Shown here: positions 1-64,000 of the stretch, one piece after another | How positions within the stretch are numbered: position 1 is the first letter of the stretch | Layout of the letters: the number at the start of each line of letters is the position of its first letter | Assembly (NCBI RefSeq): GCF_010731775.1 | Contig: NZ_AP022590.1 | Span: 4,030,001-4,094,000 of the forward strand | DNA: 64,000 bases | Source: Mycobacterium mantenii | Lineage (GTDB): Bacteria > Actinomycetota > Actinomycetes > Mycobacteriales > Mycobacteriaceae | Direction of reading: 5' to 3' | Translations under genes and position numbers: made by a program | The notes under the pieces: model-generated | Seen by the model: only the letters and a program-made list of their open reading frames with translations | Told to the model about the DNA's origin: nothing | Database searches by the model: none

Positions 1-559
1 CGCCGCGGCACCGCGGCCACCGCACGACCCCACCCATCCCGGCGCGCTGGAGCCGTCACGGCCGGCGCGCCCGGGTCCAGCGGATCCGCGGCCCGCGCAC
101 GAACCGTCCCCGAGCGGGAAGGGGCGGCCGAACGACGGTGCGGGCACCACGCGGATCCCGGCCCGTCCAGGCCAGCCGACCGAAGCCAAGACGACCCGCC
201 TCCCCGCCCAGGGAGCGCCCGGCCGTGACCGGCCGGCCGACCTGGGCCCGGACACCAATTCTGCTCAGCAGGCTCCGCAGCCGCCCCAGCGGCCCGCCGC
301 GCCCGGCCCGGCGGCACCGCCGTCCGGTGATCAGACGCGGGCCATCCCGGTTCCCGGCCACCGTTCCGACGACAACGACGCCGCCGAACCCACCACCGCC
401 CTGCCGATCATGCGATCGGAAGGCACCGACCCCAACGTGGCCACCGAGCAGGTGAACGCGCGCGGGCAGGGCGAGAACGGCGACCCGGCGCGGCAACGCC
501 GCCGCTCCGGCGGCGGGCTGTCCGCTCAGGATCTGCTGCGTCGCGAGGGACGGCTTTAG
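1..559 (+). CDS. mmpL3: MmpL3 C-terminal cytoplasmic tail (5' end outside window)
   Basis: The reading frame is open from base 2 to the TAG at 557-559, giving about 185 residues that are rich in Pro, Arg, Gly and Asp and have no membrane segment. The last residues, DLLRREGRL, are the typical C-terminus of mycobacterial MmpL3, the RND-family flippase for trehalose monomycolate. The tail is the disordered cytoplasmic part; the membrane domain lies left of the window. The convergent AI-2E-type permease gene next door is the expected neighbour (Rv0205 beside Rv0206c, from memory of the M. tuberculosis map). Identification rests on the C-terminal motif plus synteny. Confidence 0.88.
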   Translation, partial: AAAPRPPHDPTHPGALEPSRPARPGPADPRPAHEPSPSGKGRPNDGAGTTRIPARPGQPTEAKTTRLPAQGAPGRDRPADLGPDTNSAQQAPQPPQRPAAPGPAAPPSGDQTRAIPVPGHRSDDNDAAEPTTALPIMRSEGTDPNVATEQVNARGQGENGDPARQRRRSGGGLSAQDLLRREGRL

Positions 560-601
560 ACAGCCGCCGCGGCGCTGCCTAGGCCCGGAAACCGTTAAGC
601 C

Positions 602-1750
602 TCAGCGGGATTCGCTCTTGGGTTTATCGGGTTCGGCCTGCAGGATCGTGTTCTTCTCGTCCGCCTCCTCGGTCTGCTTCTCGGCTTCGGCCGACGGGTC
701 CGGCGCCAGCAGCACCTGGATCGCGTTGTTGAGGAAGGCCACCGTCGGGACCGCCAGCAAGGCACCGACGATCCCGGCCAGCACGCCGCCGGTGGAGATG
801 GCGAGCACCACCCCGAGCGGGTGAATCGAGACCGCGCGGCCCATCACCAGCGGTTGCAGCAGGTGCGCCTCGATCTGGTTGACCGCGATCAGCACGCCCA
901 GTGTGATCAGCGCGTACACCACGCCCTTGGCCAGCAGCGCGACCACGACGGCCACCAGTCCCGAGATCAGGGCACCGACCAGCGGGATGAACGCCCCCAG
1001 GAACACCAGCGATGCCAGCGGCAGCGCGAGCGGGATACCCATGATCGCCAAACCGGCGCCAACCCCTGCCGCGTCGGTCAGGGCCACCAGGAAGGTGGCC
1101 CGCACGTACCCGATCAGCGATCCGTATCCGGCGTTGCCGGCTTCGTGCACCCGTTGACGCACGTGCGACGGGATGATCCGCACGACGTATTGCCAGATGT
1201 TGCGCCCGCCGTAGAGAAAAAAGATCAGCGTGAACAGCACCAGCACCGCCGCCGTGACCAGCTCCGTGACGGTGGCCGCGGTGGAGAGCGCGCCGCTGGT
1301 CAGCTTCGCCTGATTGTTATGCAGCGCCTCGATGGCGGCGTTGCCCGCGCTGTCGATCTGTTCGTTGCGCAGATGCGCCGGCCCGTGGATCAGCCAGCGG
1401 CGGGTCGATTCGATGCTATGCGTCACCTGCTCGGTCAGGCCGGGCAAGCCGTCGATGAACTGCAGGATGACAAACGCCAGGATGCCCCCCAGGATCCCGA
1501 AGCCACCCAGCAACACCAACGCCACCGCGCCGCCGCGGGGCAGGCCCCGCTTGTCCAGCCAATCGACCACCGGCACCAGCAACGCGCTCAACAGCAGCGC
1601 CACCAGCACCGAAACGACGATGACTTCGAGTTTCTGCACCACCCATAACAGCGCGAGCACGGCGACAAGGATGACCAGCAAACGCCACGCCCAGGCTGCG
1701 GTCTTGCGGACAAGGGGTTCGACCGAGGCGTCGTCGAGGTTTGCTGACAT
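602..1750 (-). CDS. AI-2E family transporter (Rv0205-like membrane permease)
   Basis: A 382-residue integral membrane protein. It has an N-terminal hydrophobic pair (about residues 25-65), a soluble helical stretch around 110-155, and four or five further membrane segments to about residue 340. The [14 protein letters not shown] and [18 protein letters not shown] segments are characteristic of the AI-2E/PerM transporter family. The C-terminal 40 residues are charged and cytoplasmic. The ATG at 1750 fits the family N-terminus. The gene is convergent with mmpL3 and divergent from the next gene. The family is named for autoinducer-2 export, but the mycobacterial substrate is not known. Confidence 0.88.
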
Positions 1751-1894
1751 TTGGCCAGCCTATCCGCCGCGGCGCACCGCCAAACGTCTCCGCGGGCGTC
1801 CGCGCGTCGTCCGGAACCATCGCCGCCGGCACGATCCGGTTACGACGCCGACACGGTGGGCGATGCGCAGCGATCACGGCGCCACCTGCACCGT

Positions 1895-1900
1895 TACCCT
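1895..1900 (+). promoter_or_regulatory. Putative -10 element for a leaderless transcript
   Basis: TACCCT fits the mycobacterial TANNNT -10 consensus and ends 7 bases before the in-frame GTG at 1908. That is the spacing expected when transcription starts on the start codon. It supports GTG 1908 over the upstream ATG at 1863, which has no spaced ribosome site. Inference only. Confidence 0.4.
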
Positions 1901-1907
1901 AAATCAC

Positions 1908-3098
1908 GTGCCGCACGACGCACCCGCCCGCAATCTCGACTTCCCACTCGGGGAAACCTCCCGTGGGAAGTACTGGTGGGTGCGCTGGGTGATCCTCGGC
2001 GCGGTAGCCATCGTGCTTGCCGTCGAGGTTTCGCTGGGCTGGGATCAGCTGGCCAAAGCCTGGATGAGCCTGTATGAGGCGAACTGGTGGTGGTTGCTCG
2101 CATCGACGGCGGCGGCGGCCGCGTCGATGCACAGCTTTGCCCAGATCCAACGCACGTTGCTCAGATCGGCCGGCGTACACGTCAAGCAGTTGCGCTCCGA
2201 GGCCGCGTTCTATGCCGCCAATTCGCTGAGCACCACGCTGCCCGGTGGGCCGGTGCTGTCGGCGACCTTCCTGTTCCGTCAGCAGCGGCTCTGGGGAGCG
2301 TCGACGGTGGTGGCGTCGTGGCAGTTGGTGATGTCGGGCGTGCTGCAGGCGGTCGGGTTGGCTTTGCTCGGCCTGGGCGGCGCGTTCCTGTTGGGCGCCA
2401 AAAACAATCCGTTCTCGCTGCTGTTCACCCTCGGCGGCTTTGTCGCGCTGCTGCTGCTGGCCCAGGCCGTCGCGTCGCGACCCGAACTGATCGACGGCAT
2501 CGGCTGCCGAGTGCTGGCGTGGGTCAACTCGATTCGCGGCCGGCCGGCCGAGACCGGTCTGGACAAGTGGCGCGAGACGCTGATGCAGCTAGAGTCGGTG
2601 AGCCTGGGCCGCCGCGACCTGAGCGTGGCGTTCGGCTGGTCGATGTTCAACTGGGTCGCCGATGTCGCCTGCCTGGGCTTCGCCGCGTACGCCGCCGGGG
2701 ACCACGCCTCGGTGGCCGGATTGACGGTGGCCTACGCGGCCGCCCGCGCGGTCGGCACGATCCCGCTGATGCCCGGAGGCCTGTTGATCGTCGAGGCCGT
2801 GTTGGTGCCCGGCCTGGTGTCCAGCGGGATGTCGCTGCCCAACGCGATCTCGGCGATGCTGATCTACCGGCTGATCAGCTGGCTGGTCATCTCCGCGATC
2901 GGCTGGGTGGTGTTCTTCTTCGTGTTCCGCACCGAGAACGTCACCGACGCCGACGAGGACCCGATCACGGGTCCGCTACCGATCGTGCCGCTGCAGGGTG
3001 ACCCGCCGGCCGACCCGACCGAGACCGCCCTGCAGGGGCCGGTGCCGCCCGACCGGGATCCGGCCGATCGGAATCCGGAGAAAGACGGCCAGCTCTAG
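1908..3098 (+). CDS. LPG-synthase-like flippase-domain membrane protein (Rv0204c-like)
   Basis: A 396-residue polytopic membrane protein of the lysylphosphatidylglycerol synthetase TM/UPF0104 type, with about eight hydrophobic segments. Typical landmarks are the AANSLSTTLPGGPVLSATF loop (about residues 103-121) and the AVGTIPLMPGGLLIVEAVL segment late in the domain. There is no C-terminal aminoacyl-transferase domain, so it is the membrane-only form. The C-terminal 50 residues are Pro/Asp-rich and probably cytoplasmic. The start is taken at GTG 1908 because of a TANNNT element 7 bases upstream; ATG 1863 would add 15 residues. Its stop codon overlaps that of the convergent heme-binding gene. 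Substrate unknown. Confidence 0.82.
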   Translation: MPHDAPARNLDFPLGETSRGKYWWVRWVILGAVAIVLAVEVSLGWDQLAKAWMSLYEANWWWLLASTAAAAASMHSFAQIQRTLLRSAGVHVKQLRSEAAFYAANSLSTTLPGGPVLSATFLFRQQRLWGASTVVASWQLVMSGVLQAVGLALLGLGGAFLLGAKNNPFSLLFTLGGFVALLLLAQAVASRPELIDGIGCRVLAWVNSIRGRPAETGLDKWRETLMQLESVSLGRRDLSVAFGWSMFNWVADVACLGFAAYAAGDHASVAGLTVAYAAARAVGTIPLMPGGLLIVEAVLVPGLVSSGMSLPNAISAMLIYRLISWLVISAIGWVVFFFVFRTENVTDADEDPITGPLPIVPLQGDPPADPTETALQGPVPPDRDPADRNPEKDGQL

Positions 3099-3649
3099 CC
3101 GACGGTGTTGCCGCGCGGCGGACCCGGCAGTGGGTTGGTCGCCGCGGGCGGAGCCGGCTGCGGCGCCGCGGCCGGTCCGCCACCGGTGGTCCCGCCCAAC
3201 GGCGAGGCACCCACGGGGTTACCGGGCAGCGCGGGAAGGCCACCGGCCGCGCCCTGCGCCTGCTGCATCATGCCCATCGCCTGGGGGATGGAGATCGGCA
3301 GCTTGCACTGCAGCGACAGGTTGGTCAGCGGCTGGGCAATCGACGTCATGTCACCGGCGACCTTGGGGTTGGCCTCGAAGTAGGACTTCAGCCCGTTCAC
3401 CGACTGCGGCCCCGCCTGCTGTTGCAGCATCGAGGTCATCGTCTGGTTGGTCTCAGGATGCGAATCCAGGTAGTCGCCCATCGACTTGGAGACCGAGCCG
3501 ATCGTCCGGGCGACCTCGCTGGCCGCGCACGGGTCGTTGGCCCCGGTCGCCGGGGCGCCGGCCAGGACGGCGACGGCTGCACCGGGCACCGTGGCGGCGA
3601 TCAGGCCGGCGAAGACCTTGCGGCCCCGTCCAGTGGTGGCTTTCGTCAT
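3095..3649 (-). CDS. Secreted heme-binding protein (Rv0203-type hemophore)
   Basis: A 184-residue exported protein. The N-terminus has a basic start, a hydrophobic core and an Ala-rich cleavage region ending about ATGA|NDPCAASEVARTIG. The helical mature domain (about 40-130, with Cys in NDPC and LQCKLP) matches the mycobacterial hemophore/heme-binding family, which passes heme to MmpL3/MmpL11 in M. tuberculosis. A Pro/Gly/Ala-rich tail of about 50 residues extends beyond the length usual for Rv0203 (136 residues, from memory). The start is ATG 3649, with AAGGAG 6 bases upstream. It is divergent from mmpL11, consistent with a heme-uptake link. Confidence 0.85.
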   Translation of the reverse strand: MTKATTGRGRKVFAGLIAATVPGAAVAVLAGAPATGANDPCAASEVARTIGSVSKSMGDYLDSHPETNQTMTSMLQQQAGPQSVNGLKSYFEANPKVAGDMTSIAQPLTNLSLQCKLPISIPQAMGMMQQAQGAAGGLPALPGNPVGASPLGGTTGGGPAAAPQPAPPAATNPLPGPPRGNTVG

Positions 3650-3655
3650 GGACAA

Positions 3656-3661
3656 CTCCTT
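3656..3661 (-). promoter_or_regulatory. Ribosome binding site deciding the hemophore start
   Basis: On the minus strand AAGGAG is followed by six bases and then ATG (3649). This spacing favours ATG 3649 over the TTG two codons upstream, which would overlap the site. Confidence 0.6.
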
Positions 3662-3998
3662 CGAGTTTGCGGCGGACCACCGAGATCGGCGCCTCGCAAA
3701 CGGCTACAAAAGACAGCCGCATCAAGCGCAGCCATCCCCCGAATCCCCGGGGGCCGCGCGGGCCATTCGACATCCTGCCATCGCCGATATCACCGCTGCC
3801 AGTCCGAACGGAGCCCGGGGCTGGGATGTGACCGAAATCCCGGTTCGTCACCGGTTCACAACGTCTTGGCAGCGTCTTGGCAACAACGCCGTCGTCGCAG
3901 CTCAGGAACCATCAAGCCGACATAATCCACAGACTGCTGCGGTATCGTCGCCAGCACGCGTTACGCGAGAACCGGGGAGCGACAAAATCCAGCAGTTA
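3662..3998. other. Divergent intergenic region, hemophore / mmpL11
   Basis: About 340 bases between two divergently transcribed genes, with no convincing ORF. It must hold both promoters. Short AT-rich patches near 3860-3960 are candidate promoter positions for mmpL11, but I could not recognise a specific iron-box or other operator. Confidence 0.4.
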
Positions 3999-6900
3999 AT
4001 GATGCGCCTCAGCCGCAGCCTGCGTAAGTACCGCTGGTTGGTCTTCACGGGCTGGTTGCTGGCATTGGTTCCGGCGGTCTACCTGGCGCTGACGCAATCG
4101 GGCAACCTCACCGGCGGTGGGTTCGACGTGGCCGGTTCGCAGTCCCTGGCGGTTCACGACCAACTCGAGGAGCTCTACCACGACCAGGGTGGATCGTCGC
4201 TGGCGCTGGTGGCCGCGCCCCGCCCCGACGCCAGCTACCAGGACATGAACGACGCCGTCGCGCAGCTGCGACAGATCGCCACCGGCATCCCCGGCACCAC
4301 CGAGATCCCCAACCCCACCCAGCGCCCGCCCCAGCCCGACCGGCCCTACGTGCTGTCGGTGCGGCTGGATTCCCGCAACACGAGCGACGTCGCCAAGCAA
4401 CTTCGCACCAAGGTCGGCATCAAGGGCGACCAACCCGGCCAGACCGCGAACGGGCGGGTGCGGCTCTACGTCATCGGGCAGGGCGCGCTGTCCGCCGCCG
4501 CAGCGGCCAACACCAAGCACGACATCGCGGCCGCCGAAAAGTGGAACCTGCCCGTCATTCTGATCGTGCTGCTCGCGGTGTTCGGCTCGCTGGCCGCCGC
4601 GGCCATCCCGCTTGCGCTGGGCATCTGCACGGTCGTGGTCACCATGGGCCTGGTTTATCTGCTGTCGGCCTACACCACCATGTCGGTGTTCGTGACCTCG
4701 ACGGTCTCCATGTTCGGGATCGCGCTCGCGGTCGACTATTCGCTCTTCATCTTGATGCGGTTCCGGGAGGAACTGCGGACCGGACGCCAGCCCCGCGAAG
4801 CCGTCGACGCCGCGATGGCGACCTCCGGGCTGGCCGTGGTGCTGTCCGGGATGACGGTCATCGCCTCCCTCACCGGGATCTACGTCATCAACACCCCGGC
4901 GCTGAAATCGATGGCCACCGGTGCCATCCTGGCCGTCGCGGTGGCCATGTTGACCTCGACGACCCTGACGCCGGCGGCGCTGGCGACGTTCGGGCGTGCG
5001 GCCGCCAAGCGGTCGCGCTTCCTGCACTGGTCGCGGCGTCCCGAGAGCACCCAATCCCGGTTCTGGAATCGCTGGATCGGCTGGGTGATGCGCCGGCCGT
5101 GGATGTCTGCGCTGGCGGCATCGCTGGTGCTGCTCGTGATGGCTGCGCCGGCCGCATCGATGGTGCTGGGCAACAGCCTGCTGCGGCAGTTCGATTCGGC
5201 GCACGAAATCCGCGCCGGCGTGGGCGCCGCGGCCCAGGCCCTCGGTCCCGGCGCGCTGGGCCCGATCCGGGTGCTGATCAACTTCCCCGACGGCGGCGCG
5301 GCCTCGCCCGAACACAGCCACACCGTCGGCGCGATCCGCCAGCGGATGTCGCAGGCGCCCAACATCGTGTCGGTGTCGCCACCCCAATTCGCCGAGGACA
5401 ACGGCAGCGCGCTGCTATCCGCGGTGCTGTCGGTGGATCCCGAGGACATGAAAGCCCGCGACACCGTCGGCTGGATGCGCGCGCAGCTGCCCAAGGTCCC
5501 CGAGGCCGGAACCGCCCGCGTCGACGTCGGCGGCCCGACGGCGCTGATCAAAGACTTCGACGACCAGGTGTCCAAGACCGAACCGCTGGTGCTGGCCATC
5601 GTCGCGCTGATCGCGTTCGTGATGCTGCTGGTCTCGGTCCACTCGGTCTTCTTGGCGCTCAAGGGCGTCCTGATGACCCTGCTGTCGGTGGCCGCCGCCT
5701 ACGGCAGCCTGGTGATGGTGTTCCAGTGGGGCTGGCTGAAGGACCTCGGCTTCGCCCAGATCAGCTCGATCGACAGCACCGTCCCGCCGCTGGTGCTCGC
5801 GATGACCTTCGGGCTGTCGATGGACTACGAGATCTTCCTGCTCACCCGGATCCGGGAGCGCTTCCTGCACTCCGGTAACACCCGCGACGCGGTGGCCTAC
5901 GGCGTCAGCACCAGCGCCCGCACCATCACCAGCGCCGCGCTGATCATGATCGCAGTGTTCGTCGGCTTCGCGTTCGCCGGCATGCCGCTGGTCGCCGAGA
6001 TCGGCGTGGCCTGTGCCGTCGCGATCGCGGTGGACGCCACCGTGGTGCGGCTGGTGATGGTGCCGGCGCTGATGGCGATGTTCGCCCAGTGGAACTGGTG
6101 GCTGCCGCCGTGGCTGTCCCGGGTGCTGCCGTCGGTCGACTTCGACCGGCCGCTGCCGGAGGTCGACCTCGGCGACGTCGTCGTCATCCCCGACGACATC
6201 TCGGCGCTGGTCGCGCCCAACGCCGACCTGCGGATGGTGCTCAAGTCGTCCGCGAAGCTCAAGCATCTGGCGCCCGACGCGATTTGCGTGACCGATCCGC
6301 TCGCCTTCACCGGCTGCGGCCGCAACGCCGGCCAGGCGGCGTCGGACCCCGACGACGACCAGACCAGGGGCCTGGGACCCGGGCAGATCCCCCACCAGGT
6401 CGCCCTCGGCGAGGAGAAGGTCGGCGTCGGCGCGGGCCCGGCCGACAAGAAGCCCGGCCCCAACGGCCACACCAACGGCTCCCCGGCCGCCAAGAGGCGG
6501 GTCGCCGGACTGACCTCACGCAACGGCATCGCCAAAGCCATCGCCGGGGCGGACCGGCCCGTTCATCCGGTGACCCTGTGGCGCGGGCGCCTGTCGGTCG
6601 CGATCGACGCGCTGGAAAGCGACACCGACACCGTCGGCGACGGACCGAAATACGAACGGCGCAGCCCGGTGGAGACCACCAACGTGCAGCTGCCCACCGG
6701 CGACCGGCTGCTGGTCCCGACCGGGGCGGAGACACTGCGGCTCAAGGGCTACCTGATCATGTGCCGTAACAGTCGGCGCGATTATGCCGACTTTGCAGAC
6801 ATGGTCGAATCGTTGGAGCCCGAGACCGCCGCGGTGGTGCTGGCCGGAATGGACAGGTATTACTGTTGTAAATCATCCAGGCGGCAGTGGATTGCCACCC

Positions 6901-7043
6901 AGTTGGTCCGTCGACTCGCAGATCCCAACCCGTGCGACCACCCGGAAGACCAGGGATCGGAAGCCGACGCCACCTCGGACTGGGAGGCCATCCGGCAGCG
7001 CTGCCTGTCAGTGGCCGTGGCGATGCTGGAGGAGGCGAGGTGA
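3999..7043 (+). CDS. mmpL11: MmpL11 RND-family lipid transporter
   Basis: A 1014-residue RND/MmpL permease. The N-terminus (MMRLSRSLRKYRW) and first membrane helix precede a periplasmic domain (about 40-180). Two helix bundles (about 185-360 and 535-710) each carry the Asp-Tyr pair expected for proton relay: ALAVDYSLF and GLSMDYEIF. A long cytoplasmic tail (about 715-1014) is hydrophilic. The start sequence and gene position match MmpL11 (Rv0202c), which exports monomeromycolyl diacylglycerol and mycolate wax esters and is linked to heme uptake. The stop overlaps the next gene's GTG (GTGA), so the two are probably co-translated. ATG 4002 is an equivalent start. Confidence 0.93.
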   Translation: MMRLSRSLRKYRWLVFTGWLLALVPAVYLALTQSGNLTGGGFDVAGSQSLAVHDQLEELYHDQGGSSLALVAAPRPDASYQDMNDAVAQLRQIATGIPGTTEIPNPTQRPPQPDRPYVLSVRLDSRNTSDVAKQLRTKVGIKGDQPGQTANGRVRLYVIGQGALSAAAAANTKHDIAAAEKWNLPVILIVLLAVFGSLAAAAIPLALGICTVVVTMGLVYLLSAYTTMSVFVTSTVSMFGIALAVDYSLFILMRFREELRTGRQPREAVDAAMATSGLAVVLSGMTVIASLTGIYVINTPALKSMATGAILAVAVAMLTSTTLTPAALATFGRAAAKRSRFLHWSRRPESTQSRFWNRWIGWVMRRPWMSALAASLVLLVMAAPAASMVLGNSLLRQFDSAHEIRAGVGAAAQALGPGALGPIRVLINFPDGGAASPEHSHTVGAIRQRMSQAPNIVSVSPPQFAEDNGSALLSAVLSVDPEDMKARDTVGWMRAQLPKVPEAGTARVDVGGPTALIKDFDDQVSKTEPLVLAIVALIAFVMLLVSVHSVFLALKGVLMTLLSVAAAYGSLVMVFQWGWLKDLGFAQISSIDSTVPPLVLAMTFGLSMDYEIFLLTRIRERFLHSGNTRDAVAYGVSTSARTITSAALIMIAVFVGFAFAGMPLVAEIGVACAVAIAVDATVVRLVMVPALMAMFAQWNWWLPPWLSRVLPSVDFDRPLPEVDLGDVVVIPDDISALVAPNADLRMVLKSSAKLKHLAPDAICVTDPLAFTGCGRNAGQAASDPDDDQTRGLGPGQIPHQVALGEEKVGVGAGPADKKPGPNGHTNGSPAAKRRVAGLTSRNGIAKAIAGADRPVHPVTLWRGRLSVAIDALESDTDTVGDGPKYERRSPVETTNVQLPTGDRLLVPTGAETLRLKGYLIMCRNSRRDYADFADMVESLEPETAAVVLAGMDRYYCCKSSRRQWIATQLVRRLADPNPCDHPEDQGSEADATSDWEAIRQRCLSVAVAMLEEAR

Positions 7044-7600
7044 CGTTGGCACCCGACCGACGCCCCGCACCGCCGCCCCACCGGCCGGGCCCCGAACAAC
7101 GCCAGCGCGGCAATGGGCCGTCCGGGGGGCCGTCCGGGGGGCCGTCCGGCCCCTTCCAGGACCCCGACCAGCCCGTGGAGTTCTGGCCGACCGCCGCCAT
7201 CCGTTCCGCCCTGCAGGGTGGTGACATCGCGACCTGGAAGCGCATCGCCGGCGCGCTCAAGCGCGACCCTTACGGGCGGACCGCCCGCCAGGTCGAAGAG
7301 GTCCTCGAAGGCACCCGTCCGTACGGCATCGCCAAGGCGCTGTGGGAGGTGCTCGAGCGGGCCCGCACCCATCTGGAGGCCAACGAACGCGCCGAGGTGG
7401 CCCGCCACGTGCGGCTCCTGATCGACCGCTCGGGCCTTGCCCCGCAGGAATTCGCGTCCCGCATCGGGGTCTCGGCCGAGGAACTGGACGGCTACCTCGA
7501 CGGCAGCACCAGCCCGACGGCCGCGCTGATGATCCGGATCCGGCGGTTGTCGGATCGGTTCGTCAAGGTGAAGTCCGCCCGGTCAGCCGAAGCCAACTGA
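7040..7600 (+). CDS. HTH-containing hypothetical protein (Rv0201c-like)
   Basis: 186 residues starting at GTG 7040, which overlaps the mmpL11 stop as GTGA. The N-terminal 45 residues are Pro/Gly-rich with a GPSG repeat. Residues about 50-120 are helical. The C-terminal part (about 130-178, LIDRSGLAPQEFASRIGVS...) has the pattern of a Cro/CI-type helix-turn-helix. It may be a DNA-binding protein or an adaptor; the tight coupling to mmpL11 suggests a related role. The function is not established. Confidence 0.78.
   Translation: MTLAPDRRPAPPPHRPGPEQRQRGNGPSGGPSGGPSGPFQDPDQPVEFWPTAAIRSALQGGDIATWKRIAGALKRDPYGRTARQVEEVLEGTRPYGIAKALWEVLERARTHLEANERAEVARHVRLLIDRSGLAPQEFASRIGVSAEELDGYLDGSTSPTAALMIRIRRLSDRFVKVKSARSAEAN
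7116..7149. repeat. 12-bp in-frame tandem repeat (2.8 copies)
   Basis: The unit GGCCGTCCGGGG starts at 7116, 7128 and 7140. It encodes consecutive GPSG tetrapeptides in the disordered N-terminus of the HTH protein. The length is a multiple of three, so copy-number change would keep the frame. Confidence 0.85.
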
Positions 7601-7604
7601 TCGG

Positions 7605-8288
7605 CTATCTGACCGGCAGCACATCGGCGACCAGCCAGTCGCTGCCCCGCTTGGTCAGCGTCACCCGCAGCGCCGGCGCCGCCTGACTGGGCGGCTGCCC
7701 CGGCGCGTTCTGAGTCACCCGCAGGACCACCGCCACACTGGCCGCCGACGGGCCGAGGGCCTCGACCCCGGCCGACACCGTGGCGGCCTGCGCGGTGACG
7801 TTGTGCTGGGCCAACTCGGCGCTGGACTTCGCGTATTGCTCCTTGAACGCGGCCGCATGCTCCGGGACGATCATCGCCGTGGCCCGGTCGATGGAGCCGG
7901 TCGGGGCGGTGGGGCTGAACGACGCCATCGCCTCCGCCATGCCGGTGGCGATCTGCACGACCTGGCGGGAGTCGTTGGTGAAATCGGTGTCCGCCTTCGT
8001 CCAGTGCGTGTAGCCGGTCGCGACGGCCGCCGCCAGGGCCGCCGTGCACAGCAGGACGACGGCCAACCGCAGCCCGGGCGCGTCGTCGTCGGTGCCGAGG
8101 CTGACCGAATCGCGGCGCAGCAGCCAGAAATTGATCAGCACACCCTCGACGATCAGCAGGATCAGCACCGAGCACGCCGACATCCACCACAGCGGCCAGC
8201 CGAGCACCAGCCCAATGGCCAGCAGGGCCGCGATCGCGGCCAGCGGGGCCAGGATGTCGAAGGCGAACAGCCGCCAGATGTTTCTCAT
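7605..8288 (-). CDS. omamB: Orphaned Mce-associated membrane protein OmamB-like (Rv0200)
   Basis: 227 residues. Two or three hydrophobic helices (about 8-55 and 74-92) are followed by a periplasmic domain of about 130 residues with the DFTNDSRQVVQIATGM and ITEQYAKSSAELAQHNV-like pattern seen in Mce-associated proteins. That pattern is a helix-plus-sheet, NTF2-like fold. It lies 7 bases downstream of omamA on the same strand. Known M. tuberculosis OmamA/OmamB support Mce transporters encoded elsewhere. The symbol rests on fold pattern and synteny. Confidence 0.78.
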   Translation of the reverse strand: MRNIWRLFAFDILAPLAAIAALLAIGLVLGWPLWWMSACSVLILLIVEGVLINFWLLRRDSVSLGTDDDAPGLRLAVVLLCTAALAAAVATGYTHWTKADTDFTNDSRQVVQIATGMAEAMASFSPTAPTGSIDRATAMIVPEHAAAFKEQYAKSSAELAQHNVTAQAATVSAGVEALGPSAASVAVVLRVTQNAPGQPPSQAAPALRVTLTKRGSDWLVADVLPVR

Positions 8289-8295
8289 CGGATCC

Positions 8296-8988
8296 TCATC
8301 TGATCGAAGCCAATCCGGAGATCATCTGCTTGCCGTCCACGTCGGAGACGTCCAGCCGCAGGCTCCAGTGCACGGTTTGCGGCTTGGCGCCGACATTTTC
8401 GCTGACCGACGTCGCGATCAGCAGCACCGAGTCGGTCCGGCTCGCGAACGGCGGCAGCTTGGTGGTGACCACCGGCCGAGCGACGCCGGGCTGGGTGTCC
8501 AGGTCGTGGTGCACGGTCTCGATCGCCACCGCGTCGATCCGCCCCGCGCTCTTGGACTGCAGCTTCTCGACGACCGCCTTGTACGGCTGCACGGCGGCGT
8601 CGAAGTCGGTGTTGAGCTCTCCGACCGTCCCGTCGTGCAGCCGCTGCAGGCTGGCGGCCACGTTGCTGCTGTTCATGTTGATCAACACGTTCGCCCACTC
8701 CGCGGCGGTCTGCATGGCGCGGCTCAGGTACCCGCGCTCGGCGACCTGGTCGCGGTGGTCGGACCAGAGCATGCCGCCGAGCACCACCGCGGCCACCGAC
8801 AGCACGCCGAGAACGGCGGACGCGATGCCGTAGGGGGAGAAGACTTCGCCGCTTCCGGCTTCGTCCTCGCCGACGTCGTCCGCCTCGCCTTTCGAGTCGT
8901 CATCGGGCTCGTCGTCGGGCTCGTCGTCGGGCTCTTCGTCAACGAAATCTTCTTCGGCTGGGGACTCGGTTCGCTCGCCGTCGGACAT
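8296..8988 (-). CDS. omamA: Orphaned Mce-associated membrane protein OmamA-like (Rv0199)
   Basis: 230 residues from ATG 8988. The N-terminal 40 residues are extremely acidic, with a repeated DDEP motif. A single membrane helix lies at about 52-72 (ASAVLGVLSVAAVVLGGMLW). The periplasmic domain (about 80-230) has the Mce-associated pattern (ANVLINMNSSNVAASLQRL, DVSDVDGKQMISGL). In M. tuberculosis OmamA is required for stability of the MceG ATPase and for Mce1/Mce4 import. It is divergent from zmp1 with only 41 bases between start codons, so the promoters must overlap. Confidence 0.8.
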   Translation of the reverse strand: MSDGERTESPAEEDFVDEEPDDEPDDEPDDDSKGEADDVGEDEAGSGEVFSPYGIASAVLGVLSVAAVVLGGMLWSDHRDQVAERGYLSRAMQTAAEWANVLINMNSSNVAASLQRLHDGTVGELNTDFDAAVQPYKAVVEKLQSKSAGRIDAVAIETVHHDLDTQPGVARPVVTTKLPPFASRTDSVLLIATSVSENVGAKPQTVHWSLRLDVSDVDGKQMISGLASIR

Positions 8989-9029
8989 GGCCCGATCGTC
9001 GCACCCGGGAAAGATGGAAGGATGGCGGG

Positions 9030-11018
9030 GTGACGAATACGGCCATCCGCTCGGGCATCGACCTGAGCTTTGTCGACGACAGCATCCGCCCCCAAGACGA
9101 CCTGTTCGGGCACGTCAACGGCCGCTGGCTGGCCGAACACGAGATCCCGGCGGACCGGGCGACCGACGGAGCCTTCCGGCAGCTGTACGACCGCGCCGAA
9201 GAACAGGTGCGCGATCTGATCGTCGAGGCCAGCGAGCAGGGTTCGGCCGCCGGGGACGCCGACGCGCAGCGCATCGGCGACCTTTACGCCAGCTTCCTCG
9301 ACGAGGACACCGTGCAGCGCCGCGGCGTGCAGCCGCTGCGCGACGAGCTGGCCGTGATCGACGACGCCGCCGATGCCGACGCGCTGGCCCGGGCCATCGG
9401 CGCCCTGCAGCGCACCGGCGCGGGCGGCGGCGTCGGGGCGTATGTGGACACCGACGCCAAGAACTCGGCCCGCTACCTGGTGCACTTCACCCAGTCCGGC
9501 CTCGGGTTGCCCGACGAGTCCTACTACCGCGAGGAACGGCACGCCGAGGTACTGGACGCCTATCCGGCGCACATCGCCCGGATGTACGGCCTGGTGTTCG
9601 GCGGTGGGCCGGAAGACCACATCCAGACCGCCGACCGCATCGTCGCGCTGGAGGCCAAACTGGCCGAGGCGCACTGGGATGTGGTCAAGCGCCGCGACGC
9701 CGACCTCACCTACAACCTGCGCACATTCGGCACGCTTCGCGAGGAATCGGTGGGCTTCGACTGGGCCGGCTGGGCCACCGCGCTCGGCGTCAGTCCCGAG
9801 TCCCTCGCGGAAGTGATTGTGCGCCAACCAGATTACCTGCGTACCTTCGCCGAGTTGTGGCGCAACGAAGACCTGGAGGTGTGGAAGAGCTGGGCGCGGT
9901 GGCGGTTGATCCGGGCGCGGGCCGCCTGGCTGACCGACGAGCTGGTATCCGCGGACTTCGACTTCTACGGCCGCCTGCTGACCGGGGCCGAGCAGATCCG
10001 GGACCGGTGGAAGCGCGCGGTGTCGCTGGTCGAGAGCCTGATGGGCGACGCCGTCGGAAAGCTTTATGTGCAACGGCATTTCCCGCCCGGGGCGAAGGCC
10101 CGCATCGACGAGCTGGTCGCCAACCTGCGGGCCGCGTACCGGATGAGCATCAGCGACCTGGACTGGATGACGCCTCAGACCCGGGACCGCGCGCTGACCA
10201 AGCTGGAGAAGTTCACCGCCAAGGTCGGCTATCCCGCGAAGTGGCGTGACTACTCCGCGCTGGTGATCGACCGCGACGACCTCTACGGCAACGTTCAGCG
10301 CGGGTACGCGGTCAACCACGACCGCGAGCTGGCCAAGCTCGGCGGGCCGGTGGACAAAGACGAGTGGTTCATGACGCCGCAGACGGTCAACGCCTACTAC
10401 AACCCCGGGATGAACGAAATAGTCTTCCCGGCAGCCATTTTGCAGCCGCCGTTCTTCGACGCCGAGGCCGACGACGCGGCCAACTACGGCGGCATCGGCG
10501 CGGTGATCGGGCACGAGATCGGCCACGGCTTCGACGACCAGGGCGCCAAATACGACGGCGACGGCAACCTGGTGGACTGGTGGACCGACGCCGACCGAAA
10601 CGAATTCGGCGCCCGCACAAAGGCTCTCATCGAGCAGTACGATGCCTACACGCCGCGGGCCCTATCGAGCGGCCACCACGTCAACGGCGCCTTCACCGTC
10701 GGGGAGAACATCGGTGACCTGGGTGGCCTGTCGATCGCGCTGCTGGCCTACCAGTTGTCGCTGAACGGCCAGCCCGCTCCGGTCATCGACGGCCTCACCG
10801 GCGTGCAGCGCGTGTTCTACGGCTGGGCCCAGGTGTGGCGCACCAAATCCCGTGACGCGGAAGCGATCCGGCGCCTGGCGGTGGATCCGCACTCGCCCCC
10901 GGAGTTCCGCTGCAACGGCGTGCTGCGCAACATGGACGCGTTCTACGACGCCTTCGACGGCGCCGATGCGGGCGCGCTGTTCTTGGAGCCGCAGCGCCGG
11001 GTCAAGATTTGGAACTGA
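9030..11018 (+). CDS. zmp1: Zinc metalloprotease Zmp1 (peptidase M13)
   Basis: A 662-residue neprilysin-family endopeptidase. The N-terminal M13 domain (about 20-385) is followed by the catalytic domain with HEIGH at residues 495-499 and ENIGDLGG supplying the third zinc ligand. NAYYNPGMNEIVFPA, the substrate-binding strand, is intact. It ends in VKIW-N, as the family does. No signal peptide is evident, as in M. tuberculosis Zmp1 (Rv0198c), which affects phagosome maturation. The start is GTG 9030 with GGAAGG about 10 bases upstream. Its 3' end overlaps the convergent oxidoreductase gene by 17 bases. Confidence 0.95.
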   Translation: MTNTAIRSGIDLSFVDDSIRPQDDLFGHVNGRWLAEHEIPADRATDGAFRQLYDRAEEQVRDLIVEASEQGSAAGDADAQRIGDLYASFLDEDTVQRRGVQPLRDELAVIDDAADADALARAIGALQRTGAGGGVGAYVDTDAKNSARYLVHFTQSGLGLPDESYYREERHAEVLDAYPAHIARMYGLVFGGGPEDHIQTADRIVALEAKLAEAHWDVVKRRDADLTYNLRTFGTLREESVGFDWAGWATALGVSPESLAEVIVRQPDYLRTFAELWRNEDLEVWKSWARWRLIRARAAWLTDELVSADFDFYGRLLTGAEQIRDRWKRAVSLVESLMGDAVGKLYVQRHFPPGAKARIDELVANLRAAYRMSISDLDWMTPQTRDRALTKLEKFTAKVGYPAKWRDYSALVIDRDDLYGNVQRGYAVNHDRELAKLGGPVDKDEWFMTPQTVNAYYNPGMNEIVFPAAILQPPFFDAEADDAANYGGIGAVIGHEIGHGFDDQGAKYDGDGNLVDWWTDADRNEFGARTKALIEQYDAYTPRALSSGHHVNGAFTVGENIGDLGGLSIALLAYQLSLNGQPAPVIDGLTGVQRVFYGWAQVWRTKSRDAEAIRRLAVDPHSPPEFRCNGVLRNMDAFYDAFDGADAGALFLEPQRRVKIWN

Positions 11019-13254
11019 CGCCGCCGGCCACCTGGGCGGCCTCAATCCGGGCGGGCACGTGCTTGTGCCACGGCGTGCCCGCGTAGGGCTCGCGCCATTC
11101 CGTCGAGGTGAGCACGTTCGGTGCGACACCGGGAGTGACGGTGCGGCCGTCGTCGCCGACGTAGTCCAGCCCGAACCCGTTGGGCAGGGCCGCATGACCG
11201 GCGAGCATGGTCTCGGTGATCTCGACGGTGGCCTCGGCGCTGCCGGCCGCGGTGCTGATGCGCGCCCGGCATCCGTCGACGAGCCCCAGGGCCTGGGCGT
11301 CCTCGACGCTGATCCGCAGTGCGCCGTCGGCGTCGCGTTTGCGCCAGGTGGGGTCGCGGAAGATGTCGTTGGCGGTATAAGCGCGCCGCTCCCCCACCGA
11401 CAGCACGATCGGGAAATCCGGCGTGGTGAGCCGGGTCGGCGTGCGCGTCAGCGCCCCCAATTCGTCGAGCATGGCGGGGATTTCCAGCGCGATCTTGCGG
11501 TCGGGGTGGCCGATCAACGCGAAATCGTCCTCGTAGTTGTGCACGGTGAACGTCACCCCCGACGGGGTGTCCAGGATCGCGTCGAACAGCGCGTTGCCGT
11601 CGACATGCCCGGCGCGCCGCACCGCGTCCGGATAGCTCAGGGCGGTCTTCTGGGCGAGGCCCCACAGGGCGGCCGCGCCGCGCAATCCGTCCGGCAGTGT
11701 CGGTCCGAGCGTCTCGTAGAGGATGTACGGAAGTAGCTGCGCCACAGTCGGATTGGTGGCCACCGCGGACAGGAACGCCTCGGTGTAGGCCTGCCGGCCG
11801 TTTTGTGCGGCGTCGTGCAATGGCCGCAGATCCGCGTCGTCCAGCACGCCGAGCGCCCGCACCAGCCGCGCCCAGATCTCGGGTTCGGGCAGGGTTCCCG
11901 GCAGGGGCTCCATCAGCGGGCGGCGCAGCTGGAAGGTGTTGTGCGGAAATTCCAGGTTGAAGAAGGTGGCTTCCGGCTTCTCGAATTGCGAGGCGGCGGG
12001 CAGCACATAGTGTGCGAGCCTGGCGGTCTCGGTCATCGCGACGTCGATGACCACCATCAGCTCCAACGCCTGGAAAGCCTCGCGGCAGGCGGCCGAGTTC
12101 GCCAGCGAGTGTGCGGGATTGCTGCTTTCCACGATCATGGCGCGGAAGCGGTCCGGGTGGTCGGTGAGGATCTCCTCGGGCACCACATTGCTGGGCACCA
12201 GTCCGGAGATGATCGGGGCACCGGTCACCGGCGTGCGGCCGGAGAACTGGCCGAACAGCGGCGCGAACGACGAATGCAGGTGCTGGCCACCCTTTTTCGC
12301 GAAGTTGCCGGTGAACACCCAGAGCAATTTGTTCAGGTAGGAGCACAGCGTGCTGTTGGGTGCCTGCTGCACTCCGAGGTCTTCGAACACCGACACGCTG
12401 GCCGCGGTGCCGATCCGCCGCGCCGCCGCGCGCAGCAATTCCTCGTCGACCCCGCAATGCTGCGCGTAGCCGGCCACCGGCACCTCGCGCAGCGCGGCCC
12501 GCACGGCATCGGCGCCGCGCACGTGTTCGGCGAGAAACGTTTCGTCACAGAGGTTTTCCTGGACGAGGATGGCGGCGAGCGCGGCCAGGCACCACGCGTC
12601 GGTGCCGGGCAGCACCCGCAGGTGGAAGTCGGACATCTTGGCGGTATCGGTGACGACGGGGTCGATGACGATCATCGAGCGGGCCGGGTCCTTGGCGATC
12701 TCGTTGAGCACCACCCGGGCCCGCGGGAAGCTCTGCGACATCCACGGGTTCTTCCCGACGAACACCGCCACCTCGGCGTGCTCGAATTCGCCCCGGGTGT
12801 GACCGCCGTACAACTGGCCGTCGATCCAGGACTCGCCGGTTTTCTCCTGCGCCAGCGCATTCGAGCGGTAGCGCGAACCCAAGGCCTTCAAGAAGGCGCC
12901 GCTGTAGGCCCCGCCCAGGTGGTTGCCCTGCCCGCCGCCGCCGTAGTAGAAGATCTTGTCGCCGCCGTAGCTGTCGCGGATGTGCTTGAACCCCTCGGCG
13001 ATCTCGACAATCGCGGTGTCCCAATCGATCTCCTCGTAGCTGCCGTCGGCGCGGCGGCGCAGTGGAGAGGTCAGCCGGGCGCGGCTGTTCTGATAGTGGT
13101 TGAGCCGCAACGCCTTGTTGCAGGTGTAGCCCTGCGACGCCGGATGCGCCTTGTCGCCGCGGATGCGGGCGAGCCGGCGGTCCTCGACTTGGACGACGAT
13201 GCCGCAGTTGCACTCACAGAGGATGCAGGCCGTGGACTTCCATTCACCGGTCAT
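11002..13254 (-). CDS. Molybdopterin-dependent oxidoreductase (Rv0197-like)
   Basis: A 750-residue protein of the formate dehydrogenase/DMSO reductase superfamily. The N-terminal cysteine cluster (ACILCECNCGIVV ... GYTCNKAL) would bind a 4Fe-4S centre. The molybdopterin domains follow (about 55-590; FYYGGGGQGNHLGG, FVGKNPWMSQSFP), then a C-terminal molydopterin-dinucleotide-binding domain (about 640-740; SVGERRAYTANDIFRDP). There is no Tat signal, so it is probably cytoplasmic. The start ATG overlaps the stop of the upstream TetR gene (ATGA), so the regulator and enzyme form one transcript. The substrate is unknown. Confidence 0.9.
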   Translation of the reverse strand: MTGEWKSTACILCECNCGIVVQVEDRRLARIRGDKAHPASQGYTCNKALRLNHYQNSRARLTSPLRRRADGSYEEIDWDTAIVEIAEGFKHIRDSYGGDKIFYYGGGGQGNHLGGAYSGAFLKALGSRYRSNALAQEKTGESWIDGQLYGGHTRGEFEHAEVAVFVGKNPWMSQSFPRARVVLNEIAKDPARSMIVIDPVVTDTAKMSDFHLRVLPGTDAWCLAALAAILVQENLCDETFLAEHVRGADAVRAALREVPVAGYAQHCGVDEELLRAAARRIGTAASVSVFEDLGVQQAPNSTLCSYLNKLLWVFTGNFAKKGGQHLHSSFAPLFGQFSGRTPVTGAPIISGLVPSNVVPEEILTDHPDRFRAMIVESSNPAHSLANSAACREAFQALELMVVIDVAMTETARLAHYVLPAASQFEKPEATFFNLEFPHNTFQLRRPLMEPLPGTLPEPEIWARLVRALGVLDDADLRPLHDAAQNGRQAYTEAFLSAVATNPTVAQLLPYILYETLGPTLPDGLRGAAALWGLAQKTALSYPDAVRRAGHVDGNALFDAILDTPSGVTFTVHNYEDDFALIGHPDRKIALEIPAMLDELGALTRTPTRLTTPDFPIVLSVGERRAYTANDIFRDPTWRKRDADGALRISVEDAQALGLVDGCRARISTAAGSAEATVEITETMLAGHAALPNGFGLDYVGDDGRTVTPGVAPNVLTSTEWREPYAGTPWHKHVPARIEAAQVAGGVSSKS

Positions 13255-13832
13255 TTCGGGACGTCCTTTCTGGTCGCCTCGGCCAGCAGCAGGTCGCGTA
13301 GCTGGCGGTGCACGACGTCAAGCGGGGTGAGGTCGCGGCGCACCCGGGCCAGCACGATCGCGCCCTCGAGCGCGGTGGTGGCCAGCACCGCCAAGTCGTG
13401 CGCCCGCTGCGGCGATATCCCGTCGGCGATGAACCGGGCGGTGATCAGGTCGGACCAGCGGTCGAAGACCGCCGCTGCGCGCTCGACGACCGGCGCCATC
13501 CGCTCCTCCTCGCCGGCTTCGACGGAGACCGCCACAATGGGGCAGCCCGCGCGGAAATCGGTGTCGAGCAGCTGCCGTCGGTACTTGTCGATCAACGTGT
13601 CCATCAGCTGCAGCCCGTCGTCCGCGCCGGCGATGAGCGCGGCGACATGGTCGCCGGCGTAGTCCACGGCCTCGCAGAGCAGCTGCGTGCGCCCGCCGGG
13701 GAAGTAGTGATACGCCGACCCGCGCGGCGCGCCGCTGTGCTCGAGCACGTCCGAGATGGCGGTGGCGCGCGCGCCCCGCTCCCTGATCAACAGCGCGGCA
13801 GAAACGACCATCCGCTCGCGTGGACTGCGCAT
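13251..13832 (-). CDS. TetR-family regulator (Rv0196-like)
   Basis: 193 residues. The N-terminal TetR helix-turn-helix spans about residues 4-52 (ERMVVSAALLIRERG ... GAPRGSAYHYFPGG), and the C-terminal ligand domain is of the TetR_C type. ATG 13832 is preceded by GAGGAG at good spacing. It is the first gene of a two-gene unit with the molybdopterin oxidoreductase. A perfect palindrome 23-42 bases upstream of its start is the likely autoregulatory operator. The inducer is unknown. Confidence 0.88.
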   Translation of the reverse strand: MRSPRERMVVSAALLIRERGARATAISDVLEHSGAPRGSAYHYFPGGRTQLLCEAVDYAGDHVAALIAGADDGLQLMDTLIDKYRRQLLDTDFRAGCPIVAVSVEAGEEERMAPVVERAAAVFDRWSDLITARFIADGISPQRAHDLAVLATTALEGAIVLARVRRDLTPLDVVHRQLRDLLLAEATRKDVPK

Positions 13833-13854
13833 CGGCGCTCCTCAGGTCGACAGC

Positions 13855-13874
13855 TATGTATGATGCTATACATA
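13855..13874. promoter_or_regulatory. Probable TetR operator (perfect 7-6-7 palindrome)
   Basis: TATGTAT and ATACATA flank a 6-base spacer directly upstream of the TetR gene. Perfect symmetry, size and position fit an autoregulatory TetR-family operator. AT-rich sequence is rare in this genome, which makes chance symmetry less likely. Confidence 0.65.
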
Positions 13875-13921
13875 ATTCGCTGGGCCGGCGAAACCCCGCG
13901 CCGCAACGTCCTGACGGCAAG

Positions 13922-13965
13922 ACGCAGAATCGCCCAATTCCACTGACGAATGGGCGATTCTGCGT
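13922..13965. terminator. Long hairpin downstream of the L,D-transpeptidase gene
   Basis: A perfect 15-bp stem (13922-13936 with 13951-13965, ACGCAGAATCGCCCA and its complement) closes a 14-base loop. It starts 14 bases after the transpeptidase stop and lies just before the TetR promoter region. There is no U-tract, as is common for mycobacterial intrinsic-type hairpins. It could act as a terminator or as an mRNA 3'-end stabiliser. Confidence 0.6.
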
Positions 13966-13978
13966 TAAGGGTGCGGGG

Positions 13979-15019
13979 CTAGTTCATCCAGTCGGCGGAG
14001 CCGTCGTTCTTCTTGTAATTGCCGCCGCTGGAATTCTTCACCACGATCGGGTCACCCGGACCGAAGTTGTCGAAGAACCACTTGGCGTTGGTGGGGCTGA
14101 TGTTGATGCAGCCGTGGCTGACGTCGCGCTTGCCCTGGTCGTCCACCGACCATGGCGCGCTGTGCACGTAGTCGCCGACGTTGTCGAAGCGGACCGCGTC
14201 CTCCACCGTCACTTTGTAGCCGTAGGTCGAGTTGACCGGCACCCCATAGGTCGAGGAGTCCATCACCACCGACGCCTTCTTGTCCTGCACGTAATAGGTG
14301 CCGTTGGGGGTTTGGTGATTGCCCGACGTCATGCCCATCGACATCGGGAAGGTCTTCTCCACGGTGCCGTTGCGGGAGATGATCAGCTGGTGAGTCGCGT
14401 CGTCGGCCGTGGCGATCAGCGTGTCCCCGGTCTGAAAGGTGGACACGGTGCCACCGGCGTCAACGGTCACCGCGGTGTGCGCGGGCCAGAAATTGATTGG
14501 CCGCCAACGTAACTGGGTCGGGGTCATCCAGTAGAACTTGCCCGGTACCGGCGGGACCGACGAGACGTGCACGGCGCCGATGGCCGCGTCGGCGTTCTCG
14601 ACCGTTCCGGGGAAGTTGATGATGATCGGCTGGCCCACTCCGACGGTCGAGCCGCTCTTCGGGACGAATGATGGCGGCCCGAACGGCGCCGTGCCGGTGA
14701 ACGGCGTGTTGTTTTGCCCGTCGGCCGGGGCCGCGGCGGGTTGCGCCGCCGGGGGAAGCCAAGGCGGCGGCGCCAGCGGGTTGGGCGGCGGCGGGGCCGC
14801 CAGCGGGTCCGGCGGAGGCGGCGGCGCGAACGGATCGGGTGGCGCGGGCGGTCCGGGCGGAGCCGCGACCGCGCCCGGGTCGGCCGGAGCCGGGTCCGGA
14901 TCCGCCAGGGCGGGAGACGCACTCAGCACCAGCGCCAAGCCCACGACAGACGCCACGCCGGTGGCGTTCAGCGCGGCGAAGAGGCCCCTTCTGGTCCTGG
15001 CCTTCGTCCAGCCCGACAT
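13979..15019 (-). CDS. L,D-transpeptidase (Rv0192-like, YkuD domain)
   Basis: A 346-residue exported enzyme that would make 3-3 peptidoglycan cross-links. After a basic N-terminus and hydrophobic signal/anchor (about 14-38), a Pro/Ala-rich linker (about 40-115) leads to an Ig-like domain (about 120-215) and a C-terminal YkuD domain. The catalytic motif is SHGCINIS with Cys304. The trailing SADWMN end is typical of the family. ATG 15019 is chosen because GGAGGT lies exactly 6 bases upstream. It most resembles M. tuberculosis Rv0192. The long hairpin at 13922-13965 probably ends its transcript. Confidence 0.9.
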
Positions 15020-15025
15020 ATGCAT

Positions 15026-15031
15026 ACCTCC
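15026..15031 (-). promoter_or_regulatory. Shine-Dalgarno deciding the L,D-transpeptidase start
   Basis: On the minus strand GGAGGT is followed by six bases and ATG 15019. The nearby ATG at 15025 would directly abut the site, and further upstream ATGs have no comparable signal. Confidence 0.65.
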
Positions 15032-15136
15032 ACTCGTGTTCTCGACACAGTGTGGCATAGCGCCCGCGCCAGCTACCGTCACCGACGGTCGCGCGCGCCC
15101 CGGAAAGGGCCGTGATTACTGGGCTGAACTGGGCGG

Positions 15137-16369
15137 CTATGAATCGGGTGAGCTTGTCGGAGCAATCCCCAGCATCCGCCGGTTGGCCGCGATGCCGGCC
15201 AGCGCGACGGCCATCAGGGCCGCCGAGGCGGTCAGCATCAGCGTGACGCTGCGCTCGTAGAACAGGCCACCGGCCAGCGAGCCGGCCATGATGCCGACCT
15301 GGAAGGCGGTCACGTAGAAGCCCGACGCCCCGTCGGGGTCGTCGACCCCGTTGCGCATGGCGGCGGACTGCATCATCGGCGAGACCGCGGTGGCCATCGC
15401 CCCCCACAGCACGATGGCGGCGGTCCCGATCAGCGCGGTGGCGACGCCGGTCCGACCACCGAGCGCCAGCCCGGTCAGCACCACGAAGGCCGCCGTCAAC
15501 CCGGTCACGCACAGGATGACGGCGCTCTTGGGCCGATGGTCCAGCGGCCGCGCCACCAGCGGCAACGACAGCAGGCCGGCCAGTCCGTAGGCGGCCAGCA
15601 CCCAGGCCAGATTCGGTCCGCGCACACCGAGCACGTTGCGGATGATCTCGACGATGAACGTGTACGACACGAAGTGGCCGGTGACCGCGATCATCGCCAG
15701 CACGCTCACCATGATCAGGCGGGGGTTGCGGTGGTGTCGCGAGCGCGGGCCCACGTGCGCGAGCTGGTCGGAGGTGAGCACCATCTCCGGCAGCATCAGC
15801 CGGGCCGCGACGGTGACGACGGCGGCCGCGACGGTGACGCACACGACGGCCAGGCGCCAGCCCCACATCAAGCTGAGGGCGGCGGTCAGCGGGCTGCCCA
15901 CCACCAGCGCGAGGCTGGTTCCGACGTAGATCGACATGGTGGCACGCCCGGCATGGCTCGGCGGCACCATCCGGGTCGCGATCGGTGCGATGACCGCCCA
16001 CAGCAGGCCGTGGGTGATCGCGCAGAGCACCCGCCCGGTGGCCAGCACCGCGAAATTGGGCGCCAGTGCCGAGATGACCTGCGAGGCGGTCAGGCAGGTC
16101 AGGCTGAGCATCAGCGCGCGCCGCCGCGGCCAATGCGCGGTCCAGCGCACCAGCGGAAACGTGGTCAGGGCCGCCACGAAGGCATACCAGGTCAACAGCG
16201 TTCCCACCGCGAACAAACTGACGTGCAGGTCGCGGGCGATGGCCGGCAGCGCGCCGACCGGCAAAATCTCAGCGGTGACGTAGGTGAAGGCGGCGGCCGC
16301 CAGCACAGCGAGCTGAGCCGCGATCCGTGGGGTCCACGTTCGCGCGGCAGCATTGGTCTCGGCAGTCAT
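15137..16369 (-). CDS. MFS drug-efflux-type transporter (Rv0191-like)
   Basis: A 410-residue protein with twelve predicted membrane helices. It carries the DHA1-family motif A-like loop after helix 2 (VRWTAHWPRRRAL) and the GRVLCAITHGLLWAVIAPIA helix of AraJ/Cml-type chloramphenicol and sugar-efflux pumps. ATG 16369 matches the expected N-terminus. A GTG at 16426, 8 bases after a TACGGT element, would add 19 residues and could be a leaderless start. It follows ricR on the same strand. Substrate unproven. Confidence 0.85.
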   Translation of the reverse strand: MTAETNAAARTWTPRIAAQLAVLAAAAFTYVTAEILPVGALPAIARDLHVSLFAVGTLLTWYAFVAALTTFPLVRWTAHWPRRRALMLSLTCLTASQVISALAPNFAVLATGRVLCAITHGLLWAVIAPIATRMVPPSHAGRATMSIYVGTSLALVVGSPLTAALSLMWGWRLAVVCVTVAAAVVTVAARLMLPEMVLTSDQLAHVGPRSRHHRNPRLIMVSVLAMIAVTGHFVSYTFIVEIIRNVLGVRGPNLAWVLAAYGLAGLLSLPLVARPLDHRPKSAVILCVTGLTAAFVVLTGLALGGRTGVATALIGTAAIVLWGAMATAVSPMMQSAAMRNGVDDPDGASGFYVTAFQVGIMAGSLAGGLFYERSVTLMLTASAALMAVALAGIAANRRMLGIAPTSSPDS

Positions 16370-16523
16370 GGCGTCTGTGTCGGCCGGACTACCCACTTCC
16401 TGGGTTGTCGCGCCTAATGCGATCACACTGCCTTACCGTACGGACCGCAACTACGCCTCCCCCTGAATCAGGGCCGAAACGCGGGTCTCAACTACGTCAC
16501 CGATGAGAAACGAATTCACCTCG

Positions 16524-16814
16524 TCAGGAACGGACCAGGCGCGCGATGGCGGCGGAGGCCTCGGCGAGCTTCTCGTCGGCCTCGTCGCCGCCCTCGGCGA
16601 CGGCGCGGGTGACGCAGTGGTTCAGGTGCTCGTCGAGCAAATTCAGGGCGACCGAACGCAGGGCGCTGTTGACGGCGCTGACCTGGGTGAGGACGTCGAT
16701 GCAGTACTTGTCTTCCTCGATCATCCGGGCGATGCCCCGCACCTGTCCCTCGATGCGTCGCAGCCGCTTGGCGTAGTTGTCCTTCTGCTGCGAGTACCCG
16801 TGGTCGTTCGTCAT
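16524..16814 (-). CDS. ricR: Copper-sensing repressor RicR (CsoR family)
   Basis: A 96-residue CsoR/DUF156 protein. The Cu(I) ligands fit the C-H-C pattern: Cys in DKYCIDVL, then His and Cys in LDEHLNHCV. No DNA-binding HTH is expected, since the family uses its four-helix bundle. A RicR-type operator (16871-16887) overlaps the ricR promoter, and a second copy lies before mymT. In M. tuberculosis RicR (Rv0190) represses itself, mymT and other copper-protection genes until Cu(I) binds. It is divergent from ilvD. Confidence 0.93.
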   Translation of the reverse strand: MTNDHGYSQQKDNYAKRLRRIEGQVRGIARMIEEDKYCIDVLTQVSAVNSALRSVALNLLDEHLNHCVTRAVAEGGDEADEKLAEASAAIARLVRS

Positions 16815-16870
16815 CCGTCACCCCTGCTCATTCGCCCGCCCTGCGGCGGCAGCACGCCGAACTCCAGCTT

Positions 16871-16887
16871 ATACCCCATCGGGGTAT
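16871..16887. promoter_or_regulatory. RicR operator at the ricR promoter
   Basis: A perfect palindrome, ATACCCC-ATC-GGGGTAT. On the minus strand its end overlaps TATAAG, a good -10 for ricR, so bound RicR would block RNA polymerase. It shares the ATACCC...GGGTAT frame and the 17-bp length with the box at 27527-27543. Confidence 0.88.
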
Positions 16888-16932
16888 CACCCCGGGAATT
16901 GGGATCGCGACTGGCCAGCGCATACTTGAACG

Positions 16933-18645
16933 ATGCCCACCACCGATTCGGCCGCAACCCCCGACATCAAGCCGCGTAGTCGTGACGTCACCGACGGTCT
17001 GGAGAAGGCCGCCGCCCGGGGCATGCTGCGGGCCGTAGGCATGGGTGACGAGGACTTCGCCAAGCCGCAGATCGGGGTCGCCTCGTCGTGGAACGAGATC
17101 ACCCCGTGCAACCTGTCCCTGGACCGGCTCGCCAAGGCGGTCAAGGAGGGCGTGTTCGCCGCGGGCGGCTACCCGCTCGAGTTCTGCACCATCTCGGTGT
17201 CCGACGGCATCTCGATGGGCCACGAGGGGATGCACTTCTCGCTGGTGTCGCGCGAGGTGATCGCCGACAGCGTCGAGACGGTGATGCAGGCCGAACGCCT
17301 GGACGGGTCGGTGCTGCTGGCCGGCTGCGACAAGTCGCTGCCGGGGATGCTGATGGCCGCCGCACGGCTGGACCTCGCGTCGGTGTTCCTGTACGCGGGG
17401 TCGATCCTGCCCGGGGTGGCCAAGCTGTCCGACGGCAGCGAGCGCGAGGTGACCATCATCGACGCGTTCGAGGCGGTGGGCGCCTGCGCCCGCGGCCTGA
17501 TGCCCCGCGAGGACGTCGACGCCATCGAGCGCGCGATCTGTCCCGGTGAGGGCGCGTGCGGCGGCATGTACACGGCCAACACGATGGCCAGCGCCGCCGA
17601 GGCGCTCGGGATGTCGCTGCCTGGGAGCGCGGCGCCGCCGGCGACCGACCGCCGCCGCGACGGGTTCGCGCGGCGCAGCGGCCAGGCCGTCGTCGAACTG
17701 CTGCGGCGCGGCATCACCGCCCGCGACATCCTCACCCCGGAGGCGTTCGAGAACGCGATCGCGGTGGTGATGGCGTTCGGCGGCTCGACCAACGCGGTGC
17801 TGCATCTGCTGGCCATCGCCCACGAGGCCGAGGTCGAGCTGTCGCTCGACGATTTCAGCCGGATCGGTTCGAAGGTTCCGCACCTGGCCGACGTCAAGCC
17901 GTTCGGCCGCCACGTCATGTCCCACGTCGACCACATCGGCGGGGTGCCGGTGGTGATGAAGGCGCTGCTGGATGCCGGGCTGCTGCACGGCGACTGCCTG
18001 ACGGTGACCGGTGCGACGGTGGCCGAGAACCTGGCGAAGATCGCCCCGCCCGACCCGGACGGCAAGGTACTGCGCGCGCTGAGCAACCCCATCCACCCGA
18101 CCGGCGGGATCACCATCCTGCGCGGATCGCTGGCGCCCGAGGGTGCTGTGGTCAAGTCGGCCGGTTTCGAGTCCGATGTGTTCGAAGGCACCGCAAGGGT
18201 TTTCGACGGCGAGCGAGCCGCGCTGGACGCATTGGAGGACGGCACCATCACCCAGGGTGACGCCGTGGTGATCCGCTACGAGGGCCCCAAGGGCGGCCCC
18301 GGCATGCGGGAAATGTTGGCCATCACCGGCGCCATCAAGGGCGCCGGTCTGGGCAAGGGCGTGCTGTTGCTGACCGACGGCCGCTTCTCCGGCGGGACGA
18401 CCGGCCTGTGCGTCGGCCACATCGCCCCCGAGGCCGTCGACGCCGGTCCGATCGCCTTCCTGCGTGACGGCGACCGGATCCGTCTGGACGTGGCCAACCA
18501 CGTGCTCGACGTGGTGATCGATCCCGACGAATTCGATTCTCGGCGAAAGGATTTCACCCCCCCGGAGCCGCGCTACAGGACCGGTGTGCTGGCCAAGTAC
18601 GTGAAACTGGTCAGCTCGGCCGCGATCGGCGCGGTCTGCGGTTGA
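16933..18645 (+). CDS. ilvD: Dihydroxy-acid dehydratase
   Basis: A 570-residue enzyme that converts 2,3-dihydroxy-3-methylbutanoate (and the methylpentanoate analogue) to 2-oxo acids in valine, isoleucine and leucine synthesis, using an Fe-S cluster. Conserved cysteines are visible in [20 protein letters not shown] and [33 protein letters not shown] near the C-terminus is the substrate/metal signature. Length and ends match mycobacterial IlvD (Rv0189c). The last 29 bases of the gene recur at 25128-25156, at the far edge of the neighbouring accessory segment. Confidence 0.96.
18617..18645. repeat. 29-bp direct repeat, left copy (ilvD 3' end)
   Basis: This is the last 29 bases of ilvD including its TGA. 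The same sequence occurs at 25128-25156 in the same orientation with one T/C difference (18637 versus 25148). The homology starts and stops abruptly on both sides. It marks the left edge of the accessory segment. Confidence 0.9.
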
Positions 18646-18939
18646 CCCTGCCGATTACCCTCCCGCTCAACACCTTGCGACCAGCGCTACCTTACGGCCA
18701 GCGGCCGGTCTGACCCGACAGGGCAGTCCCGGCCGACTCTGAGACGCCGGCACTTTGCTGAAGCCGGCCGAGAGCAGATTTGACCCCTTGTCGGTCGAAC
18801 GTACGAATTTCGCGGCGAGCCGACACACGCGACCCCGAGGGGCAACGAAAATCGGTCTACCGGATCAGCCCCCGAGGTGGCTCGATACCGATCCCTGACC
18901 ACCGACGTCCGGAACCGCGTCGGAACCCGGAAGGCCGTC

Positions 18940-20751
18940 ATGTCACAGGCACGCTTCAACTCTCCGCCGAACTGGCCCTTGCCCGCAGGTTGGATGCCGC
19001 CGCCGGGCTGGGAACCCGACCCGTCGTGGCCGCCTGCACCCCCGGGCTGGCAGTTCTTCACCGAGCAGCCCACCCCCGCCCAAACGCACCTGGAAATGCC
19101 GCCGCCGCAGGCACCCGGCGCGCCGGTCCTCCCCGGCCCGCGACGGATCGGTGTGAGTAAAGGTTGGGCGCTGCTCGTGGTGGCGGTAGTCGCCGCCGTC
19201 GTCGCCGGGGGCGCACTCGTCTACCACCGCATGAACCAGCCCGATATTTTCGTCTTGAAACCCGTTGATGCTCAAGGAAATATCCAATCCGGCTGGGTAG
19301 AGGACACGAGTCGGTCCAGTGATCACATCGACTGTTCATTCGGCTCGCCGTCGCGCTACGACAAGTCGAGCGGCGTCCGTTCCTGCGGCGGCACCGCCGA
19401 CTCGGCCGACGCCTGTTGGCCCGCGGGCGACACCGGACACGTCCTTTGCGTGCTCGACCCGTTTGCCCAGGTGGTGTCCCGGATAGGGGCAAGGGGTCTG
19501 ACCACGCCGCGCAAACCCCTCACCGACGCGCCAGTCCCGTTCGCGCTGGTGCTCGACGACGGCACTCAGTGCCGCGTGCGCATCGGCGGCGCCTGGGATC
19601 GACCCGATGATCACCCGGACTGGGTGGGCTACTACGGGTGCCGCGCGACTTCGTCACTGGCCGTGCCGCCCAGCTTCATCGCCGTGTGGGGACCCGGCGG
19701 AGAAGCAAACGCCGAAGATTCGGGCATCAGCAAAGGCTTTGGCGGCTGGTCGGTAACAGTCGGCCCAGCGCACGGCCACCTGGACACCCACAAAGTCACC
19801 AAGGTGTTCTACGTGGGAGTCGCCGACCCCGGCGCCGCGGGAGGCGGCGGGGCTTCAGCCGGCACCGGCGGAACCAGGCTGGTCACCAAATGCGGCCGCA
19901 CGCCCCAATTTCAACCCGAAGCGATCCGCAGCGACTCCGGCGGACTCGTCATCCGGATGAAAATTGTCGCCTACTGCCCCGGTGGAGACGTGCTCAGCTC
20001 CTCACGCACCAGCATCAGCGTCACTTCGGGCGGCCAGAACGTGGCGTCCGGGGTCTTCGACCTGTCGAGCTCTCCGATCATCCTCGCGCCCGACCCCGGG
20101 AGTCCCAGCGGATCACTGCCGTCCATCGAGCACGACTTCCGTTTTCCGCTGGGAACTTTCTGGCGACTGCCGGTTTCGACCAGCGAAGCGCCCAGCAGCG
20201 GCTCGCCGCAGCAAGGCCAAACGGACCTGGACGTCAAGACCCTCATAGTCGCCTGCCAGGAGGCTGGCTCTACGACGACTACCGCACAAGCCGGCGCACC
20301 GAATCCTGGAGCGAGCACGCCAAGCACCGCCGTCTCACCCGCGGCACCGCCGTCGGGTGACAACGAGTCGGCAAGCTTCGATGCCCTGCGCGCGATTGCC
20401 AACGCCGACCGCCCCTTCATCCAAAGCCGACTCGCCGACCGCTGGGTGCCCCAGCTCAGCTCCAAACGGCCCGGGCTGGTCGCGGACGGGATCACTTGGG
20501 ACAACGCCGCAACTCTGCATGAACACCTGCAATTGCGGCTGCAGTACCCCGAAGTCCGGCTGCTGTGGACGGGCGACTGGTCGACCTTCTCCGCACCCGA
20601 CTTCTGGGTCACCATCGCCGGTGTCGTCTTCCCCGACGCCGGCGGAGCGCTCGCCTGGTGCCGAGACCACCATCTGGACCGCGACCACTGCTACGCCAAA
20701 CTGGTCAGCACCACCCACCCGGTCGATGGCAGCACCGCGTTCAATCCGTGA
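18940..20751 (+). CDS. PPGW-module, single-pass membrane protein with exported C-terminal domain
   Basis: 603 residues from ATG 18940, with GGAAGG just upstream. Residues 1-40 are a cytoplasmic Trp/Pro module (PPNWP, PPGW, PDPSWPPAPPGWQFF). A membrane helix spans about 75-95. The large exported part contains scattered cysteines, a Gly/Thr-rich region, a Thr/Pro/Ser-rich linker (about 440-485) and a compact C-terminal domain of about 115 residues (RPFIQSRLADRWVPQLSSK ... DRDHCYAKLVS). Similar C-terminal domains occur in actinobacterial membrane proteins, as far as I recall, without a known role. I do not recognise a function. It is the first gene of the accessory segment. Confidence 0.75.
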   Translation: MSQARFNSPPNWPLPAGWMPPPGWEPDPSWPPAPPGWQFFTEQPTPAQTHLEMPPPQAPGAPVLPGPRRIGVSKGWALLVVAVVAAVVAGGALVYHRMNQPDIFVLKPVDAQGNIQSGWVEDTSRSSDHIDCSFGSPSRYDKSSGVRSCGGTADSADACWPAGDTGHVLCVLDPFAQVVSRIGARGLTTPRKPLTDAPVPFALVLDDGTQCRVRIGGAWDRPDDHPDWVGYYGCRATSSLAVPPSFIAVWGPGGEANAEDSGISKGFGGWSVTVGPAHGHLDTHKVTKVFYVGVADPGAAGGGGASAGTGGTRLVTKCGRTPQFQPEAIRSDSGGLVIRMKIVAYCPGGDVLSSSRTSISVTSGGQNVASGVFDLSSSPIILAPDPGSPSGSLPSIEHDFRFPLGTFWRLPVSTSEAPSSGSPQQGQTDLDVKTLIVACQEAGSTTTTAQAGAPNPGASTPSTAVSPAAPPSGDNESASFDALRAIANADRPFIQSRLADRWVPQLSSKRPGLVADGITWDNAATLHEHLQLRLQYPEVRLLWTGDWSTFSAPDFWVTIAGVVFPDAGGALAWCRDHHLDRDHCYAKLVSTTHPVDGSTAFNP

Positions 20752-21233
20752 GTTCGCTTCCTGCACAATCGATGTGGGCACCGCAACAGACTCCGTGTAC
20801 ACCGCGTTTCGTACCGCGTCCGGCGATGAAACTCTCTCGAGGCACGGTGTGCCTGGCTCAGCTACTATCGGCGGTTGCCCGCGATGGATTCTGTTGGCGC
20901 AGAGTGGCTTTGCCGATCTCACCGGCTGTAGCCCCACCCACCAATAGTCTTCAATTCGCTGACCTCACCGTCATCGGCAGGGATGCCCACGGTAACTCCA
21001 GGGTCTTGAACGGCGTTTGCAAGGCGCTGATTCGAGAAAACATGCATTGCCCGCCCATAGGTTTCCGCAACCCTGCAACACCATTGCTCTTCGGACGAAC
21101 TGGGTTCTTCTGCCGCTGCGGCGGGCACCGCGCGATGGTCTTTTCGGATCAAGAGTGCGGTCTCAGCAAATGCGCATCGGCATGTGCGCGAGCTATCAGA
21201 ATATTGACCACCAAACGAAAAGGAGATGAGCGG
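20752..21233. other. Gene-poor stretch in the accessory segment
   Basis: About 480 bases without a convincing gene. The base composition is less GC-rich than the flanks. Open frames cross it on both strands, but none has a ribosome site, typical codon use or a recognisable domain. It may be decayed coding sequence. Confidence 0.4.
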
Positions 21234-21983
21234 CTACGGCGCAACCGCCCATCCGAGGAATTTGTCGTTAGGGTCGTTTGAATTCAGTGGCACTTGCCGT
21301 ATGTGCGGGGCGGTGTAGTAATTCGCGGTGAGGTATTGACCATTGCCTTCACTGAGCATGACATGCCCGAAACCATTGTCGAATCGGGGATCGCTCGTGA
21401 AGACGAGTGCTCCGGCAGGGATGTTGTCGGCATTCGTGTGAATTTGCCCTTTTGCCTTCAGGTCGTTGAAAGCGTCGATTGCTGATCCATATCTGAAAGA
21501 GTGGTTATAAGCCTGCTCCACGAACACCTCGCACTGAACCGTGCTGTTCGGGTTACTGGCCATCTGGTTGCGCGCCCAGGCCAGGGCTTGTCCTGCCCTA
21601 TCGCCGTTGGCCGCTGCCGGGGCAGGTGCATCACCACCTCCGCCCCCGCATTCTGGCCCCAGTGCCTTCAGCGTGTGCGTTTCGATATCGACATCGGCGA
21701 CGTAGTGGCCATCAGAAGTCTTGTACCACAAGTTATCCCAGCCACCATTGGGAATGTTGAAACTGAAGAATCCCTTCACCGGCTGACCCGTACTGTGGCA
21801 GACCAGGTTAAGGACTTGCCCAACGTTGTATACGCCGTCTTGGCCGGATTTCAAGTTCGGACCGTTCATGCGCTGAGTCTGTGCTTTGACGGTGGCTGTC
21901 GTGTCCGCATTGGCCGGCGCGGCCGTGCCCAGACCCACGATGACAGCAGCTGCGGCTGTGATCCCCAATGCCATCGACTTCAT
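21234..21983 (-). CDS. Secreted NlpC/P60- or CHAP-like putative peptidoglycan hydrolase
   Basis: 249 residues. A clear signal peptide (MKSMALGITAAAAVIVGLGT..., cleavage about APANA|DTT at 26/27) leads to an SH3-like domain (about 28-108), a Gly/Ala/Pro linker (about 112-126) and a C-terminal domain. That domain has the Cys-His arrangement of NlpC/P60/CHAP amidases: Cys151 in TVQCEVFVEQAY and His207 in GFGHVMLSEGNG. The start is ATG 21983, nine bases after GGGGG; an ATG at 21992 directly abuts that run. It would act in the cell wall if active. Catalysis is inferred from two residues and overall pattern only. Confidence 0.7.
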   Translation of the reverse strand: MKSMALGITAAAAVIVGLGTAAPANADTTATVKAQTQRMNGPNLKSGQDGVYNVGQVLNLVCHSTGQPVKGFFSFNIPNGGWDNLWYKTSDGHYVADVDIETHTLKALGPECGGGGGDAPAPAAANGDRAGQALAWARNQMASNPNSTVQCEVFVEQAYNHSFRYGSAIDAFNDLKAKGQIHTNADNIPAGALVFTSDPRFDNGFGHVMLSEGNGQYLTANYYTAPHIRQVPLNSNDPNDKFLGWAVAP

Positions 21984-22610
21984 TTGCTGCATCCCCCTGC
22001 TGCGCCTGTTTGGTGAGGTCGGTGGCAAACGCTACACGTCGGCCGGACGCCGGATCCCTGAAATGACTGTAAAAGCCTTATGCGCAAGCTATGAATGGCC
22101 GCCACGGGCGTTGGTGTCGTCCGAATGACTGATAACGCATCACGGCGTTCTTCGTTATCCTCCGCATCCCGCAAATGCAACAGCATTAGCCGCGCTCGTC
22201 TCGCCCTCACGACCAACTGTGTTGAATCCTGGCCATCGAAATGCGGCCGATGGGTCAGCGCGGTCGACACCCGCAACGGCCTTCGAAGTCTGGATCCAAA
22301 CTTGCTGCCCTGCAGAGCAATTGCGCATCGCTGAAATCCTGGTGCGCGGTGCCAGGACACCGGAGGTGAGCGTTTGCCCAAATCGCCAGAAGGTTAATGC
22401 CACCGGCGGACGCCACCGAACATCTGACGGCCCTGCGATTCGGTTTCCGATTTTCGGACCACCGGGCCAGCCAGCAGAAACAGGAGTCCACGCGGGTGCC
22501 GAAACGTCCCCGCGAAGTCATCGTCCGTGATTAAATCCCCGGCAGGGGCCCGTAAGGGATTGCATTTGCTCTGGATATGTTGACCAGGCGCTGGGGAGGG
22601 TGCTTTGGCC
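21984..22610. other. Gene-poor stretch between divergent genes
   Basis: About 620 bases between the divergent NlpC/P60-like gene and the response-regulator gene. Composition is less GC-rich, and no frame shows mycobacterial codon bias, a ribosome site or a known domain. It must hold both promoters. No specific operator was recognised. Confidence 0.4.
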
Positions 22611-23291
22611 ATGGCTGCTGGCGACAACGAGGCGGCGTCGGTGCAGGTCGCGATCATCGATGACCATGACGTAGTTCATGCCGGTATCGAAGCGTGGTGC
22701 AGTCGGGCTGACCCGCCTATCACTGTGGCGGGCAGCTTCTACAACCCGCACCAATACTTCGCGCGGTATCCGACGAATCCGAACGACGAGGTGGATGTCC
22801 TAATCTTCGAATTACAAATCGACGGTCGACGCCCTGATTGGGAGACACTGGCCACCCTGTGCAACGCCGGCCAGCGCGTCATCGTGTATTCGCACATGTT
22901 CAGCGACGAAGTGATCCTGACCAGTCTGGAGATCGGGGCACTCACCTACCTCGTCAAATCCGAAGGCCAGCAGCACCTCGTCGCTGCGGTTCACTCCGCA
23001 CACTCCGGCGAGCCCTATACGGGCCCCAAGATGACCAAGGCGTTGATCAACGACAACGCCCTGGGCCGGACCAAGCTGTCCGAAAGGGAAAAAGAGGTGC
23101 TCGTCGCGTGGTTCCAAACCGAGAGCAAGGAACTGGTCGGCAAACGGCTCTTCATCGCGCCGACAACTGTGCGCACCCACCTGCAACGGGCGCGGGCGAA
23201 ATACGCCGCGGCCGGCCGGCCGGCGCGCACCAAACCCGCACTGCTCGCGCGGGCAATCGAAGATGGCATCCTCAGCCTCAGCGACCTCTGA
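22611..23291 (+). CDS. Atypical NarL/LuxR-type response regulator lacking the phospho-acceptor Asp
   Basis: 226 residues from ATG 22611 (GGAGGG 10 bases upstream; TTG 22605 is an alternative). The receiver domain has the acidic pair IIDDHD and the switch Lys in YLVKSEG. Where the phosphorylated Asp should lie, the sequence reads VLIFELQIDG, with Glu67 instead of Asp. The C-terminal LuxR HTH (about 152-215; LSEREKEVLVAW ... IAPTTVRTHLQRARAKY) is intact. It resembles the M. tuberculosis LuxR-family protein Rv0195. No kinase gene is nearby. Glu may mimic constitutive phosphorylation, or activity may be set by other means. Confidence 0.85.
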   Translation: MAAGDNEAASVQVAIIDDHDVVHAGIEAWCSRADPPITVAGSFYNPHQYFARYPTNPNDEVDVLIFELQIDGRRPDWETLATLCNAGQRVIVYSHMFSDEVILTSLEIGALTYLVKSEGQQHLVAAVHSAHSGEPYTGPKMTKALINDNALGRTKLSEREKEVLVAWFQTESKELVGKRLFIAPTTVRTHLQRARAKYAAAGRPARTKPALLARAIEDGILSLSDL

Positions 23292-23402
23292 TCCGTTCTG
23301 TTGACCCCGACTTCAGACGTCGGCAATCGCTGTGTCAGCCGTTCGTACTAATCTGAGCACGATCTCGGCTCGGCCTCGGTGGCCGCGTGTTATATCCAGG
23401 TG

Positions 23403-24407
23403 ATGAGCGACAAGATGCCGCCGAGCGATTTCGGTGCGGGCTATCCCTACCCAGAAACAGGTCCAACCCCTCCCACTCCGCGCGCGCCTCGTCCGCCGTC
23501 GGGCACCCCATACTCTGGTCCGCCGGAATATCCGCCTTTCGGCGCCCGGGTCAGCCATCCCGTCGATCCGCCGACGCAGTGGTCACCGAGTACCGGGCCG
23601 GCGCCGTCCGGCTGGCACCCGGGACCCCCCCACGACAGCGCGGCCCAGCCGAACACCGTCTGGGGCGCTTCCCACGCTGACCCGCACGCGGACTACCACC
23701 GCCAAGCCGCAGCCCATTTCGGCCGGACCGCAGACCCACAATCGAACAGCTATGCGCCTCCCGGTGCTGCACCCGGCTACAACACACCCCCGCGCTACGG
23801 GTCCGAAGGACCGCAACTTCCGTCGGCGGTGTCGGCAGAGAAAGTCACCCAGTGGCTGGCCGCTCCCGGGCGCCTGAAGCTGGTCGCGGGTGCTGTCGGT
23901 GGCTTCATCGCGCTGATCCTGTTTCTCTCCGGGGGCTCAGGCGCCAAAATCGCGGCACTCGTCCTGGTGATCGCGGTGTGGGCCATCTGCTTCCGGCACG
24001 GCTACCACGAAAAGGCCGGGTTGCATGCCCAAACGCAGCTACCCGCAGACGAGGCCATCCGTACCGCGGTCGACGTCGCCAACACCCTTCGCGGGCCTTT
24101 GTCCAGTGTGCAGTTCAACGGCTCCACGCCAGACCGTGCGGACTTCACCGTCCGCGGGAGCACCTGGAAGCCGTTGAACTTTCATGTCGCGCTAAGGCCT
24201 GACCCGTCCGGCTGGATATTCCTTTCGACGCACCTTGACAGCTGGACTTGGCGGCGCCAGCGCGTGTATTTCATCCCGGTGCCCCTCACAAAGAGCATGG
24301 ACGGCTACGGGCTATACAAGGCCTTCGGTGGCCGGCTACTCGCCGAACTCCAGCGCCGCGCCCCGTCGACGAGCGGAACGTTCCACACCCGGCCACCGAC
24401 ACAGTGA
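23403..24407 (+). CDS. Proline-rich membrane protein of unknown function
   Basis: 334 residues from ATG 23403. Residues 1-140 are low-complexity Pro/Gly/Ser/Tyr. Two hydrophobic helices (about 158-176 and 181-197) form a hairpin. The C-terminal 135 residues form a mixed domain (DEAIRTAVDVANTLRG ... GYGLYKAFGGRLLAELQRR) that would be cytoplasmic if both helices cross the membrane. No family is recognised. It lies just downstream of the response-regulator gene on the same strand and could be its target. Confidence 0.72.
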   Translation: MSDKMPPSDFGAGYPYPETGPTPPTPRAPRPPSGTPYSGPPEYPPFGARVSHPVDPPTQWSPSTGPAPSGWHPGPPHDSAAQPNTVWGASHADPHADYHRQAAAHFGRTADPQSNSYAPPGAAPGYNTPPRYGSEGPQLPSAVSAEKVTQWLAAPGRLKLVAGAVGGFIALILFLSGGSGAKIAALVLVIAVWAICFRHGYHEKAGLHAQTQLPADEAIRTAVDVANTLRGPLSSVQFNGSTPDRADFTVRGSTWKPLNFHVALRPDPSGWIFLSTHLDSWTWRRQRVYFIPVPLTKSMDGYGLYKAFGGRLLAELQRRAPSTSGTFHTRPPTQ

Positions 24408-24502
24408 AACCCGGCGTGATCGCTTGCCGTCGTTGACGGGCGAACGATTGGCGGATATGCCAAGTAACCAACTAGCTCTCTAGCATTAAGGCGGTTCAGA
24501 AC

Positions 24503-25063
24503 GTGTCGACAACACTTGACGTGCTCTGGTCGCTCCACGGTCCCAACGGCTCGGGCGGTGTGGCCGAGACCGTCGAGTTCGTCGCCCGCCGAGGCTCACG
24601 CCGCTCACATTTCTTCTTCTTCGGCCGCGGCTTTGGATCGGCATTCTTTGTGGTGCCCGTCGTCCTCGTGGCGGCAGTCGGCGGTTATCTGATGAGGAAC
24701 CCGGACAAGGCGCGCGGCCTGAAGGAACGTCTCAAGGGCGCGTGGAAGGCTGGCGGGTCAACGCTTGATTCCTACCGCTACCCCACGCCGCCGTATTCGG
24801 GGCCGCATCAGGGTCCCGGACCGGACCCGAACGTGCATCCGGGGATCCGGCCGGAGAATCCCTGGCCCGCAAACCCGCCTGGGTTCCAGACCGGCTCTGC
24901 AGGAACCGATTCGATGCGGTTCAATCCCCCGCCGGGATGGCCGGCTCCGCCGCAGGACTGGACACCGTCGCAGGATTGGAAACCGGATCCGTCCTGGCCG
25001 CCTGCGCCGCCCGGATGGCATTTCTGGGTACCGGAACAACAACCGCCAAAGAAATGGGCCTAG
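24503..25063 (+). CDS. Small single-pass membrane protein with C-terminal PPGW module
   Basis: 186 residues from GTG 24503 with AAGGCGG 8 bases upstream. A basic/aromatic stretch (RRGSRRSHFFFFGRG) precedes one membrane helix (about 45-63), followed by a charged segment, a Pro/Gly-rich region and a C-terminal Trp/Pro module (139-175; FNPPPGWPAPP, PDPSWPPAPPGWHFW). The module is nearly the same as the N-terminal module of the 603-residue protein in this segment, but at the opposite end. Function unknown; the shared module suggests a common partner. Confidence 0.72.
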   Translation: MSTTLDVLWSLHGPNGSGGVAETVEFVARRGSRRSHFFFFGRGFGSAFFVVPVVLVAAVGGYLMRNPDKARGLKERLKGAWKAGGSTLDSYRYPTPPYSGPHQGPGPDPNVHPGIRPENPWPANPPGFQTGSAGTDSMRFNPPPGWPAPPQDWTPSQDWKPDPSWPPAPPGWHFWVPEQQPPKKWA

Positions 25064-25127
25064 CGGCGACGCCTCCCAGCGTGTGATTGCAGATCGCTAT
25101 CCGTCGTATCGACGCCTTGCTTGACAC

Positions 25128-25156
25128 CGGCCGCGATCGGCGCGGTCCGCGGTTGA
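25128..25156. repeat. 29-bp direct repeat, right copy (ilvD-end duplicate)
   Basis: Matches the ilvD 3' end (18617-18645) at 28 of 29 positions, with the TGA at the same place, but with no ilvD coding sequence before it. It lies in the otherwise empty gap between the PPGW gene and the SPW-repeat gene and marks the right edge of the accessory segment. Confidence 0.9.
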
Positions 25157-25235
25157 TCGTCGGCCCGGGCCTGGAGGATTCGGGAGGATTGGCCCGGGCC
25201 GTACGAAAAGCGCTGCGGCTTAACCGAGTTCGGGT

Positions 25236-25676
25236 CTACGCATGCGTGCCCGCGGCACGGGTGCGCATGCCGAAGTAGGTCGCGTTGAGGCCCAAGAACG
25301 TCAACAACGCACCCGCGACGACATTCGACCAGGTCATGCCGGCGGTCAGCGTGACACCCGGCAGGATCCACGTCGAGACGATGACCCACGCGCCGAGCAC
25401 CGGAAGCGTCCAGGTCATACCGTGCGCGCGGTCCAGCGTCGTCGCGAACCCGTACGCCAGGAACGCCACCGCGATCCCGACGATCAGGTCGGACGTGGCA
25501 AGCGATCCCATGGCGCTGAATCCAACGATCCACGGCGACGCGGCCACGTACAGCCCCGCGAGCAGGGCCAGACCGAACGTGACGTGCGCGCTCATCGACT
25601 CGGCGACCCGCTCATAGCGCGCGCGAAGAGCCAACAAATCGGGGTGCTGATCGATTGATGAATGGACTGTACTCAT
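25236..25676 (-). CDS. SPW-repeat membrane protein (Rv0188-like)
   Basis: 146 residues with four predicted helices. The SPW motif appears as AASPWIVGFS after the first helix; the second copy is degenerate (STWILPG). The start is ATG 25676 with AAAGG 7 bases upstream. In M. tuberculosis the equivalent gene adjoins ilvD, which is why the intervening segment here looks inserted. The role of SPW-repeat proteins is unknown. Divergent from the nitronate monooxygenase gene. Confidence 0.83.
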   Translation of the reverse strand: MSTVHSSIDQHPDLLALRARYERVAESMSAHVTFGLALLAGLYVAASPWIVGFSAMGSLATSDLIVGIAVAFLAYGFATTLDRAHGMTWTLPVLGAWVIVSTWILPGVTLTAGMTWSNVVAGALLTFLGLNATYFGMRTRAAGTHA

Positions 25677-25806
25677 TTTGTGACCTTTCTGTTATGCGGC
25701 AAGCCCGTTGTGTAACAAGCACTGTGGGCGGACGCACCCATCCATCTGTGATCAAGATTACGCCCGCGCGGCGCCCAATTCGAGGGACCGCGTAGCGTCT
25801 TGCGAC

Positions 25807-26790
25807 ATGGACATCGCGGACCGGCTGCGCCTCGATGTGCCGATCGGGCAGGCCGGCATGGGCGGCGGGCTAGCGGGCGCGTCACTGGCGGGCGCGGTCG
25901 CCCGGGCGGGCGGACTGGGCACGCTGGGTATCGACACTCCCCACCGGCTACGCGCGTCGATCGATAGGGTGCGCGACGAGGCACCGCGCCGCGCCGTCGC
26001 GGTAAACCTGTTGGTCCCCTTCGTTCATCGCCGTCACGTCGAGGTCTGCGTCGACGCCCGGGTGGACGTCGTCGTGGTGGCGTTCGGCGAGAAACGTGGA
26101 CTCGTCGAGCACCTGCGCGCTGCGAGGATCTTCGTCTTCGCGATGGTGGGGACCGAGGCGCAGGCGCGCGCCGCGATCGCCGGTGGCGCCGACGGTTTGA
26201 TCGCTCAGGGACGGGAGGCCGGCGGCCACCTCGTGGGAACCATGCCGGCCCTGGACTTCTTGCCGCGCGCCCTCGGCGCGGCCGCCAACCACCCGGTGTT
26301 CGTGGCCGGGGGCATCGCCACCGCCGCGGACACCCGTGCCGCGCTGGACGCCGGCGCCGACGGTGTCATCGCCGGCACACGATTCCTCTTGACGCACGAG
26401 GCCAACGCCAGCCGCGGATATCAGCAACGAATTCTACAGGCGGACAAGACGATCGAAACCAACCTGTTCGGCCTGAGCTGGCCGTTGCGCCATCGTGTCG
26501 TGCCCAACGCGGCCACCCGCCGGTGGTGCGGGGCGGACGGGAGGGCCAAGGCGCTGCCCGCCACCCTGAACGTGGCCAGCCGCCCACTTTCGGCGTTGGG
26601 CTATTTCGATGCGAGGCCGCTGATGCGCCTGCAGTCGACGGCCCTCCCCTTTTTCACCCCCCTGGCGCCGGTGGCCGGCGTGCCCGAATCCTGGTTGGAC
26701 AGCGCCGCCCTGTACGCCGGTGAAACCGCTTTGCGGATCGGCGAACTCACCTCCGCCGAGCGGGCCGTCGCCGACCTCGACCCGCGCTGA
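25807..26790 (+). CDS. Nitronate monooxygenase / 2-nitropropane dioxygenase family
   Basis: A 327-residue FMN-dependent TIM-barrel protein. The N-terminal strand (VPIGQAGMGGGLAGASLAGAVARAGGLGTLG), the QGREAGGHLVG segment with a conserved His, and the phosphate-binding FVAGGIATAADTRAALDAGADGVIAGTRFL region are all present. Such enzymes oxidise alkyl nitronates, although many relatives act on other substrates. ATG 25807 lies 8 bases after TAGCGT, a possible -10 for a leaderless message. It is not part of the M. tuberculosis gene order as I recall it, so it may be an insertion. Confidence 0.86.
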   Translation: MDIADRLRLDVPIGQAGMGGGLAGASLAGAVARAGGLGTLGIDTPHRLRASIDRVRDEAPRRAVAVNLLVPFVHRRHVEVCVDARVDVVVVAFGEKRGLVEHLRAARIFVFAMVGTEAQARAAIAGGADGLIAQGREAGGHLVGTMPALDFLPRALGAAANHPVFVAGGIATAADTRAALDAGADGVIAGTRFLLTHEANASRGYQQRILQADKTIETNLFGLSWPLRHRVVPNAATRRWCGADGRAKALPATLNVASRPLSALGYFDARPLMRLQSTALPFFTPLAPVAGVPESWLDSAALYAGETALRIGELTSAERAVADLDPR

Positions 26791-26793
26791 CGC

Positions 26794-27447
26794 CTAGCGC
26801 ACCAACGCGAGCGCGAAGCCGTCCCAGTGCTTGGCGCCCACCGTCTGGATGACCGCCGTGTCCAACCGCGGATCCTCGCCCATCGCCTGCAGCGTCTGAC
26901 GCACCGCCCGCGCTTGGGCATCGGAGCCCGGTTCCAGGATCTGCCCCTGCCGAATCACGTTGTCCGCCACAATGACCGTGCCGGGTCGGGCCAGTCGCAC
27001 CGCCCACTGAAGGTACGCGGGGTAGTTCTCCTTGTCGGCGTCGATGAAGATCAGATCGAACGGGCCGGTCACCGTCGGCAACGTGTCCAGCGCCGCCCCG
27101 ACGATGACCTCCACCCGATCGGCGAGGCCGGCCCGCTCGAGGTTGCCACGCGCCACCTCGGCGTGCTTGGGCTCGTATTCCAGCGTCACCACGCGTCCTT
27201 GGGGGCCGGCGCCGCGCGCCAGCCAGATGGTGCTGAAACCACCTAGGGTGCCGAGTTCGAGGATGCTGCGCGCACCCATGGCAGCGGCGAGCAGGCTCAA
27301 GAACTTCCCTTGCTGGACCGATACGGCGATCGGCGGCAATCCGGCGGCGCTGCTGGCCTCCAGCGCCGCGGTCAACGACGGATCGCCGTCCACCACGGTG
27401 CTGTCCAAGAAGGCGTCGACGTCTTTGGGCGTTGGTTTCTCGGTCAT
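26794..27447 (-). CDS. Class I SAM-dependent O-methyltransferase (Rv0187-like)
   Basis: 217 residues of the caffeoyl-CoA/catechol O-methyltransferase type. Motif I is ARSILELGTLGGFSTIWLA; the acidic SAM-ribose residue is in VVTLEYEPKHAE; the metal site includes DLIFIDADKENYPAYL and VIVADNVIRQG. It needs a divalent metal and acts in the cytoplasm. On the minus strand TAGCGT lies 7 bases before ATG 27447, consistent with a leaderless transcript. It is convergent with the nitronate monooxygenase gene, with only 3 bases between them. Acceptor unknown. Confidence 0.9.
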   Translation of the reverse strand: MTEKPTPKDVDAFLDSTVVDGDPSLTAALEASSAAGLPPIAVSVQQGKFLSLLAAAMGARSILELGTLGGFSTIWLARGAGPQGRVVTLEYEPKHAEVARGNLERAGLADRVEVIVGAALDTLPTVTGPFDLIFIDADKENYPAYLQWAVRLARPGTVIVADNVIRQGQILEPGSDAQARAVRQTLQAMGEDPRLDTAVIQTVGAKHWDGFALALVR

Positions 27448-27526
27448 GGCACCCACGCTAGCCGCGCCCGACGGCGTCGGCACGGGCGGCCGGGCCGGCA
27501 CCGAACCGGCCGCAGGCATTTACCGT

Positions 27527-27543
27527 ATACCCATGGGGGGTAT
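27527..27543. promoter_or_regulatory. RicR operator at the mymT promoter
   Basis: ATACCC and GGGTAT flank a 5-base centre, 17 bp in all, matching the frame of the ricR box. Its right end overlaps TATAGT (27543-27548), a good -10 element, placing the mymT start about 50 bases before the start codon. Copper-dependent derepression by RicR is inferred from the known regulon. Confidence 0.85.
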
Positions 27544-27605
27544 ATAGTGAGGGTGCGGTCGACCCGCACCGCATCAGTCACCACACAGAGAAAAGGGTGA
27601 GTTAA

Positions 27606-27752
27606 ATGGCAACTTACGAAGCCGGAACCGAGCTGACGTGCGGTCACGAGGGCTGCGGCTGTCGCGTCCGCATCGAGGTCCCCTGCCACTGCTCGGGTGC
27701 GGGCGAGCCGTACCGCTGCACGTGCGGCGACGAGCTGACCCCCGTCAAGTAA
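27606..27752 (+). CDS. mymT: Mycobacterial metallothionein MymT
   Basis: A 48-residue protein from ATG 27606, preceded by AAAAGGG. It has seven cysteines (12, 17, 19, 27, 29, 38, 40) and His14 and His28, in the MymT arrangement [18 protein letters not shown] and YRCTCGDEL. In M. tuberculosis MymT binds several Cu(I) ions in a solvent-shielded core and protects against copper. An RicR operator lies upstream. It is too short for most gene callers. A longer N-terminus is blocked by an in-frame TAA just upstream of the ATG. Confidence 0.95.
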
Positions 27753-27794
27753 CCCGTCGGGCCGGTCGTGCGTTCGGGCGTCAGCCCTGGTTGA

Positions 27795-29918
27795 TCATCG
27801 CCCAAACGTACGGCCGGCCAGCTCGACCGTGGCGTCGAGCCGCATGGTGATCGCCGAAGTACCCACCGCCGCCGTATAGGCGCCCGGGCGGATCCGCCAG
27901 CTTCCGGCGCTGCCGTCATAGCGGGCCAGCAGGCGCGGATCCGCCTCGATAGTCACCCGGTGGGTTTCCCCCGGCTCGAGCTCCACCCGCTCGAATCCCA
28001 ACAGCCGCAAGCAGGGTTCGCCGGCGGCGGCCGTCAGGTACAGCTGCGGTACGTCCGCCCCGGCACGCTCGCCGGCGTTGACGATGCTGAAGCTGGCGCG
28101 AATGGTTTCCTCGCCACTGACCACCAGGTCGTGATAATCAAAACTGGTGTAGGACAATCCATGACCGAAGGCGAACATCGGATCATGACCACGCGGGGCA
28201 AACCAGCGGTAACCCACGTCAGCGCCCTCGAAGTAGTCGGTCGTGGTCGGCGTCCCCCACGGCTCACCGGCGCCGGGCAGCTCCGGGCGCGGTATCTGGG
28301 CAAGATCGACGGGAAAGGTGATCGGCAGCCGTCCCGAGGGATTCACCTTCCCGGTGAGAATCTCCGCGATGGCCCGGCCGCCGGCCTGACCCGGAAACCA
28401 GGCTTGCACAACGGCGTTGACCGAGTCGCGCCATGGCATGGACGCCGGATTGCCCGTCTGTAACACCACCACGGTGTTGGGGTTGGCGGCCGCCAGCGCC
28501 GTGATCAGCTCGTCCTGACCCCACGGCAGCGAGAGGTCGACGATGTCGAAGCCCTCGCCCTCCGCGCGGACCGCGAACACGATCGCGATGTCGGCCCGGC
28601 GAGCCGCCCGCACCGCCTCGGCCGGACTGACGCCGGGATCGAACTCAATCTGGGCCTGCGGGAGGTGTTTTCGCAACTCGTCCAGCGGGCTCGACGGCAG
28701 CAGGTACAGATTTCGCAGCCCGGCCTCCAGCCCGGAGCCGCCGATCGGTACCACGCCCGCATAACCGCCCGGCGGAACCACGGTGCTGGAACCGTATCCG
28801 GCCGGCACACCCGCGTGCGCATAACCGCCGATGACCGCGATGCGCACCGTCGAGTCGGGCGCCAGCGGCAACAGCCCCCGGTTGCTCAGCAACACCGTTC
28901 CCTGCCGCGCGATGTCCAGCGCAATCTCGTGGTGCGCGGCCAGGTCCGGCGCCGGGGCCGCATCGGTGCGATCCACACCGACGGCGAACACGGACCGCAG
29001 GATCCGCTGGACCATGTCCGACAGGCGCTCCTTGGTCAGCCTGCCGTCGGCGTACGCTTCGCGCAGCGGCGCACCGAAGGACTCGGCCTGCCACAGCAGG
29101 GCGTCGATCTGTGCCCCGCACTCCTGATCGAGGCCGGCCAAGGCGCACTCCCAGCTCGGCGTGGCACCCCAATCCGACATGACCCATCCCCGGTATGCCC
29201 AAGCGCCTTTCAGCACGTCGTTGATCAAGGCTGAGTTCGCCGCGGCGTAGTCGCCGTTGATCTTGTTGTAGGCCGTCATAACGGCGCCGGGATGCGAACG
29301 CTCGATGGCCAATTCGAAGGCCAGCAAATCGGATTCGCGGTGCGCGTCGGGATCGATGACCGCATTCAGGAAGTGCCGATTGGTTTCGTTGCAATTCAGC
29401 GTGTAGTGCTTGACCGTCGAGATGACGCCGTGGCGTTGGATGCCGTCGATCGACTCGGCGGCCATCGTGGCGGTCAACAGCGGGTCCTCGGAGAGGTATT
29501 CGAAGTTGCGGCCATTGCGCGGGTCGCGGGCCAGGTTCATCGCCCCGGCGAGTTGCACGTTGAACCCGCGGCTGCGCGCCTCGCGGCCGATCACCTCGCC
29601 CGCGGCCCGGGCCAGCGACGGATTGAAGCTGGCGGCCAGCGACAGACCGGCGGGCAGCGCCGTCGCCGTGTCCCCCGGGCGGAACCCGGGATTGGTGACG
29701 CCCAGTCCGGCGTCGCTCATCAGCAACGCGGGCACCCCGAGACGGGGGATCCCCGGCACGTATCCCGCGCTCATCGGCACGCCCGCGGGGATGCGCTCAT
29801 CGCGCACCGGCCACATGTCGCCGGCCCCCATCACCGAGACCAACAGCGCGAAGCGTTCGTCGTCGGTCATCCGGGCTTCGACCTCGCGCGCCCGCGCGTC
29901 GGGGTCGCCCGCGTTCAC
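27795..29918 (-). CDS. bglS: Glycoside hydrolase family 3 beta-glucosidase (BglS-like)
   Basis: A 707-residue enzyme. The GH3 N-terminal barrel (about 35-290) contains SDAGLGVTNPG, EDPLLTA and KHYTLNCNETNRH, with the nucleophile Asp in GWVMSDWGATPS. The alpha/beta sandwich domain spans about 330-545, and a fibronectin-III-like C-terminal domain about 610-690. No signal peptide is evident. GTG 29918 is chosen because it overlaps the upstream stop (GTGA). It is the last gene of a three-gene operon with the SprT-like and DUF2786 genes. Substrate could be a beta-glucoside or related sugar. Confidence 0.9.
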   Translation of the reverse strand: MNAGDPDARAREVEARMTDDERFALLVSVMGAGDMWPVRDERIPAGVPMSAGYVPGIPRLGVPALLMSDAGLGVTNPGFRPGDTATALPAGLSLAASFNPSLARAAGEVIGREARSRGFNVQLAGAMNLARDPRNGRNFEYLSEDPLLTATMAAESIDGIQRHGVISTVKHYTLNCNETNRHFLNAVIDPDAHRESDLLAFELAIERSHPGAVMTAYNKINGDYAAANSALINDVLKGAWAYRGWVMSDWGATPSWECALAGLDQECGAQIDALLWQAESFGAPLREAYADGRLTKERLSDMVQRILRSVFAVGVDRTDAAPAPDLAAHHEIALDIARQGTVLLSNRGLLPLAPDSTVRIAVIGGYAHAGVPAGYGSSTVVPPGGYAGVVPIGGSGLEAGLRNLYLLPSSPLDELRKHLPQAQIEFDPGVSPAEAVRAARRADIAIVFAVRAEGEGFDIVDLSLPWGQDELITALAAANPNTVVVLQTGNPASMPWRDSVNAVVQAWFPGQAGGRAIAEILTGKVNPSGRLPITFPVDLAQIPRPELPGAGEPWGTPTTTDYFEGADVGYRWFAPRGHDPMFAFGHGLSYTSFDYHDLVVSGEETIRASFSIVNAGERAGADVPQLYLTAAAGEPCLRLLGFERVELEPGETHRVTIEADPRLLARYDGSAGSWRIRPGAYTAAVGTSAITMRLDATVELAGRTFGR

Positions 29919-30427
29919 CGCACGCCCTGTTTGGCGTAGACGACGCGCAGCACGTGCCCCAATTCGGGTCCCATCACCAACTCCGTCAACTCGCAGATCG
30001 TCGCAACGAACTCGGGGCCGTGCGGCGGCTCGGCCTGGCACAGATGATGCGCCACTTCGTGCAGCACCACCAGCTCCCGCAGCGCCCAGTCGGCGGTGTC
30101 ACGATCGGGGACCGCGATAATGCCTGTGCCGTCGCGGTTTTCGTAGTGCGCGGCGGTGGCGGCCCGCCGCGGTCGCACCCGCAGCGGGGTCACACCCGGC
30201 CACCGTTGCCGCACCGCCGGGAGCGCCAGCACATCGTCCACATAGCGCTGCGCGGAGTCCACCGAACCGAATCGCCCCTCGGGCGGCAGCGTCAACTGCG
30301 TCCCGAAGAACTCGACCGCCGGGGAGCCGCACTGGGCGGCACGGTCGAACAGCGTCCGGACGAACTCCTCGGCCGCATAAACCTTGGAGCGTTGAGAATC
30401 CCGCCGTGGGGAGTTCCCTGCAGTCAC
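29915..30427 (-). CDS. SprT-like zinc metallopeptidase-fold protein (Rv0185-like)
   Basis: 170 residues from GTG 30427, which overlaps the upstream stop as GTGA. The C-terminal half carries HEVAHHL, an HExxH zinc motif, followed by EPPHGPEFVATI, whose His is the likely third ligand, the arrangement seen in SprT-like and related proteins. The N-terminal half is helical (KVYAAEEFVRTLFDRAA). It may act with the adjoining DUF2786 protein, with which it is consistently linked in mycobacteria. Function unknown. Confidence 0.8.
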   Translation of the reverse strand: MTAGNSPRRDSQRSKVYAAEEFVRTLFDRAAQCGSPAVEFFGTQLTLPPEGRFGSVDSAQRYVDDVLALPAVRQRWPGVTPLRVRPRRAATAAHYENRDGTGIIAVPDRDTADWALRELVVLHEVAHHLCQAEPPHGPEFVATICELTELVMGPELGHVLRVVYAKQGVR

Positions 30428-31173
30428 CCGCTCAACGCGCTCCGCGCACCGGGCAGTTCGGGGCTGTTGCCGAGCCGCGCCCGCTTGCCGGCCCGATCGC
30501 CGGCGCGCCGTGCCGCCGACGAATACCCGGCCGACGCCCGGCTGGCCTGCCACGTGCCGCGCGCCTTCGACGCACCGCGGTAGTAGTCCACCAGCTCGAC
30601 CTCCTTGTCCCGCAACGCGATAGCGGTACCCGGCGACCGACGGCGGTCCTTGGTGGCTTCCTGCCGGGCCTGGTCGCGGGCCTCGGCGAGCCGCTGGCCC
30701 ACCCGCGCCCCGAATGCCAGCTGGAAGTTGAGCCGGGCGGTGATCGTCGGCGTGGGACGATGCGCACCCGAGGCCAGGTAGGCGTCCGACGCGCGAACCA
30801 TCTGTACGACCAGGCTCGCATACAGGGCGTGGCTGGCGTCGATGTCCTCGACGAACCCGTAGGCATACACGAACGTCGAATTCGAGGCCACATCGCAGCG
30901 CACGTCGTTGGCCGCCGCGATCACCACGAACAGCTGCACGTAGGTGCGTAACCCCTTGGTGCCCGCCGCCCCGATGGTGATGGTGCGCTGCGTCGGCGTC
31001 TGCGCGGCCGAGCGCTGGGCCGAATGGGAGCGCGCCACCGCGAGGTCGATCGACGCGGCCGTCGCGAGCCGCTGCGCGGCGGACATGAACGCGTCGGCCT
31101 CGTGGGTGTTGTCGGTGCCTTCGGCCTGACGCAGCAGTGCGGCAATGCGCGCCAGCATTTTGTCGTCAGTCAA
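30424..31173 (-). CDS. DUF2786 protein (Rv0184-like)
   Basis: 249 residues. The DUF2786 N-terminal helical region (DKMLARIAALLRQAEGTDNTHEADAFMSAAQ) is clear; the rest is alpha/beta with a basic, Arg/Ala-rich C-terminus. It is the first gene of the coupled operon with the SprT-like protein and BglS. No catalytic motif is recognised. Confidence 0.82.
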   Translation of the reverse strand: MTDDKMLARIAALLRQAEGTDNTHEADAFMSAAQRLATAASIDLAVARSHSAQRSAAQTPTQRTITIGAAGTKGLRTYVQLFVVIAAANDVRCDVASNSTFVYAYGFVEDIDASHALYASLVVQMVRASDAYLASGAHRPTPTITARLNFQLAFGARVGQRLAEARDQARQEATKDRRRSPGTAIALRDKEVELVDYYRGASKARGTWQASRASAGYSSAARRAGDRAGKRARLGNSPELPGARSALSG

Positions 31174-31239
31174 TGGCGCCGCTCCTCCCCATCGCTTGGC
31201 TCTGTCGCCAAAGTACGGGAGCGGGCCGACACGGCCGCC

Positions 31240-32082
<843 letters not shown>

Positions 32083-32139
32083 CTAGTCATTACGGGCAGC
32101 GTAATGGCTCTTGATGCGGCCCGCGTCGGGGACACTGCG

Positions 32140-32145
32140 TAGGCT
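32140..32145 (+). promoter_or_regulatory. Putative -10 element for leaderless sigG transcript
   Basis: TAGGCT fits TANNNT and lies 7 bases before ATG 32153. The ATG at 32147 is one base after it and so could not be translated from such a transcript. Confidence 0.4.
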
Positions 32146-32152
32146 CATGCGG

Positions 32153-33184
32153 ATGAGCTCCCCGGCTAGCGGGTGGCACCCCCACCCGGTGGAATACTCG
32201 GCGGTCGCCCCGGAGGTGGGCACCGATTTCTCGGCGCACGCCGAACCGTATCGGCGCGAACTGCTGGCCCACTGCTACCGAATGACCGGGTCCCTGCACG
32301 ACGCGGAGGATCTGGTGCAGGAGACCCTGCTGCGGGCCTGGAAGGCGTACGACCGTTTCGAAGGCAAGTCCTCGATGCGGACCTGGTTGCATCGCATCGC
32401 CACCAATACCTGCCTGACCGCGCTGGAGGGGCGCCAGCGCCGGGCGCTGCCGGTGGGCTTGGGTGCCCCGAGTTCGGACCCGACCGCCGAGTTGGTGGAG
32501 CGCCGCGAAGTGCCGTGGCTGGAGCCGTTGCCGGAGCCCACCGAGCATCCGGCGGATCCGTCGGTCATCGTCGGGTCGCGTGAGTCGGTGCGGTTGGCGT
32601 TTGTCGCTGCGCTGCAATACCTCCCGCCACGACAACGGGCGGTGCTGCTGCTGCGCGACGTGTTGCAGTGGCGCTCGGCCGAGGTGGCCGATGCCGTCGG
32701 CACCACCACGACCGCGGTCAACAGCCTGCTGCAGCGGGCCCGGTCTCAGCTGGAAGCCATCGGACCGAGCACCGAAGACCCACTGGTACAACCGGATTCG
32801 GCGGAAGCCCAGGACCTGCTGGCGCGCTACATCACCGCGTTCGAAACCTACGACATCGATCGGCTGGTCGACCTGTTCACCGCCGAGGCGATCTGGGAGA
32901 TGCCGCCCTACACCGGCTGGTATCAGGGCGCGCAGGCCATCGTCACCCTCATCCATCAGCAGTGCCCTGCGGAGGGCGGCGGGGACATGCGCATGCTGCC
33001 GCTGATCGCCAACGGCCAGCCCGCGGCGGCCATGTACATGCGCGCCGGCGACGTGCACGTTCCCTTTCAATTGAACGTGCTGGATGTCCGGGGCGGGAAG
33101 GTATCCCACGTGGTGGCCTTCCTCGACGACACGTTATTCACGAAATTTGGGCTGCCCGGCTCGCTGCCCGCGGGTGACGAATAA
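32153..33184 (+). CDS. sigG: ECF RNA polymerase sigma factor SigG
   Basis: A 343-residue extracytoplasmic-function sigma factor. Region 2 (about 25-95; RRELLAHCYRMTGSLHDAEDLVQETLLRAW) and region 4 (about 150-200; ALQYLPPRQRAVLLLRDVLQWRSAEVADAVG) are followed by a SnoaL-like C-terminal domain (about 220-335). That domain is typical of this ECF group and replaces a separate anti-sigma factor. ATG 32153 is favoured by a -10 element 7 bases upstream; annotated homologues often use an earlier start. In M. tuberculosis SigG is induced by DNA damage. The next gene starts 13 bases downstream. Confidence 0.88.
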   Translation: MSSPASGWHPHPVEYSAVAPEVGTDFSAHAEPYRRELLAHCYRMTGSLHDAEDLVQETLLRAWKAYDRFEGKSSMRTWLHRIATNTCLTALEGRQRRALPVGLGAPSSDPTAELVERREVPWLEPLPEPTEHPADPSVIVGSRESVRLAFVAALQYLPPRQRAVLLLRDVLQWRSAEVADAVGTTTTAVNSLLQRARSQLEAIGPSTEDPLVQPDSAEAQDLLARYITAFETYDIDRLVDLFTAEAIWEMPPYTGWYQGAQAIVTLIHQQCPAEGGGDMRMLPLIANGQPAAAMYMRAGDVHVPFQLNVLDVRGGKVSHVVAFLDDTLFTKFGLPGSLPAGDE

Positions 33185-33197
33185 GAAGGTTGCATTC

Positions 33198-34607
33198 ATG
33201 ACGAACACCCCCCAGGTGACGCCGATCCCCGGCAAGCCGGCGCTGCTGCTGAGCGCCTTCGATCTGGCCGACGTGGGCTATGCCGCCGAGGAGTTCTTCG
33301 TCTCCGGGATGGCCTGCCGCTACGCCCCGGCGACCGAGCTGGGACCCGATGGCCGCTGGGACGTGACACCCTCGGGCTCGGGCGATTACACCACCCGCAT
33401 CGTGGCGTTGACGCCGTCCGACCCGGCCCGGTTCAACGGCACGGTGCTCGTCGAATGGCTCAACGTGAGCGGCGGGATCGACGCCGCCGCGGTGTGGATG
33501 ATGGCGCACCGGGAAATCCTGCGCTCTGGTTTCGCCTACGTCGCGGTGTCGGCCCAGCGGGTGGGTATCGACGGCGGCGAAAGCCTGCTCGGCGCGGACA
33601 TGTCACTGAAAAGCCAAGACCCCCAACGGTATGCAGACCTGCGCCATCCGGGCGACGCGTTCTCCTACGACATCTTCTCCCAGGTCGGCGCGCTTATCAA
33701 AAGTGGCGGACACGGCGCCATTCTCCGAGACCTGCCCGCGCAACGCGTCATCGCACTGGGCGAATCCCAGTCCGCGATGTTCCTCACGTCCTACATAAAC
33801 GCCGTCGATCCGCTGGACCCCATCTATGACGGTTTCCTGGTGCATTCCCGCTTCGGACCGGCAGCCCCGCTGGACGGCAGCTCGATCTTCTCCGAATCGA
33901 CTGCGACACAAGCTGTTACGTTCCGCCCGGAACTACGCGTCCCACTGCTGACCGTCATCACCGAAACCGACGTTTTCGGCGGCCCGCGCGACGGCTATTA
34001 CTTCGCCAGGCAGCCGGACAACGACAGGCTGCGGGTCTGGGAGATCGCCGGCGCCGCGCACGCCGACAACTACACGATCCAGGTGGCGTTCATCGACAGC
34101 GGCTCGGCGCCGCTGGAAGCCCTCGCGGCCGGCTACACGCCGACCAACATGCTGATGGGCCAGCAGTTGCCGCACAACATCAACTTCGGTCCGCAGCACC
34201 ACTACGTGGTGCAGGCGGCGCTCGCCGCGCTGAACGCCTGGGTCGCCACGGGCGAGCCGGCGCCGGGCGCGGACCCGCTGGAGGTCCTGGAAAGCGCTGC
34301 GCCGCAACCCATTCTGGACCACCACGGACTCGCCCGGGGCGGCATCAGAACCCCATGGGTGGACGTGCCGGTGGCCAGGCTGTCGGGCCTGGGCGGCGAG
34401 GAGAGCATCATGTCGGCGATCTTCGGCTCCGGAGAGCACTTCGACACCGCAACAATTCAGCGGTTGTATCCGGGCGGCGACGCGCACTACCTCGAACGGT
34501 TCACCGCCGCCCTCGACGCCGCGATCGGCTCCGGGTTCATCCTGCCGGCCGATCGCGCCGAGATTCTGCAGCTCGCCGCCGCGACGTATCCGGGCGAGCG
34601 AGCCTAG
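33198..34607 (+). CDS. Alpha/beta-hydrolase-domain protein (ABHD-type)
   Basis: A 469-residue protein of the alpha/beta hydrolase domain-containing family seen in many mycobacteria. Landmarks are NGTVLVEWLNVSGG, the nucleophile elbow VIALGESQSAMFL (GxSxS rather than GxSxG), and EIAGAAHADNY, carrying the probable catalytic His. No signal peptide. ATG 33198 has AAGAAGG 8 bases upstream. It is absent from the M. tuberculosis order at this place and its stop codon interlocks with that of the convergent dehydrogenase gene. The substrate is unknown; an ester is likely. Confidence 0.8.
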   Translation: MTNTPQVTPIPGKPALLLSAFDLADVGYAAEEFFVSGMACRYAPATELGPDGRWDVTPSGSGDYTTRIVALTPSDPARFNGTVLVEWLNVSGGIDAAAVWMMAHREILRSGFAYVAVSAQRVGIDGGESLLGADMSLKSQDPQRYADLRHPGDAFSYDIFSQVGALIKSGGHGAILRDLPAQRVIALGESQSAMFLTSYINAVDPLDPIYDGFLVHSRFGPAAPLDGSSIFSESTATQAVTFRPELRVPLLTVITETDVFGGPRDGYYFARQPDNDRLRVWEIAGAAHADNYTIQVAFIDSGSAPLEALAAGYTPTNMLMGQQLPHNINFGPQHHYVVQAALAALNAWVATGEPAPGADPLEVLESAAPQPILDHHGLARGGIRTPWVDVPVARLSGLGGEESIMSAIFGSGEHFDTATIQRLYPGGDAHYLERFTAALDAAIGSGFILPADRAEILQLAAATYPGERA

Positions 34608-35737
34608 AACAACCGGCTGTCCGGGGGCGGGCCCGGCACCGGACGGACCAGACCGGCGCCGGTGATCAGTGGCAGGTCCAGCGCGGACAGGAGACCGGGT
34701 GGGGCCGCGCACACCGCGGGGATGGCGTTGACCATTCGCGATGAACCGGCGATGCGGGCACCCAGGTCGTGGTCCGCGTCTTCGGCCATCTCGAATTCGC
34801 AGCGCATGCTCGGGGATCCCTCGATCTCCACCCGGTACAGACCGCGGCCGGAGGCTAGCCCGTAGCCGAGATCCTTCGGCGGGATGGAGATCTGCGGCTG
34901 CGGCCAGTCCGGGGCGATGTCGTCCCGCATCCGCGTCACGTGGTCGAGTACGAATGTCGGCTTCCCGGCGACGTAACCGGTGAGCGTCGAGCGCATCGCG
35001 ACGATGGTTCCGGCCGCGATGTGACCGGTGGGGGTGTCGAACGACTCGGTGGCGGCAATCCGCTCGTTGCTCTCCTCGATGTTGTCGATCTTGGTGCCCA
35101 GTCCGGCGGCCAGCTGATGCAGCACCGGACCCCAGCCGAAGGTGAAGATCCCCGGCTGGGCCGCGAAGGCGGGGTAGTCCGGCTGCTGGCCGAACCCCAG
35201 GATCTCGTAGACGGCGGAGCGGTCCGGGTAGGTCGCGTAGTTGAACATCTCGGTCACCCGCACCGACTCGATCACCCGCGATACCCCGGTAAGGACCAGT
35301 GGCAGAACGTCATTGGCGAATCCGGAGTCGATGCCGGTGGTGAAGAACGACACTCCCCCGTCGATCGCGGCCTGTCGCAACGGGTCGGTGAAGGCGGCGT
35401 CGACGGCGTCGGGAAAGACCAGCGGCACCACCGAACACGACACCACGTTCTTTCCGGCGCGCAGGATCGACGCCATGTCCTCAACGGCTTCCAGCGGCCG
35501 CAGGTTCGCACCGGCCGCGTACACCACCGCGTCGGCGTCACCGCCCAGCAGGGCCGCCGGATCCTGGGTGGCCACCACCCCGACCGGCGCGATGCCGCAC
35601 AACTCCCCGGCGTCGCGGCCGGCTTTCGCGTCGCTGTGCACGACGACGTCGACCAGTTCCAGCTCCGGATGGTCGATCACCCCACGCAGGGCGATCACCC
35701 CCATCGAACCCGGCCCCCAAATTCCCACCTTGAGCAC
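34604..35737 (-). CDS. NAD(P)-binding dihydrodipicolinate-reductase-like protein
   Basis: 377 residues. An N-terminal Rossmann domain (VGIWGPGSMGVIALRGVI, then VVVHSDAKAGRD) is followed by a DapB-like C-terminal domain. Mycobacterial relatives are annotated as dihydrodipicolinate reductase, but the length exceeds true DapB (about 245 residues) and the usual lysine-pathway motif is not seen. Diaminopentanoate-dehydrogenase-like oxidoreductases are closer. Start is GTG 35737 with AGGAGA 5 bases upstream. It is divergent from an IclR regulator, with a palindrome between them. Confidence 0.75.
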   Translation of the reverse strand: MLKVGIWGPGSMGVIALRGVIDHPELELVDVVVHSDAKAGRDAGELCGIAPVGVVATQDPAALLGGDADAVVYAAGANLRPLEAVEDMASILRAGKNVVSCSVVPLVFPDAVDAAFTDPLRQAAIDGGVSFFTTGIDSGFANDVLPLVLTGVSRVIESVRVTEMFNYATYPDRSAVYEILGFGQQPDYPAFAAQPGIFTFGWGPVLHQLAAGLGTKIDNIEESNERIAATESFDTPTGHIAAGTIVAMRSTLTGYVAGKPTFVLDHVTRMRDDIAPDWPQPQISIPPKDLGYGLASGRGLYRVEIEGSPSMRCEFEMAEDADHDLGARIAGSSRMVNAIPAVCAAPPGLLSALDLPLITGAGLVRPVPGPPPDSRLF

Positions 35738-35744
35738 GACTATC

Positions 35745-35758
35745 TCCTAATATTAGGA
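35745..35758. promoter_or_regulatory. Probable IclR operator (perfect 14-bp palindrome)
   Basis: TCCTAATATTAGGA lies immediately upstream of the dehydrogenase start and includes its ribosome site. A related imperfect copy, TCCTATTTTGGA, lies at 35768-35779 towards the IclR gene. Two sites between divergent genes fit repression of both by the IclR protein. Confidence 0.6.
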
Positions 35759-35799
35759 CGCATATCCTCCTATTTTGGACGGATCGTAAGGAGGTGACA

Positions 35800-36690
35800 G
35801 TGGCTACGTCAATGGCCGAGACTCACAGCGACTCGGGCGCGAAATCGCCACCCACCGCGCGGGTGATGAATATCCTTGCCGCCCTGTCGACTTCACAACG
35901 GGGCTTGACCTCGGCCGAGCTGGCGAAGAGCTGCGCGATCAGCACCTCGACGTGCGCACTGGTGCTGGCCGAGCTGGAAAGACGGGCCTGGGTGGCCCGA
36001 CGCGGCGATCGCCGCTACGTGCTGGGCAGCGGATTGTTCGGGCTGGTCCACGGGCTTCGAGAACAGTTTCCCCTGCTGGACCGCGGCCGAGACGCGCTGC
36101 GCTTCCTACACGACGCGCTGGGGGCGGGCTGCTCGATGTCGAAGATCGGCCCACGCCATCTGACCACCGTCGACACGGTCGGCCATGCCACCGACGGCGA
36201 GCACGCCGTGGGTCAGCGGTTCCCCATCGACCCGCCGTTCGGCCTGGTCGCCATGGCGTGGCGCGATGACGACTCCGTTCAAGCCTGGTTACATCGCGTG
36301 ACGCCCCGGCTCACCCGCACCGAAATCGCCGAGCACCTGGGGGTACTCGCCGACATTCGCGCCCGCGGCTACGGCGCATGGCGATTCGACGACACCCACC
36401 GGTCGCTGCACACGCGGCTGGCCGACGTGCTGGCCTCGCTGGAGCCCACATCCCAAGTCACCCGCCAGCTCACCACCCTGATGACGATGGTGACCCTGCA
36501 GTCGGTCACCGATGTTCTCGAAACAGATTTGGCCACAGCCGAATTCGTCGTACTCCCGATATTCGCCCATGACGGCCAGCCGGAGTACCAGATAGAGATC
36601 CACCTGGGTCACTCCACCGGTCTGACGTTGACCGACCTCGAGGCCGCACTTCGGCACGCCCAGAGGCTGCTCACCGCCGCGGTGCTCTGA
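35800..36690 (+). CDS. IclR-family transcriptional regulator
   Basis: 296 residues. The winged helix-turn-helix spans about 20-75 (ARVMNILAALSTSQRGLTSAELAKS ... RRYVLGSGL), and the C-terminal effector domain is weakly IclR-like (RFPIDPPFGLVAMAW). AAGGAGG at 35788-35794 sits 5 bases before GTG 35800; GTG 35794 would overlap the site. It is divergent from the dehydrogenase gene, which it probably controls. The effector is unknown, presumably a substrate of the neighbouring enzymes. Confidence 0.83.
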   Translation: MATSMAETHSDSGAKSPPTARVMNILAALSTSQRGLTSAELAKSCAISTSTCALVLAELERRAWVARRGDRRYVLGSGLFGLVHGLREQFPLLDRGRDALRFLHDALGAGCSMSKIGPRHLTTVDTVGHATDGEHAVGQRFPIDPPFGLVAMAWRDDDSVQAWLHRVTPRLTRTEIAEHLGVLADIRARGYGAWRFDDTHRSLHTRLADVLASLEPTSQVTRQLTTLMTMVTLQSVTDVLETDLATAEFVVLPIFAHDGQPEYQIEIHLGHSTGLTLTDLEAALRHAQRLLTAAVL

Positions 36691-36714
36691 CGCGGCCGAA
36701 GATACGCTTGGGTC

Positions 36715-37440
36715 GTGTCCGCCACCACGGAGATCAGGGATGCGGCGGACCGCGCCGTCACCAGCACCCCCTGGCTGACATCCCGGCACTCTTTCTCCTT
36801 CGGTCACCACTACGACCCGGACAACACCCATTTCGGGCTGCTGCTGGTGAACAACGACGACATCGTGTCGGCGGGAACGGGATTCGACATCCACCCACAC
36901 CGGGACATGGAGATCGTGACCTGGGTGCTGAGCGGCGAACTCGCCCATCGCGACTCCGCCGGCAATCACGGTGTGATCTATCCCGGCCTGGCGCAACGCA
37001 TGTCGGCCGGCAGCGGGATCCTGCACTCCGAGCGAAACGACTCCCCCAGCGACCCGGTTCATTTCGTGCAGATGTGGGTGGTGCCCGACGAGGGCGGTGT
37101 TCCACCGAGCTACCAGCAGCATGAGATCGACGAAAAGCTGTTGGCGGACGGTCTTGTGACGATCGCCTCAGGAATGCCCGCCCACGACGCCGCGATCACC
37201 CTGCACAACCGCAACGCGGCGCTGCACGGCACCCGGCTGTCGGCCGGTGCGGCGGTGAACCTTCCGCGGGCCCCCTACCTGCACCTTTTCGTGGCGCGAG
37301 GCCGGGCCGGCGTGGAAGGAATCGGTGTGGTGAACGAGGGCGATGCGGTGCGCTTCACCGACGCCGACGGCCGGCGCGTGTCGGCGAGCGAGCCCTCGGA
37401 ACTGCTGATCTGGGAGATGCACGCGAAGCTGGGTGACTGA
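36715..37440 (+). CDS. Pirin-family protein (Rv0181c-like)
   Basis: A 241-residue bicupin. The N-terminal metal-site residues are visible in FDIHPHRDMEIVTWVLSGEL and GILHSERN, giving the three His and one Glu of the pirin iron site. Bacterial pirins include quercetinase-like dioxygenases and redox sensors, so the role is open. GTG 36715 follows TACGCT (36703-36708) by 6 bases, which suggests a leaderless transcript. Confidence 0.88.
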   Translation: MSATTEIRDAADRAVTSTPWLTSRHSFSFGHHYDPDNTHFGLLLVNNDDIVSAGTGFDIHPHRDMEIVTWVLSGELAHRDSAGNHGVIYPGLAQRMSAGSGILHSERNDSPSDPVHFVQMWVVPDEGGVPPSYQQHEIDEKLLADGLVTIASGMPAHDAAITLHNRNAALHGTRLSAGAAVNLPRAPYLHLFVARGRAGVEGIGVVNEGDAVRFTDADGRRVSASEPSELLIWEMHAKLGD

Positions 37441-37497
37441 GACCATAGAGGGCCGGCGCCGCAGCCCATAGAGTGGGCACGACAGACAGGAGCCGGC

Positions 37498-38925
37498 ATG
37501 CCTCACTCGCACCCGCAGCACGCGGCGCCCAACCCCAACCGGAGCATCAAGGCGATCCGCACCGTGCGGTTCTGGGCGGCACCCCTGGTCATCACCGTGG
37601 CGTTGATGTCGGCGTTGTGCGCGCTCTATCTCGGCGGCATTTTGAACCCGACGACCAACCTGCACCATTTCCCCATCGCGGTGGTCAACGAGGACGCCGG
37701 TCCCGGGGGCGCGCAGATTGTCGACCGGTTGGTCAACGGGTTGGACAAGAACAAGTTCGACGTCCGCGTGCTCTCCCGCAGCGAGGCCAAGCACCAGATG
37801 GACACCGGTCAGGTGTACGGGCAGGTGCTGATACCGCCGAGCTTCTCGTCGAGGTTGCGGGACTTCGCGACCAGCGCGGTGATGCCCGCCCGCGCGGAGC
37901 GGCCCTCGATCACGGTGTCCACCAATCCGCGGGCCGGCACGCTCGGTGCGAGCATCGCCGGCCAAACCCTCAACACGGCGATGGGGATAGCCAACGGCAT
38001 AGCCGGACAACGGGTTATGGCCGAAGTGGCCGCGCAGACCGGTGGTGCGCCGCTGGCCGGGGCGGCACAGGTGGGCCTGAGCGCCCCGATCGAGATCCAG
38101 TCCAATGTCTACAACCCGCTGCCCAACGGAACCGGCAACGGCCTGTCGGCCTTCTATTACGCGCTCCTGCTGCTGCTCGCGGGATTCACCGGAAGCATCG
38201 TGGTCAGCACGCTGGTGGACGCGTTGCTTGGTTACGTGCCGGCCGAATTCGGCCCGGTGTATCGGTTCGCCGAGCAGGTCAGGATTTCCAGATTCCAGAC
38301 GCTGCTGCTGAAGTGGGCGATGATGGTGCTGCTGGGGCTGCTGACCTCGGCGGTGTACCTGGCGATCGCCGGCGGGCTCGGCATGCCCATCGATCACAGC
38401 TGGCAACTGTGGGCGTTCGGTGTCTTTGCGGTCGCCGCGGTGGGTATCACATCCAGTTCGTTGCTCTCGGTGCTGGGCACCGCGGGATTGCTGGTCAGCA
38501 TGCTCATCTTCGTGATCCTCGGGCTGCCGTCGGCCGGCGCCACGGTGCCGCTGGAGGCGACGCCGTCCTTCTTCCGCTGGCTGGCCGAATTCGAACCGAT
38601 GCACCAGGTCTTCCTCGGGGCCCGGTCGCTGCTGTACTTCGGCGGCCGCGGTGATGCCGGCCTGACGCAGGCGCTGACCATGACGTCGATCGGCCTCGTC
38701 ATCGGTCTGCTGCTCGGCGGCATCGTCACACACCTCTACGACCGCAAGGGCTTTCACCGGATTCAGGGTGCGGTCGAGCTGGCGATCGCCCAGGAACACC
38801 AGGCCCAACACCAGGCCCGCCGCGGCAAGCGCACCGAACCGGCCGCCACCGAGACGGCCACCACCGAAGCCGCCGGAACCGAGACCGCCGCATCGGAGAC
38901 CGAAAGCTCAAGCGAGCGAACGTAA
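37498..38925 (+). CDS. YhgE/Pip-like ABC-2-type membrane protein (Rv0180c-like)
   Basis: 475 residues. One N-terminal helix (about 28-48) precedes an extracytoplasmic domain (about 50-215; PIAVVNEDAGPGGAQIVDRLVNGL) and a C-terminal block of five helices (about 218-405), the layout of DUF3533/ABC-2 permease relatives. The tail (about 430-475) is a Thr/Glu/Ala-rich repeat (TETAT, TEAAGTETA). AGGAG lies 5 bases before ATG 37498. No ATPase gene is adjacent. Role unknown; related proteins act in secretion or envelope assembly. Confidence 0.8.
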   Translation: MPHSHPQHAAPNPNRSIKAIRTVRFWAAPLVITVALMSALCALYLGGILNPTTNLHHFPIAVVNEDAGPGGAQIVDRLVNGLDKNKFDVRVLSRSEAKHQMDTGQVYGQVLIPPSFSSRLRDFATSAVMPARAERPSITVSTNPRAGTLGASIAGQTLNTAMGIANGIAGQRVMAEVAAQTGGAPLAGAAQVGLSAPIEIQSNVYNPLPNGTGNGLSAFYYALLLLLAGFTGSIVVSTLVDALLGYVPAEFGPVYRFAEQVRISRFQTLLLKWAMMVLLGLLTSAVYLAIAGGLGMPIDHSWQLWAFGVFAVAAVGITSSSLLSVLGTAGLLVSMLIFVILGLPSAGATVPLEATPSFFRWLAEFEPMHQVFLGARSLLYFGGRGDAGLTQALTMTSIGLVIGLLLGGIVTHLYDRKGFHRIQGAVELAIAQEHQAQHQARRGKRTEPAATETATTEAAGTETAASETESSSERT

Positions 38926-39031
38926 TTCGAAAGTAGCCCTACCGTCACCGCGCTGTTATCTTTGTTGACAGTGTGACTTCTGAGGCTGATGATGTTTCTG
39001 TTGCATTCAGTTCAGGGCGGAAAGGGCTATC

Positions 39032-40114
39032 GTGCTGACCCGACGCGCCAGCTTCCGCCGCCTGACCGCGTGCTGCGCCGCCCTCGTTGCGTGCTTCACG
39101 CTGGCGATCACGTCGGGACAGCCCCTCGCGCGGGCCGCCGACGGCCGCGACCTGCTGGCCAACGCCATCGGCAGCACCCGCGGCTCCTACCTGGTCTACA
39201 ACTTCGGTCCCGGCCATCCCGCGCCGATGCTCAACGCCGGTGGCAGCTGGTACGAGATGAATAACGGCGGGCACCTGATGATCATCAAGAACGCGGCGGG
39301 ACGCCTGTCACCCCACCTGCTGGTCGACACGCACCGGGGCGATCAGGCCCGTTGCGAGAACAACCCGGGGGCGCGCACCGGCGAGGGGCTCTGGCAGGCC
39401 TCGGAACTCTACGCACCACTGCAGGCGTGGCAGCGCATGGGCCAGCCGACCATCGCGATCAATGCCAACTTCTTTGACGTCCGCGGGCAAAAGGGCGGCT
39501 CGTGGCGGCAGACCGGCTGCAGCTCACCGCTGGGCGCCTTCGTCGACAACACCCAGGGACAGGGCCGCGCCAACCAGGCCGTCACCGGTACCGTCGCCTA
39601 CCCCGGCAAGCAGGGCCTCTCCGGTGGGGGTGAGAGCTGGAGCGCGCTGTCGACCATGGTCCTGCCATCCGGTGGTGCCCCATATGTGGTGTGGCCCAGG
39701 ACAAAGAGCGACTACGACGCCGCCACGCCGGTGGTCGCCGACCTGCTCAACAAGAACGAGAAGTTCGTCGCGGTGTCGGGCATCGGACTGCTGGCGCCGG
39801 GCAACACCGGACAGCTGCACGACGGCGGACCGAGCGCGGCCCGGACGGCTTTGGCCTACGCCAGGCAAAAGGACGAGATGTACATCTTCGAGGGCGGCAA
39901 CTACACCCCGGACAACATGCAGGATCTGTTCCGCGGCCTGGGCAGCGACAACGCCGTGCTGCTCGACGGCGGTGGCTCGTCGGCGATCGTGCTGCGCCGC
40001 GACACCGGGGGCATGTGGGCCGGCGCGGGATCACCGCGGGGATCGTGCGACACCCGACAGGTGCTGTGTGATTCACACGAGCGGGCGCTACCCAGCTGGT
40101 TGGCGTTCAACTAG
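39032..40114 (+). CDS. lprO: Lipoprotein with phosphodiester-glycosidase (NAGPA) domain (LprO-like)
   Basis: 360 residues from GTG 39032. The N-terminal signal has a lipobox at ALVAC (Cys21); an earlier LTAC (Cys14) is also possible. The rest forms an NAGPA-type domain: AINANFFDVRGQ, VSGIGLLAPGNTGQLH and the diagnostic VLLDGGGSSAIVLRRD near the C-terminus. Members of the family cleave phosphodiester-linked sugars. By position it corresponds to Rv0179c (LprO). Its 3' end overlaps the convergent DUF1275 gene by 8 bases. Confidence 0.83.
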   Translation: MLTRRASFRRLTACCAALVACFTLAITSGQPLARAADGRDLLANAIGSTRGSYLVYNFGPGHPAPMLNAGGSWYEMNNGGHLMIIKNAAGRLSPHLLVDTHRGDQARCENNPGARTGEGLWQASELYAPLQAWQRMGQPTIAINANFFDVRGQKGGSWRQTGCSSPLGAFVDNTQGQGRANQAVTGTVAYPGKQGLSGGGESWSALSTMVLPSGGAPYVVWPRTKSDYDAATPVVADLLNKNEKFVAVSGIGLLAPGNTGQLHDGGPSAARTALAYARQKDEMYIFEGGNYTPDNMQDLFRGLGSDNAVLLDGGGSSAIVLRRDTGGMWAGAGSPRGSCDTRQVLCDSHERALPSWLAFN

Positions 40115-40808
40115 CCACGGCCGCAGCGGGTTTCGTCGCCGGGGGGCCGAACCAGAAGATCAGCAGGCTCGTCGCGATCACCGCCGCGGTGACCACGAAC
40201 ACCGGGGCGATCACGTATCTCGACATCGTCGCGCCGAAGAAGGCCCCGGCGCACATCGTGGCGACCACGCCGGCGCGCAGCCTTTCGCGTTCGCCCGTGC
40301 CGCCGGCCAGGCGGCTGTCCAGTCCGAGGCTGACGATCGTCGACGTCAGCACCGTGGTGGAGAGCTCCCGAATGCCGAACTGGCGTGCACTCGAGTGCTG
40401 CAAGCCGAAGGTCACCGCGAGCATACCGATCAGGACCAGCTTCGAAGTCCCTTGATAGCGCAGCACTCCCGTGCCCGCCAGGATCGACAGCGCTATCAGC
40501 AGCACGATTTCGGTCGACAGCACCGTGGTGATCCACGCTCGCGTGCGGTCCCCGAGATGCCGTGATAACCGGCCGCTGACGATCGTGGTGCAGACGAAGG
40601 TCGGCAGTGCCACCGCGACTGCGTTGAGGTCGACCGTGGTGCTCGGAGCCAGCCAGAATCCGAGGAAGATGACGTTTCCGGTCATATTGGCTACGAACAC
40701 GTGGCCGAGCGCCAAGATGCTGATCGAGTCGGCCAATCCTGTGGCGAAGGTCAACAGCAGCAGCGCTGCAACGGTCCATCGTTGCGATACCGGTGACGTG
40801 ACGGCCAT
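40107..40808 (-). CDS. DUF1275 (YoaK-type) membrane protein
   Basis: 233 residues with about six hydrophobic helices. The signature HVFVANMTGNVIFLGF and FGLQHSSARQFGIRELSTTVLTST segments mark the DUF1275 family, whose function is unknown. It lies downstream of the mce1-associated genes on the same strand, 37 bases after the last. It is not in the M. tuberculosis order between Rv0178 and Rv0179c as I recall it, so it is probably an insertion at the end of the operon. Confidence 0.85.
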   Translation of the reverse strand: MAVTSPVSQRWTVAALLLLTFATGLADSISILALGHVFVANMTGNVIFLGFWLAPSTTVDLNAVAVALPTFVCTTIVSGRLSRHLGDRTRAWITTVLSTEIVLLIALSILAGTGVLRYQGTSKLVLIGMLAVTFGLQHSSARQFGIRELSTTVLTSTIVSLGLDSRLAGGTGERERLRAGVVATMCAGAFFGATMSRYVIAPVFVVTAAVIATSLLIFWFGPPATKPAAAVAS

Positions 40809-40845
40809 GCGGTGCAGTATATTTCGACGCCGCCCGCTGCCGTCG

Positions 40846-41562
40846 CTAAACTTTTGGCGTCAAATCCAGCGAGGTGATCGTCGTCATCCTGGTCACCAAC
40901 CAACGGCTGTTGGAACGTTTCAGGAACAGCCGGTAGGACAGGTACTTCAGTGACGGCACGTTCTTGGTCAGCGGGCTGGTGGACGTCGTGTTGGTGTAGA
41001 CGATGACCACGGCGTTCTGGTCGTCGAGCGTTTCGACCGCCGCACCGGTGACCTCGGTCCTGTTGGTGACCTTGGCCTGCTTGTTGGGGGCTACGATCGC
41101 GTCGACGAACTTACGGTACTGCGCTTCGAAATCGCCGCTGAGATAGTGCGATGCCCGATCGGCGAGCGTGTCCATGTTCTCCGGCGTGTACGTCCACAGC
41201 GTGGTGATCGCATTGGCGGCGGTCCGCGCGACGTTGAGTTTCGTTGCGGCGTTGGCCCGGTCGGCCAGGTACGGCTGCACCATCGCGCCGGCGAACGCCG
41301 CGGACCCGACGAACAGCAGGGCGGCAATCATGGCGACGACGGCCCAGGCCTTGCCGGCGCGCCGCTTCTTGCGTGCACCGTCGGCCGGCGGCGTATCCGT
41401 GGCCTGCTCCGTGCCCTCGTCCGTGCCCTCGGCATCAGCGCCGGCCGCGCCCTCGAATTCGGTTGTCGCTTCGGCTTTTTCGGCGCCGGGATCCGTGCCG
41501 TCGCCCTTTGCCGCACCAGTCGCCTCGTCGTCGGGGGCGGCTGGGTTCTCCTCGGCGGTCAC
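40846..41562 (-). CDS. Mce-associated membrane protein (Rv0178-like)
   Basis: 238 residues from GTG 41562, which overlaps the upstream stop as GTGA. A long acidic Glu/Ala/Asp region (about 1-65) precedes one membrane helix (about 75-97) and a periplasmic Mce-associated domain (LNVARTAANAITTLWTYTPENMDT ... NSRWLVTRMTTITSLDL). Such proteins stabilise or assist Mce lipid importers. It is the last gene of the mce1 locus here; a short GC-rich gap separates it from DUF1275. Confidence 0.83.
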   Translation of the reverse strand: MTAEENPAAPDDEATGAAKGDGTDPGAEKAEATTEFEGAAGADAEGTDEGTEQATDTPPADGARKKRRAGKAWAVVAMIAALLFVGSAAFAGAMVQPYLADRANAATKLNVARTAANAITTLWTYTPENMDTLADRASHYLSGDFEAQYRKFVDAIVAPNKQAKVTNRTEVTGAAVETLDDQNAVVIVYTNTTSTSPLTKNVPSLKYLSYRLFLKRSNSRWLVTRMTTITSLDLTPKV

Positions 41563-42113
41563 ATCACCTGCTGCAGGTTGCTGATCTTCCACTGGTTCCC
41601 TTCCCGCGTCGCGGTCGCCGCCCAACGATTGGCGTTCTCCAACACCTGCTTTTCATCCGGCGACTTGGTGGTGATTGCCGTGGCCACCATGACGTTTGCG
41701 CTGCCATCGTCATTCCATCGCTCCAGGCCGGCGTCCAGGACGCTGCCGGTGGCCGGTTCGGCGCGGGCGACCTGGAGCAGGATCTCGTTGGCGTTCTTCT
41801 GGTACTGCTTGGCGAAGTCACCGGTCGCCTGGGCCAATATCCGGTTCACGTAGTCGTTGGCGTGAAAGGGGTCGATGGATATGAACTGCGTCATGAACCC
41901 GCTCACGTAACTGACCACCTCGCGGTCCCTCGCCGTGGTCCGGGCCCGGGTTTCATGCGAGACGAGCATCAGCGCGCAGGCCGTGATCGCCGCCACCATG
42001 AGCACCGCGGCCACCGTGCCGCCGAGCGGCACCAGCCATGGCCGGCGCGCTTCGACCGGGCGCGTGATGAGCAGGGACCGCTCGCCGGGCACGAACCTGC
42101 GCCGCGGGCTCAT
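41559..42113 (-). CDS. Mce-associated membrane protein (Rv0177-like)
   Basis: 184 residues from ATG 42113, overlapping the upstream stop as ATGA. A basic N-terminus (MSPRRRFVPGER) leads to one helix (about 28-50) and an Mce-associated domain (SYVSGFMTQFISIDPFHANDYVNRILAQATGDF). Length equals that of Rv0177. Part of the mce1 operon. Confidence 0.85.
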   Translation of the reverse strand: MSPRRRFVPGERSLLITRPVEARRPWLVPLGGTVAAVLMVAAITACALMLVSHETRARTTARDREVVSYVSGFMTQFISIDPFHANDYVNRILAQATGDFAKQYQKNANEILLQVARAEPATGSVLDAGLERWNDDGSANVMVATAITTKSPDEKQVLENANRWAATATREGNQWKISNLQQVM

Positions 42114-43081
42114 TTGCCGCCCCCGGGCTGCTTCGGCTTGGTCAGCACGTTGAGATCGTCGACGCGCCAAGCGTTTCCGCTGCCCTTAACGAAGTTCACC
42201 CGCACCGTGGCGCTGATGTAGCGCTGCTCGGGACCGGTGCCGCGACGGCCCTGCATGAACAGCAACATCGTCGCCCGATCCGGGCCCGCCGATTCGATCG
42301 AGCTGTTGGTGACCCAGTACTCGTTGATGACCGGGTGCCCCTTCTGCACCAAGTCCTGCTGGGCCGCCAGCTGGGATCGGTATTTGTCGGTCGCCAGCGA
42401 CAGCGCCCGCGTGAAATCGTCGTGCAGCGACTTGGGGTCATACGTCAGCATCTGGGCAACGATCTTCGGCCCCTGCGTGGCGATCTGGGCGCGGGTCTGA
42501 TCGGTCGCCCGGTCCGTGGAGTACACCACGAAGAAGCTCATCGCGACCCCGGCCAGGCAGAGCACCACCGCGCTGGACACCGCGATCGCGCTCCAGCGCC
42601 GGATGTGGGCCGGCGCCGTGTTTGGTTCGACGCGGCGCACTTCGGTGCGCGCCAGCATGTCGGCGAAGGTACGGCGGCGTGAATCCCACAGGGGCCAAAG
42701 CCATCCCACAATCGACGCTATATCGAGCACGTGCAATAAGTCCCGCAGCAGCAGGGTCCACGGTCCCGGCGCGTCACCGGTGCGCCGCGTCACCGCGACA
42801 CCCACCAGCGCGCGCCCCAGGCTCCAGCCGGCGATCACCGGGAGCAGTAACCGGTTGACCAGCACCAGCAGCGTGACCATGCCGAGGACGGAAATCGCAA
42901 GCCACCACCACACGCCGTGGGCCGGCACCGTCCGCAATACCAACGCCATCGTGGTGATGACGGCGATGCCCGGCAGCGCGTCGACGGCGAACGCGCTGAC
43001 ACGAGAAGGCCAGGGCGCCAAGGCTTCCCGCGGTGACTCCTGGATTGCTGTGGGCGCAGTCTGTTCGACCACCACCGTCAC
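42110..43081 (-). CDS. Mce-associated RDD-domain membrane protein (Rv0176-like)
   Basis: 323 residues from GTG 43081, overlapping the upstream stop as GTGA; larger frames upstream are spurious. The N-terminal RDD domain (about 22-150; SRVSAFAVDALPGI, SLGRALVGVAVTRR, RRRTFADMLARTEVRRV) has three helices. A further helix at about 165-185 and a C-terminal Mce-associated domain (about 190-320) follow. A fusion of RDD and Mce-associated domains is normal for this gene. Confidence 0.86.
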   Translation of the reverse strand: MTVVVEQTAPTAIQESPREALAPWPSRVSAFAVDALPGIAVITTMALVLRTVPAHGVWWWLAISVLGMVTLLVLVNRLLLPVIAGWSLGRALVGVAVTRRTGDAPGPWTLLLRDLLHVLDIASIVGWLWPLWDSRRRTFADMLARTEVRRVEPNTAPAHIRRWSAIAVSSAVVLCLAGVAMSFFVVYSTDRATDQTRAQIATQGPKIVAQMLTYDPKSLHDDFTRALSLATDKYRSQLAAQQDLVQKGHPVINEYWVTNSSIESAGPDRATMLLFMQGRRGTGPEQRYISATVRVNFVKGSGNAWRVDDLNVLTKPKQPGGGK

Positions 43082-43827
43082 TTCGTCACCTGGTCGAGCT
43101 TCGAAATCTTGTACTGGCCCTCGGCGAACGCCATTTTCACGCGCAGCCGGTACCCGGCTTCGCTCTGATTCTGGTCGCTGGCCACCTTGACGCGCATCGC
43201 GACAAGGATGTCGATCGAGGCGTCGGGGTTGTTGCGCTCCACCGCCGCCCGCATATCCGACACCTGAACGTGGACGTTCGCGGCCTGATATGCCTGCACG
43301 AGCATGCTGGTGTACAGCAGCGCCTGCGAGCGGAACGCGTCCGTGCCACACTCGACGATCTTCTGCTCGCTCGCGGTCATCGCGTTGGTGTCCGGCGCCT
43401 GGGTCGCCGCGACGCACTCCATCGCCGCCTTCAGCGCCGCGGCGTCGTTGCGGGTGATCCGTTGGCTTTCGTGGTGGTAGTGCAACGCGAGGTAGCCGCC
43501 GACTCCGATGCCGCCGGCGCACAGCACCAGCACCGCGGCGATGCCGACCAGCCAGCCGCGGCCCACCCGGGACGGGCCGCGCGGTACGGCCACCGCGGGC
43601 GGGCCGGATTCCGCGTCATCCTCGGCATCGCCGTCGGACTCGGACCGGTCGGGGTCGACGTCGGCAGCACCGTCGGTGGATTCCACCGGGTCCTCGGAGG
43701 CATCCTGCGGACCGGTTTGCTCGGCTCCGTTCTCGGGTGCCGTCGAATCCTCGTTCTTGTCCTGGGTGGTCAACGAATCATCCGTGTCGATGGGGTTCAG
43801 CCGGCTGGTGCCAGCATCTCCTTCCAT
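43078..43827 (-). CDS. Mce-associated membrane protein (Rv0175-like)
   Basis: 249 residues. The N-terminal 75 residues are strongly acidic (ESTDGAADVDPDRSESDGDAEDD). One helix (about 92-113) precedes the Mce-associated domain with two cysteines (AMECVAAT, VECGTDAF), which could form a disulfide. ATG 43827 has AGGAG 7 bases upstream and overlaps the end of mce1F by 31 bases. Confidence 0.86.
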   Translation of the reverse strand: MEGDAGTSRLNPIDTDDSLTTQDKNEDSTAPENGAEQTGPQDASEDPVESTDGAADVDPDRSESDGDAEDDAESGPPAVAVPRGPSRVGRGWLVGIAAVLVLCAGGIGVGGYLALHYHHESQRITRNDAAALKAAMECVAATQAPDTNAMTASEQKIVECGTDAFRSQALLYTSMLVQAYQAANVHVQVSDMRAAVERNNPDASIDILVAMRVKVASDQNQSEAGYRLRVKMAFAEGQYKISKLDQVTK

Positions 43828-45347
43828 CCATCGTCTCCTGTTCTGGTCGAGTTCTCGACGGAGTATTTAACCCCGTCTGGCCCTACCAGTTCACCGCTTT
43901 GGGGACTGTAGATCGCCGAGGGAGGCCCGCTGGGTTTGTATGCACACGGGTTGGGCTGCTGGCCATTGCACTGCACGGTACCCGACCCCGGCCGGGACAA
44001 CGGATCGCTGGTGGGCGGGGGTGTGCCCGCAACCCGGTCCGAGGGTGCCGGGTTCAGCCCGTTGTCCACCGACGGCGCGGGGATCACCATGCCCGGCTTC
44101 ACCGGCTGGTCACAGCGCGCCGACGGCGCGGGGCAGGTCAGGATCTGGTTGGGGTCGCCATACCAGGGGTTGGTACCCGCCGGCACATACGGCTTGGGGT
44201 CACGGCATTCCCGCGGAGTCGCGGCCCGTTTGCCCGGAATGTCCGTACACGGGATGTTGCGCGATCCGCGCACGCTGTTCGCCGGGGTGTCCATCGGGAT
44301 CTTGCAGTACGTCCCCGTCGGCAGCGGCTGGATGCTGGTGTCGGCCGGGGACCGCCATTCCGACGCCGGAATGAAGCCGGTCAGGCAGGGCGGCGGCTGG
44401 TTGATCGACAGCGCCAGGTCCAGAGCGGCCATGTTGGGGAACGGCGCGGCCACCGTCTGGGCGATCGACGCACCCTGCGGGAGGAACACCAGGACCTGCT
44501 CGACGCCGGTGTGGTACCGCTTGAGCAAGTCGAAGACGACCTCGAGGTTGGCCAGCGTCTGCGGCAGCGAATCCCGCACGTCGTTGAAGACTGAGTTCAC
44601 CTGGTCGGCCGTCGGCGCCGCCTGGCGCAGGATGCTTTTCAGGTGTGGATCTTCCCGCGCGGACTGCGCGCCCAGCCTGTTCAGGTTGCGCGCCCACCGC
44701 TCGATGTTGTCACCCGATTTGACCTGGCTGTCCAGCACCGGACCGGAGTTCTGGATGATGTCGTTGACGTCGGTCATCTGGTTCTTGAAATCACCGACGA
44801 TGGCCTGCGTGGCGTCGACCAACCGCTGCAGGTTGGGGCCCAATCCGCCGACGGATTGCGCCGTCTCGTCGAGCAGCTGGCCGATCTTGTCCTTGGGCAG
44901 CACGGACAGGCCGCGGTTCGCGGTGTCCAGGGCCGGCCCGATCTCGGCGGGCACGGTGCCCTTGGTGATGGTCTGTCCGTCCGCCAGGTACTTGCCGGGG
45001 TTTCCGCTCGAGGTCAGATCCAGATACTGCTCACCGACCGCCGACACCGAGTGCACGTTGGCCGTCGCATCGATCGGGATCTTGTAGCGGCTGTCGATGC
45101 TCATCGTCGCCTGGGCGCCGCGCTCGGTCGGCTCGACGTCGGTGACCTTGCCGATGGTGATACCGCGATAGGTCACGTTGGCCGTGGGATACAGCCCGCC
45201 CGAGGCGGGCAGGTCCGCCTTCAGCGTGTAACGGCCGATGCCCGCCAGGCTCGGGATCTGCAGGTAGTACACCCCGAGCACGAGCAGCGAGATCACGGTC
45301 AGGATCCCGAAGGCGATCAGCTGGCGCCGGATGAAGGGAGTCAGCAA
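43797..45347 (-). CDS. mce1F: MCE-family protein Mce1F
   Basis: 516 residues from TTG 45347, which shares bases with the lprK stop. An N-terminal helix (about 10-30) anchors an MlaD/MCE domain (about 38-118; YTLKADLPASGGLYPTANVTYRGITIGKV) and a long helical MCE-C region (to about 320). The tail is Pro/Cys-rich. Subunit of the Mce1 conduit that carries fatty acids across the periplasm. A KYSVENSTRTGDDGWKEML end is typical of Mce1F. Confidence 0.93.
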   Translation of the reverse strand: MLTPFIRRQLIAFGILTVISLLVLGVYYLQIPSLAGIGRYTLKADLPASGGLYPTANVTYRGITIGKVTDVEPTERGAQATMSIDSRYKIPIDATANVHSVSAVGEQYLDLTSSGNPGKYLADGQTITKGTVPAEIGPALDTANRGLSVLPKDKIGQLLDETAQSVGGLGPNLQRLVDATQAIVGDFKNQMTDVNDIIQNSGPVLDSQVKSGDNIERWARNLNRLGAQSAREDPHLKSILRQAAPTADQVNSVFNDVRDSLPQTLANLEVVFDLLKRYHTGVEQVLVFLPQGASIAQTVAAPFPNMAALDLALSINQPPPCLTGFIPASEWRSPADTSIQPLPTGTYCKIPMDTPANSVRGSRNIPCTDIPGKRAATPRECRDPKPYVPAGTNPWYGDPNQILTCPAPSARCDQPVKPGMVIPAPSVDNGLNPAPSDRVAGTPPPTSDPLSRPGSGTVQCNGQQPNPCAYKPSGPPSAIYSPQSGELVGPDGVKYSVENSTRTGDDGWKEMLAPAG

Positions 45348-46546
45348 TTCCTGTCCCCCCTTTCCACAAGCGGTCCGCCCGGCGCGTCATTCGGGTTCGG
45401 CGTGTAGCGCACGTCCGGGATCATCGTTTCCGGATCGCGCCCGAACGACTGCTCGAGCGCCCGCAGAGCTCCCGACAGTCCGGTTCCGGTCAGGAACGCG
45501 TTGTCGACTGCGCTGTAGGTCAGGTCGAGCGTCAGCGAGATGTTGATGTAATCGCCGCGGAAGATCTTCGGGACCGTGTCGATGTCGAACGGCTGCGTAA
45601 GGATCAACTTCAGCGCGCCGATCAGGTACGGCGAGGCCCGGCCGAGTTCCTTGAGCGGGCACTGCAGCGCCTGCAAATCGGTGTGCAGCGGCCCGCGCGC
45701 CTCCGACAGGTACTGGTCGGCGGCCTGGCTGAGGCGTCCCACCGAGTCGACGGCGTTGATCAAATGCTGTTGATAGTCCTTGTCCGCGAAGTATTTGACC
45801 AGCGGCGGGATCTCGGTGAGCACCCGGTCCAGGACGTCTGCCCGGGTGCCCACGTAGGTCAGCAGCCGGTTGGTGGAGTCGATGGCGTGGGTGATGTCGT
45901 CGCGCTGCTGGTTGAGCTGGCTGGTGAAGGTGTCCAGCTTGCCCAGCAGGGCCCGGATCTGGTCGGCGCGCCCATTGAAGATGTTGTAGACCTCGTTCTG
46001 CAGCACCTCGAGGTTCGGGATGCCGCCCCCACGCAGGATCAGCGACAGGCTGGCCAGCGTCTGCTCGGTCGTGGGATACGACGACGAGTTCTTCAGCGGG
46101 ATGGTGTCGCCGTTGCGCAGCAGCACGGGCGACGGGTTCGGTGGCGCGGCGAGCTCGACGTGCTGAGAGCCCAGCAGCGAGGTCTGGCCGATCTTGGCGA
46201 TGGCGTTCTTCGGCAACTTGACGTTCTTGTCCACGCCGAGCGTCAGGGTGGCGATCCAGTTCTTCAACTGGATGGCCTTGATCGAGCCGACGAACACGTC
46301 GGCGACCATCACCTTGCTGTTGCCGTTGATCGCCAGGGTGTCGGGCACCTGCACGTAGATGGTCATGGCCCCCGAGCCGCTGCCCGGCCCACCCGGGATC
46401 GACACGTTGGAGATGCCCTTCCAGCCACACGAGCTCAGCACGGCCGCGGCGATCAGCAACGTCAGCCCTTGCCAGGACCGGCGGCGGATCACCCGCAGCG
46501 CGCCCCGTGCGGTCCGACGGTTCGGCTTGCTCGTCGCGCCCCTCAC
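45341..46546 (-). CDS. lprK: Mce1E lipoprotein LprK
   Basis: 401 residues from GTG 46546, overlapping the mce1D stop as GTGA. A signal peptide ends in a lipobox, AVLSSCGWKG, so the protein is lipid-anchored. The MCE domain follows (about 62-140; MTIYVQVPDTLAINGNSKVMVADVFVG), then a helical region (about 160-320). Mce1E is the one lipoprotein of the six MCE subunits. Confidence 0.94.
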   Translation of the reverse strand: MRGATSKPNRRTARGALRVIRRRSWQGLTLLIAAAVLSSCGWKGISNVSIPGGPGSGSGAMTIYVQVPDTLAINGNSKVMVADVFVGSIKAIQLKNWIATLTLGVDKNVKLPKNAIAKIGQTSLLGSQHVELAAPPNPSPVLLRNGDTIPLKNSSSYPTTEQTLASLSLILRGGGIPNLEVLQNEVYNIFNGRADQIRALLGKLDTFTSQLNQQRDDITHAIDSTNRLLTYVGTRADVLDRVLTEIPPLVKYFADKDYQQHLINAVDSVGRLSQAADQYLSEARGPLHTDLQALQCPLKELGRASPYLIGALKLILTQPFDIDTVPKIFRGDYINISLTLDLTYSAVDNAFLTGTGLSGALRALEQSFGRDPETMIPDVRYTPNPNDAPGGPLVERGDRNC

Positions 46547-48156
46547 TGCCCACCTCCAAAGTCAGCGGGTGCTGCCGGGCCGCCCGCGTTGGGGGCGGGC
46601 GCGGCCACCGGCGCCGGCGTCGGAGCGACCGGTCCCGGGATCACGTCCGGCCCCGGCGGTGGCGGCTGGATCGGCACGGGCGCGTTCAGCCCCATGGGCG
46701 GCACGATCGGGTTCTCGTCGTAGGCGTTCGGCGGGCCCGGCGGGGTCTGCAGGTTCGACTGGACGGGCGCGATGTTCGGGCCGCCCATCAGCTCACTCAG
46801 CGAGTCCGGGGTCATCAGGCCCGCGGTGATCGGCCCGACCTGCTGGCCCTGCATGCCCGGCGCGACAATCCAGCCCGGCTGGGTGTTGCGGTGCGACGTC
46901 GGGGTGTCCGGCACCCAGATGCCCGGGACGGTGGTGTCCTTGTACCCGTTCGGCGGGTGCAGCCGATCCTCGGAGTAGGCGACCTCCTTGGGCAGCGTCT
47001 CGGCCGTGCTGAACAGGTTCAAGCCGAACGGCGGGTAGTTGAACTTGATCGCGTCGAGAATCGGCGAGAGGTACTGCGCACACAGTTCGGCCGACTCCTG
47101 GTAGCCCAACCGGCTGCCGGCTTGGATCGCGCTGCAGATGAACTGCATCGGGTTCGCGAAGTTGGTGATCGATGGGATGGCGACCACCGAACCGTGCGAC
47201 GGGTGATAGATCTGGTTGATGTTCGCCGCGGCCGTCGGCAGCACGTGCAGCGCGGTCTCCAGCCCGTTCAGCGGATCCGGTTGCAGCAGCGCGTTCGTCA
47301 CGGTTTCCAGGTTTTTGATGTCGTAGGTCAGCACGCCGCGGTTCTTGTCCAGCCAGGGCCGCACGGTGGTGAGCAGGCTGTCGAACTGCTGGATCGCGTT
47401 GGCCAGGTCGTCGTCGGAATGCGCGAGCCGCGTGGTGAAATCCGCCAGGTTCTGGTTCAGCGCGACGAACTGCTGGTCGTCCTGGTGCAGGGCGTTGACG
47501 AACAGCGCCAGGCTGCGCACCACCGCAAAGAAGTCGCCGCGACCCTCGTTCAGCGCGGTCAGCGCCTGCGACAGGCTGCTCAGCGTGTTGTTGATCTGCT
47601 TGCCCTTGCCTGCGAGCCCGTTGGCGAAGGACTCGATGACCTCACCGAACGGGCCCTTCGGTTGCTCGGGTGTCGGGCCCAGCTTGGAGATGATGTTGGT
47701 GATGCTGTTGCGCAGCTGGTCCCACTCCACCGGCACCTGGGTGCGCTCTTCGGGAATCACCGCGTTGTCGGCCAGCACCGGACCGCCCTTGTAGGCGGGC
47801 TCGAGCTGGATGGCACGCGACGCCACCAGGGTCGGGTTGAGGATCACCGCCGATGCGTTGGCCGGAACCCGGTACTTGTTCTCGTAGTGGAAGGTGATCT
47901 TCATCTTGTCGCCGGCCGGCTCGATCTTGTCGATCGCGCCCACCCGCAGGCCCATGATCTGGACCTTGTCCCCCGGGTAGAGCGCGTTGGCCGCCGGGAA
48001 GTAGGCCACCACGGTGTTGTTGCTCAGCTTCTCGTACAGCCGCCAGCCGACGTAGCCGACGACGAGCGCCAAGATGATCACAAGCGATCCGATTATTACC
48101 GATGCCCGGGTCAGCTTCGGTAGCCGGATGTTCCGGATATCAAAGATGGTGCTCAA
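46543..48156 (-). CDS. mce1D: MCE-family protein Mce1D
   Basis: 537 residues from TTG 48156, overlapping the mce1C stop as TTGA. One helix (about 18-40), an MCE domain (about 48-120; AYFPAANALYPGDKVQIMGLRVGAI), a long coiled region (to about 330) and a Pro-rich C-terminal tail (about 460-537). Subunit of the Mce1 conduit. No defect is visible. Confidence 0.93.
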   Translation of the reverse strand: MSTIFDIRNIRLPKLTRASVIIGSLVIILALVVGYVGWRLYEKLSNNTVVAYFPAANALYPGDKVQIMGLRVGAIDKIEPAGDKMKITFHYENKYRVPANASAVILNPTLVASRAIQLEPAYKGGPVLADNAVIPEERTQVPVEWDQLRNSITNIISKLGPTPEQPKGPFGEVIESFANGLAGKGKQINNTLSSLSQALTALNEGRGDFFAVVRSLALFVNALHQDDQQFVALNQNLADFTTRLAHSDDDLANAIQQFDSLLTTVRPWLDKNRGVLTYDIKNLETVTNALLQPDPLNGLETALHVLPTAAANINQIYHPSHGSVVAIPSITNFANPMQFICSAIQAGSRLGYQESAELCAQYLSPILDAIKFNYPPFGLNLFSTAETLPKEVAYSEDRLHPPNGYKDTTVPGIWVPDTPTSHRNTQPGWIVAPGMQGQQVGPITAGLMTPDSLSELMGGPNIAPVQSNLQTPPGPPNAYDENPIVPPMGLNAPVPIQPPPPGPDVIPGPVAPTPAPVAAPAPNAGGPAAPADFGGGQ

Positions 48157-49718
48157 TTCTGGCTACCTCCCCCGGCTGCGCCACTGCCTCCGGCTCCGCC
48201 GGGGTTGATGAACGGTGCCGGCAGCTGGTTGCCCGGCCCGGGTGGCGCCGGCGGTCCCGGCGGAAGTCCCGGCGCGAACGTCGACGGCGGCGGAGGCGGT
48301 CCGGCCGGCGCGAGGTTCTCGGTGCGGGCACCCGGCGGCGCTTGCGTCGGCAACGGCACCGGTGTTCCCGGAACGTCGGGAGGCGGATCGCCCGGGCGGC
48401 CCGCGATCGGGATGCCCGGCGTGGGCGGCAGACCGTCGGGGTTTGGCGGCGACGTCATCACGTCGACCGGCGCCGGGAAGCCCGGCCCGCCGAACGGCCC
48501 GGACGTCGCACCCGCGCAGGGCAGCGGGTTGTCCGGACGGGGAATCCCGTCGGCCGCCGGCGTGTACGAGCAGGGAGACCCCGGCGGCACCGCCGGACCC
48601 GGGTGATCGGGCGTGCCCTCGAGCACCGGCGGCGCCGGCGGCGGCGCACCGTTGGGGAACCGGGTGCCGTTGGGGTCGGGGAACCGGTAGGCCGGCAACC
48701 CGGCGCTGCGCCAGAAGTTCTCCGGATCGATGCCGCGCTTCTTGAAGGCGGCGTCGACCCATGGCTGCGAAATCTGGTAGAGGGCCAGGTTGTGCAGGAC
48801 CACCTTGAAGAACGGTCCCGAGGCGATGGCCTCGTTCAGGGACGGCAGGAACTTGCCGACCTCGGTGAAACCGTTGGCCAGGTCGTCTTTGCGCTGCACC
48901 AGGATGTCGCTGACCGTGCGCAGCTGTTCCAGCACGTGGTTCAGGTTCGGGTTGTCGTTGATCAGGCCCTTGACCTGTTCGGAGAACGCCGCGACGTTGG
49001 CGAGCAGGGCGTTGATGGCCTGGCCGCGCTCGTTGAAGGCGGCCAGCAGCGTGTTGGCGTTGACCAGTGCCCGGTCGATCTGATCGCTGCGGTCACCGAG
49101 GACGCTGGCCACCTGGTTGGCCTGGGCAAGCAGGTGCTTGACCTCTTCGTCGCGCTTGCCGATGGTGTCGGAGAACTTGGCCACCCCTTCGAGGGCCGGG
49201 CTCAGGTGCGGGTAGGTCTGGTCGATGGTCTGCGACAGCACGTGCAGTGACTGCTTGACGGTGTCGATGTCCCAGCCCTGGGCGGCCTTGGTGACGTCGA
49301 AGAACGCGTCGTAGATCTGGTAGGGCGTGGTGCTCTGGCCGATCGGCAGCGTCGCCCCGGGCCGCAGCGGCTGGTTGCCGCGGGCCTCGATGTCGAGGAT
49401 CTTCTTGCCGAGGATGGTGTCGGTCTTGATCGCCAGCCGGCTCTCGGTGCCGATCGTGCTGGTCCCGATGGAGAACTTCAGCAGGATGTGGTCGCCGTCG
49501 ATCTTGAGGCCCTCCACCTTGCCGACGTCCACGCCGGCGATGCGCACCTTGTCACCGGAGTTGATGCCCCCGGTGTCGGTGAACTGCCCGTAGTAGCTGG
49601 GCTTGGCGAACAGCATCGGGACGCTGGTGAAGCTCTGCCCGACACCGATGACGAGGATCGTCACGACGATGCCCATCAGCCCGATGCGGACCCGGTTGGG
49701 TGGTTCCAGCGTTCTCAT
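48153..49718 (-). CDS. mce1C: MCE-family protein Mce1C
   Basis: 521 residues from ATG 49718, overlapping the mce1B stop as ATGA; an ATG at 49730 is possible. An N-terminal helix (about 12-32), an MCE domain (about 40-118; YGQFTDTGGINSGDKVRIAGVDVGKV), a helical region to about 330 and an unusually Pro/Gly-rich tail of about 170 residues. That tail is typical of Mce1C and is probably extended in the cell wall. Confidence 0.93.
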   Translation of the reverse strand: MRTLEPPNRVRIGLMGIVVTILVIGVGQSFTSVPMLFAKPSYYGQFTDTGGINSGDKVRIAGVDVGKVEGLKIDGDHILLKFSIGTSTIGTESRLAIKTDTILGKKILDIEARGNQPLRPGATLPIGQSTTPYQIYDAFFDVTKAAQGWDIDTVKQSLHVLSQTIDQTYPHLSPALEGVAKFSDTIGKRDEEVKHLLAQANQVASVLGDRSDQIDRALVNANTLLAAFNERGQAINALLANVAAFSEQVKGLINDNPNLNHVLEQLRTVSDILVQRKDDLANGFTEVGKFLPSLNEAIASGPFFKVVLHNLALYQISQPWVDAAFKKRGIDPENFWRSAGLPAYRFPDPNGTRFPNGAPPPAPPVLEGTPDHPGPAVPPGSPCSYTPAADGIPRPDNPLPCAGATSGPFGGPGFPAPVDVMTSPPNPDGLPPTPGIPIAGRPGDPPPDVPGTPVPLPTQAPPGARTENLAPAGPPPPPSTFAPGLPPGPPAPPGPGNQLPAPFINPGGAGGSGAAGGGSQN

Positions 49719-50755
49719 TGCGGCGTGCACCTACCCGTCGGCTGCTGGAACAGCCGGACCGTGCGGACCGGACCACCGGCCTGCAGACCGTTGATCTTCA
49801 GGGTGATGTCGCAGGCGTAGAAATTCACGAAGTCCCCGTAGGACCCGATGGCGCGCCCGATCATGTTCAACGCGGTCGGCACCTTCTTGAGGTAGTCCTG
49901 CAGTTGGTCCTGCTGGTCGATCAGCGGCTGCTGCACGGCGTCGAGGTAGTTGATCGTCTTGTGCAGCAGTCCGCGGTCCTCGGCCAGCAGATCGGCAACC
50001 GTTCCGGCGGCGTTGCTGATGTGAGCGATCCCGCCGGCCAGCTGGTCGCGGTGGTTATTGAGCCCGGTGATCAGCACCTCGAGGTTGTTGACGGTCTGGT
50101 CGAACTGCTGCCGGTGCCGAACCGTCGTGTCCAGCACGATATTCAGGTTCTTGATGACCTCGCCGATCGCCTGGTCGCGCTCGCCGAGCTGGGTGGTCAG
50201 TTGCGCGGTCTGGTCGAGGATGTCGTTGATGGTGCCGCCCTGGCCCTGGAACACGGTCACCAGCGATGACGCGATGGTGTTGACCTTTTGCGGATCCAGC
50301 GCCCGAAACAGCGGTTTGAATCCACCGATCAGCGCGTCGAGGTCCAGCGCCGGCTGGGTGCGTGACAACGGGATGAACCCACCGGCCGGCAGGACCTTGT
50401 CGGCGCCCTCGCCCTGGCCGCGCTTGAGTTCCAGGTAGCGGTTGCCGATCAGGTCGAGGTAGCGGATCTGGGCGGAGGTCGACTGGTAGAGCGGGATTGA
50501 GCGGTCGACGTTGAATTTCACCCGCGCGCGCTTGCCACCGTCGATCAGCTCAACCTTGTCGACCTTGCCGACCTCGACCCCCGAGGCGCGGACGAACTGG
50601 CCCGCGCGTAGGCCGCTGACGTTGGTGAACTCCGCCGTGTACCCGTTGGTGCGGTCGAAGCGCATCTGACCGAACACCACGATGATCATCACGGTGAAGA
50701 TCAGCAGCACCACCGAGAAGATGCTGAGTTTGACAAGGGTTCCGGTGATTTTCAT
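49715..50755 (-). CDS. mce1B: MCE-family protein Mce1B
   Basis: 346 residues, the same length as M. tuberculosis Mce1B. ATG 50755 overlaps the mce1A stop as ATGA. An N-terminal helix (about 9-30), an MCE domain (about 38-115; YTAEFTNVSGLRAGQFVRASGVEVGKV) and a helical region. It has no extended C-terminal tail, ending in GRCTPQ. Intact, so only mce1A is broken in this operon. Confidence 0.94.
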   Translation of the reverse strand: MKITGTLVKLSIFSVVLLIFTVMIIVVFGQMRFDRTNGYTAEFTNVSGLRAGQFVRASGVEVGKVDKVELIDGGKRARVKFNVDRSIPLYQSTSAQIRYLDLIGNRYLELKRGQGEGADKVLPAGGFIPLSRTQPALDLDALIGGFKPLFRALDPQKVNTIASSLVTVFQGQGGTINDILDQTAQLTTQLGERDQAIGEVIKNLNIVLDTTVRHRQQFDQTVNNLEVLITGLNNHRDQLAGGIAHISNAAGTVADLLAEDRGLLHKTINYLDAVQQPLIDQQDQLQDYLKKVPTALNMIGRAIGSYGDFVNFYACDITLKINGLQAGGPVRTVRLFQQPTGRCTPQ

Positions 50756-52057
50756 GGGTTGATCGTGTTATCCCCTACCTGGCGGCCCCAGACGTACTCG
50801 ATCGCATACGGCGATCCGGTGTCCAGGTGGTTGTACGGCGCGAGGCTGTTACCGGAGTCCATCACCAGCTCCGGTGCGGGCCACAGGTCGTGGGTGAGCG
50901 GCTGCCAGCAGCCCGGCGCGCCGCCGGGGCCGCCGCGGGCGTTCACCCGCGGCAGGTTCTCCGGGTAGACGTAGGGGTTGGGCGCGCCGCCGACCAGTCC
51001 GGCCGTGGCGCCGAGCCCGAGCGTGAGCGCCGCGACGGCGACCAGCGACAGCGGGTTGGCGACCAGCCCCAGCCCGGACAGCGCCTGCGTGTGGGCGACC
51101 AGCGAGTAGCCGTTGCCGCCCAGGAACGACGAGGCCTTGGGCTCGATGTCGTGGTAGTTGCGCACGGTGCAGAACAGCTCGGGGCTGTAGGTGTCCAGCA
51201 GCTGCGCTGTGGGCACCAGGTCTTCGGCGCCGCGCGCCAGATACGGCCCACCCTTGTTGAACAACTCCGCACCCGTATTGCCGAACCCGGCCGCCGACAA
51301 CAACGCCTGATCCAAATCCTTTTGCTGGGCGTTGATCGTGCGCGCGGTGACCACCGCATTGTTCAAAAAGTCGAACAGATCCGGCGACGCGTTCGCGTAG
51401 GTGTCTCCGAGTGCCGCCAACCGCTGAATGTCCTTGCGCGCCTGCGGCATCTGCGGATTCACATCATCGAGCAACGCGTTGGCGTTCGTCACCGACTGAC
51501 CGAACTTCTCCCCAACCCGTCAACGACTGCGCCGCAGCACTCAACGTCAAATTCAGCTTGACCGGATCAACCTTCTCCGCGATCGAAGTGATCGTCTGAA
51601 ACAACGTGTTGATCTCCGTCGTCACCGAGCGCGCATCGATCACCGTGTGCGGCGAGATCCGCTGCGGCGACGGATTGGCCGGCGTCGTCAACGACACATA
51701 CTTGCCACCGAACACCGTCGTCGCCTTGATATCGGCATTCACATTCGACGGAATCAGCTTCAGGTAGCGCGGATACACCTCCAAAACGAACTTCGCCGCC
51801 GGCTTCCCATCACGCACCGTCTCCGAAATCGACCCCACCCGGCCGATCTCCACCCCGTTATAAGTCACCTTCGAACCCGGATCCATCACCAACCCAGCCC
51901 GCGCCGCCAACATCGTCAACTCGGTCTTGGGGGTGAAACCTCCGCGGAACTGCCCGTACACCAAGGCCAGCGCCAGGGCGCCGACGACCAGGAGCGCCAC
52001 CCCGGCCAGCTTGTACGGCGGGGTCCGCGGGGCGTTGATCTGGATCGGTCGGGCCAT
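50752..52057 (-). pseudogene. mce1A: Mce1A, interrupted by a frameshift
   Basis: The MCE subunit that follows yrbE1B. The first part (52057 to about 51510) gives the N-terminal helix and whole MCE domain (TMLAARAGLVMDPGSKVTYNGVEIGRV), then continues out of frame to a stop at 51464. The second part (about 51508 to 50752) continues the family sequence in the next frame (NANALLDDVNPQMPQARKDIQ ... LLDTYSPELFCTV). The break lies at 51505-51523, where the conserved LTGLGDKFG-type segment would need about two more bases, both beside short T or G runs. All other residues are conserved. It could be a real mutation, a sequencing error or, less likely, a programmed shift. Confidence 0.88.
51235..51925 (-). 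other. Codon-usage island inside mce1A
   Basis: Within this stretch the mce1A codons shift to TTG for Leu, ACG for Thr, GAT and AAT for Asp and Asn, TCG for Ser and TAT for Tyr, with few C-ending codons. Both flanks use CTG, ACC, GAC and AAC as the rest of the operon does. The boundaries are approximate, read by eye. The encoded protein is still ordinary Mce1A. This suggests replacement of the middle of the gene by homologous DNA from another mycobacterium or a paralogue. Confidence 0.6.
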
Positions 52058-52062
52058 GGCGG

Positions 52063-52932
52063 TTACACCGTGAGCGCGAAGTTGGGGTTGACGCCATACA
52101 GCGCCAACGCGGCGGCCAACACGACAACCTGTACCGACACCAGCGAGAAACGCATCGATCGACCGACGGCCTCACCCACGCCGACGGGACCACCGCCGGC
52201 GTTGTAGCCGTAGAAGCAGTGGGTGATCATCACGACCGCGGTGATGATGATGGCTTCCAGGAACGACCAGAACACGTCGTCGGGGCGCAGGAACGTCCGG
52301 AAGTAGTGCTCGTAGGTGCCGTTGGACTGGCCGTAGATCACCGTGGTGGTGATCTGCGGGGAGAGGAAGGTCATGATGATCGCCATCGAGTAGATCGGGA
52401 TGATCACGACCAGCCCGGCCATGATGCGGGTGGAGGCCAAGAACGAGATCGATTTGATGCCCATCACTTCCAGGGCGTCGACCTCCTCGCTGATGCGCAT
52501 GGCGCCCAGCTCCGCCGTGGCGCCCGCGCCGACCGTGGCGGCCATGGCGATGCCAGTGACGACGGGCGCGGCGATGCGCACGTTGATCAGCGCGGCGAAG
52601 AAGCCGGTGAACGCCTCGACACCGATGTTGCCCAACGAGGCGAACCCCTGAATGGCGACCAGGGAGCTACCGGACAGCGTCACGAAGCCGACGATGGCGA
52701 CGGTGCCACCGATGACCGCCATGGCGCCGGTGCCCATGCCGATCTGGGCGATCAGTCGCAGGGTCTCTTTGCGATAGTTGCGCAGCGCGTGCGGGATGTG
52801 CCCGGCGGCAATGGTGCCGAACCACGCCATCTGACCGATGTCGTCGAGACCGCGGGCCGCGGCGAGGCCGTAGCGGTTGAGGTTCTCTGCCGCCCGCGGG
52901 AAGCGGGAGCGAAAGACGGCGGCAGTCGACAT
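52063..52932 (-). CDS. yrbE1B: Mce1 permease subunit YrbE1B
   Basis: A 289-residue MlaE-family permease with about five to six helices. The conserved cytoplasmic motif is AMRISEEVDALEVMGIKSI, equivalent to the ABC-coupling EExDA region contacted by the MceG ATPase. Length equals Rv0168. It starts one base after the yrbE1A stop and ends 5 bases before mce1A. Confidence 0.95.
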   Translation of the reverse strand: MSTAAVFRSRFPRAAENLNRYGLAAARGLDDIGQMAWFGTIAAGHIPHALRNYRKETLRLIAQIGMGTGAMAVIGGTVAIVGFVTLSGSSLVAIQGFASLGNIGVEAFTGFFAALINVRIAAPVVTGIAMAATVGAGATAELGAMRISEEVDALEVMGIKSISFLASTRIMAGLVVIIPIYSMAIIMTFLSPQITTTVIYGQSNGTYEHYFRTFLRPDDVFWSFLEAIIITAVVMITHCFYGYNAGGGPVGVGEAVGRSMRFSLVSVQVVVLAAALALYGVNPNFALTV

Positions 52933-52933
52933 G

Positions 52934-53749
52934 TCAGTGCCCCGTCCCGAACCGCACGCCGATGGTGGTCAGCACGACGTTGACGGCGTAGAGCGCGACG
53001 ACGCAGAGCACGACGGTCTCGTTGACGGCGGTGCCCAGGCCCTTCGAGCCGCCGCGCACGGTCAGCCCGCGGTAGCAACCGACCAGCCCGGCGATGAGAC
53101 CGAAGATCGCGGCTTTGACCGTCGCGATGATGACCTCGGGCAAGCCGGTGATGGTGGTCAGGGTGGCCAGGTACGCGCCACCGGACACGTTTTGCAGGTA
53201 GACGCCGAACAGGTAGCCGCCGACCAGGCCGACGGTGATCACCAGGCCGTTGAGCAGGGTGGCGACCAGGGTCGCGGCGACCACCCGGGGCACCACGAGC
53301 CGGTGGATCGGGTCGATGCCGAGCACCTCCATCGCGTCGATCTCTTCGCGGATGGTGCGGGCGCCCAGGTCGGCGCAGATCGCGGTCGAGCCGGCACCGG
53401 CGACCACCAGCACGGTGGTCAGCGGACCGAGCTGGGTGACCGCGCCGATCGCCGCGCCGGCGCCGGACAGGTCAGCAGCGCCGAACTGGGCGAGCAGGAC
53501 GTTGAGCGTGAAGATCAGCAGAACGGTCAGCGGGATCGACACCATGATGGTCGGCAGGAAGGCGACCCGCATGATGAACCAGCACTGCTGGATGAATTCC
53601 CGATACTGGAACGGCCAGCGGAGCAGCGCCCTTCCGGTGAGCACGCACATCCGGAAGAATCCCCCGACGAGCGTCAGGGGCGTCTCCAGCTGGTCGCGCA
53701 CATAGCTAACCAAGTAGGGACCCCGCCGACTCGTCGACGTTGAAGTCAC
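52934..53749 (-). CDS. yrbE1A: Mce1 permease subunit YrbE1A
   Basis: 271 residues from GTG 53749, with GGAGGGGG upstream. MlaE-family permease; the coupling motif ARTIREEIDAMEVLGIDPIHR is intact. It pairs with YrbE1B to form the membrane channel of the Mce1 lipid importer; the ATPase MceG is encoded elsewhere. The long gap before it suggests its own promoter in addition to read-through from fadD5. Confidence 0.95.
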   Translation of the reverse strand: MTSTSTSRRGPYLVSYVRDQLETPLTLVGGFFRMCVLTGRALLRWPFQYREFIQQCWFIMRVAFLPTIMVSIPLTVLLIFTLNVLLAQFGAADLSGAGAAIGAVTQLGPLTTVLVVAGAGSTAICADLGARTIREEIDAMEVLGIDPIHRLVVPRVVAATLVATLLNGLVITVGLVGGYLFGVYLQNVSGGAYLATLTTITGLPEVIIATVKAAIFGLIAGLVGCYRGLTVRGGSKGLGTAVNETVVLCVVALYAVNVVLTTIGVRFGTGH

Positions 53750-54042
53750 CGCTGCCCCCTCCGGCCGTCACCGCGCGCCTGCCGGCGTCGCGACGGATCA
53801 TGTAGCACGCCTCGCCCCCTTGCCGCTGTGCAGCTGGGGGTGCCCCCACCTCGCCCCGGCTTGATGCCTGTGACCATCGGCTCCCTACTGGCAAGTAGTA
53901 ACGGAGACCACAGGAATGTACCCGATGGTCTTCCAGGTGTGAACCGCATCCGCACAATTAACCCTTCGTCAACAGCTGGCAAACGTTACAGGTCCCGTCG
54001 GCTTTCCTCCCTGCTCCCAAAATCTCTTGCCCAAGAATGGAT
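53750..54042. other. Intergenic gap between fadD5 and yrbE1A with a GC hairpin
   Basis: About 290 bases without a credible gene. TGGGGG-TG-CCCCCA at 53835-53848 is a tight inverted repeat of the kind scattered between mycobacterial genes. The region probably carries a promoter for yrbE1A; a clear -10 was not fixed. Confidence 0.45.
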
Positions 54043-55647
54043 TTAGTCGATTTCTCCAACTCCGTAACGGACGCGCAGTTCAGTCTTGAGCACCTTCCCG
54101 GCCGGGTTACGCGGCAGCGCGTCGACGATCTCGAGCGCCTTCGGGTGCTTGTACCGGGCCAGCCGCTCGGTCAAAAACTCGTCCAGCTCGTCGAGCCGTA
54201 GATTGTCGCCCGCGACAGCGGCGACCGCGATGGGCACCTCGCCCCACTTGTCATGCGCGCGGCCGATGACGGCGACCTCGACGATGCTGGGGTGGCTGGC
54301 GAGCACGTTCTCCACCTCGGCGCAGTAGATGTTCTCGCCACCGGAGATGATCATGTCCTTCTTGCGGTCGACCACCCACACGTAGCCGTCGGAGTCCATG
54401 CGGACGAGGTCTCCGGAGTGAAACCAGCCGCCCGCGAACGCTTCTGCCGTGGCCTCCGGATTGTTCCAGTAGCCGCTCATCAAAGTTGGTGCGCGATAAA
54501 CGATTTCACCGATCTCACCGATCGGCACGTCATTCATGTTTTCGTCGACGACGCGGGCGGCGACGGTGGGGATCACCTTGCCCACCGAGCCCCGTTTACG
54601 AATGGCGTCTTCACCCAGCAACATGCAGGTGACCGGCGACATCTCCGTCTGGCCGAACGCGGCCAGAATATGGGTGCCGGGGAACCTCTCCGACATCTCC
54701 CGCAGCAGGGCGTCGGGCGCCGGCGCGGCCCCCCACGAGATCACCCGCAATTTCAGGTCACGCGGGCGAGCGTGCTGTTCGGCGCAGACCGCCTGCCACT
54801 GGGCGGGCACCAGGAAGATTCCGGTGACCTTCTCCTCGGCCAGCACGTCGAGCAGTTGCCCGGGTTCGAATGCACCGAGCGGGTAGATCACCGTCGGGAT
54901 GCCGAGCAACAAGCCGGTCAGCATGTTGCCGATGCCGGCGATGTGGAAGAACGGCACACCGATGAATCCGACGTCGCTGTTGATGTCGGCGCCGTTGGTG
55001 TACAGCCCGGTCATGGTCTGGCCGGTCAGGTTGGTGTGGGTCAGCACGGCGCCTTTCGGCCGGCCGGTGGTGCCCGAGGTGTACATGATCAGCGCCGGCG
55101 AGTCGTTCGGGATGTCGACGGGTTGGTGCGCGTCCCCGGACTCCTCGATCAGGTCCTCATAACCGAGCACGCTGTCATCGGTCGAAGCGCCTGCCACCAC
55201 GATGGTGCCCAGCATCGACTCGATGTCGCGAACTCCGGCGGCCACCGGGGCCAGCACCGGTTCGGTGATGATCACGCGCGCTTCGCAATCCTGGACCAGG
55301 AAAGCGATTTCGGCCGGAGTGAGCCGGAAGTTCAGCGGAACCGCGATGGCGCCGAGCATGTTGGCGGCCAGCACCGATTCGACGAACTCGGTGCGGTTGA
55401 GCATCAGGATCATGACCCGGTCGCCGAAGCCGACACCCCGGCGGCTCAGCGCGTCGGCCAGCGCCGCCACCCGGCTGCGCAGGTCACCCCAAGTCAGGGT
55501 CTTGCCCAAGAACCTCATCGCCGTCGCCCCGGGTTGCATCAAGGCATGCCGTTCGAGCTGGTTCACCCAATTCTGTCGCCGGGCCAGGTACGGCTGCTCG
55601 TTCGCCTGCGTCTGATTGTTCGCCAATTGCGCGGTCAAGCCCCACAC
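54043..55647 (-). CDS. fadD5: Fatty-acid-CoA ligase FadD5
   Basis: A 534-residue ANL-superfamily adenylating enzyme. The P-loop is IMYTSGTTGRPKGAVLTH; A5-like is ISWGAAPAP; A7-like is WFHSGDLVRMDSDGYVWVVDRKKDMIISGGENI; the C-terminal catalytic Lys is in PRNPAGKVLKTEL. It activates fatty acids to acyl-CoA after Mce1 import. It leads the mce1 operon and is divergent from mce1R. GTG 55647 is the likely start. Confidence 0.94.
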   Translation of the reverse strand: MWGLTAQLANNQTQANEQPYLARRQNWVNQLERHALMQPGATAMRFLGKTLTWGDLRSRVAALADALSRRGVGFGDRVMILMLNRTEFVESVLAANMLGAIAVPLNFRLTPAEIAFLVQDCEARVIITEPVLAPVAAGVRDIESMLGTIVVAGASTDDSVLGYEDLIEESGDAHQPVDIPNDSPALIMYTSGTTGRPKGAVLTHTNLTGQTMTGLYTNGADINSDVGFIGVPFFHIAGIGNMLTGLLLGIPTVIYPLGAFEPGQLLDVLAEEKVTGIFLVPAQWQAVCAEQHARPRDLKLRVISWGAAPAPDALLREMSERFPGTHILAAFGQTEMSPVTCMLLGEDAIRKRGSVGKVIPTVAARVVDENMNDVPIGEIGEIVYRAPTLMSGYWNNPEATAEAFAGGWFHSGDLVRMDSDGYVWVVDRKKDMIISGGENIYCAEVENVLASHPSIVEVAVIGRAHDKWGEVPIAVAAVAGDNLRLDELDEFLTERLARYKHPKALEIVDALPRNPAGKVLKTELRVRYGVGEID

Positions 55648-55809
55648 TTCCCTTCACTCGCGCACCGCTTGCGCCAGGTTGATATTTGATAAAACTTAGT
55701 GTTGTCTGGGTCACATTATGGCGTTGACACTCTACTGACAAGTCCCCGTCAACACCCGTCAAAACTTAAACCCCGTCCCGCCAAGCCCACGAAAGCCCTG
55801 GCAGCCCCT

Positions 55810-56499
55810 GTGAACGCACCGATGTCAATGCAGCCGAGGAATCGGCGGCCGCTGCGCCGGGCGCAGTTGTCCGACGAGGTCGCGGGTCGGTTGCGGGCGG
55901 CGATCATGGCCGGCACGCTGCGTCCGGGGACGTTCATCCGTCTGGACGAGACGGCGGCCGAGCTCGGGGTCAGCGTCACCCCGGTGCGGGAGGCCCTGCT
56001 GAAGCTGCGCGGCGAGGGCATGGTGCAGCTGGAACCGCACCGCGGTCACGTCGTGCTGCCGCTGACCCGACAGGACATCGAGGACATCTTCTGGCTGCAG
56101 GCGTCTATCGCCCGCGAGCTGGCGGCCGCGGCCACCGACCACATCACCGACGCCGGGATCGACGAGCTGGACCGGATCAACGACTCGCTCGCCGCGGCCG
56201 TCGGATCCAGCGACGCCGAGACCATCGCCGGCATCGAGTTCGCGTTCCACCGGGTCTTCAACCAGGCGAGCGGCCGGATCAAACTGGCCTGGTTCCTGCT
56301 CAATGCCGCGCGCTACATGCCGGTGCTGGTCTACGCCGCCGATCCGCAGTGGGGCGAAGCCGCCGTCGCCAACCACCGGCAGCTGATCGCCGCGCTGCGG
56401 CGGCGCGACACCGCCGCGGTGATCGAATACACGGTGTGGCAATTCACCGACGCGGCGACCCGGCTGACCGAGATGCGCGACCGCACCGGAATCTTCTGA
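55810..56499 (+). CDS. mce1R: GntR-family repressor Mce1R
   Basis: 229 residues from GTG 55810; ATG 55822 or 55828 are alternatives. The winged HTH spans about 15-75 (LSDEVAGRLRAAIMAGTLRPGTFI ... VSVTPVREALLKL), and an FCD-type effector domain follows. Mce1R (Rv0165c) represses the mce1 operon, with fatty-acid-related ligands proposed. Divergent from fadD5; the 160-base gap between them (55648-55809) holds the operator, which I could not pin to a clear palindrome. Confidence 0.92.
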   Translation: MNAPMSMQPRNRRPLRRAQLSDEVAGRLRAAIMAGTLRPGTFIRLDETAAELGVSVTPVREALLKLRGEGMVQLEPHRGHVVLPLTRQDIEDIFWLQASIARELAAAATDHITDAGIDELDRINDSLAAAVGSSDAETIAGIEFAFHRVFNQASGRIKLAWFLLNAARYMPVLVYAADPQWGEAAVANHRQLIAALRRRDTAAVIEYTVWQFTDAATRLTEMRDRTGIF

Positions 56500-56505
56500 G
56501 CTAGC

Positions 56506-56698
56506 GGGCGAAGCGGGTCGCCGCAATCAACCTGAGGCGATCGCGAGGGCGGCGAAGCCGGGCGAAGCGGGTCGCCGCAATCAACCTGAGGCGATCGCGA
56601 GGGCGGCGAAGCCGGGCGAAGCGGGTCGCCGCAATCAACCTGAGGCGATCGCGAGGGCGGCGAAGCCGGGCGAAGCGGGTCGCCGCAATCAACCTGAG
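56506..56698. repeat. 54-bp tandem repeat, 3.6 copies (VNTR candidate)
   Basis: Copies start at 56506, 56560, 56614 and 56668; the last is cut at 31 bases. Copies appear identical by eye. Each unit contains GCGATCGC and GGCGAAGC motifs. The array fills the gap between the convergent mce1R and SRPBCC genes and is adjacent to both stops. The 54-bp unit and location resemble mycobacterial MIRU/VNTR loci. Confidence 0.92.
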
Positions 56699-57139
56699 CT
56701 AGGTGGCGGCCAGCTGCTCGGCGCGCTGCTTGAGGCTGTCGGCCAGATGATCGAGCACGTTGTTGAGGAGTTGCTTGACCATCGGCGCCGGAACCGGCAT
56801 CGAGGTTTCGACGTCCAGATCCACCGTCAGCAAGCTCGAGCCTCCCATCGCCACCACGCTGAACAGCTGCTCCTGCTTGGTGAACAGGTCGCCCTGCTGC
56901 AGGACGGTCTGAATCTGGTTTTCCCCGGGGTAGTAGACGGCCTGGATGAACATGCTCTGCATGCCTTGGTAATCGGTGTCGAGCCGCAGCTGGCTGGGGC
57001 GCCCGTCGTCGTAGCGGGCAAGCACCCAGAGGCCCTTGATCTCCTCGTTCCACTGCGGGTAGGCCTCGAAGTCGCCGACGATCCTCATGATCAATGCGGC
57101 GTCGGCGTCCACCTCGACGGTCCTGCTCATGACTGGCAT
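56699..57139 (-). CDS. SRPBCC-fold (polyketide cyclase-like) protein (Rv0164/TB18.5-like)
   Basis: 146 residues forming one START/SRPBCC domain (MSRTVEVDADAALIMRIVGDFEAYPQWNEEIKG ... NVLDHLADSLKQRAEQL), which makes a hydrophobic ligand cavity. The ligand is unknown. TATGCT lies 6 bases before ATG 57139 on the minus strand, so a leaderless start is likely; ATG 57130 is the alternative. The stop is next to the 54-bp repeat array. Confidence 0.88.
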   Translation of the reverse strand: MPVMSRTVEVDADAALIMRIVGDFEAYPQWNEEIKGLWVLARYDDGRPSQLRLDTDYQGMQSMFIQAVYYPGENQIQTVLQQGDLFTKQEQLFSVVAMGGSSLLTVDLDVETSMPVPAPMVKQLLNNVLDHLADSLKQRAEQLAAT

Positions 57140-57224
57140 GCGCGAAGCATAGCCGGACCCGCGACGGGTCCTCGCGATGCCGTCGCGCGGCCCGTTTGCC
57201 GGCGAAAGCCCTGATGCCAGACGC

Positions 57225-57722
57225 TTATTGGTCCCCTGGCGGATCCACGGCGGCCGTCGCCAGCAACGCGCGAACGGCGTCGGGAATCGGGACGGACTTG
57301 CGGGTGACCCGGTCGACGTAAACGTGTACCCAGTGCCCCAGCGCGGTGATGGGGCGCCCCTGGTTCTTCGCGGCCTCGTTCTGGTCCGCGCGGAATACCC
57401 CGAGCCGGTAAGTGACGCTGCTGCGGCCCAACCGCGTGACGGCCAGGCCCACCGCTAGATTCTGGGGGAACTGCAGTTCGGAGAAATAGCGGCAACCCGA
57501 TTCGGCGACGATGCCCAGTGCGGGCGTGGTGATCGGGTCCAGCCCGGTGCTGGTGTTGATCCAGGCGTTGATCGCGGTGTCGAACAGCTGGTAGTACACC
57601 GCGTTGTTGAGGTGGCCGAACATGTCGTTGTCGGCCCACCGGGTTCCGACCGGCCACAGCACCGGAAAGTCGTTGCTGGTCAGCCCGTCCGGTGCGGGCG
57701 GAACTACGGAAGCCGACGCCAT
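57225..57722 (-). CDS. Hotdog-fold acyl-CoA thioesterase (Rv0163-like)
   Basis: 165 residues of the 4HBT type: RWADNDMFGHLNNAVYYQLFD carries the catalytic Asp, followed by the FPQNLAVGLAVTRLGRSSVTYRLGVF strands. It would hydrolyse acyl-CoA. ATG 57722 is 14 bases from the divergent adhE1 ATG, so the two genes share an extremely short promoter region and may both be leaderless. Confidence 0.87.
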   Translation of the reverse strand: MASASVVPPAPDGLTSNDFPVLWPVGTRWADNDMFGHLNNAVYYQLFDTAINAWINTSTGLDPITTPALGIVAESGCRYFSELQFPQNLAVGLAVTRLGRSSVTYRLGVFRADQNEAAKNQGRPITALGHWVHVYVDRVTRKSVPIPDAVRALLATAAVDPPGDQ

Positions 57723-57736
57723 GGTTGTATTCCAGC

Positions 57737-58849
57737 ATGTCTGGAATTCGGGGCGCGGTCCTGGAGCGCATCGGGTCACCCCGGCCCTACGCGCAGTCGC
57801 GGCCGATCGCCGTCACCGAACTCGACCTCGCACCGCCGGGCCGCGACGAAGTCCTGGTCCGCGTCGAGGCGGCCGGCATCTGTCACTCCGACCTGTCGGT
57901 GGTCGACGGCAACCGGGTGCGGCCGGTGCCGATGTTGCTCGGCCACGAGGCCTCCGGGATCGTCGAGCGGGTCGGCGAGGGCGCCGACGACCTGGCCGTC
58001 GGCCAGCGCGTGGTGCTGGTGTTCCTGCCGCGGTGCGGCCATTGCGCGGCGTGCGCGACCGAGGGCCTGACACCGTGTGAGCCGGGCAGCGCGGCAAACG
58101 GCGCCGGCACCTTGCTCGGCGGCGACATTCGCCTCAGCCGGGCCGGCCACCCGGTGTATCACCACCTGGGCGTCTCGGGGTTCGCGACGCACGCGGTCGT
58201 CAATCGGGCGAGCGCGGTCGCGGTGCCCCGCGAGGTGCCCCCCGACGTCGCCGCGCTGCTGGGCTGCGCGGTGCTCACCGGAGGCGGCGCGGTGCTCAAC
58301 GTGGGGCATCCGCGGCCGGGCCAGACGGTCGCCGTGGTCGGGCTCGGTGGGGTGGGGATGGCGGCGGTGCTCACCGCGCTGACCTACGACGACGTCCGCG
58401 TCGTCGCCGTCGATCAGTTGCCGGAGAAGCTGGCCGCCGCCCGCCGGCTGGGCGCCCACGACACCTACACACCGCAGCAGGCCGCGGACGCCGGGGTGAA
58501 GGCGGCGGTGGTCATCGAGGCCGTCGGCCACCCCGCCGCGTTGGAGACCGCGATTGGCTTGACCGCACCCGGCGGGCGCACCATCACCGTGGGCCTGCCG
58601 CCGCCGGCGGCGCGAATCAGCGTGTCTCCGTTAGGTTTTGTCGCCGAAGGCCGATCGCTGATCGGCAGTTACCTCGGCTCGGCGGTGCCCAGCCGAGACA
58701 TCCCCCGGTTTGTCGAGCTGTGGCAGTCGGGCCGGCTGCCGGTGGAATCGCTGGTGTCGTCGACGATTCCGCTGGAAAACATCAACGAGGCGATGGACAA
58801 CCTGGCCGACGGCACCGCCGTGCGGCAGCTGATCAGATTCGACGGTTAG
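57737..58849 (+). CDS. adhE1: Zinc-dependent alcohol dehydrogenase AdhE1-like (Rv0162c)
   Basis: A 370-residue MDR-superfamily enzyme. Catalytic-zinc residues are in GICHSDLS and LGHEASG; the structural-zinc lobe is CGHCAACATEGLTPC; the NAD site is AVVGLGGVGMAAV. It oxidises alcohols to aldehydes with NAD(P). ATG 57737. The stop overlaps that of the convergent enolase-superfamily remnant. Confidence 0.9.
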   Translation: MSGIRGAVLERIGSPRPYAQSRPIAVTELDLAPPGRDEVLVRVEAAGICHSDLSVVDGNRVRPVPMLLGHEASGIVERVGEGADDLAVGQRVVLVFLPRCGHCAACATEGLTPCEPGSAANGAGTLLGGDIRLSRAGHPVYHHLGVSGFATHAVVNRASAVAVPREVPPDVAALLGCAVLTGGGAVLNVGHPRPGQTVAVVGLGGVGMAAVLTALTYDDVRVVAVDQLPEKLAAARRLGAHDTYTPQQAADAGVKAAVVIEAVGHPAALETAIGLTAPGGRTITVGLPPPAARISVSPLGFVAEGRSLIGSYLGSAVPSRDIPRFVELWQSGRLPVESLVSSTIPLENINEAMDNLADGTAVRQLIRFDG

Positions 58850-59133
58850 TCACCGCCGCTACCTCGGATGCAGTCTTCGCTTGTGGCGCCGAGGACTTGC
58901 AGGTTGCCGAAACCGCTCATGTGCAGCTCGCACCGGATGCCGACCGCCTCGCACATGCCGGCCAGCTTCATCACTCCGCTGATACCTCCGCGCAACACGT
59001 CGATGCGGCTGATGTCGGAAGCGCGGCGCAGAATCCAGTCCGCGCGGGTGTAGATGCCGCCCTCCGCGATCTCGGGTGAGCAGACCGGGACGAATGTCTC
59101 GAACGGCACAACCTCGAGGCCGGTGATCTGCAT
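58846..59133 (-). pseudogene. Remnant of a mandelate racemase/muconate-lactonizing enzyme (enolase superfamily)
   Basis: A 95-residue frame. Residues 1-14 (MQITGLEVVPFETF) match the start of this family's N-terminal capping domain. From about residue 18 it continues with sequence from late in the barrel (AEGGIYTRADWILRRASDISRIDVLRGGISGVMKLAGMCEA ... ELHMSGFGNLQVLGATSED). The roughly 220 residues between, including most metal ligands, are missing, and so is the last part of the family. It is an in-frame internal deletion plus C-terminal truncation at the adhE1 junction. Not expected to be active. Confidence 0.75.
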
Positions 59134-59208
59134 TCAGCAGATTGTTCCGGCGCCCCGGATACCGGCAGTAGGGGCAAAGGTCCTACACCGAAGCGGCCCG
59201 GGCTCAGA

Positions 59209-60138
59209 TCAGAGGCGCGCGAGCGCGTGACCCTGCAGGACGAACAGCCGCTCGGAGGTCGACCAATCGGGCAACAGCGAATCGAACCCGTGGCAGGTAC
59301 GTCCGAACACCTGCAGCTCGGCCGACACTCCGGCGCGCAGCAGCAGCAACGCGTAGTCGACCGCCTCGTCGCGGAACGGGTCGACCTCCGCGCAGGTGAT
59401 CAAAGCCGCTGGCAGGCCGGCGAATCCGGATCGCCGTGCCGGCACCGTGGCTGCCGATCCGGCGGCCGCGCCCAGGTAATGGCGCCACATCAGCTCGGCG
59501 GCCTCGCTGTCGAACGCCGGACTCGTGCGGAATTCCGCCTTCGACGTGGTGATCCGATCGTCGAGCACCGGTTGGTGCAGCAACTGGAACACCACCGACG
59601 GCAGTGACCCGTCCGTGGAACCGTGCGCCAGGCACGCGGCAAGGGTGGCGCCGGCGCTGCTGCCCGCGACGGCCAGCCGGGCCCGATCGACCCCCAGGTC
59701 GCCCGCGTTGGCCTCCACCCAGCGCAGCACGGCACTCGCGTCCTCGAGCGCGGCCGGGTAGGGGTGTTCGGGTGCCAGCCGGTAGCCCACCGACACCACC
59801 GTGCAGCGGCCGCGGCGCGCGAGCTCCACACACTGGCGGTGATCGGTGTCGAGGTTGCCCAGCGCGAACCCGCCGGCGTGGCAGTACACCACCGCGGGTG
59901 CCCGCTCCGCCGCCGGGCCGCCGCGGTAGATTCGCACCTTCACATCGCCGGATTCAGCCGGCGCGGTGTCCTCGACGATCCGGACCCCTTGCGTATCGGT
60001 CTGTTCGGCCGCCAGACGGCGTCGCTCGTTGAACGGTTCGCGGATGAGTTGGATTGCGGCCAGCGAAAAGTCGGTCCGCGTCGTCGCGACGGCGCGCAAC
60101 GCGGGGTCCAGGCGATCCGCACCGTCCAGATCCGTCAT
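59209..60138 (-). CDS. HSL-type carboxylesterase/lipase
   Basis: A 309-residue alpha/beta hydrolase of the hormone-sensitive-lipase (Lip) family. The oxyanion motif reads CHAGGFALG, the nucleophile elbow is VAGSSAGATL, and Asp and His lie in EVDPFRDEAVDYA and TCHGFDSL. The start ATG overlaps the monooxygenase stop (ATGA). As the last gene of the catabolic operon it could hydrolyse an ester made by the flavin monooxygenase. Confidence 0.87.
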   Translation of the reverse strand: MTDLDGADRLDPALRAVATTRTDFSLAAIQLIREPFNERRRLAAEQTDTQGVRIVEDTAPAESGDVKVRIYRGGPAAERAPAVVYCHAGGFALGNLDTDHRQCVELARRGRCTVVSVGYRLAPEHPYPAALEDASAVLRWVEANAGDLGVDRARLAVAGSSAGATLAACLAHGSTDGSLPSVVFQLLHQPVLDDRITTSKAEFRTSPAFDSEAAELMWRHYLGAAAGSAATVPARRSGFAGLPAALITCAEVDPFRDEAVDYALLLLRAGVSAELQVFGRTCHGFDSLLPDWSTSERLFVLQGHALARL

Positions 60139-61640
60139 CGGCTGCCCCGCTGCGGCGCGGTGTAGGCATCGGACGTCGAGGCGATCGGCGCTTCGAGTAG
60201 GAAGTCGGCGGGCTTGAACCTGCGCGTCATCCCCCAGAAGGTACGCGCGCTGCGCGGCCACTGGGTGACCACCCGCCCGTTGGGGGCGCGGAAGTAGTTG
60301 TTGCACTGGGTGGTCCACACGGTGCCCACCATCCACCGATCGATCTTGCCGACGAAGTCGGCCAACGCCGACGGGCGTACCGCGATGTAGCGTTTTTCCT
60401 TGCGCCGCAGGTGTTTCAGTGCGCGCACGATGTAGCGTGCCTGGGCTTCGAGGATGAAGATGACGCTGTTGGAGCCGACGTTGGTGTTCGGTCCGTACAG
60501 CATGAAGAAGTTGGGGAATTCCGGCACGGCCATGCCGAAGTAGGCGTGCGCCCCGTCGCGCCACACCTCTTTCAGGGTGATGCCGTGTTCGCCGGACACG
60601 TCCATTTCCCCGAGATAGTCCGCGGCGGCGTAACCGGTCGCGCAGACCACCAGATCGACCTCGTGCTCCGCGCCGTCCGCGGTGACCAGGGATCGGGAGC
60701 GCAGGGCGCGCGCCGGGCTGGTCACCACCTCGACGTGGGGCTGGGTCAGCGCGGGCAGATAATCCGAGGAGAACACCAACCGTTTGCACCCCATCGGGTG
60801 GTCCGGGGTGAGCTTGCGCCGCAAGTCCTCGTCGTCGACGGTCTTCGCCAGGAGCCCCAAGGCGACGGCCTTGAATTCCTCGGCCTTTTCACTCCCGTGC
60901 TCGATCACCCCGATGTTGGATTCGCTGCGCAGCCACAGCCGGGTCCGATAGAGCCTCTTGGCCAGCGGCAGGTGCGCGAACAGCCAGCGCTCCCGTCGCG
61001 TGTAGCGCCGGTCCGGCTTGGGCAGTATCCAGGTCGGGGATCGTTGCACCGAGTACACCTTGCCGGCCACCTTGGCCAACTCCGGGATCAGTTGGGAGGC
61101 CGTGGATCCGGTGCCCAGCACGGCAATCCGCTGGCCCTCCAGCGGGATCGAGTGGTCCCAGCGTGACGAGTGCATCACGGTTCCGGTGAACGGCTCCTCC
61201 TCGACCAGGTCGGGAAGCAGCGGCCGGGTGAACAGGCCGACGGCCGACACGACCACATTGAAAAGGTGCTGCTCGCCGGGCGCGGTGGTCACGCACCACA
61301 GTTGGGTGTCCGAATCCCACTGTGCTGCGCGGATTTCGGTGCGCAGCCGCAGGTGTGGCCGCAGACCGTACTTGTCGGCGCAGCGCTGGAAGTAGTCCAG
61401 GATCTCGGGCTGCCCCGACCACAGGCGTGACCATTGGGCGTTGAGGTCGAACGAGTAGGAGTAGAGGTGTGATTTCACGTCGCACGCCAGCCCCGGATAG
61501 GTGTTGATCTGCCAGGTTCCCCCGACGCCGTCTTCTCGGTCGAAGATTGTGAAGCGGTCAAACCCGGCTTGCGACAGCATGATTCCCAGCGCCAGCCCGC
61601 CGGGGCCGGCGCCGATGATGCCGACCGAGAAGTCGCTCAC
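60135..61640 (-). CDS. Flavin-containing (Baeyer-Villiger-type) monooxygenase
   Basis: 501 residues from GTG 61640 (GTGA overlap with the SDR stop; ATG 61655 would add five residues). FAD site IIGAGPGGLALG, NADPH-site AVLGTGSTASQLIPEL, and the BVMO-like fingerprint FTGTVMHSSRWDHS, which deviates from the consensus WP ending. Membership of the FMO/BVMO group is clear; whether it makes esters or oxidises N or S is not decided. ALKEVWRDGAHAYFGMAVPEFPNFF-like C-terminal sequence is common in mycobacterial BVMOs. Confidence 0.86.
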   Translation of the reverse strand: MSDFSVGIIGAGPGGLALGIMLSQAGFDRFTIFDREDGVGGTWQINTYPGLACDVKSHLYSYSFDLNAQWSRLWSGQPEILDYFQRCADKYGLRPHLRLRTEIRAAQWDSDTQLWCVTTAPGEQHLFNVVVSAVGLFTRPLLPDLVEEEPFTGTVMHSSRWDHSIPLEGQRIAVLGTGSTASQLIPELAKVAGKVYSVQRSPTWILPKPDRRYTRRERWLFAHLPLAKRLYRTRLWLRSESNIGVIEHGSEKAEEFKAVALGLLAKTVDDEDLRRKLTPDHPMGCKRLVFSSDYLPALTQPHVEVVTSPARALRSRSLVTADGAEHEVDLVVCATGYAAADYLGEMDVSGEHGITLKEVWRDGAHAYFGMAVPEFPNFFMLYGPNTNVGSNSVIFILEAQARYIVRALKHLRRKEKRYIAVRPSALADFVGKIDRWMVGTVWTTQCNNYFRAPNGRVVTQWPRSARTFWGMTRRFKPADFLLEAPIASTSDAYTAPQRGSR

Positions 61641-62353
61641 CCGATCTGCAGGCATTGCGCACCGTCGATGACGAGTTCGGAGCCGGTGATGAACGACGCC
61701 TGCTCGGAGACCAAGAACGCTACGGCGTCGGCGACTTCACCGGCCTCGCCTATCCGCCCGAACATCGATGCCGCGGCCAGCCGGGTCTGGGTGACCTCGT
61801 CGAGCATCGGTGTGGCGATCGGCCCGGGGAAGACGGCGTTGACCCGGATGCCGGAGGGGGCGAGTTCGGCCGCGACGGTCTGGGTCAGGCCGCGCAGTGC
61901 CCACTTCGATGATCCGTAGGCGCTGTGCTGAGGGAACGGACGGATCGCGCCGGTGCTGCAGATGTTGACGATGGACGCGTTGGGCGCCTCTCGGAGGTGT
62001 TGCAGCGCCGCGCGTATACCGAGGAATGGCCCAAGACAGTTGACCCGCCAGGCGCTTTCGAAGCCTTCGGCCGTCTCCTCGGTCAGCGACGCTCGGTGGA
62101 GCACACCGGCGCAATTGACCAGCGTGCTCAGCGACCCGAAGCGGCCGACGACGTCCGCGACGACGGAGTCCCACTGCTCCGGCGAGGTGACGTCGAGCTC
62201 AAGGGTGAGCACGCCGTCGTCGCCCGCGTCGCCGAGTTCGTCGACCAGCCGGTCACAGGCGGCCACCGAAAACCCGGTGTCGCGTAGGCGTTTGGCGATG
62301 GCTCGGCCCTGTCCGCCGGCGGCGCCGGTCACCAGTGCGACGCGTTGGTTCAT
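61637..62353 (-). CDS. Short-chain dehydrogenase/reductase
   Basis: 238 residues. Cofactor motif TGAAGGQGRAIAKRL, NCAG-type structural motif (VNCAGVLHR), and active-site Ser...Tyr-x-x-x-Lys in NICSTGAIRPFPQHSAYGSSKWAL. Probably interconverts an alcohol and a ketone. ATG 62353 overlaps the upstream stop as ATGA. Third complete gene of the catabolic operon. Confidence 0.9.
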   Translation of the reverse strand: MNQRVALVTGAAGGQGRAIAKRLRDTGFSVAACDRLVDELGDAGDDGVLTLELDVTSPEQWDSVVADVVGRFGSLSTLVNCAGVLHRASLTEETAEGFESAWRVNCLGPFLGIRAALQHLREAPNASIVNICSTGAIRPFPQHSAYGSSKWALRGLTQTVAAELAPSGIRVNAVFPGPIATPMLDEVTQTRLAAASMFGRIGEAGEVADAVAFLVSEQASFITGSELVIDGAQCLQIG

Positions 62354-62760
62354 GCGGGACTCACCTCGGGGCTGTCGGCCAATCCGGCGGTGGTGATGAA
62401 GCGGCACCGGCGTCGCGCAAAGTGCCACCGCCCGGCGATACGGGTCAGTTCGTCGTCGTAGATCGCTGGCCGCAGTTGCAGGTCGCCCGCGCGGACGAAC
62501 AACACCTGCGATCTGGCCGTGGCGCGCTCTCCGTCGACCTGGATCCGGGCGCTTCCGGTCAGGTGCAGGCCGCGGGCCGCGTCGCGGAACATGCCGGCGA
62601 TGCCGTCATGGCCGGCAAAGGTCCTGCCGTAGACCAGGAATTCGCCGTCGGGTGCGAACAGCTGGGCGCACTCGTCGAAGTCGCCGGCGTCCAGCGCCAG
62701 GGCGTAGCCGGCCAGCAGATCGCGGATCGCGGCCCGATCCTCGTTGGTGTCGTGCGTCAT
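62350..62760 (-). CDS. SnoaL/NTF2-like small protein
   Basis: 136 residues with the cone-shaped NTF2-like pattern (RAAIRDLLAGYALALDAGDFDECAQLFAPDGEF ... GRWHFARRRCRF). Such proteins can be isomerases, dehydratases or beta subunits of dioxygenases; no catalytic pair is certain here. Both ends are ATGA-coupled to neighbours, so it is part of the pathway. Confidence 0.8.
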   Translation of the reverse strand: MTHDTNEDRAAIRDLLAGYALALDAGDFDECAQLFAPDGEFLVYGRTFAGHDGIAGMFRDAARGLHLTGSARIQVDGERATARSQVLFVRAGDLQLRPAIYDDELTRIAGRWHFARRRCRFITTAGLADSPEVSPA

Positions 62761-63515
62761 CGGCTCGCCTCGCGCAGGTGCTCCGCGGCTCCCCGTCGCA
62801 GCGCCTGCGACTCGGCGGCCAGGGTGATCATCCCGAATCCCAACTGCGCCATCGCTTGACCCGCCTTGCCGTCCCCGGCGTGAATACCGGTGACCAGGCC
62901 CGCGTCCGCCGCCGCCCGCTGGATGCGCACGATCGCGTCGAGCACGTCCGGGTGCCGGGTCGCGCCGATGACGGCGGCGCCCAGCGAAATGGCCAGATCG
63001 GCTGGGCCGACGTAGATTCCGGTCAGGCCGTCGACGGCGCAGATCTCGTCGATGCCGGACAGCGCGGCCGCGGTCTCGATCATCGCGAACACGGCGACCC
63101 GAGATTCGTGGGCGGCGGGGTCGTGGCCCAAGCTGGCCCGCAGCGGACCGAAGCTGCGCACGCCCCTCGGTGGGTAGCGGGTGGCGGCCACGGCCGCCGC
63201 TGCCTGGTCCGCCGATTCGATCATCGCGATGACGACCGCGTCGGCACCGGCGTCCAGCACCCGCCCGATCGGTGCCGCGTCGGCGTTGGGCAGGCGCACC
63301 ACTGTGCCGACCGGCACGTGCTCGATGCGACGCAAGATGCCGGCGATATCGGCGTCGTCGAGATAGCCGTGCTGGGCGTCGAAGCCCACGTAATCGTAAC
63401 CGGCGCGGGCGAATTCCTCGGGGCCCAGCGCCGTCGGACCGGTGACCCAGCCGCCGAAAATCGGGGTCTTGCGGCTCAGTGCCAGCTGCAGACTGCTCGG
63501 CGAAGGCTCCGTCAT
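62757..63515 (-). CDS. HpcH/HpaI-family aldolase
   Basis: 252 residues of the class II pyruvate-aldolase barrel. Start strand PIFGGWVTGP; catalytic His region GFDAQHGYLD; metal ligands Glu in AVFAMIETAAAL and Asp in YVGPADLAISLG. It would cleave a hydroxy-keto acid to pyruvate (or similar) and an aldehyde. ATG 63515; its stop overlaps the next start. Confidence 0.9.
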   Translation of the reverse strand: MTEPSPSSLQLALSRKTPIFGGWVTGPTALGPEEFARAGYDYVGFDAQHGYLDDADIAGILRRIEHVPVGTVVRLPNADAAPIGRVLDAGADAVVIAMIESADQAAAAVAATRYPPRGVRSFGPLRASLGHDPAAHESRVAVFAMIETAAALSGIDEICAVDGLTGIYVGPADLAISLGAAVIGATRHPDVLDAIVRIQRAAADAGLVTGIHAGDGKAGQAMAQLGFGMITLAAESQALRRGAAEHLREASR

Positions 63516-63522
63516 GGTCGAC

Positions 63523-64000
63523 TCATCCGGCGATCGCGATCTTGATGCGTTCGGCGACCGGCCGGCAGGCTAGGTCGAAGGCGTCCGGCACCTCGTCGAT
63601 GCCGAACGTATGGGTGAGGTAGGCGCCGAGCAGCCAGGGATGCTCGGCGGCGAACTTGCCGGCAAGTTCCAGCATGCGCCGCCGGTCCAGCGTCACACCG
63701 GATTTCAGGGTGAGGTTGTTGCGCAGCATCGCCCGCATGCTGATCGGGTACATCTCGTCGTCCGCGACACCGAAATAGAACACGGTGCCGCCGGGGGCGG
63801 CGGCATCGATGGCGTGGTTCAGGGTGGCGACTTGGTGGCCGACGGCCTCGATGACGACGTCGGCGCGGTCCGCTGGCCGAATTTGACTCACCCAGCGGTC
63901 GCTGGTCGCGCGCACCGCATCGTCGACGCCGAAAGCCCTTGCCAGATTCCGTCGGTCGATTGGGTCGACCCCGGTGACGCGCCGCGCACCCGCCGCCTTG
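63523..64000 (-). CDS. Zinc-type alcohol dehydrogenase, 3' part (5' end beyond window)
   Basis: The frame is open from the right edge to a stop at 63523, giving 158 residues of the MDR cofactor domain: AAGARRVTGVDPIDRRNLARAFGVDDAV, DVVIEAVGHQVATLNHAI and PGGTVFYFGVADDE. Probably oxidises an alcohol as an early step of the pathway. The aldolase gene starts 7 bases after it. Confidence 0.85.
   Translation of the reverse strand, partial: KAAGARRVTGVDPIDRRNLARAFGVDDAVRATSDRWVSQIRPADRADVVIEAVGHQVATLNHAIDAAAPGGTVFYFGVADDEMYPISMRAMLRNNLTLKSGVTLDRRRMLELAGKFAAEHPWLLGAYLTHTFGIDEVPDAFDLACRPVAERIKIAIAG

Follow-up and report, generated by a model that had tools for sequence, protein, structure and literature searches.

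The locus downstream of ilvD in Mycobacterium mantenii raises the question of how five accessory genes came to lie between two nearly identical copies of the last 29 bp of that gene. In a window of 64,000 nucleotides (the whole stretch of DNA analyzed), a sequence-only reading had pointed out that the ilvD end recurs ~6.5 kb away in the same orientation, with no ilvD sequence before the second copy, and that the five genes between the copies interrupt the ilvD/SPW-gene neighborhood. All of this was borne out, as the two copies lie on the same strand with an identity of 28/29, no ilvD sequence was found upstream of the right copy, and SPW directly follows ilvD in 51/53 other neighborhoods. The features of the locus are as follows.

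16933-18645, + strand: ilvD, dihydroxy-acid dehydratase, intact, its last 29 bp forming the left repeat (Pfam PF00920 and PF24877; orthologues in relatives)
18617-18645, + strand: left 29-bp copy, attL-like, the functional ilvD 3′ end with its stop codon
18646-25127, no strand: inserted segment, 6,482 bp
18793-18818, + strand: motif in the intergenic DNA that precedes the 603-aa gene, a candidate operator by its recurrence elsewhere
18940-20751, + strand: 603-aa protein with an N-terminal PPGW motif, no Pfam match, and a hydrophobic segment (by eye)
21234-22028, − strand: 264-aa NlpC/P60-like protein (Pfam match under the cut-off; N-terminal signal-like stretch by eye)
22605-23291, + strand: response regulator with a LuxR-type DNA-binding domain (Pfam)
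23379-24407, + strand: 342-aa proline-rich protein, probably membrane, with the conserved start probably at 23403
24503-25063, + strand: 186-aa probable membrane protein, its C-terminal PPGW motif resembling the N-terminus of the 603-aa protein
25128-25156, + strand: right 29-bp copy, attR-like, the original end of ilvD, now displaced, in which one T has become C (TGC to CGC)
25157-25238, no strand: native ilvD downstream sequence with a terminator-like palindrome (by eye), matching what immediately follows the ilvD stop codon of close relatives
25239-25676, − strand: SPW-repeat gene, the native right neighbor of ilvD (Pfam and orthologue neighborhoods)

The 6,482-bp segment is an insertion, and its boundaries, the empty site and the native copy of the gene end were all located. 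The left copy ends precisely at the ilvD TGA stop codon, so that ilvD stays intact. The right flank matches the native post-ilvD sequence of close relatives, now 6.5 kb away from its gene, and the retention of this sequence beside the right copy identifies that copy as the displaced original ilvD end. DNA alignment with a close relative, G283, which has an empty ilvD-SPW allele, produced two flanks that overlap by exactly 29 bp, with the repeat coinciding exactly with both alignment breakpoints, and this supports the proposed geometry of precise integration at a gene 3′ end. The G+C content drops to 0.54 inside the insert, compared to 0.62 or more in the flanks. Empty sites, which had been proposed as a check, were found in relatives, the insert being missing from all 53 other ilvD neighborhoods read (comparison genomes were one per species). 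In 40/40 genomes read, drawn from 64 others in which SPW was matched, ilvD and SPW are no more than 0.8 kb apart and the interval contains none of the five genes. Among 12 further ilvD neighborhoods, for which the 342-aa query included the window's own 342-aa protein, ten have SPW beside ilvD and the two without SPW are also without the insert. Adjacency of ilvD and SPW is, judging from these comparisons, the ancestral state.

That the repeat arose by chance or through an assembly artefact is highly improbable. The pattern occurs in one genome only, and a lookalike, a second 29-bp pair in G010, was rejected as overlapping contig ends; against this, the M. mantenii genome is a single contig, the window contains two matches to the repeat where 0.00 were expected from 100 shuffles, and the repeat falls on both breakpoints relative to G283. 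These two are also the only matches genome-wide (6.19 Mb, up to three mismatches), so that the motif is not common in the genome. No second full copy of the insert is present in the same genome, which has only partial matches of 334 bp (76%) and 77 bp (77%).

The absence of an integrase noted from the sequence holds for the insert, where neither PF00589 nor PF00239 was matched at E up to 0.001 and none of the five genes matched an integrase or transposase. No phage or conjugation genes were found in it by Pfam, PHROGs or phage search (the response regulator alone among its genes matched PHROGs), and no phage sequences matched the insert, which thus has neither the integrase of its own nor the phage or conjugation genes of an autonomous prophage, ICE or integrase island. 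Nor does it have the transposase and terminal inverted repeats of a transposon or insertion sequence, none of the 25 longest inverted pairs (of 50) lying at its ends. A plasmid origin was considered and rejected, as all matches were short or distant (Rhodococcus, Tsukamurella, Streptomyces and others). No histidine kinase is encoded among the five genes. The 264-aa NlpC/P60-like protein is one that we take to be CHAP-like, and the 603-aa protein has a C-terminal domain common to larger kinase/PQQ proteins and resembles no solved structure that we found. The 342-aa protein occurs in 3/198 genomes (its own included), plus G283, and a GTDB-wide scan returned two loci, apparently on contigs identical to those of G063 and G197. 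The first 20 bp of the intergenic motif have counterparts, with up to three mismatches, at loci in six further genomes, compared to none in the reversed-sequence control.

The insert shares with a CIME the att geometry of direct repeats on either side of a segment placed at the end of a gene. We give roughly even chances to one att-type integration at the ilvD 3′ end, with the integrase now absent and the segment behaving like a CIME. The cluster would have entered this species' lineage in a single event, in which the last 29 bp of ilvD recombined with a matching 29 bp on a putative circular donor, restoring ilvD at the left junction and displacing the original 3′ end, terminator and SPW rightward. 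The enzyme would most likely have been a tyrosine-recombinase-type integrase, and with that enzyme either supplied from outside the segment or subsequently lost, the segment would now be an immobile, CIME-like scar. Att-type integration is favored by the exact 29-bp flank overlap on the G283 empty allele together with the insert-free state of the 53 other neighborhoods, by a right flank made of native ilvD downstream sequence and a repeat ending at the stop codon, by the lower G+C of the insert, and by the 17 PF00589 matches in the same genome (16 above the cut-off), a possible source in trans. It is weakened by the lack of an integrase match in the insert and by the distance to the nearest PF00589 match, more than 1.1 Mb; the one PF00239 match in the genome lies ~2.2 Mb from the insert.

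CIMEs (cis-mobilizable elements) are an established category, described in PMC5704250 as decayed ICEs or IMEs that keep attL and attR and have no integrase. The insert resembles them in the direct repeats that flank it at the 3′ end of a gene, in its restored gene end and in its lack of recognizable integration or transfer genes. It differs in that neither a parental ICE/IME nor an integrase sharing the core was found, that its att sites are putative, and that its cargo is a signaling cluster. For M. abscessus prophages in PMC8092301, cores of 25-76 bp are given for tRNA genes and one site lies within the 3′ end of a protein gene, a similar geometry that favors att-type integration, while the non-tRNA cores given there, typically shorter at 3-25 bp, weaken it. 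Mycobacterium prophages and PICI-like satellites, which use tyrosine integrases, share with the insert a core of similar length and a reconstituted 3′ end, according to PMC8092301 and PMC10654092, but unlike them the insert has no integrase or phage genes. Predicted sites in other named Mycobacterium clades, M. avium-intracellulare among them, overlap tRNA-Lys or tmRNA in PMC10654092. The term "ilvD" is absent from the main texts of PMC10654092, PMC8092301 and PMC7478629, and literature searches returned no title on ilvD as an integration site.

Resident integrase loci shared 8-12 bp with the 29-bp core, which is the chance level given by the controls (8-14 bp). The exact attP pattern had no match in IMG/VR, where ilvD gave one partial match, and a blastn search for attP in phages returned 55 records, all with E of 0.4 or above and none spanning more than 80% of the query. 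The strongest phage match, an M. abscessus prophage with 22 of 23 bp of the core, was rejected because it lies inside a coding gene, away from the marked junction. Other cargo flanked by the same 29 bp, which had been anticipated, did not appear. No other close-set pair was among the matches listed for 198 genomes (142 with a match), in which the listed places of two same-strand matches were on separate contigs or over 100 kb from each other, the pair in G000 being the exception. A tighter pattern likewise gave no other close-set pair in 396 genomes (131 with a match). Under it, the five genomes that had two same-strand matches but no listed places with the first pattern (G003, G048, G072, G139 and G182) had at most one match or, in G003, two on different contigs. 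Either search could overlook an occupied site whose halves lie on two contigs. The core contains no significant dyad, its best being equalled by 296 and 464 of 2000 shuffles and by 367/2096 G+C-rich 29-mers of the window. The lack of an attP, of another occupant of the site, of a resident integrase locus sharing the core above chance and of a significant dyad all weaken att-type integration.

It is also weakened by a diverged version of the cluster that G283 carries at C1:1257209-1271710, ~33 kb from the ilvD 3′ end. Like the insert, this cluster, which was among the matches listed by a search that scored two candidate stretches per genome, contains relatives of all five proteins, and the order and strand of the 603-aa, regulator, 342-aa and 186-aa genes are conserved between the two. 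Unlike the insert, it occupies another site and has no long direct repeat, its NlpC/P60-like gene differs in place and orientation, and it includes extra genes and a protein whose HATPase_c match is under the Pfam cut-off. Remnants of this kinase-like protein were not found in the insert (best E 0.89). Nucleotide identity between the two versions is 72-77%, compared to 88-92% for the backbone blocks. The cluster is missing from the G283 site in 19/19 alignable relatives: among 14 loci, 11 align straight across, L199 and L204 have an unaligned gap of ~140 bp, and L209 was unalignable and dropped, all 14 being free of matches to the G283 cluster that reach 120 bp, and six of six additional loci align straight across. 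Similar ends in the insert and the G283 cluster were considered and rejected, only short matches being present. Since the G283 version lies at another site without a long repeat and is absent there from all 19 relatives, the cluster appears to be horizontally acquired and not tied to ilvD. FHA/FtsK and kinase loci of other mycobacteria, G176 and G197, resemble the insert in having the response regulator and proteins with the C-terminal domain of the 603-aa protein, and in G197 the 342-aa/186-aa pair is adjacent. These loci differ in being ~15-20 kb long with FtsK/SpoIIIE ATPase and kinase genes, which the insert lacks.

The G283 cluster also bears on illegitimate capture, a possibility that we consider somewhat unlikely, in which the 29-nt staggered ends of a break at the ilvD end were filled in and then ligated to foreign DNA, the repeat being a target duplication. 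Ku/LigD end joining would be one possible pathway for such capture. In keeping with it, the cluster in G283 also sits at an unrelated site, with no shared 11-mer near its junctions and at most ~4 bp by eye, and the att partner was not found in IMG/VR, phages, resident integrase loci or the tighter-pattern genome search. The lack of terminal inverted repeats and transposase agrees as well, and a duplication that was 29/29 at birth would fit the present 28/29, with the lone change in the unconstrained copy. Capture would, however, make the position of the right boundary exactly on the stop codon a coincidence, although selection for an intact ilvD raises its odds.

That boundary would be accounted for by one-sided homologous import, in which a donor ilvD 3′ end arrived with the cluster through a left crossover in ilvD and a right illegitimate joining 29 bp before the recipient stop, since identity would then cease at the stop codon. 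Substitutions specific to the M. mantenii ilvD are denser at its end, 10 in the last 213 bp compared to 24 in the first 1,500 bp, but the enrichment is weak (Fisher p = 0.088 against 15 relatives; Poisson 0.039). When a tree is built from the last 263 bp, the sequence falls outside its nearest-relative clade (local supports 0.919 and 0.924 at the separating nodes), a departure not seen with the first 1,400 bp, yet its placement among distant groups is poorly supported (0.263) and the last 213 bp are still nearest to close relatives by identity (best 91.5%, 53 compared). Cluster genes stand beside ilvD in 0/53 neighborhoods read, G283 included. Overall, we consider import of this kind unlikely.

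Of the overall interpretation first given to the locus, the precise gene-end insertion without an integrase stands, while a new class of non-autonomous insertion is unsupported, given that no other close 29-bp pair was found, that the related cluster in G283 lies elsewhere without the repeat and that CIMEs are already established. We regard as doubtful the broader proposal that the ilvD 3′ end is an unreported mycobacterial recombinase attachment site and that an integrase-less signaling/envelope cassette related to FHA/FtsK-type loci moves between related mycobacteria, by different routes to different sites of one chromosomal neighborhood. No new mechanism is required by the ilvD-end insertion on its own. 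It provides a clean insertion whose empty allele is known, in a genus in which the gain of genes is often difficult to follow, and it indicates that the end of a biosynthetic gene can accept accessory DNA with the gene itself left intact, while the parallel insertion in G283 points to recurrent acquisition of this signaling cluster.

A five-gene segment of 6,482 bp (18646..25127) is inserted at the 3' end of ilvD in M. mantenii. An SPW match was present in 65 of the 198 genomes of the genus, M. mantenii included, and 40 of the 64 others were fetched as neighbourhoods; in all 40, SPW lay no more than 0.8 kb after ilvD and none of the five insert genes was found within the ilvD-SPW stretch. DNA alignment to a close relative, G283, likewise placed SPW beside ilvD with the insert absent, as was the case in 10 of 12 further relatives, the remaining two having neither SPW beside ilvD nor the insert. 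The interruption of the ilvD/SPW neighbourhood proposed in the sequence-only reading was thus confirmed by the comparison across mycobacteria it had called for, with the site empty in 53/53 ilvD neighbourhoods and SPW adjoining ilvD in 51. Two loci, L069 (G117) and L070 (G071), carried 290 and 734 bp of extra DNA between ilvD and SPW, the start of which we take to resemble methyltransferase-like coding sequence. In another, L040 (G134:C4:4561439-4573176), ilvD is broken into three parts that surround csoR out of their usual order, reflecting either an assembly error or a real rearrangement.

The five genes encode:

Products of the genes in the insert
603-aa PPGW protein, no Pfam match
NlpC/P60-like protein, match below cut-off
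response regulator, LuxR-type
342-aa protein, probable membrane protein
186-aa protein, probable membrane protein

Across the 198 genomes, M. mantenii included in each count, relatives of the 603-aa protein occurred in 119 (E limit 1e-3), many matches spanning one protein end only, those of the regulator in 61 (1e-20), of the NlpC/P60-like protein in 17 (1e-10) and of the 342-aa protein in 3 (1e-10). Intergenic positions 18793-18818, upstream of the 603-aa gene, hold a motif near GTCGGTCGAACGTAYGAATTT; with 3 mismatches allowed, the 20-bp motif turns up again in six other genomes, each time at a response-regulator/kin locus (L106, L107, L131, L184, L189, L190), the reversed-motif control gave 0 matches in 2.0 Mb, and the motif is a candidate operator of the regulator. 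Larger loci in G176 and G197 combine the regulator and the C-terminal domain of the 603-aa protein with FtsK/SpoIIIE ATPase, DUF6777, DUF7937 and kinase-like genes; the G176 locus adds FHA, PP2C and VWA domains along with a sub-cut-off WXG100 match, and G197 has adjacent relatives of the 342-aa and 186-aa genes. This response-regulator type is accompanied by FHA/FtsK ATPase, kinase, PP2C, VWA and WXG100-like (below cut-off) genes in L131 (G176:C87:1-20000), which was Pfam-scanned, and in L136, Pfam-scanned in part; by gene sizes and order, L189 and L190 resemble L131. These four may represent a secretion-linked signalling locus.

The insert is bounded by two same-strand 29-bp sequences, 18617-18645 and 25128-25156, with 28 of 29 bases identical, as the sequence-only reading had described. 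Intact ilvD ends with the left copy, no ilvD sequence was found ahead of the right copy, again in keeping with that reading, and with up to 3 mismatches allowed the sequence has no third occurrence in the genome, a single contig of 6.19 Mb, so that it is not a common genomic motif. On the empty G283 allele, the left block ends at 1304610 (M. mantenii 4048645) and the right block starts at 1304582 (4055128), and the two flanks overlap by exactly these 29 bp. Comparison with relatives places native ilvD downstream sequence to the right of the right copy, indicating that this copy is the displaced original ilvD end; its sole mismatch, TGC to CGC, lies in sequence free of coding constraint.

In a DNA search of 396 genus genomes, with two candidate stretches scored per genome, G283 alone showed a linked set among the matches listed. 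Its cluster lies at C1:1257209-1271710, ~33 kb from the ilvD 3' end, with amino-acid identities of 68% (603-aa), 79% (regulator), 54% (342-aa), 57% (186-aa) and 50% (NlpC/P60-like). DNA alignment showed no cluster at this site in M. mantenii, nor in 19/19 alignable relatives, 17 aligning straight across and 2 with a ~140 bp unaligned gap; one further locus, outside the 19, failed to align. The clusters share 72-77% DNA identity, compared to 88-92% for backbone blocks, and this difference together with the different sites suggests that they were acquired separately and not moved locally, although part of this pattern might instead come from cluster genes evolving faster. The G283 junctions showed no repeat of at least 20 bp pairing both and no common 11-mer nearby (by eye, at most ~4 bp), indicating that such clusters can land without a 29-bp repeat. 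Upstream of the window, alignment to most relatives breaks over ~1.2 kb (G000:C1:4020030-4021273, in M. mantenii itself), a variable stretch close to where the G283 cluster inserted. Repeats of ~54-56 bp, presumably MIRU/VNTR-like, are common to both genomes (window 56505-56691; G283:C1:1255722-1256003).

In its geometry the insert matches integration at the end of a gene. Tyrosine-integrase prophages of M. abscessus share cores with their hosts that measure 25-76 bp where the target is a tRNA gene and typically 3-25 bp at non-tRNA sites, one of which lies within the 3' end of a protein gene (PMC8092301). As the sequence-only reading held, no integrase was found in the insert (scans of the five genes; PF00589 and PF00239 profile searches, E ≤0.001). 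No attP with the 29-bp core was found in IMG/VR (exact pattern) or phages (blastn), no resident integrase locus shared more of the core than chance, and the proposed check for other cargo flanked by the same 29 bp showed no other element at the ilvD 3' site among the places listed in 198 genomes or, with a tighter pattern, 396. Given these results and the repeat-free G283 insertion, we consider the chance about even that the segment entered by att-type integration at the ilvD end and is now integrase-less. Capture at a break, with duplication of the 29 bp, appears a less likely origin, and one-sided homologous import is less likely still. A hint of import comes from substitutions specific to M. 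mantenii, 10 in 213 bp near the ilvD end versus 24 in 1,500 bp (Fisher p 0.088, Poisson 0.039), and from the 3'-end ilvD tree, in which M. mantenii falls apart from its closest relatives (supports 0.919 and 0.924), but over the 213-bp stretch the same relatives are still nearest by identity among 53 compared.

By the features tested, the insert is not an autonomous phage, ICE or transposon. CIMEs are described as elements that have lost integration and transfer genes and kept attL and attR (PMC5704250), and the insert is similar in lacking integration genes while having flanking repeats; membership is not claimed since no integrase is known to recognise its 29-bp repeats. Of the two possibilities raised earlier, a new class of insertion is not supported, and an old scar is the closer to the favoured reading of a CIME-like element.
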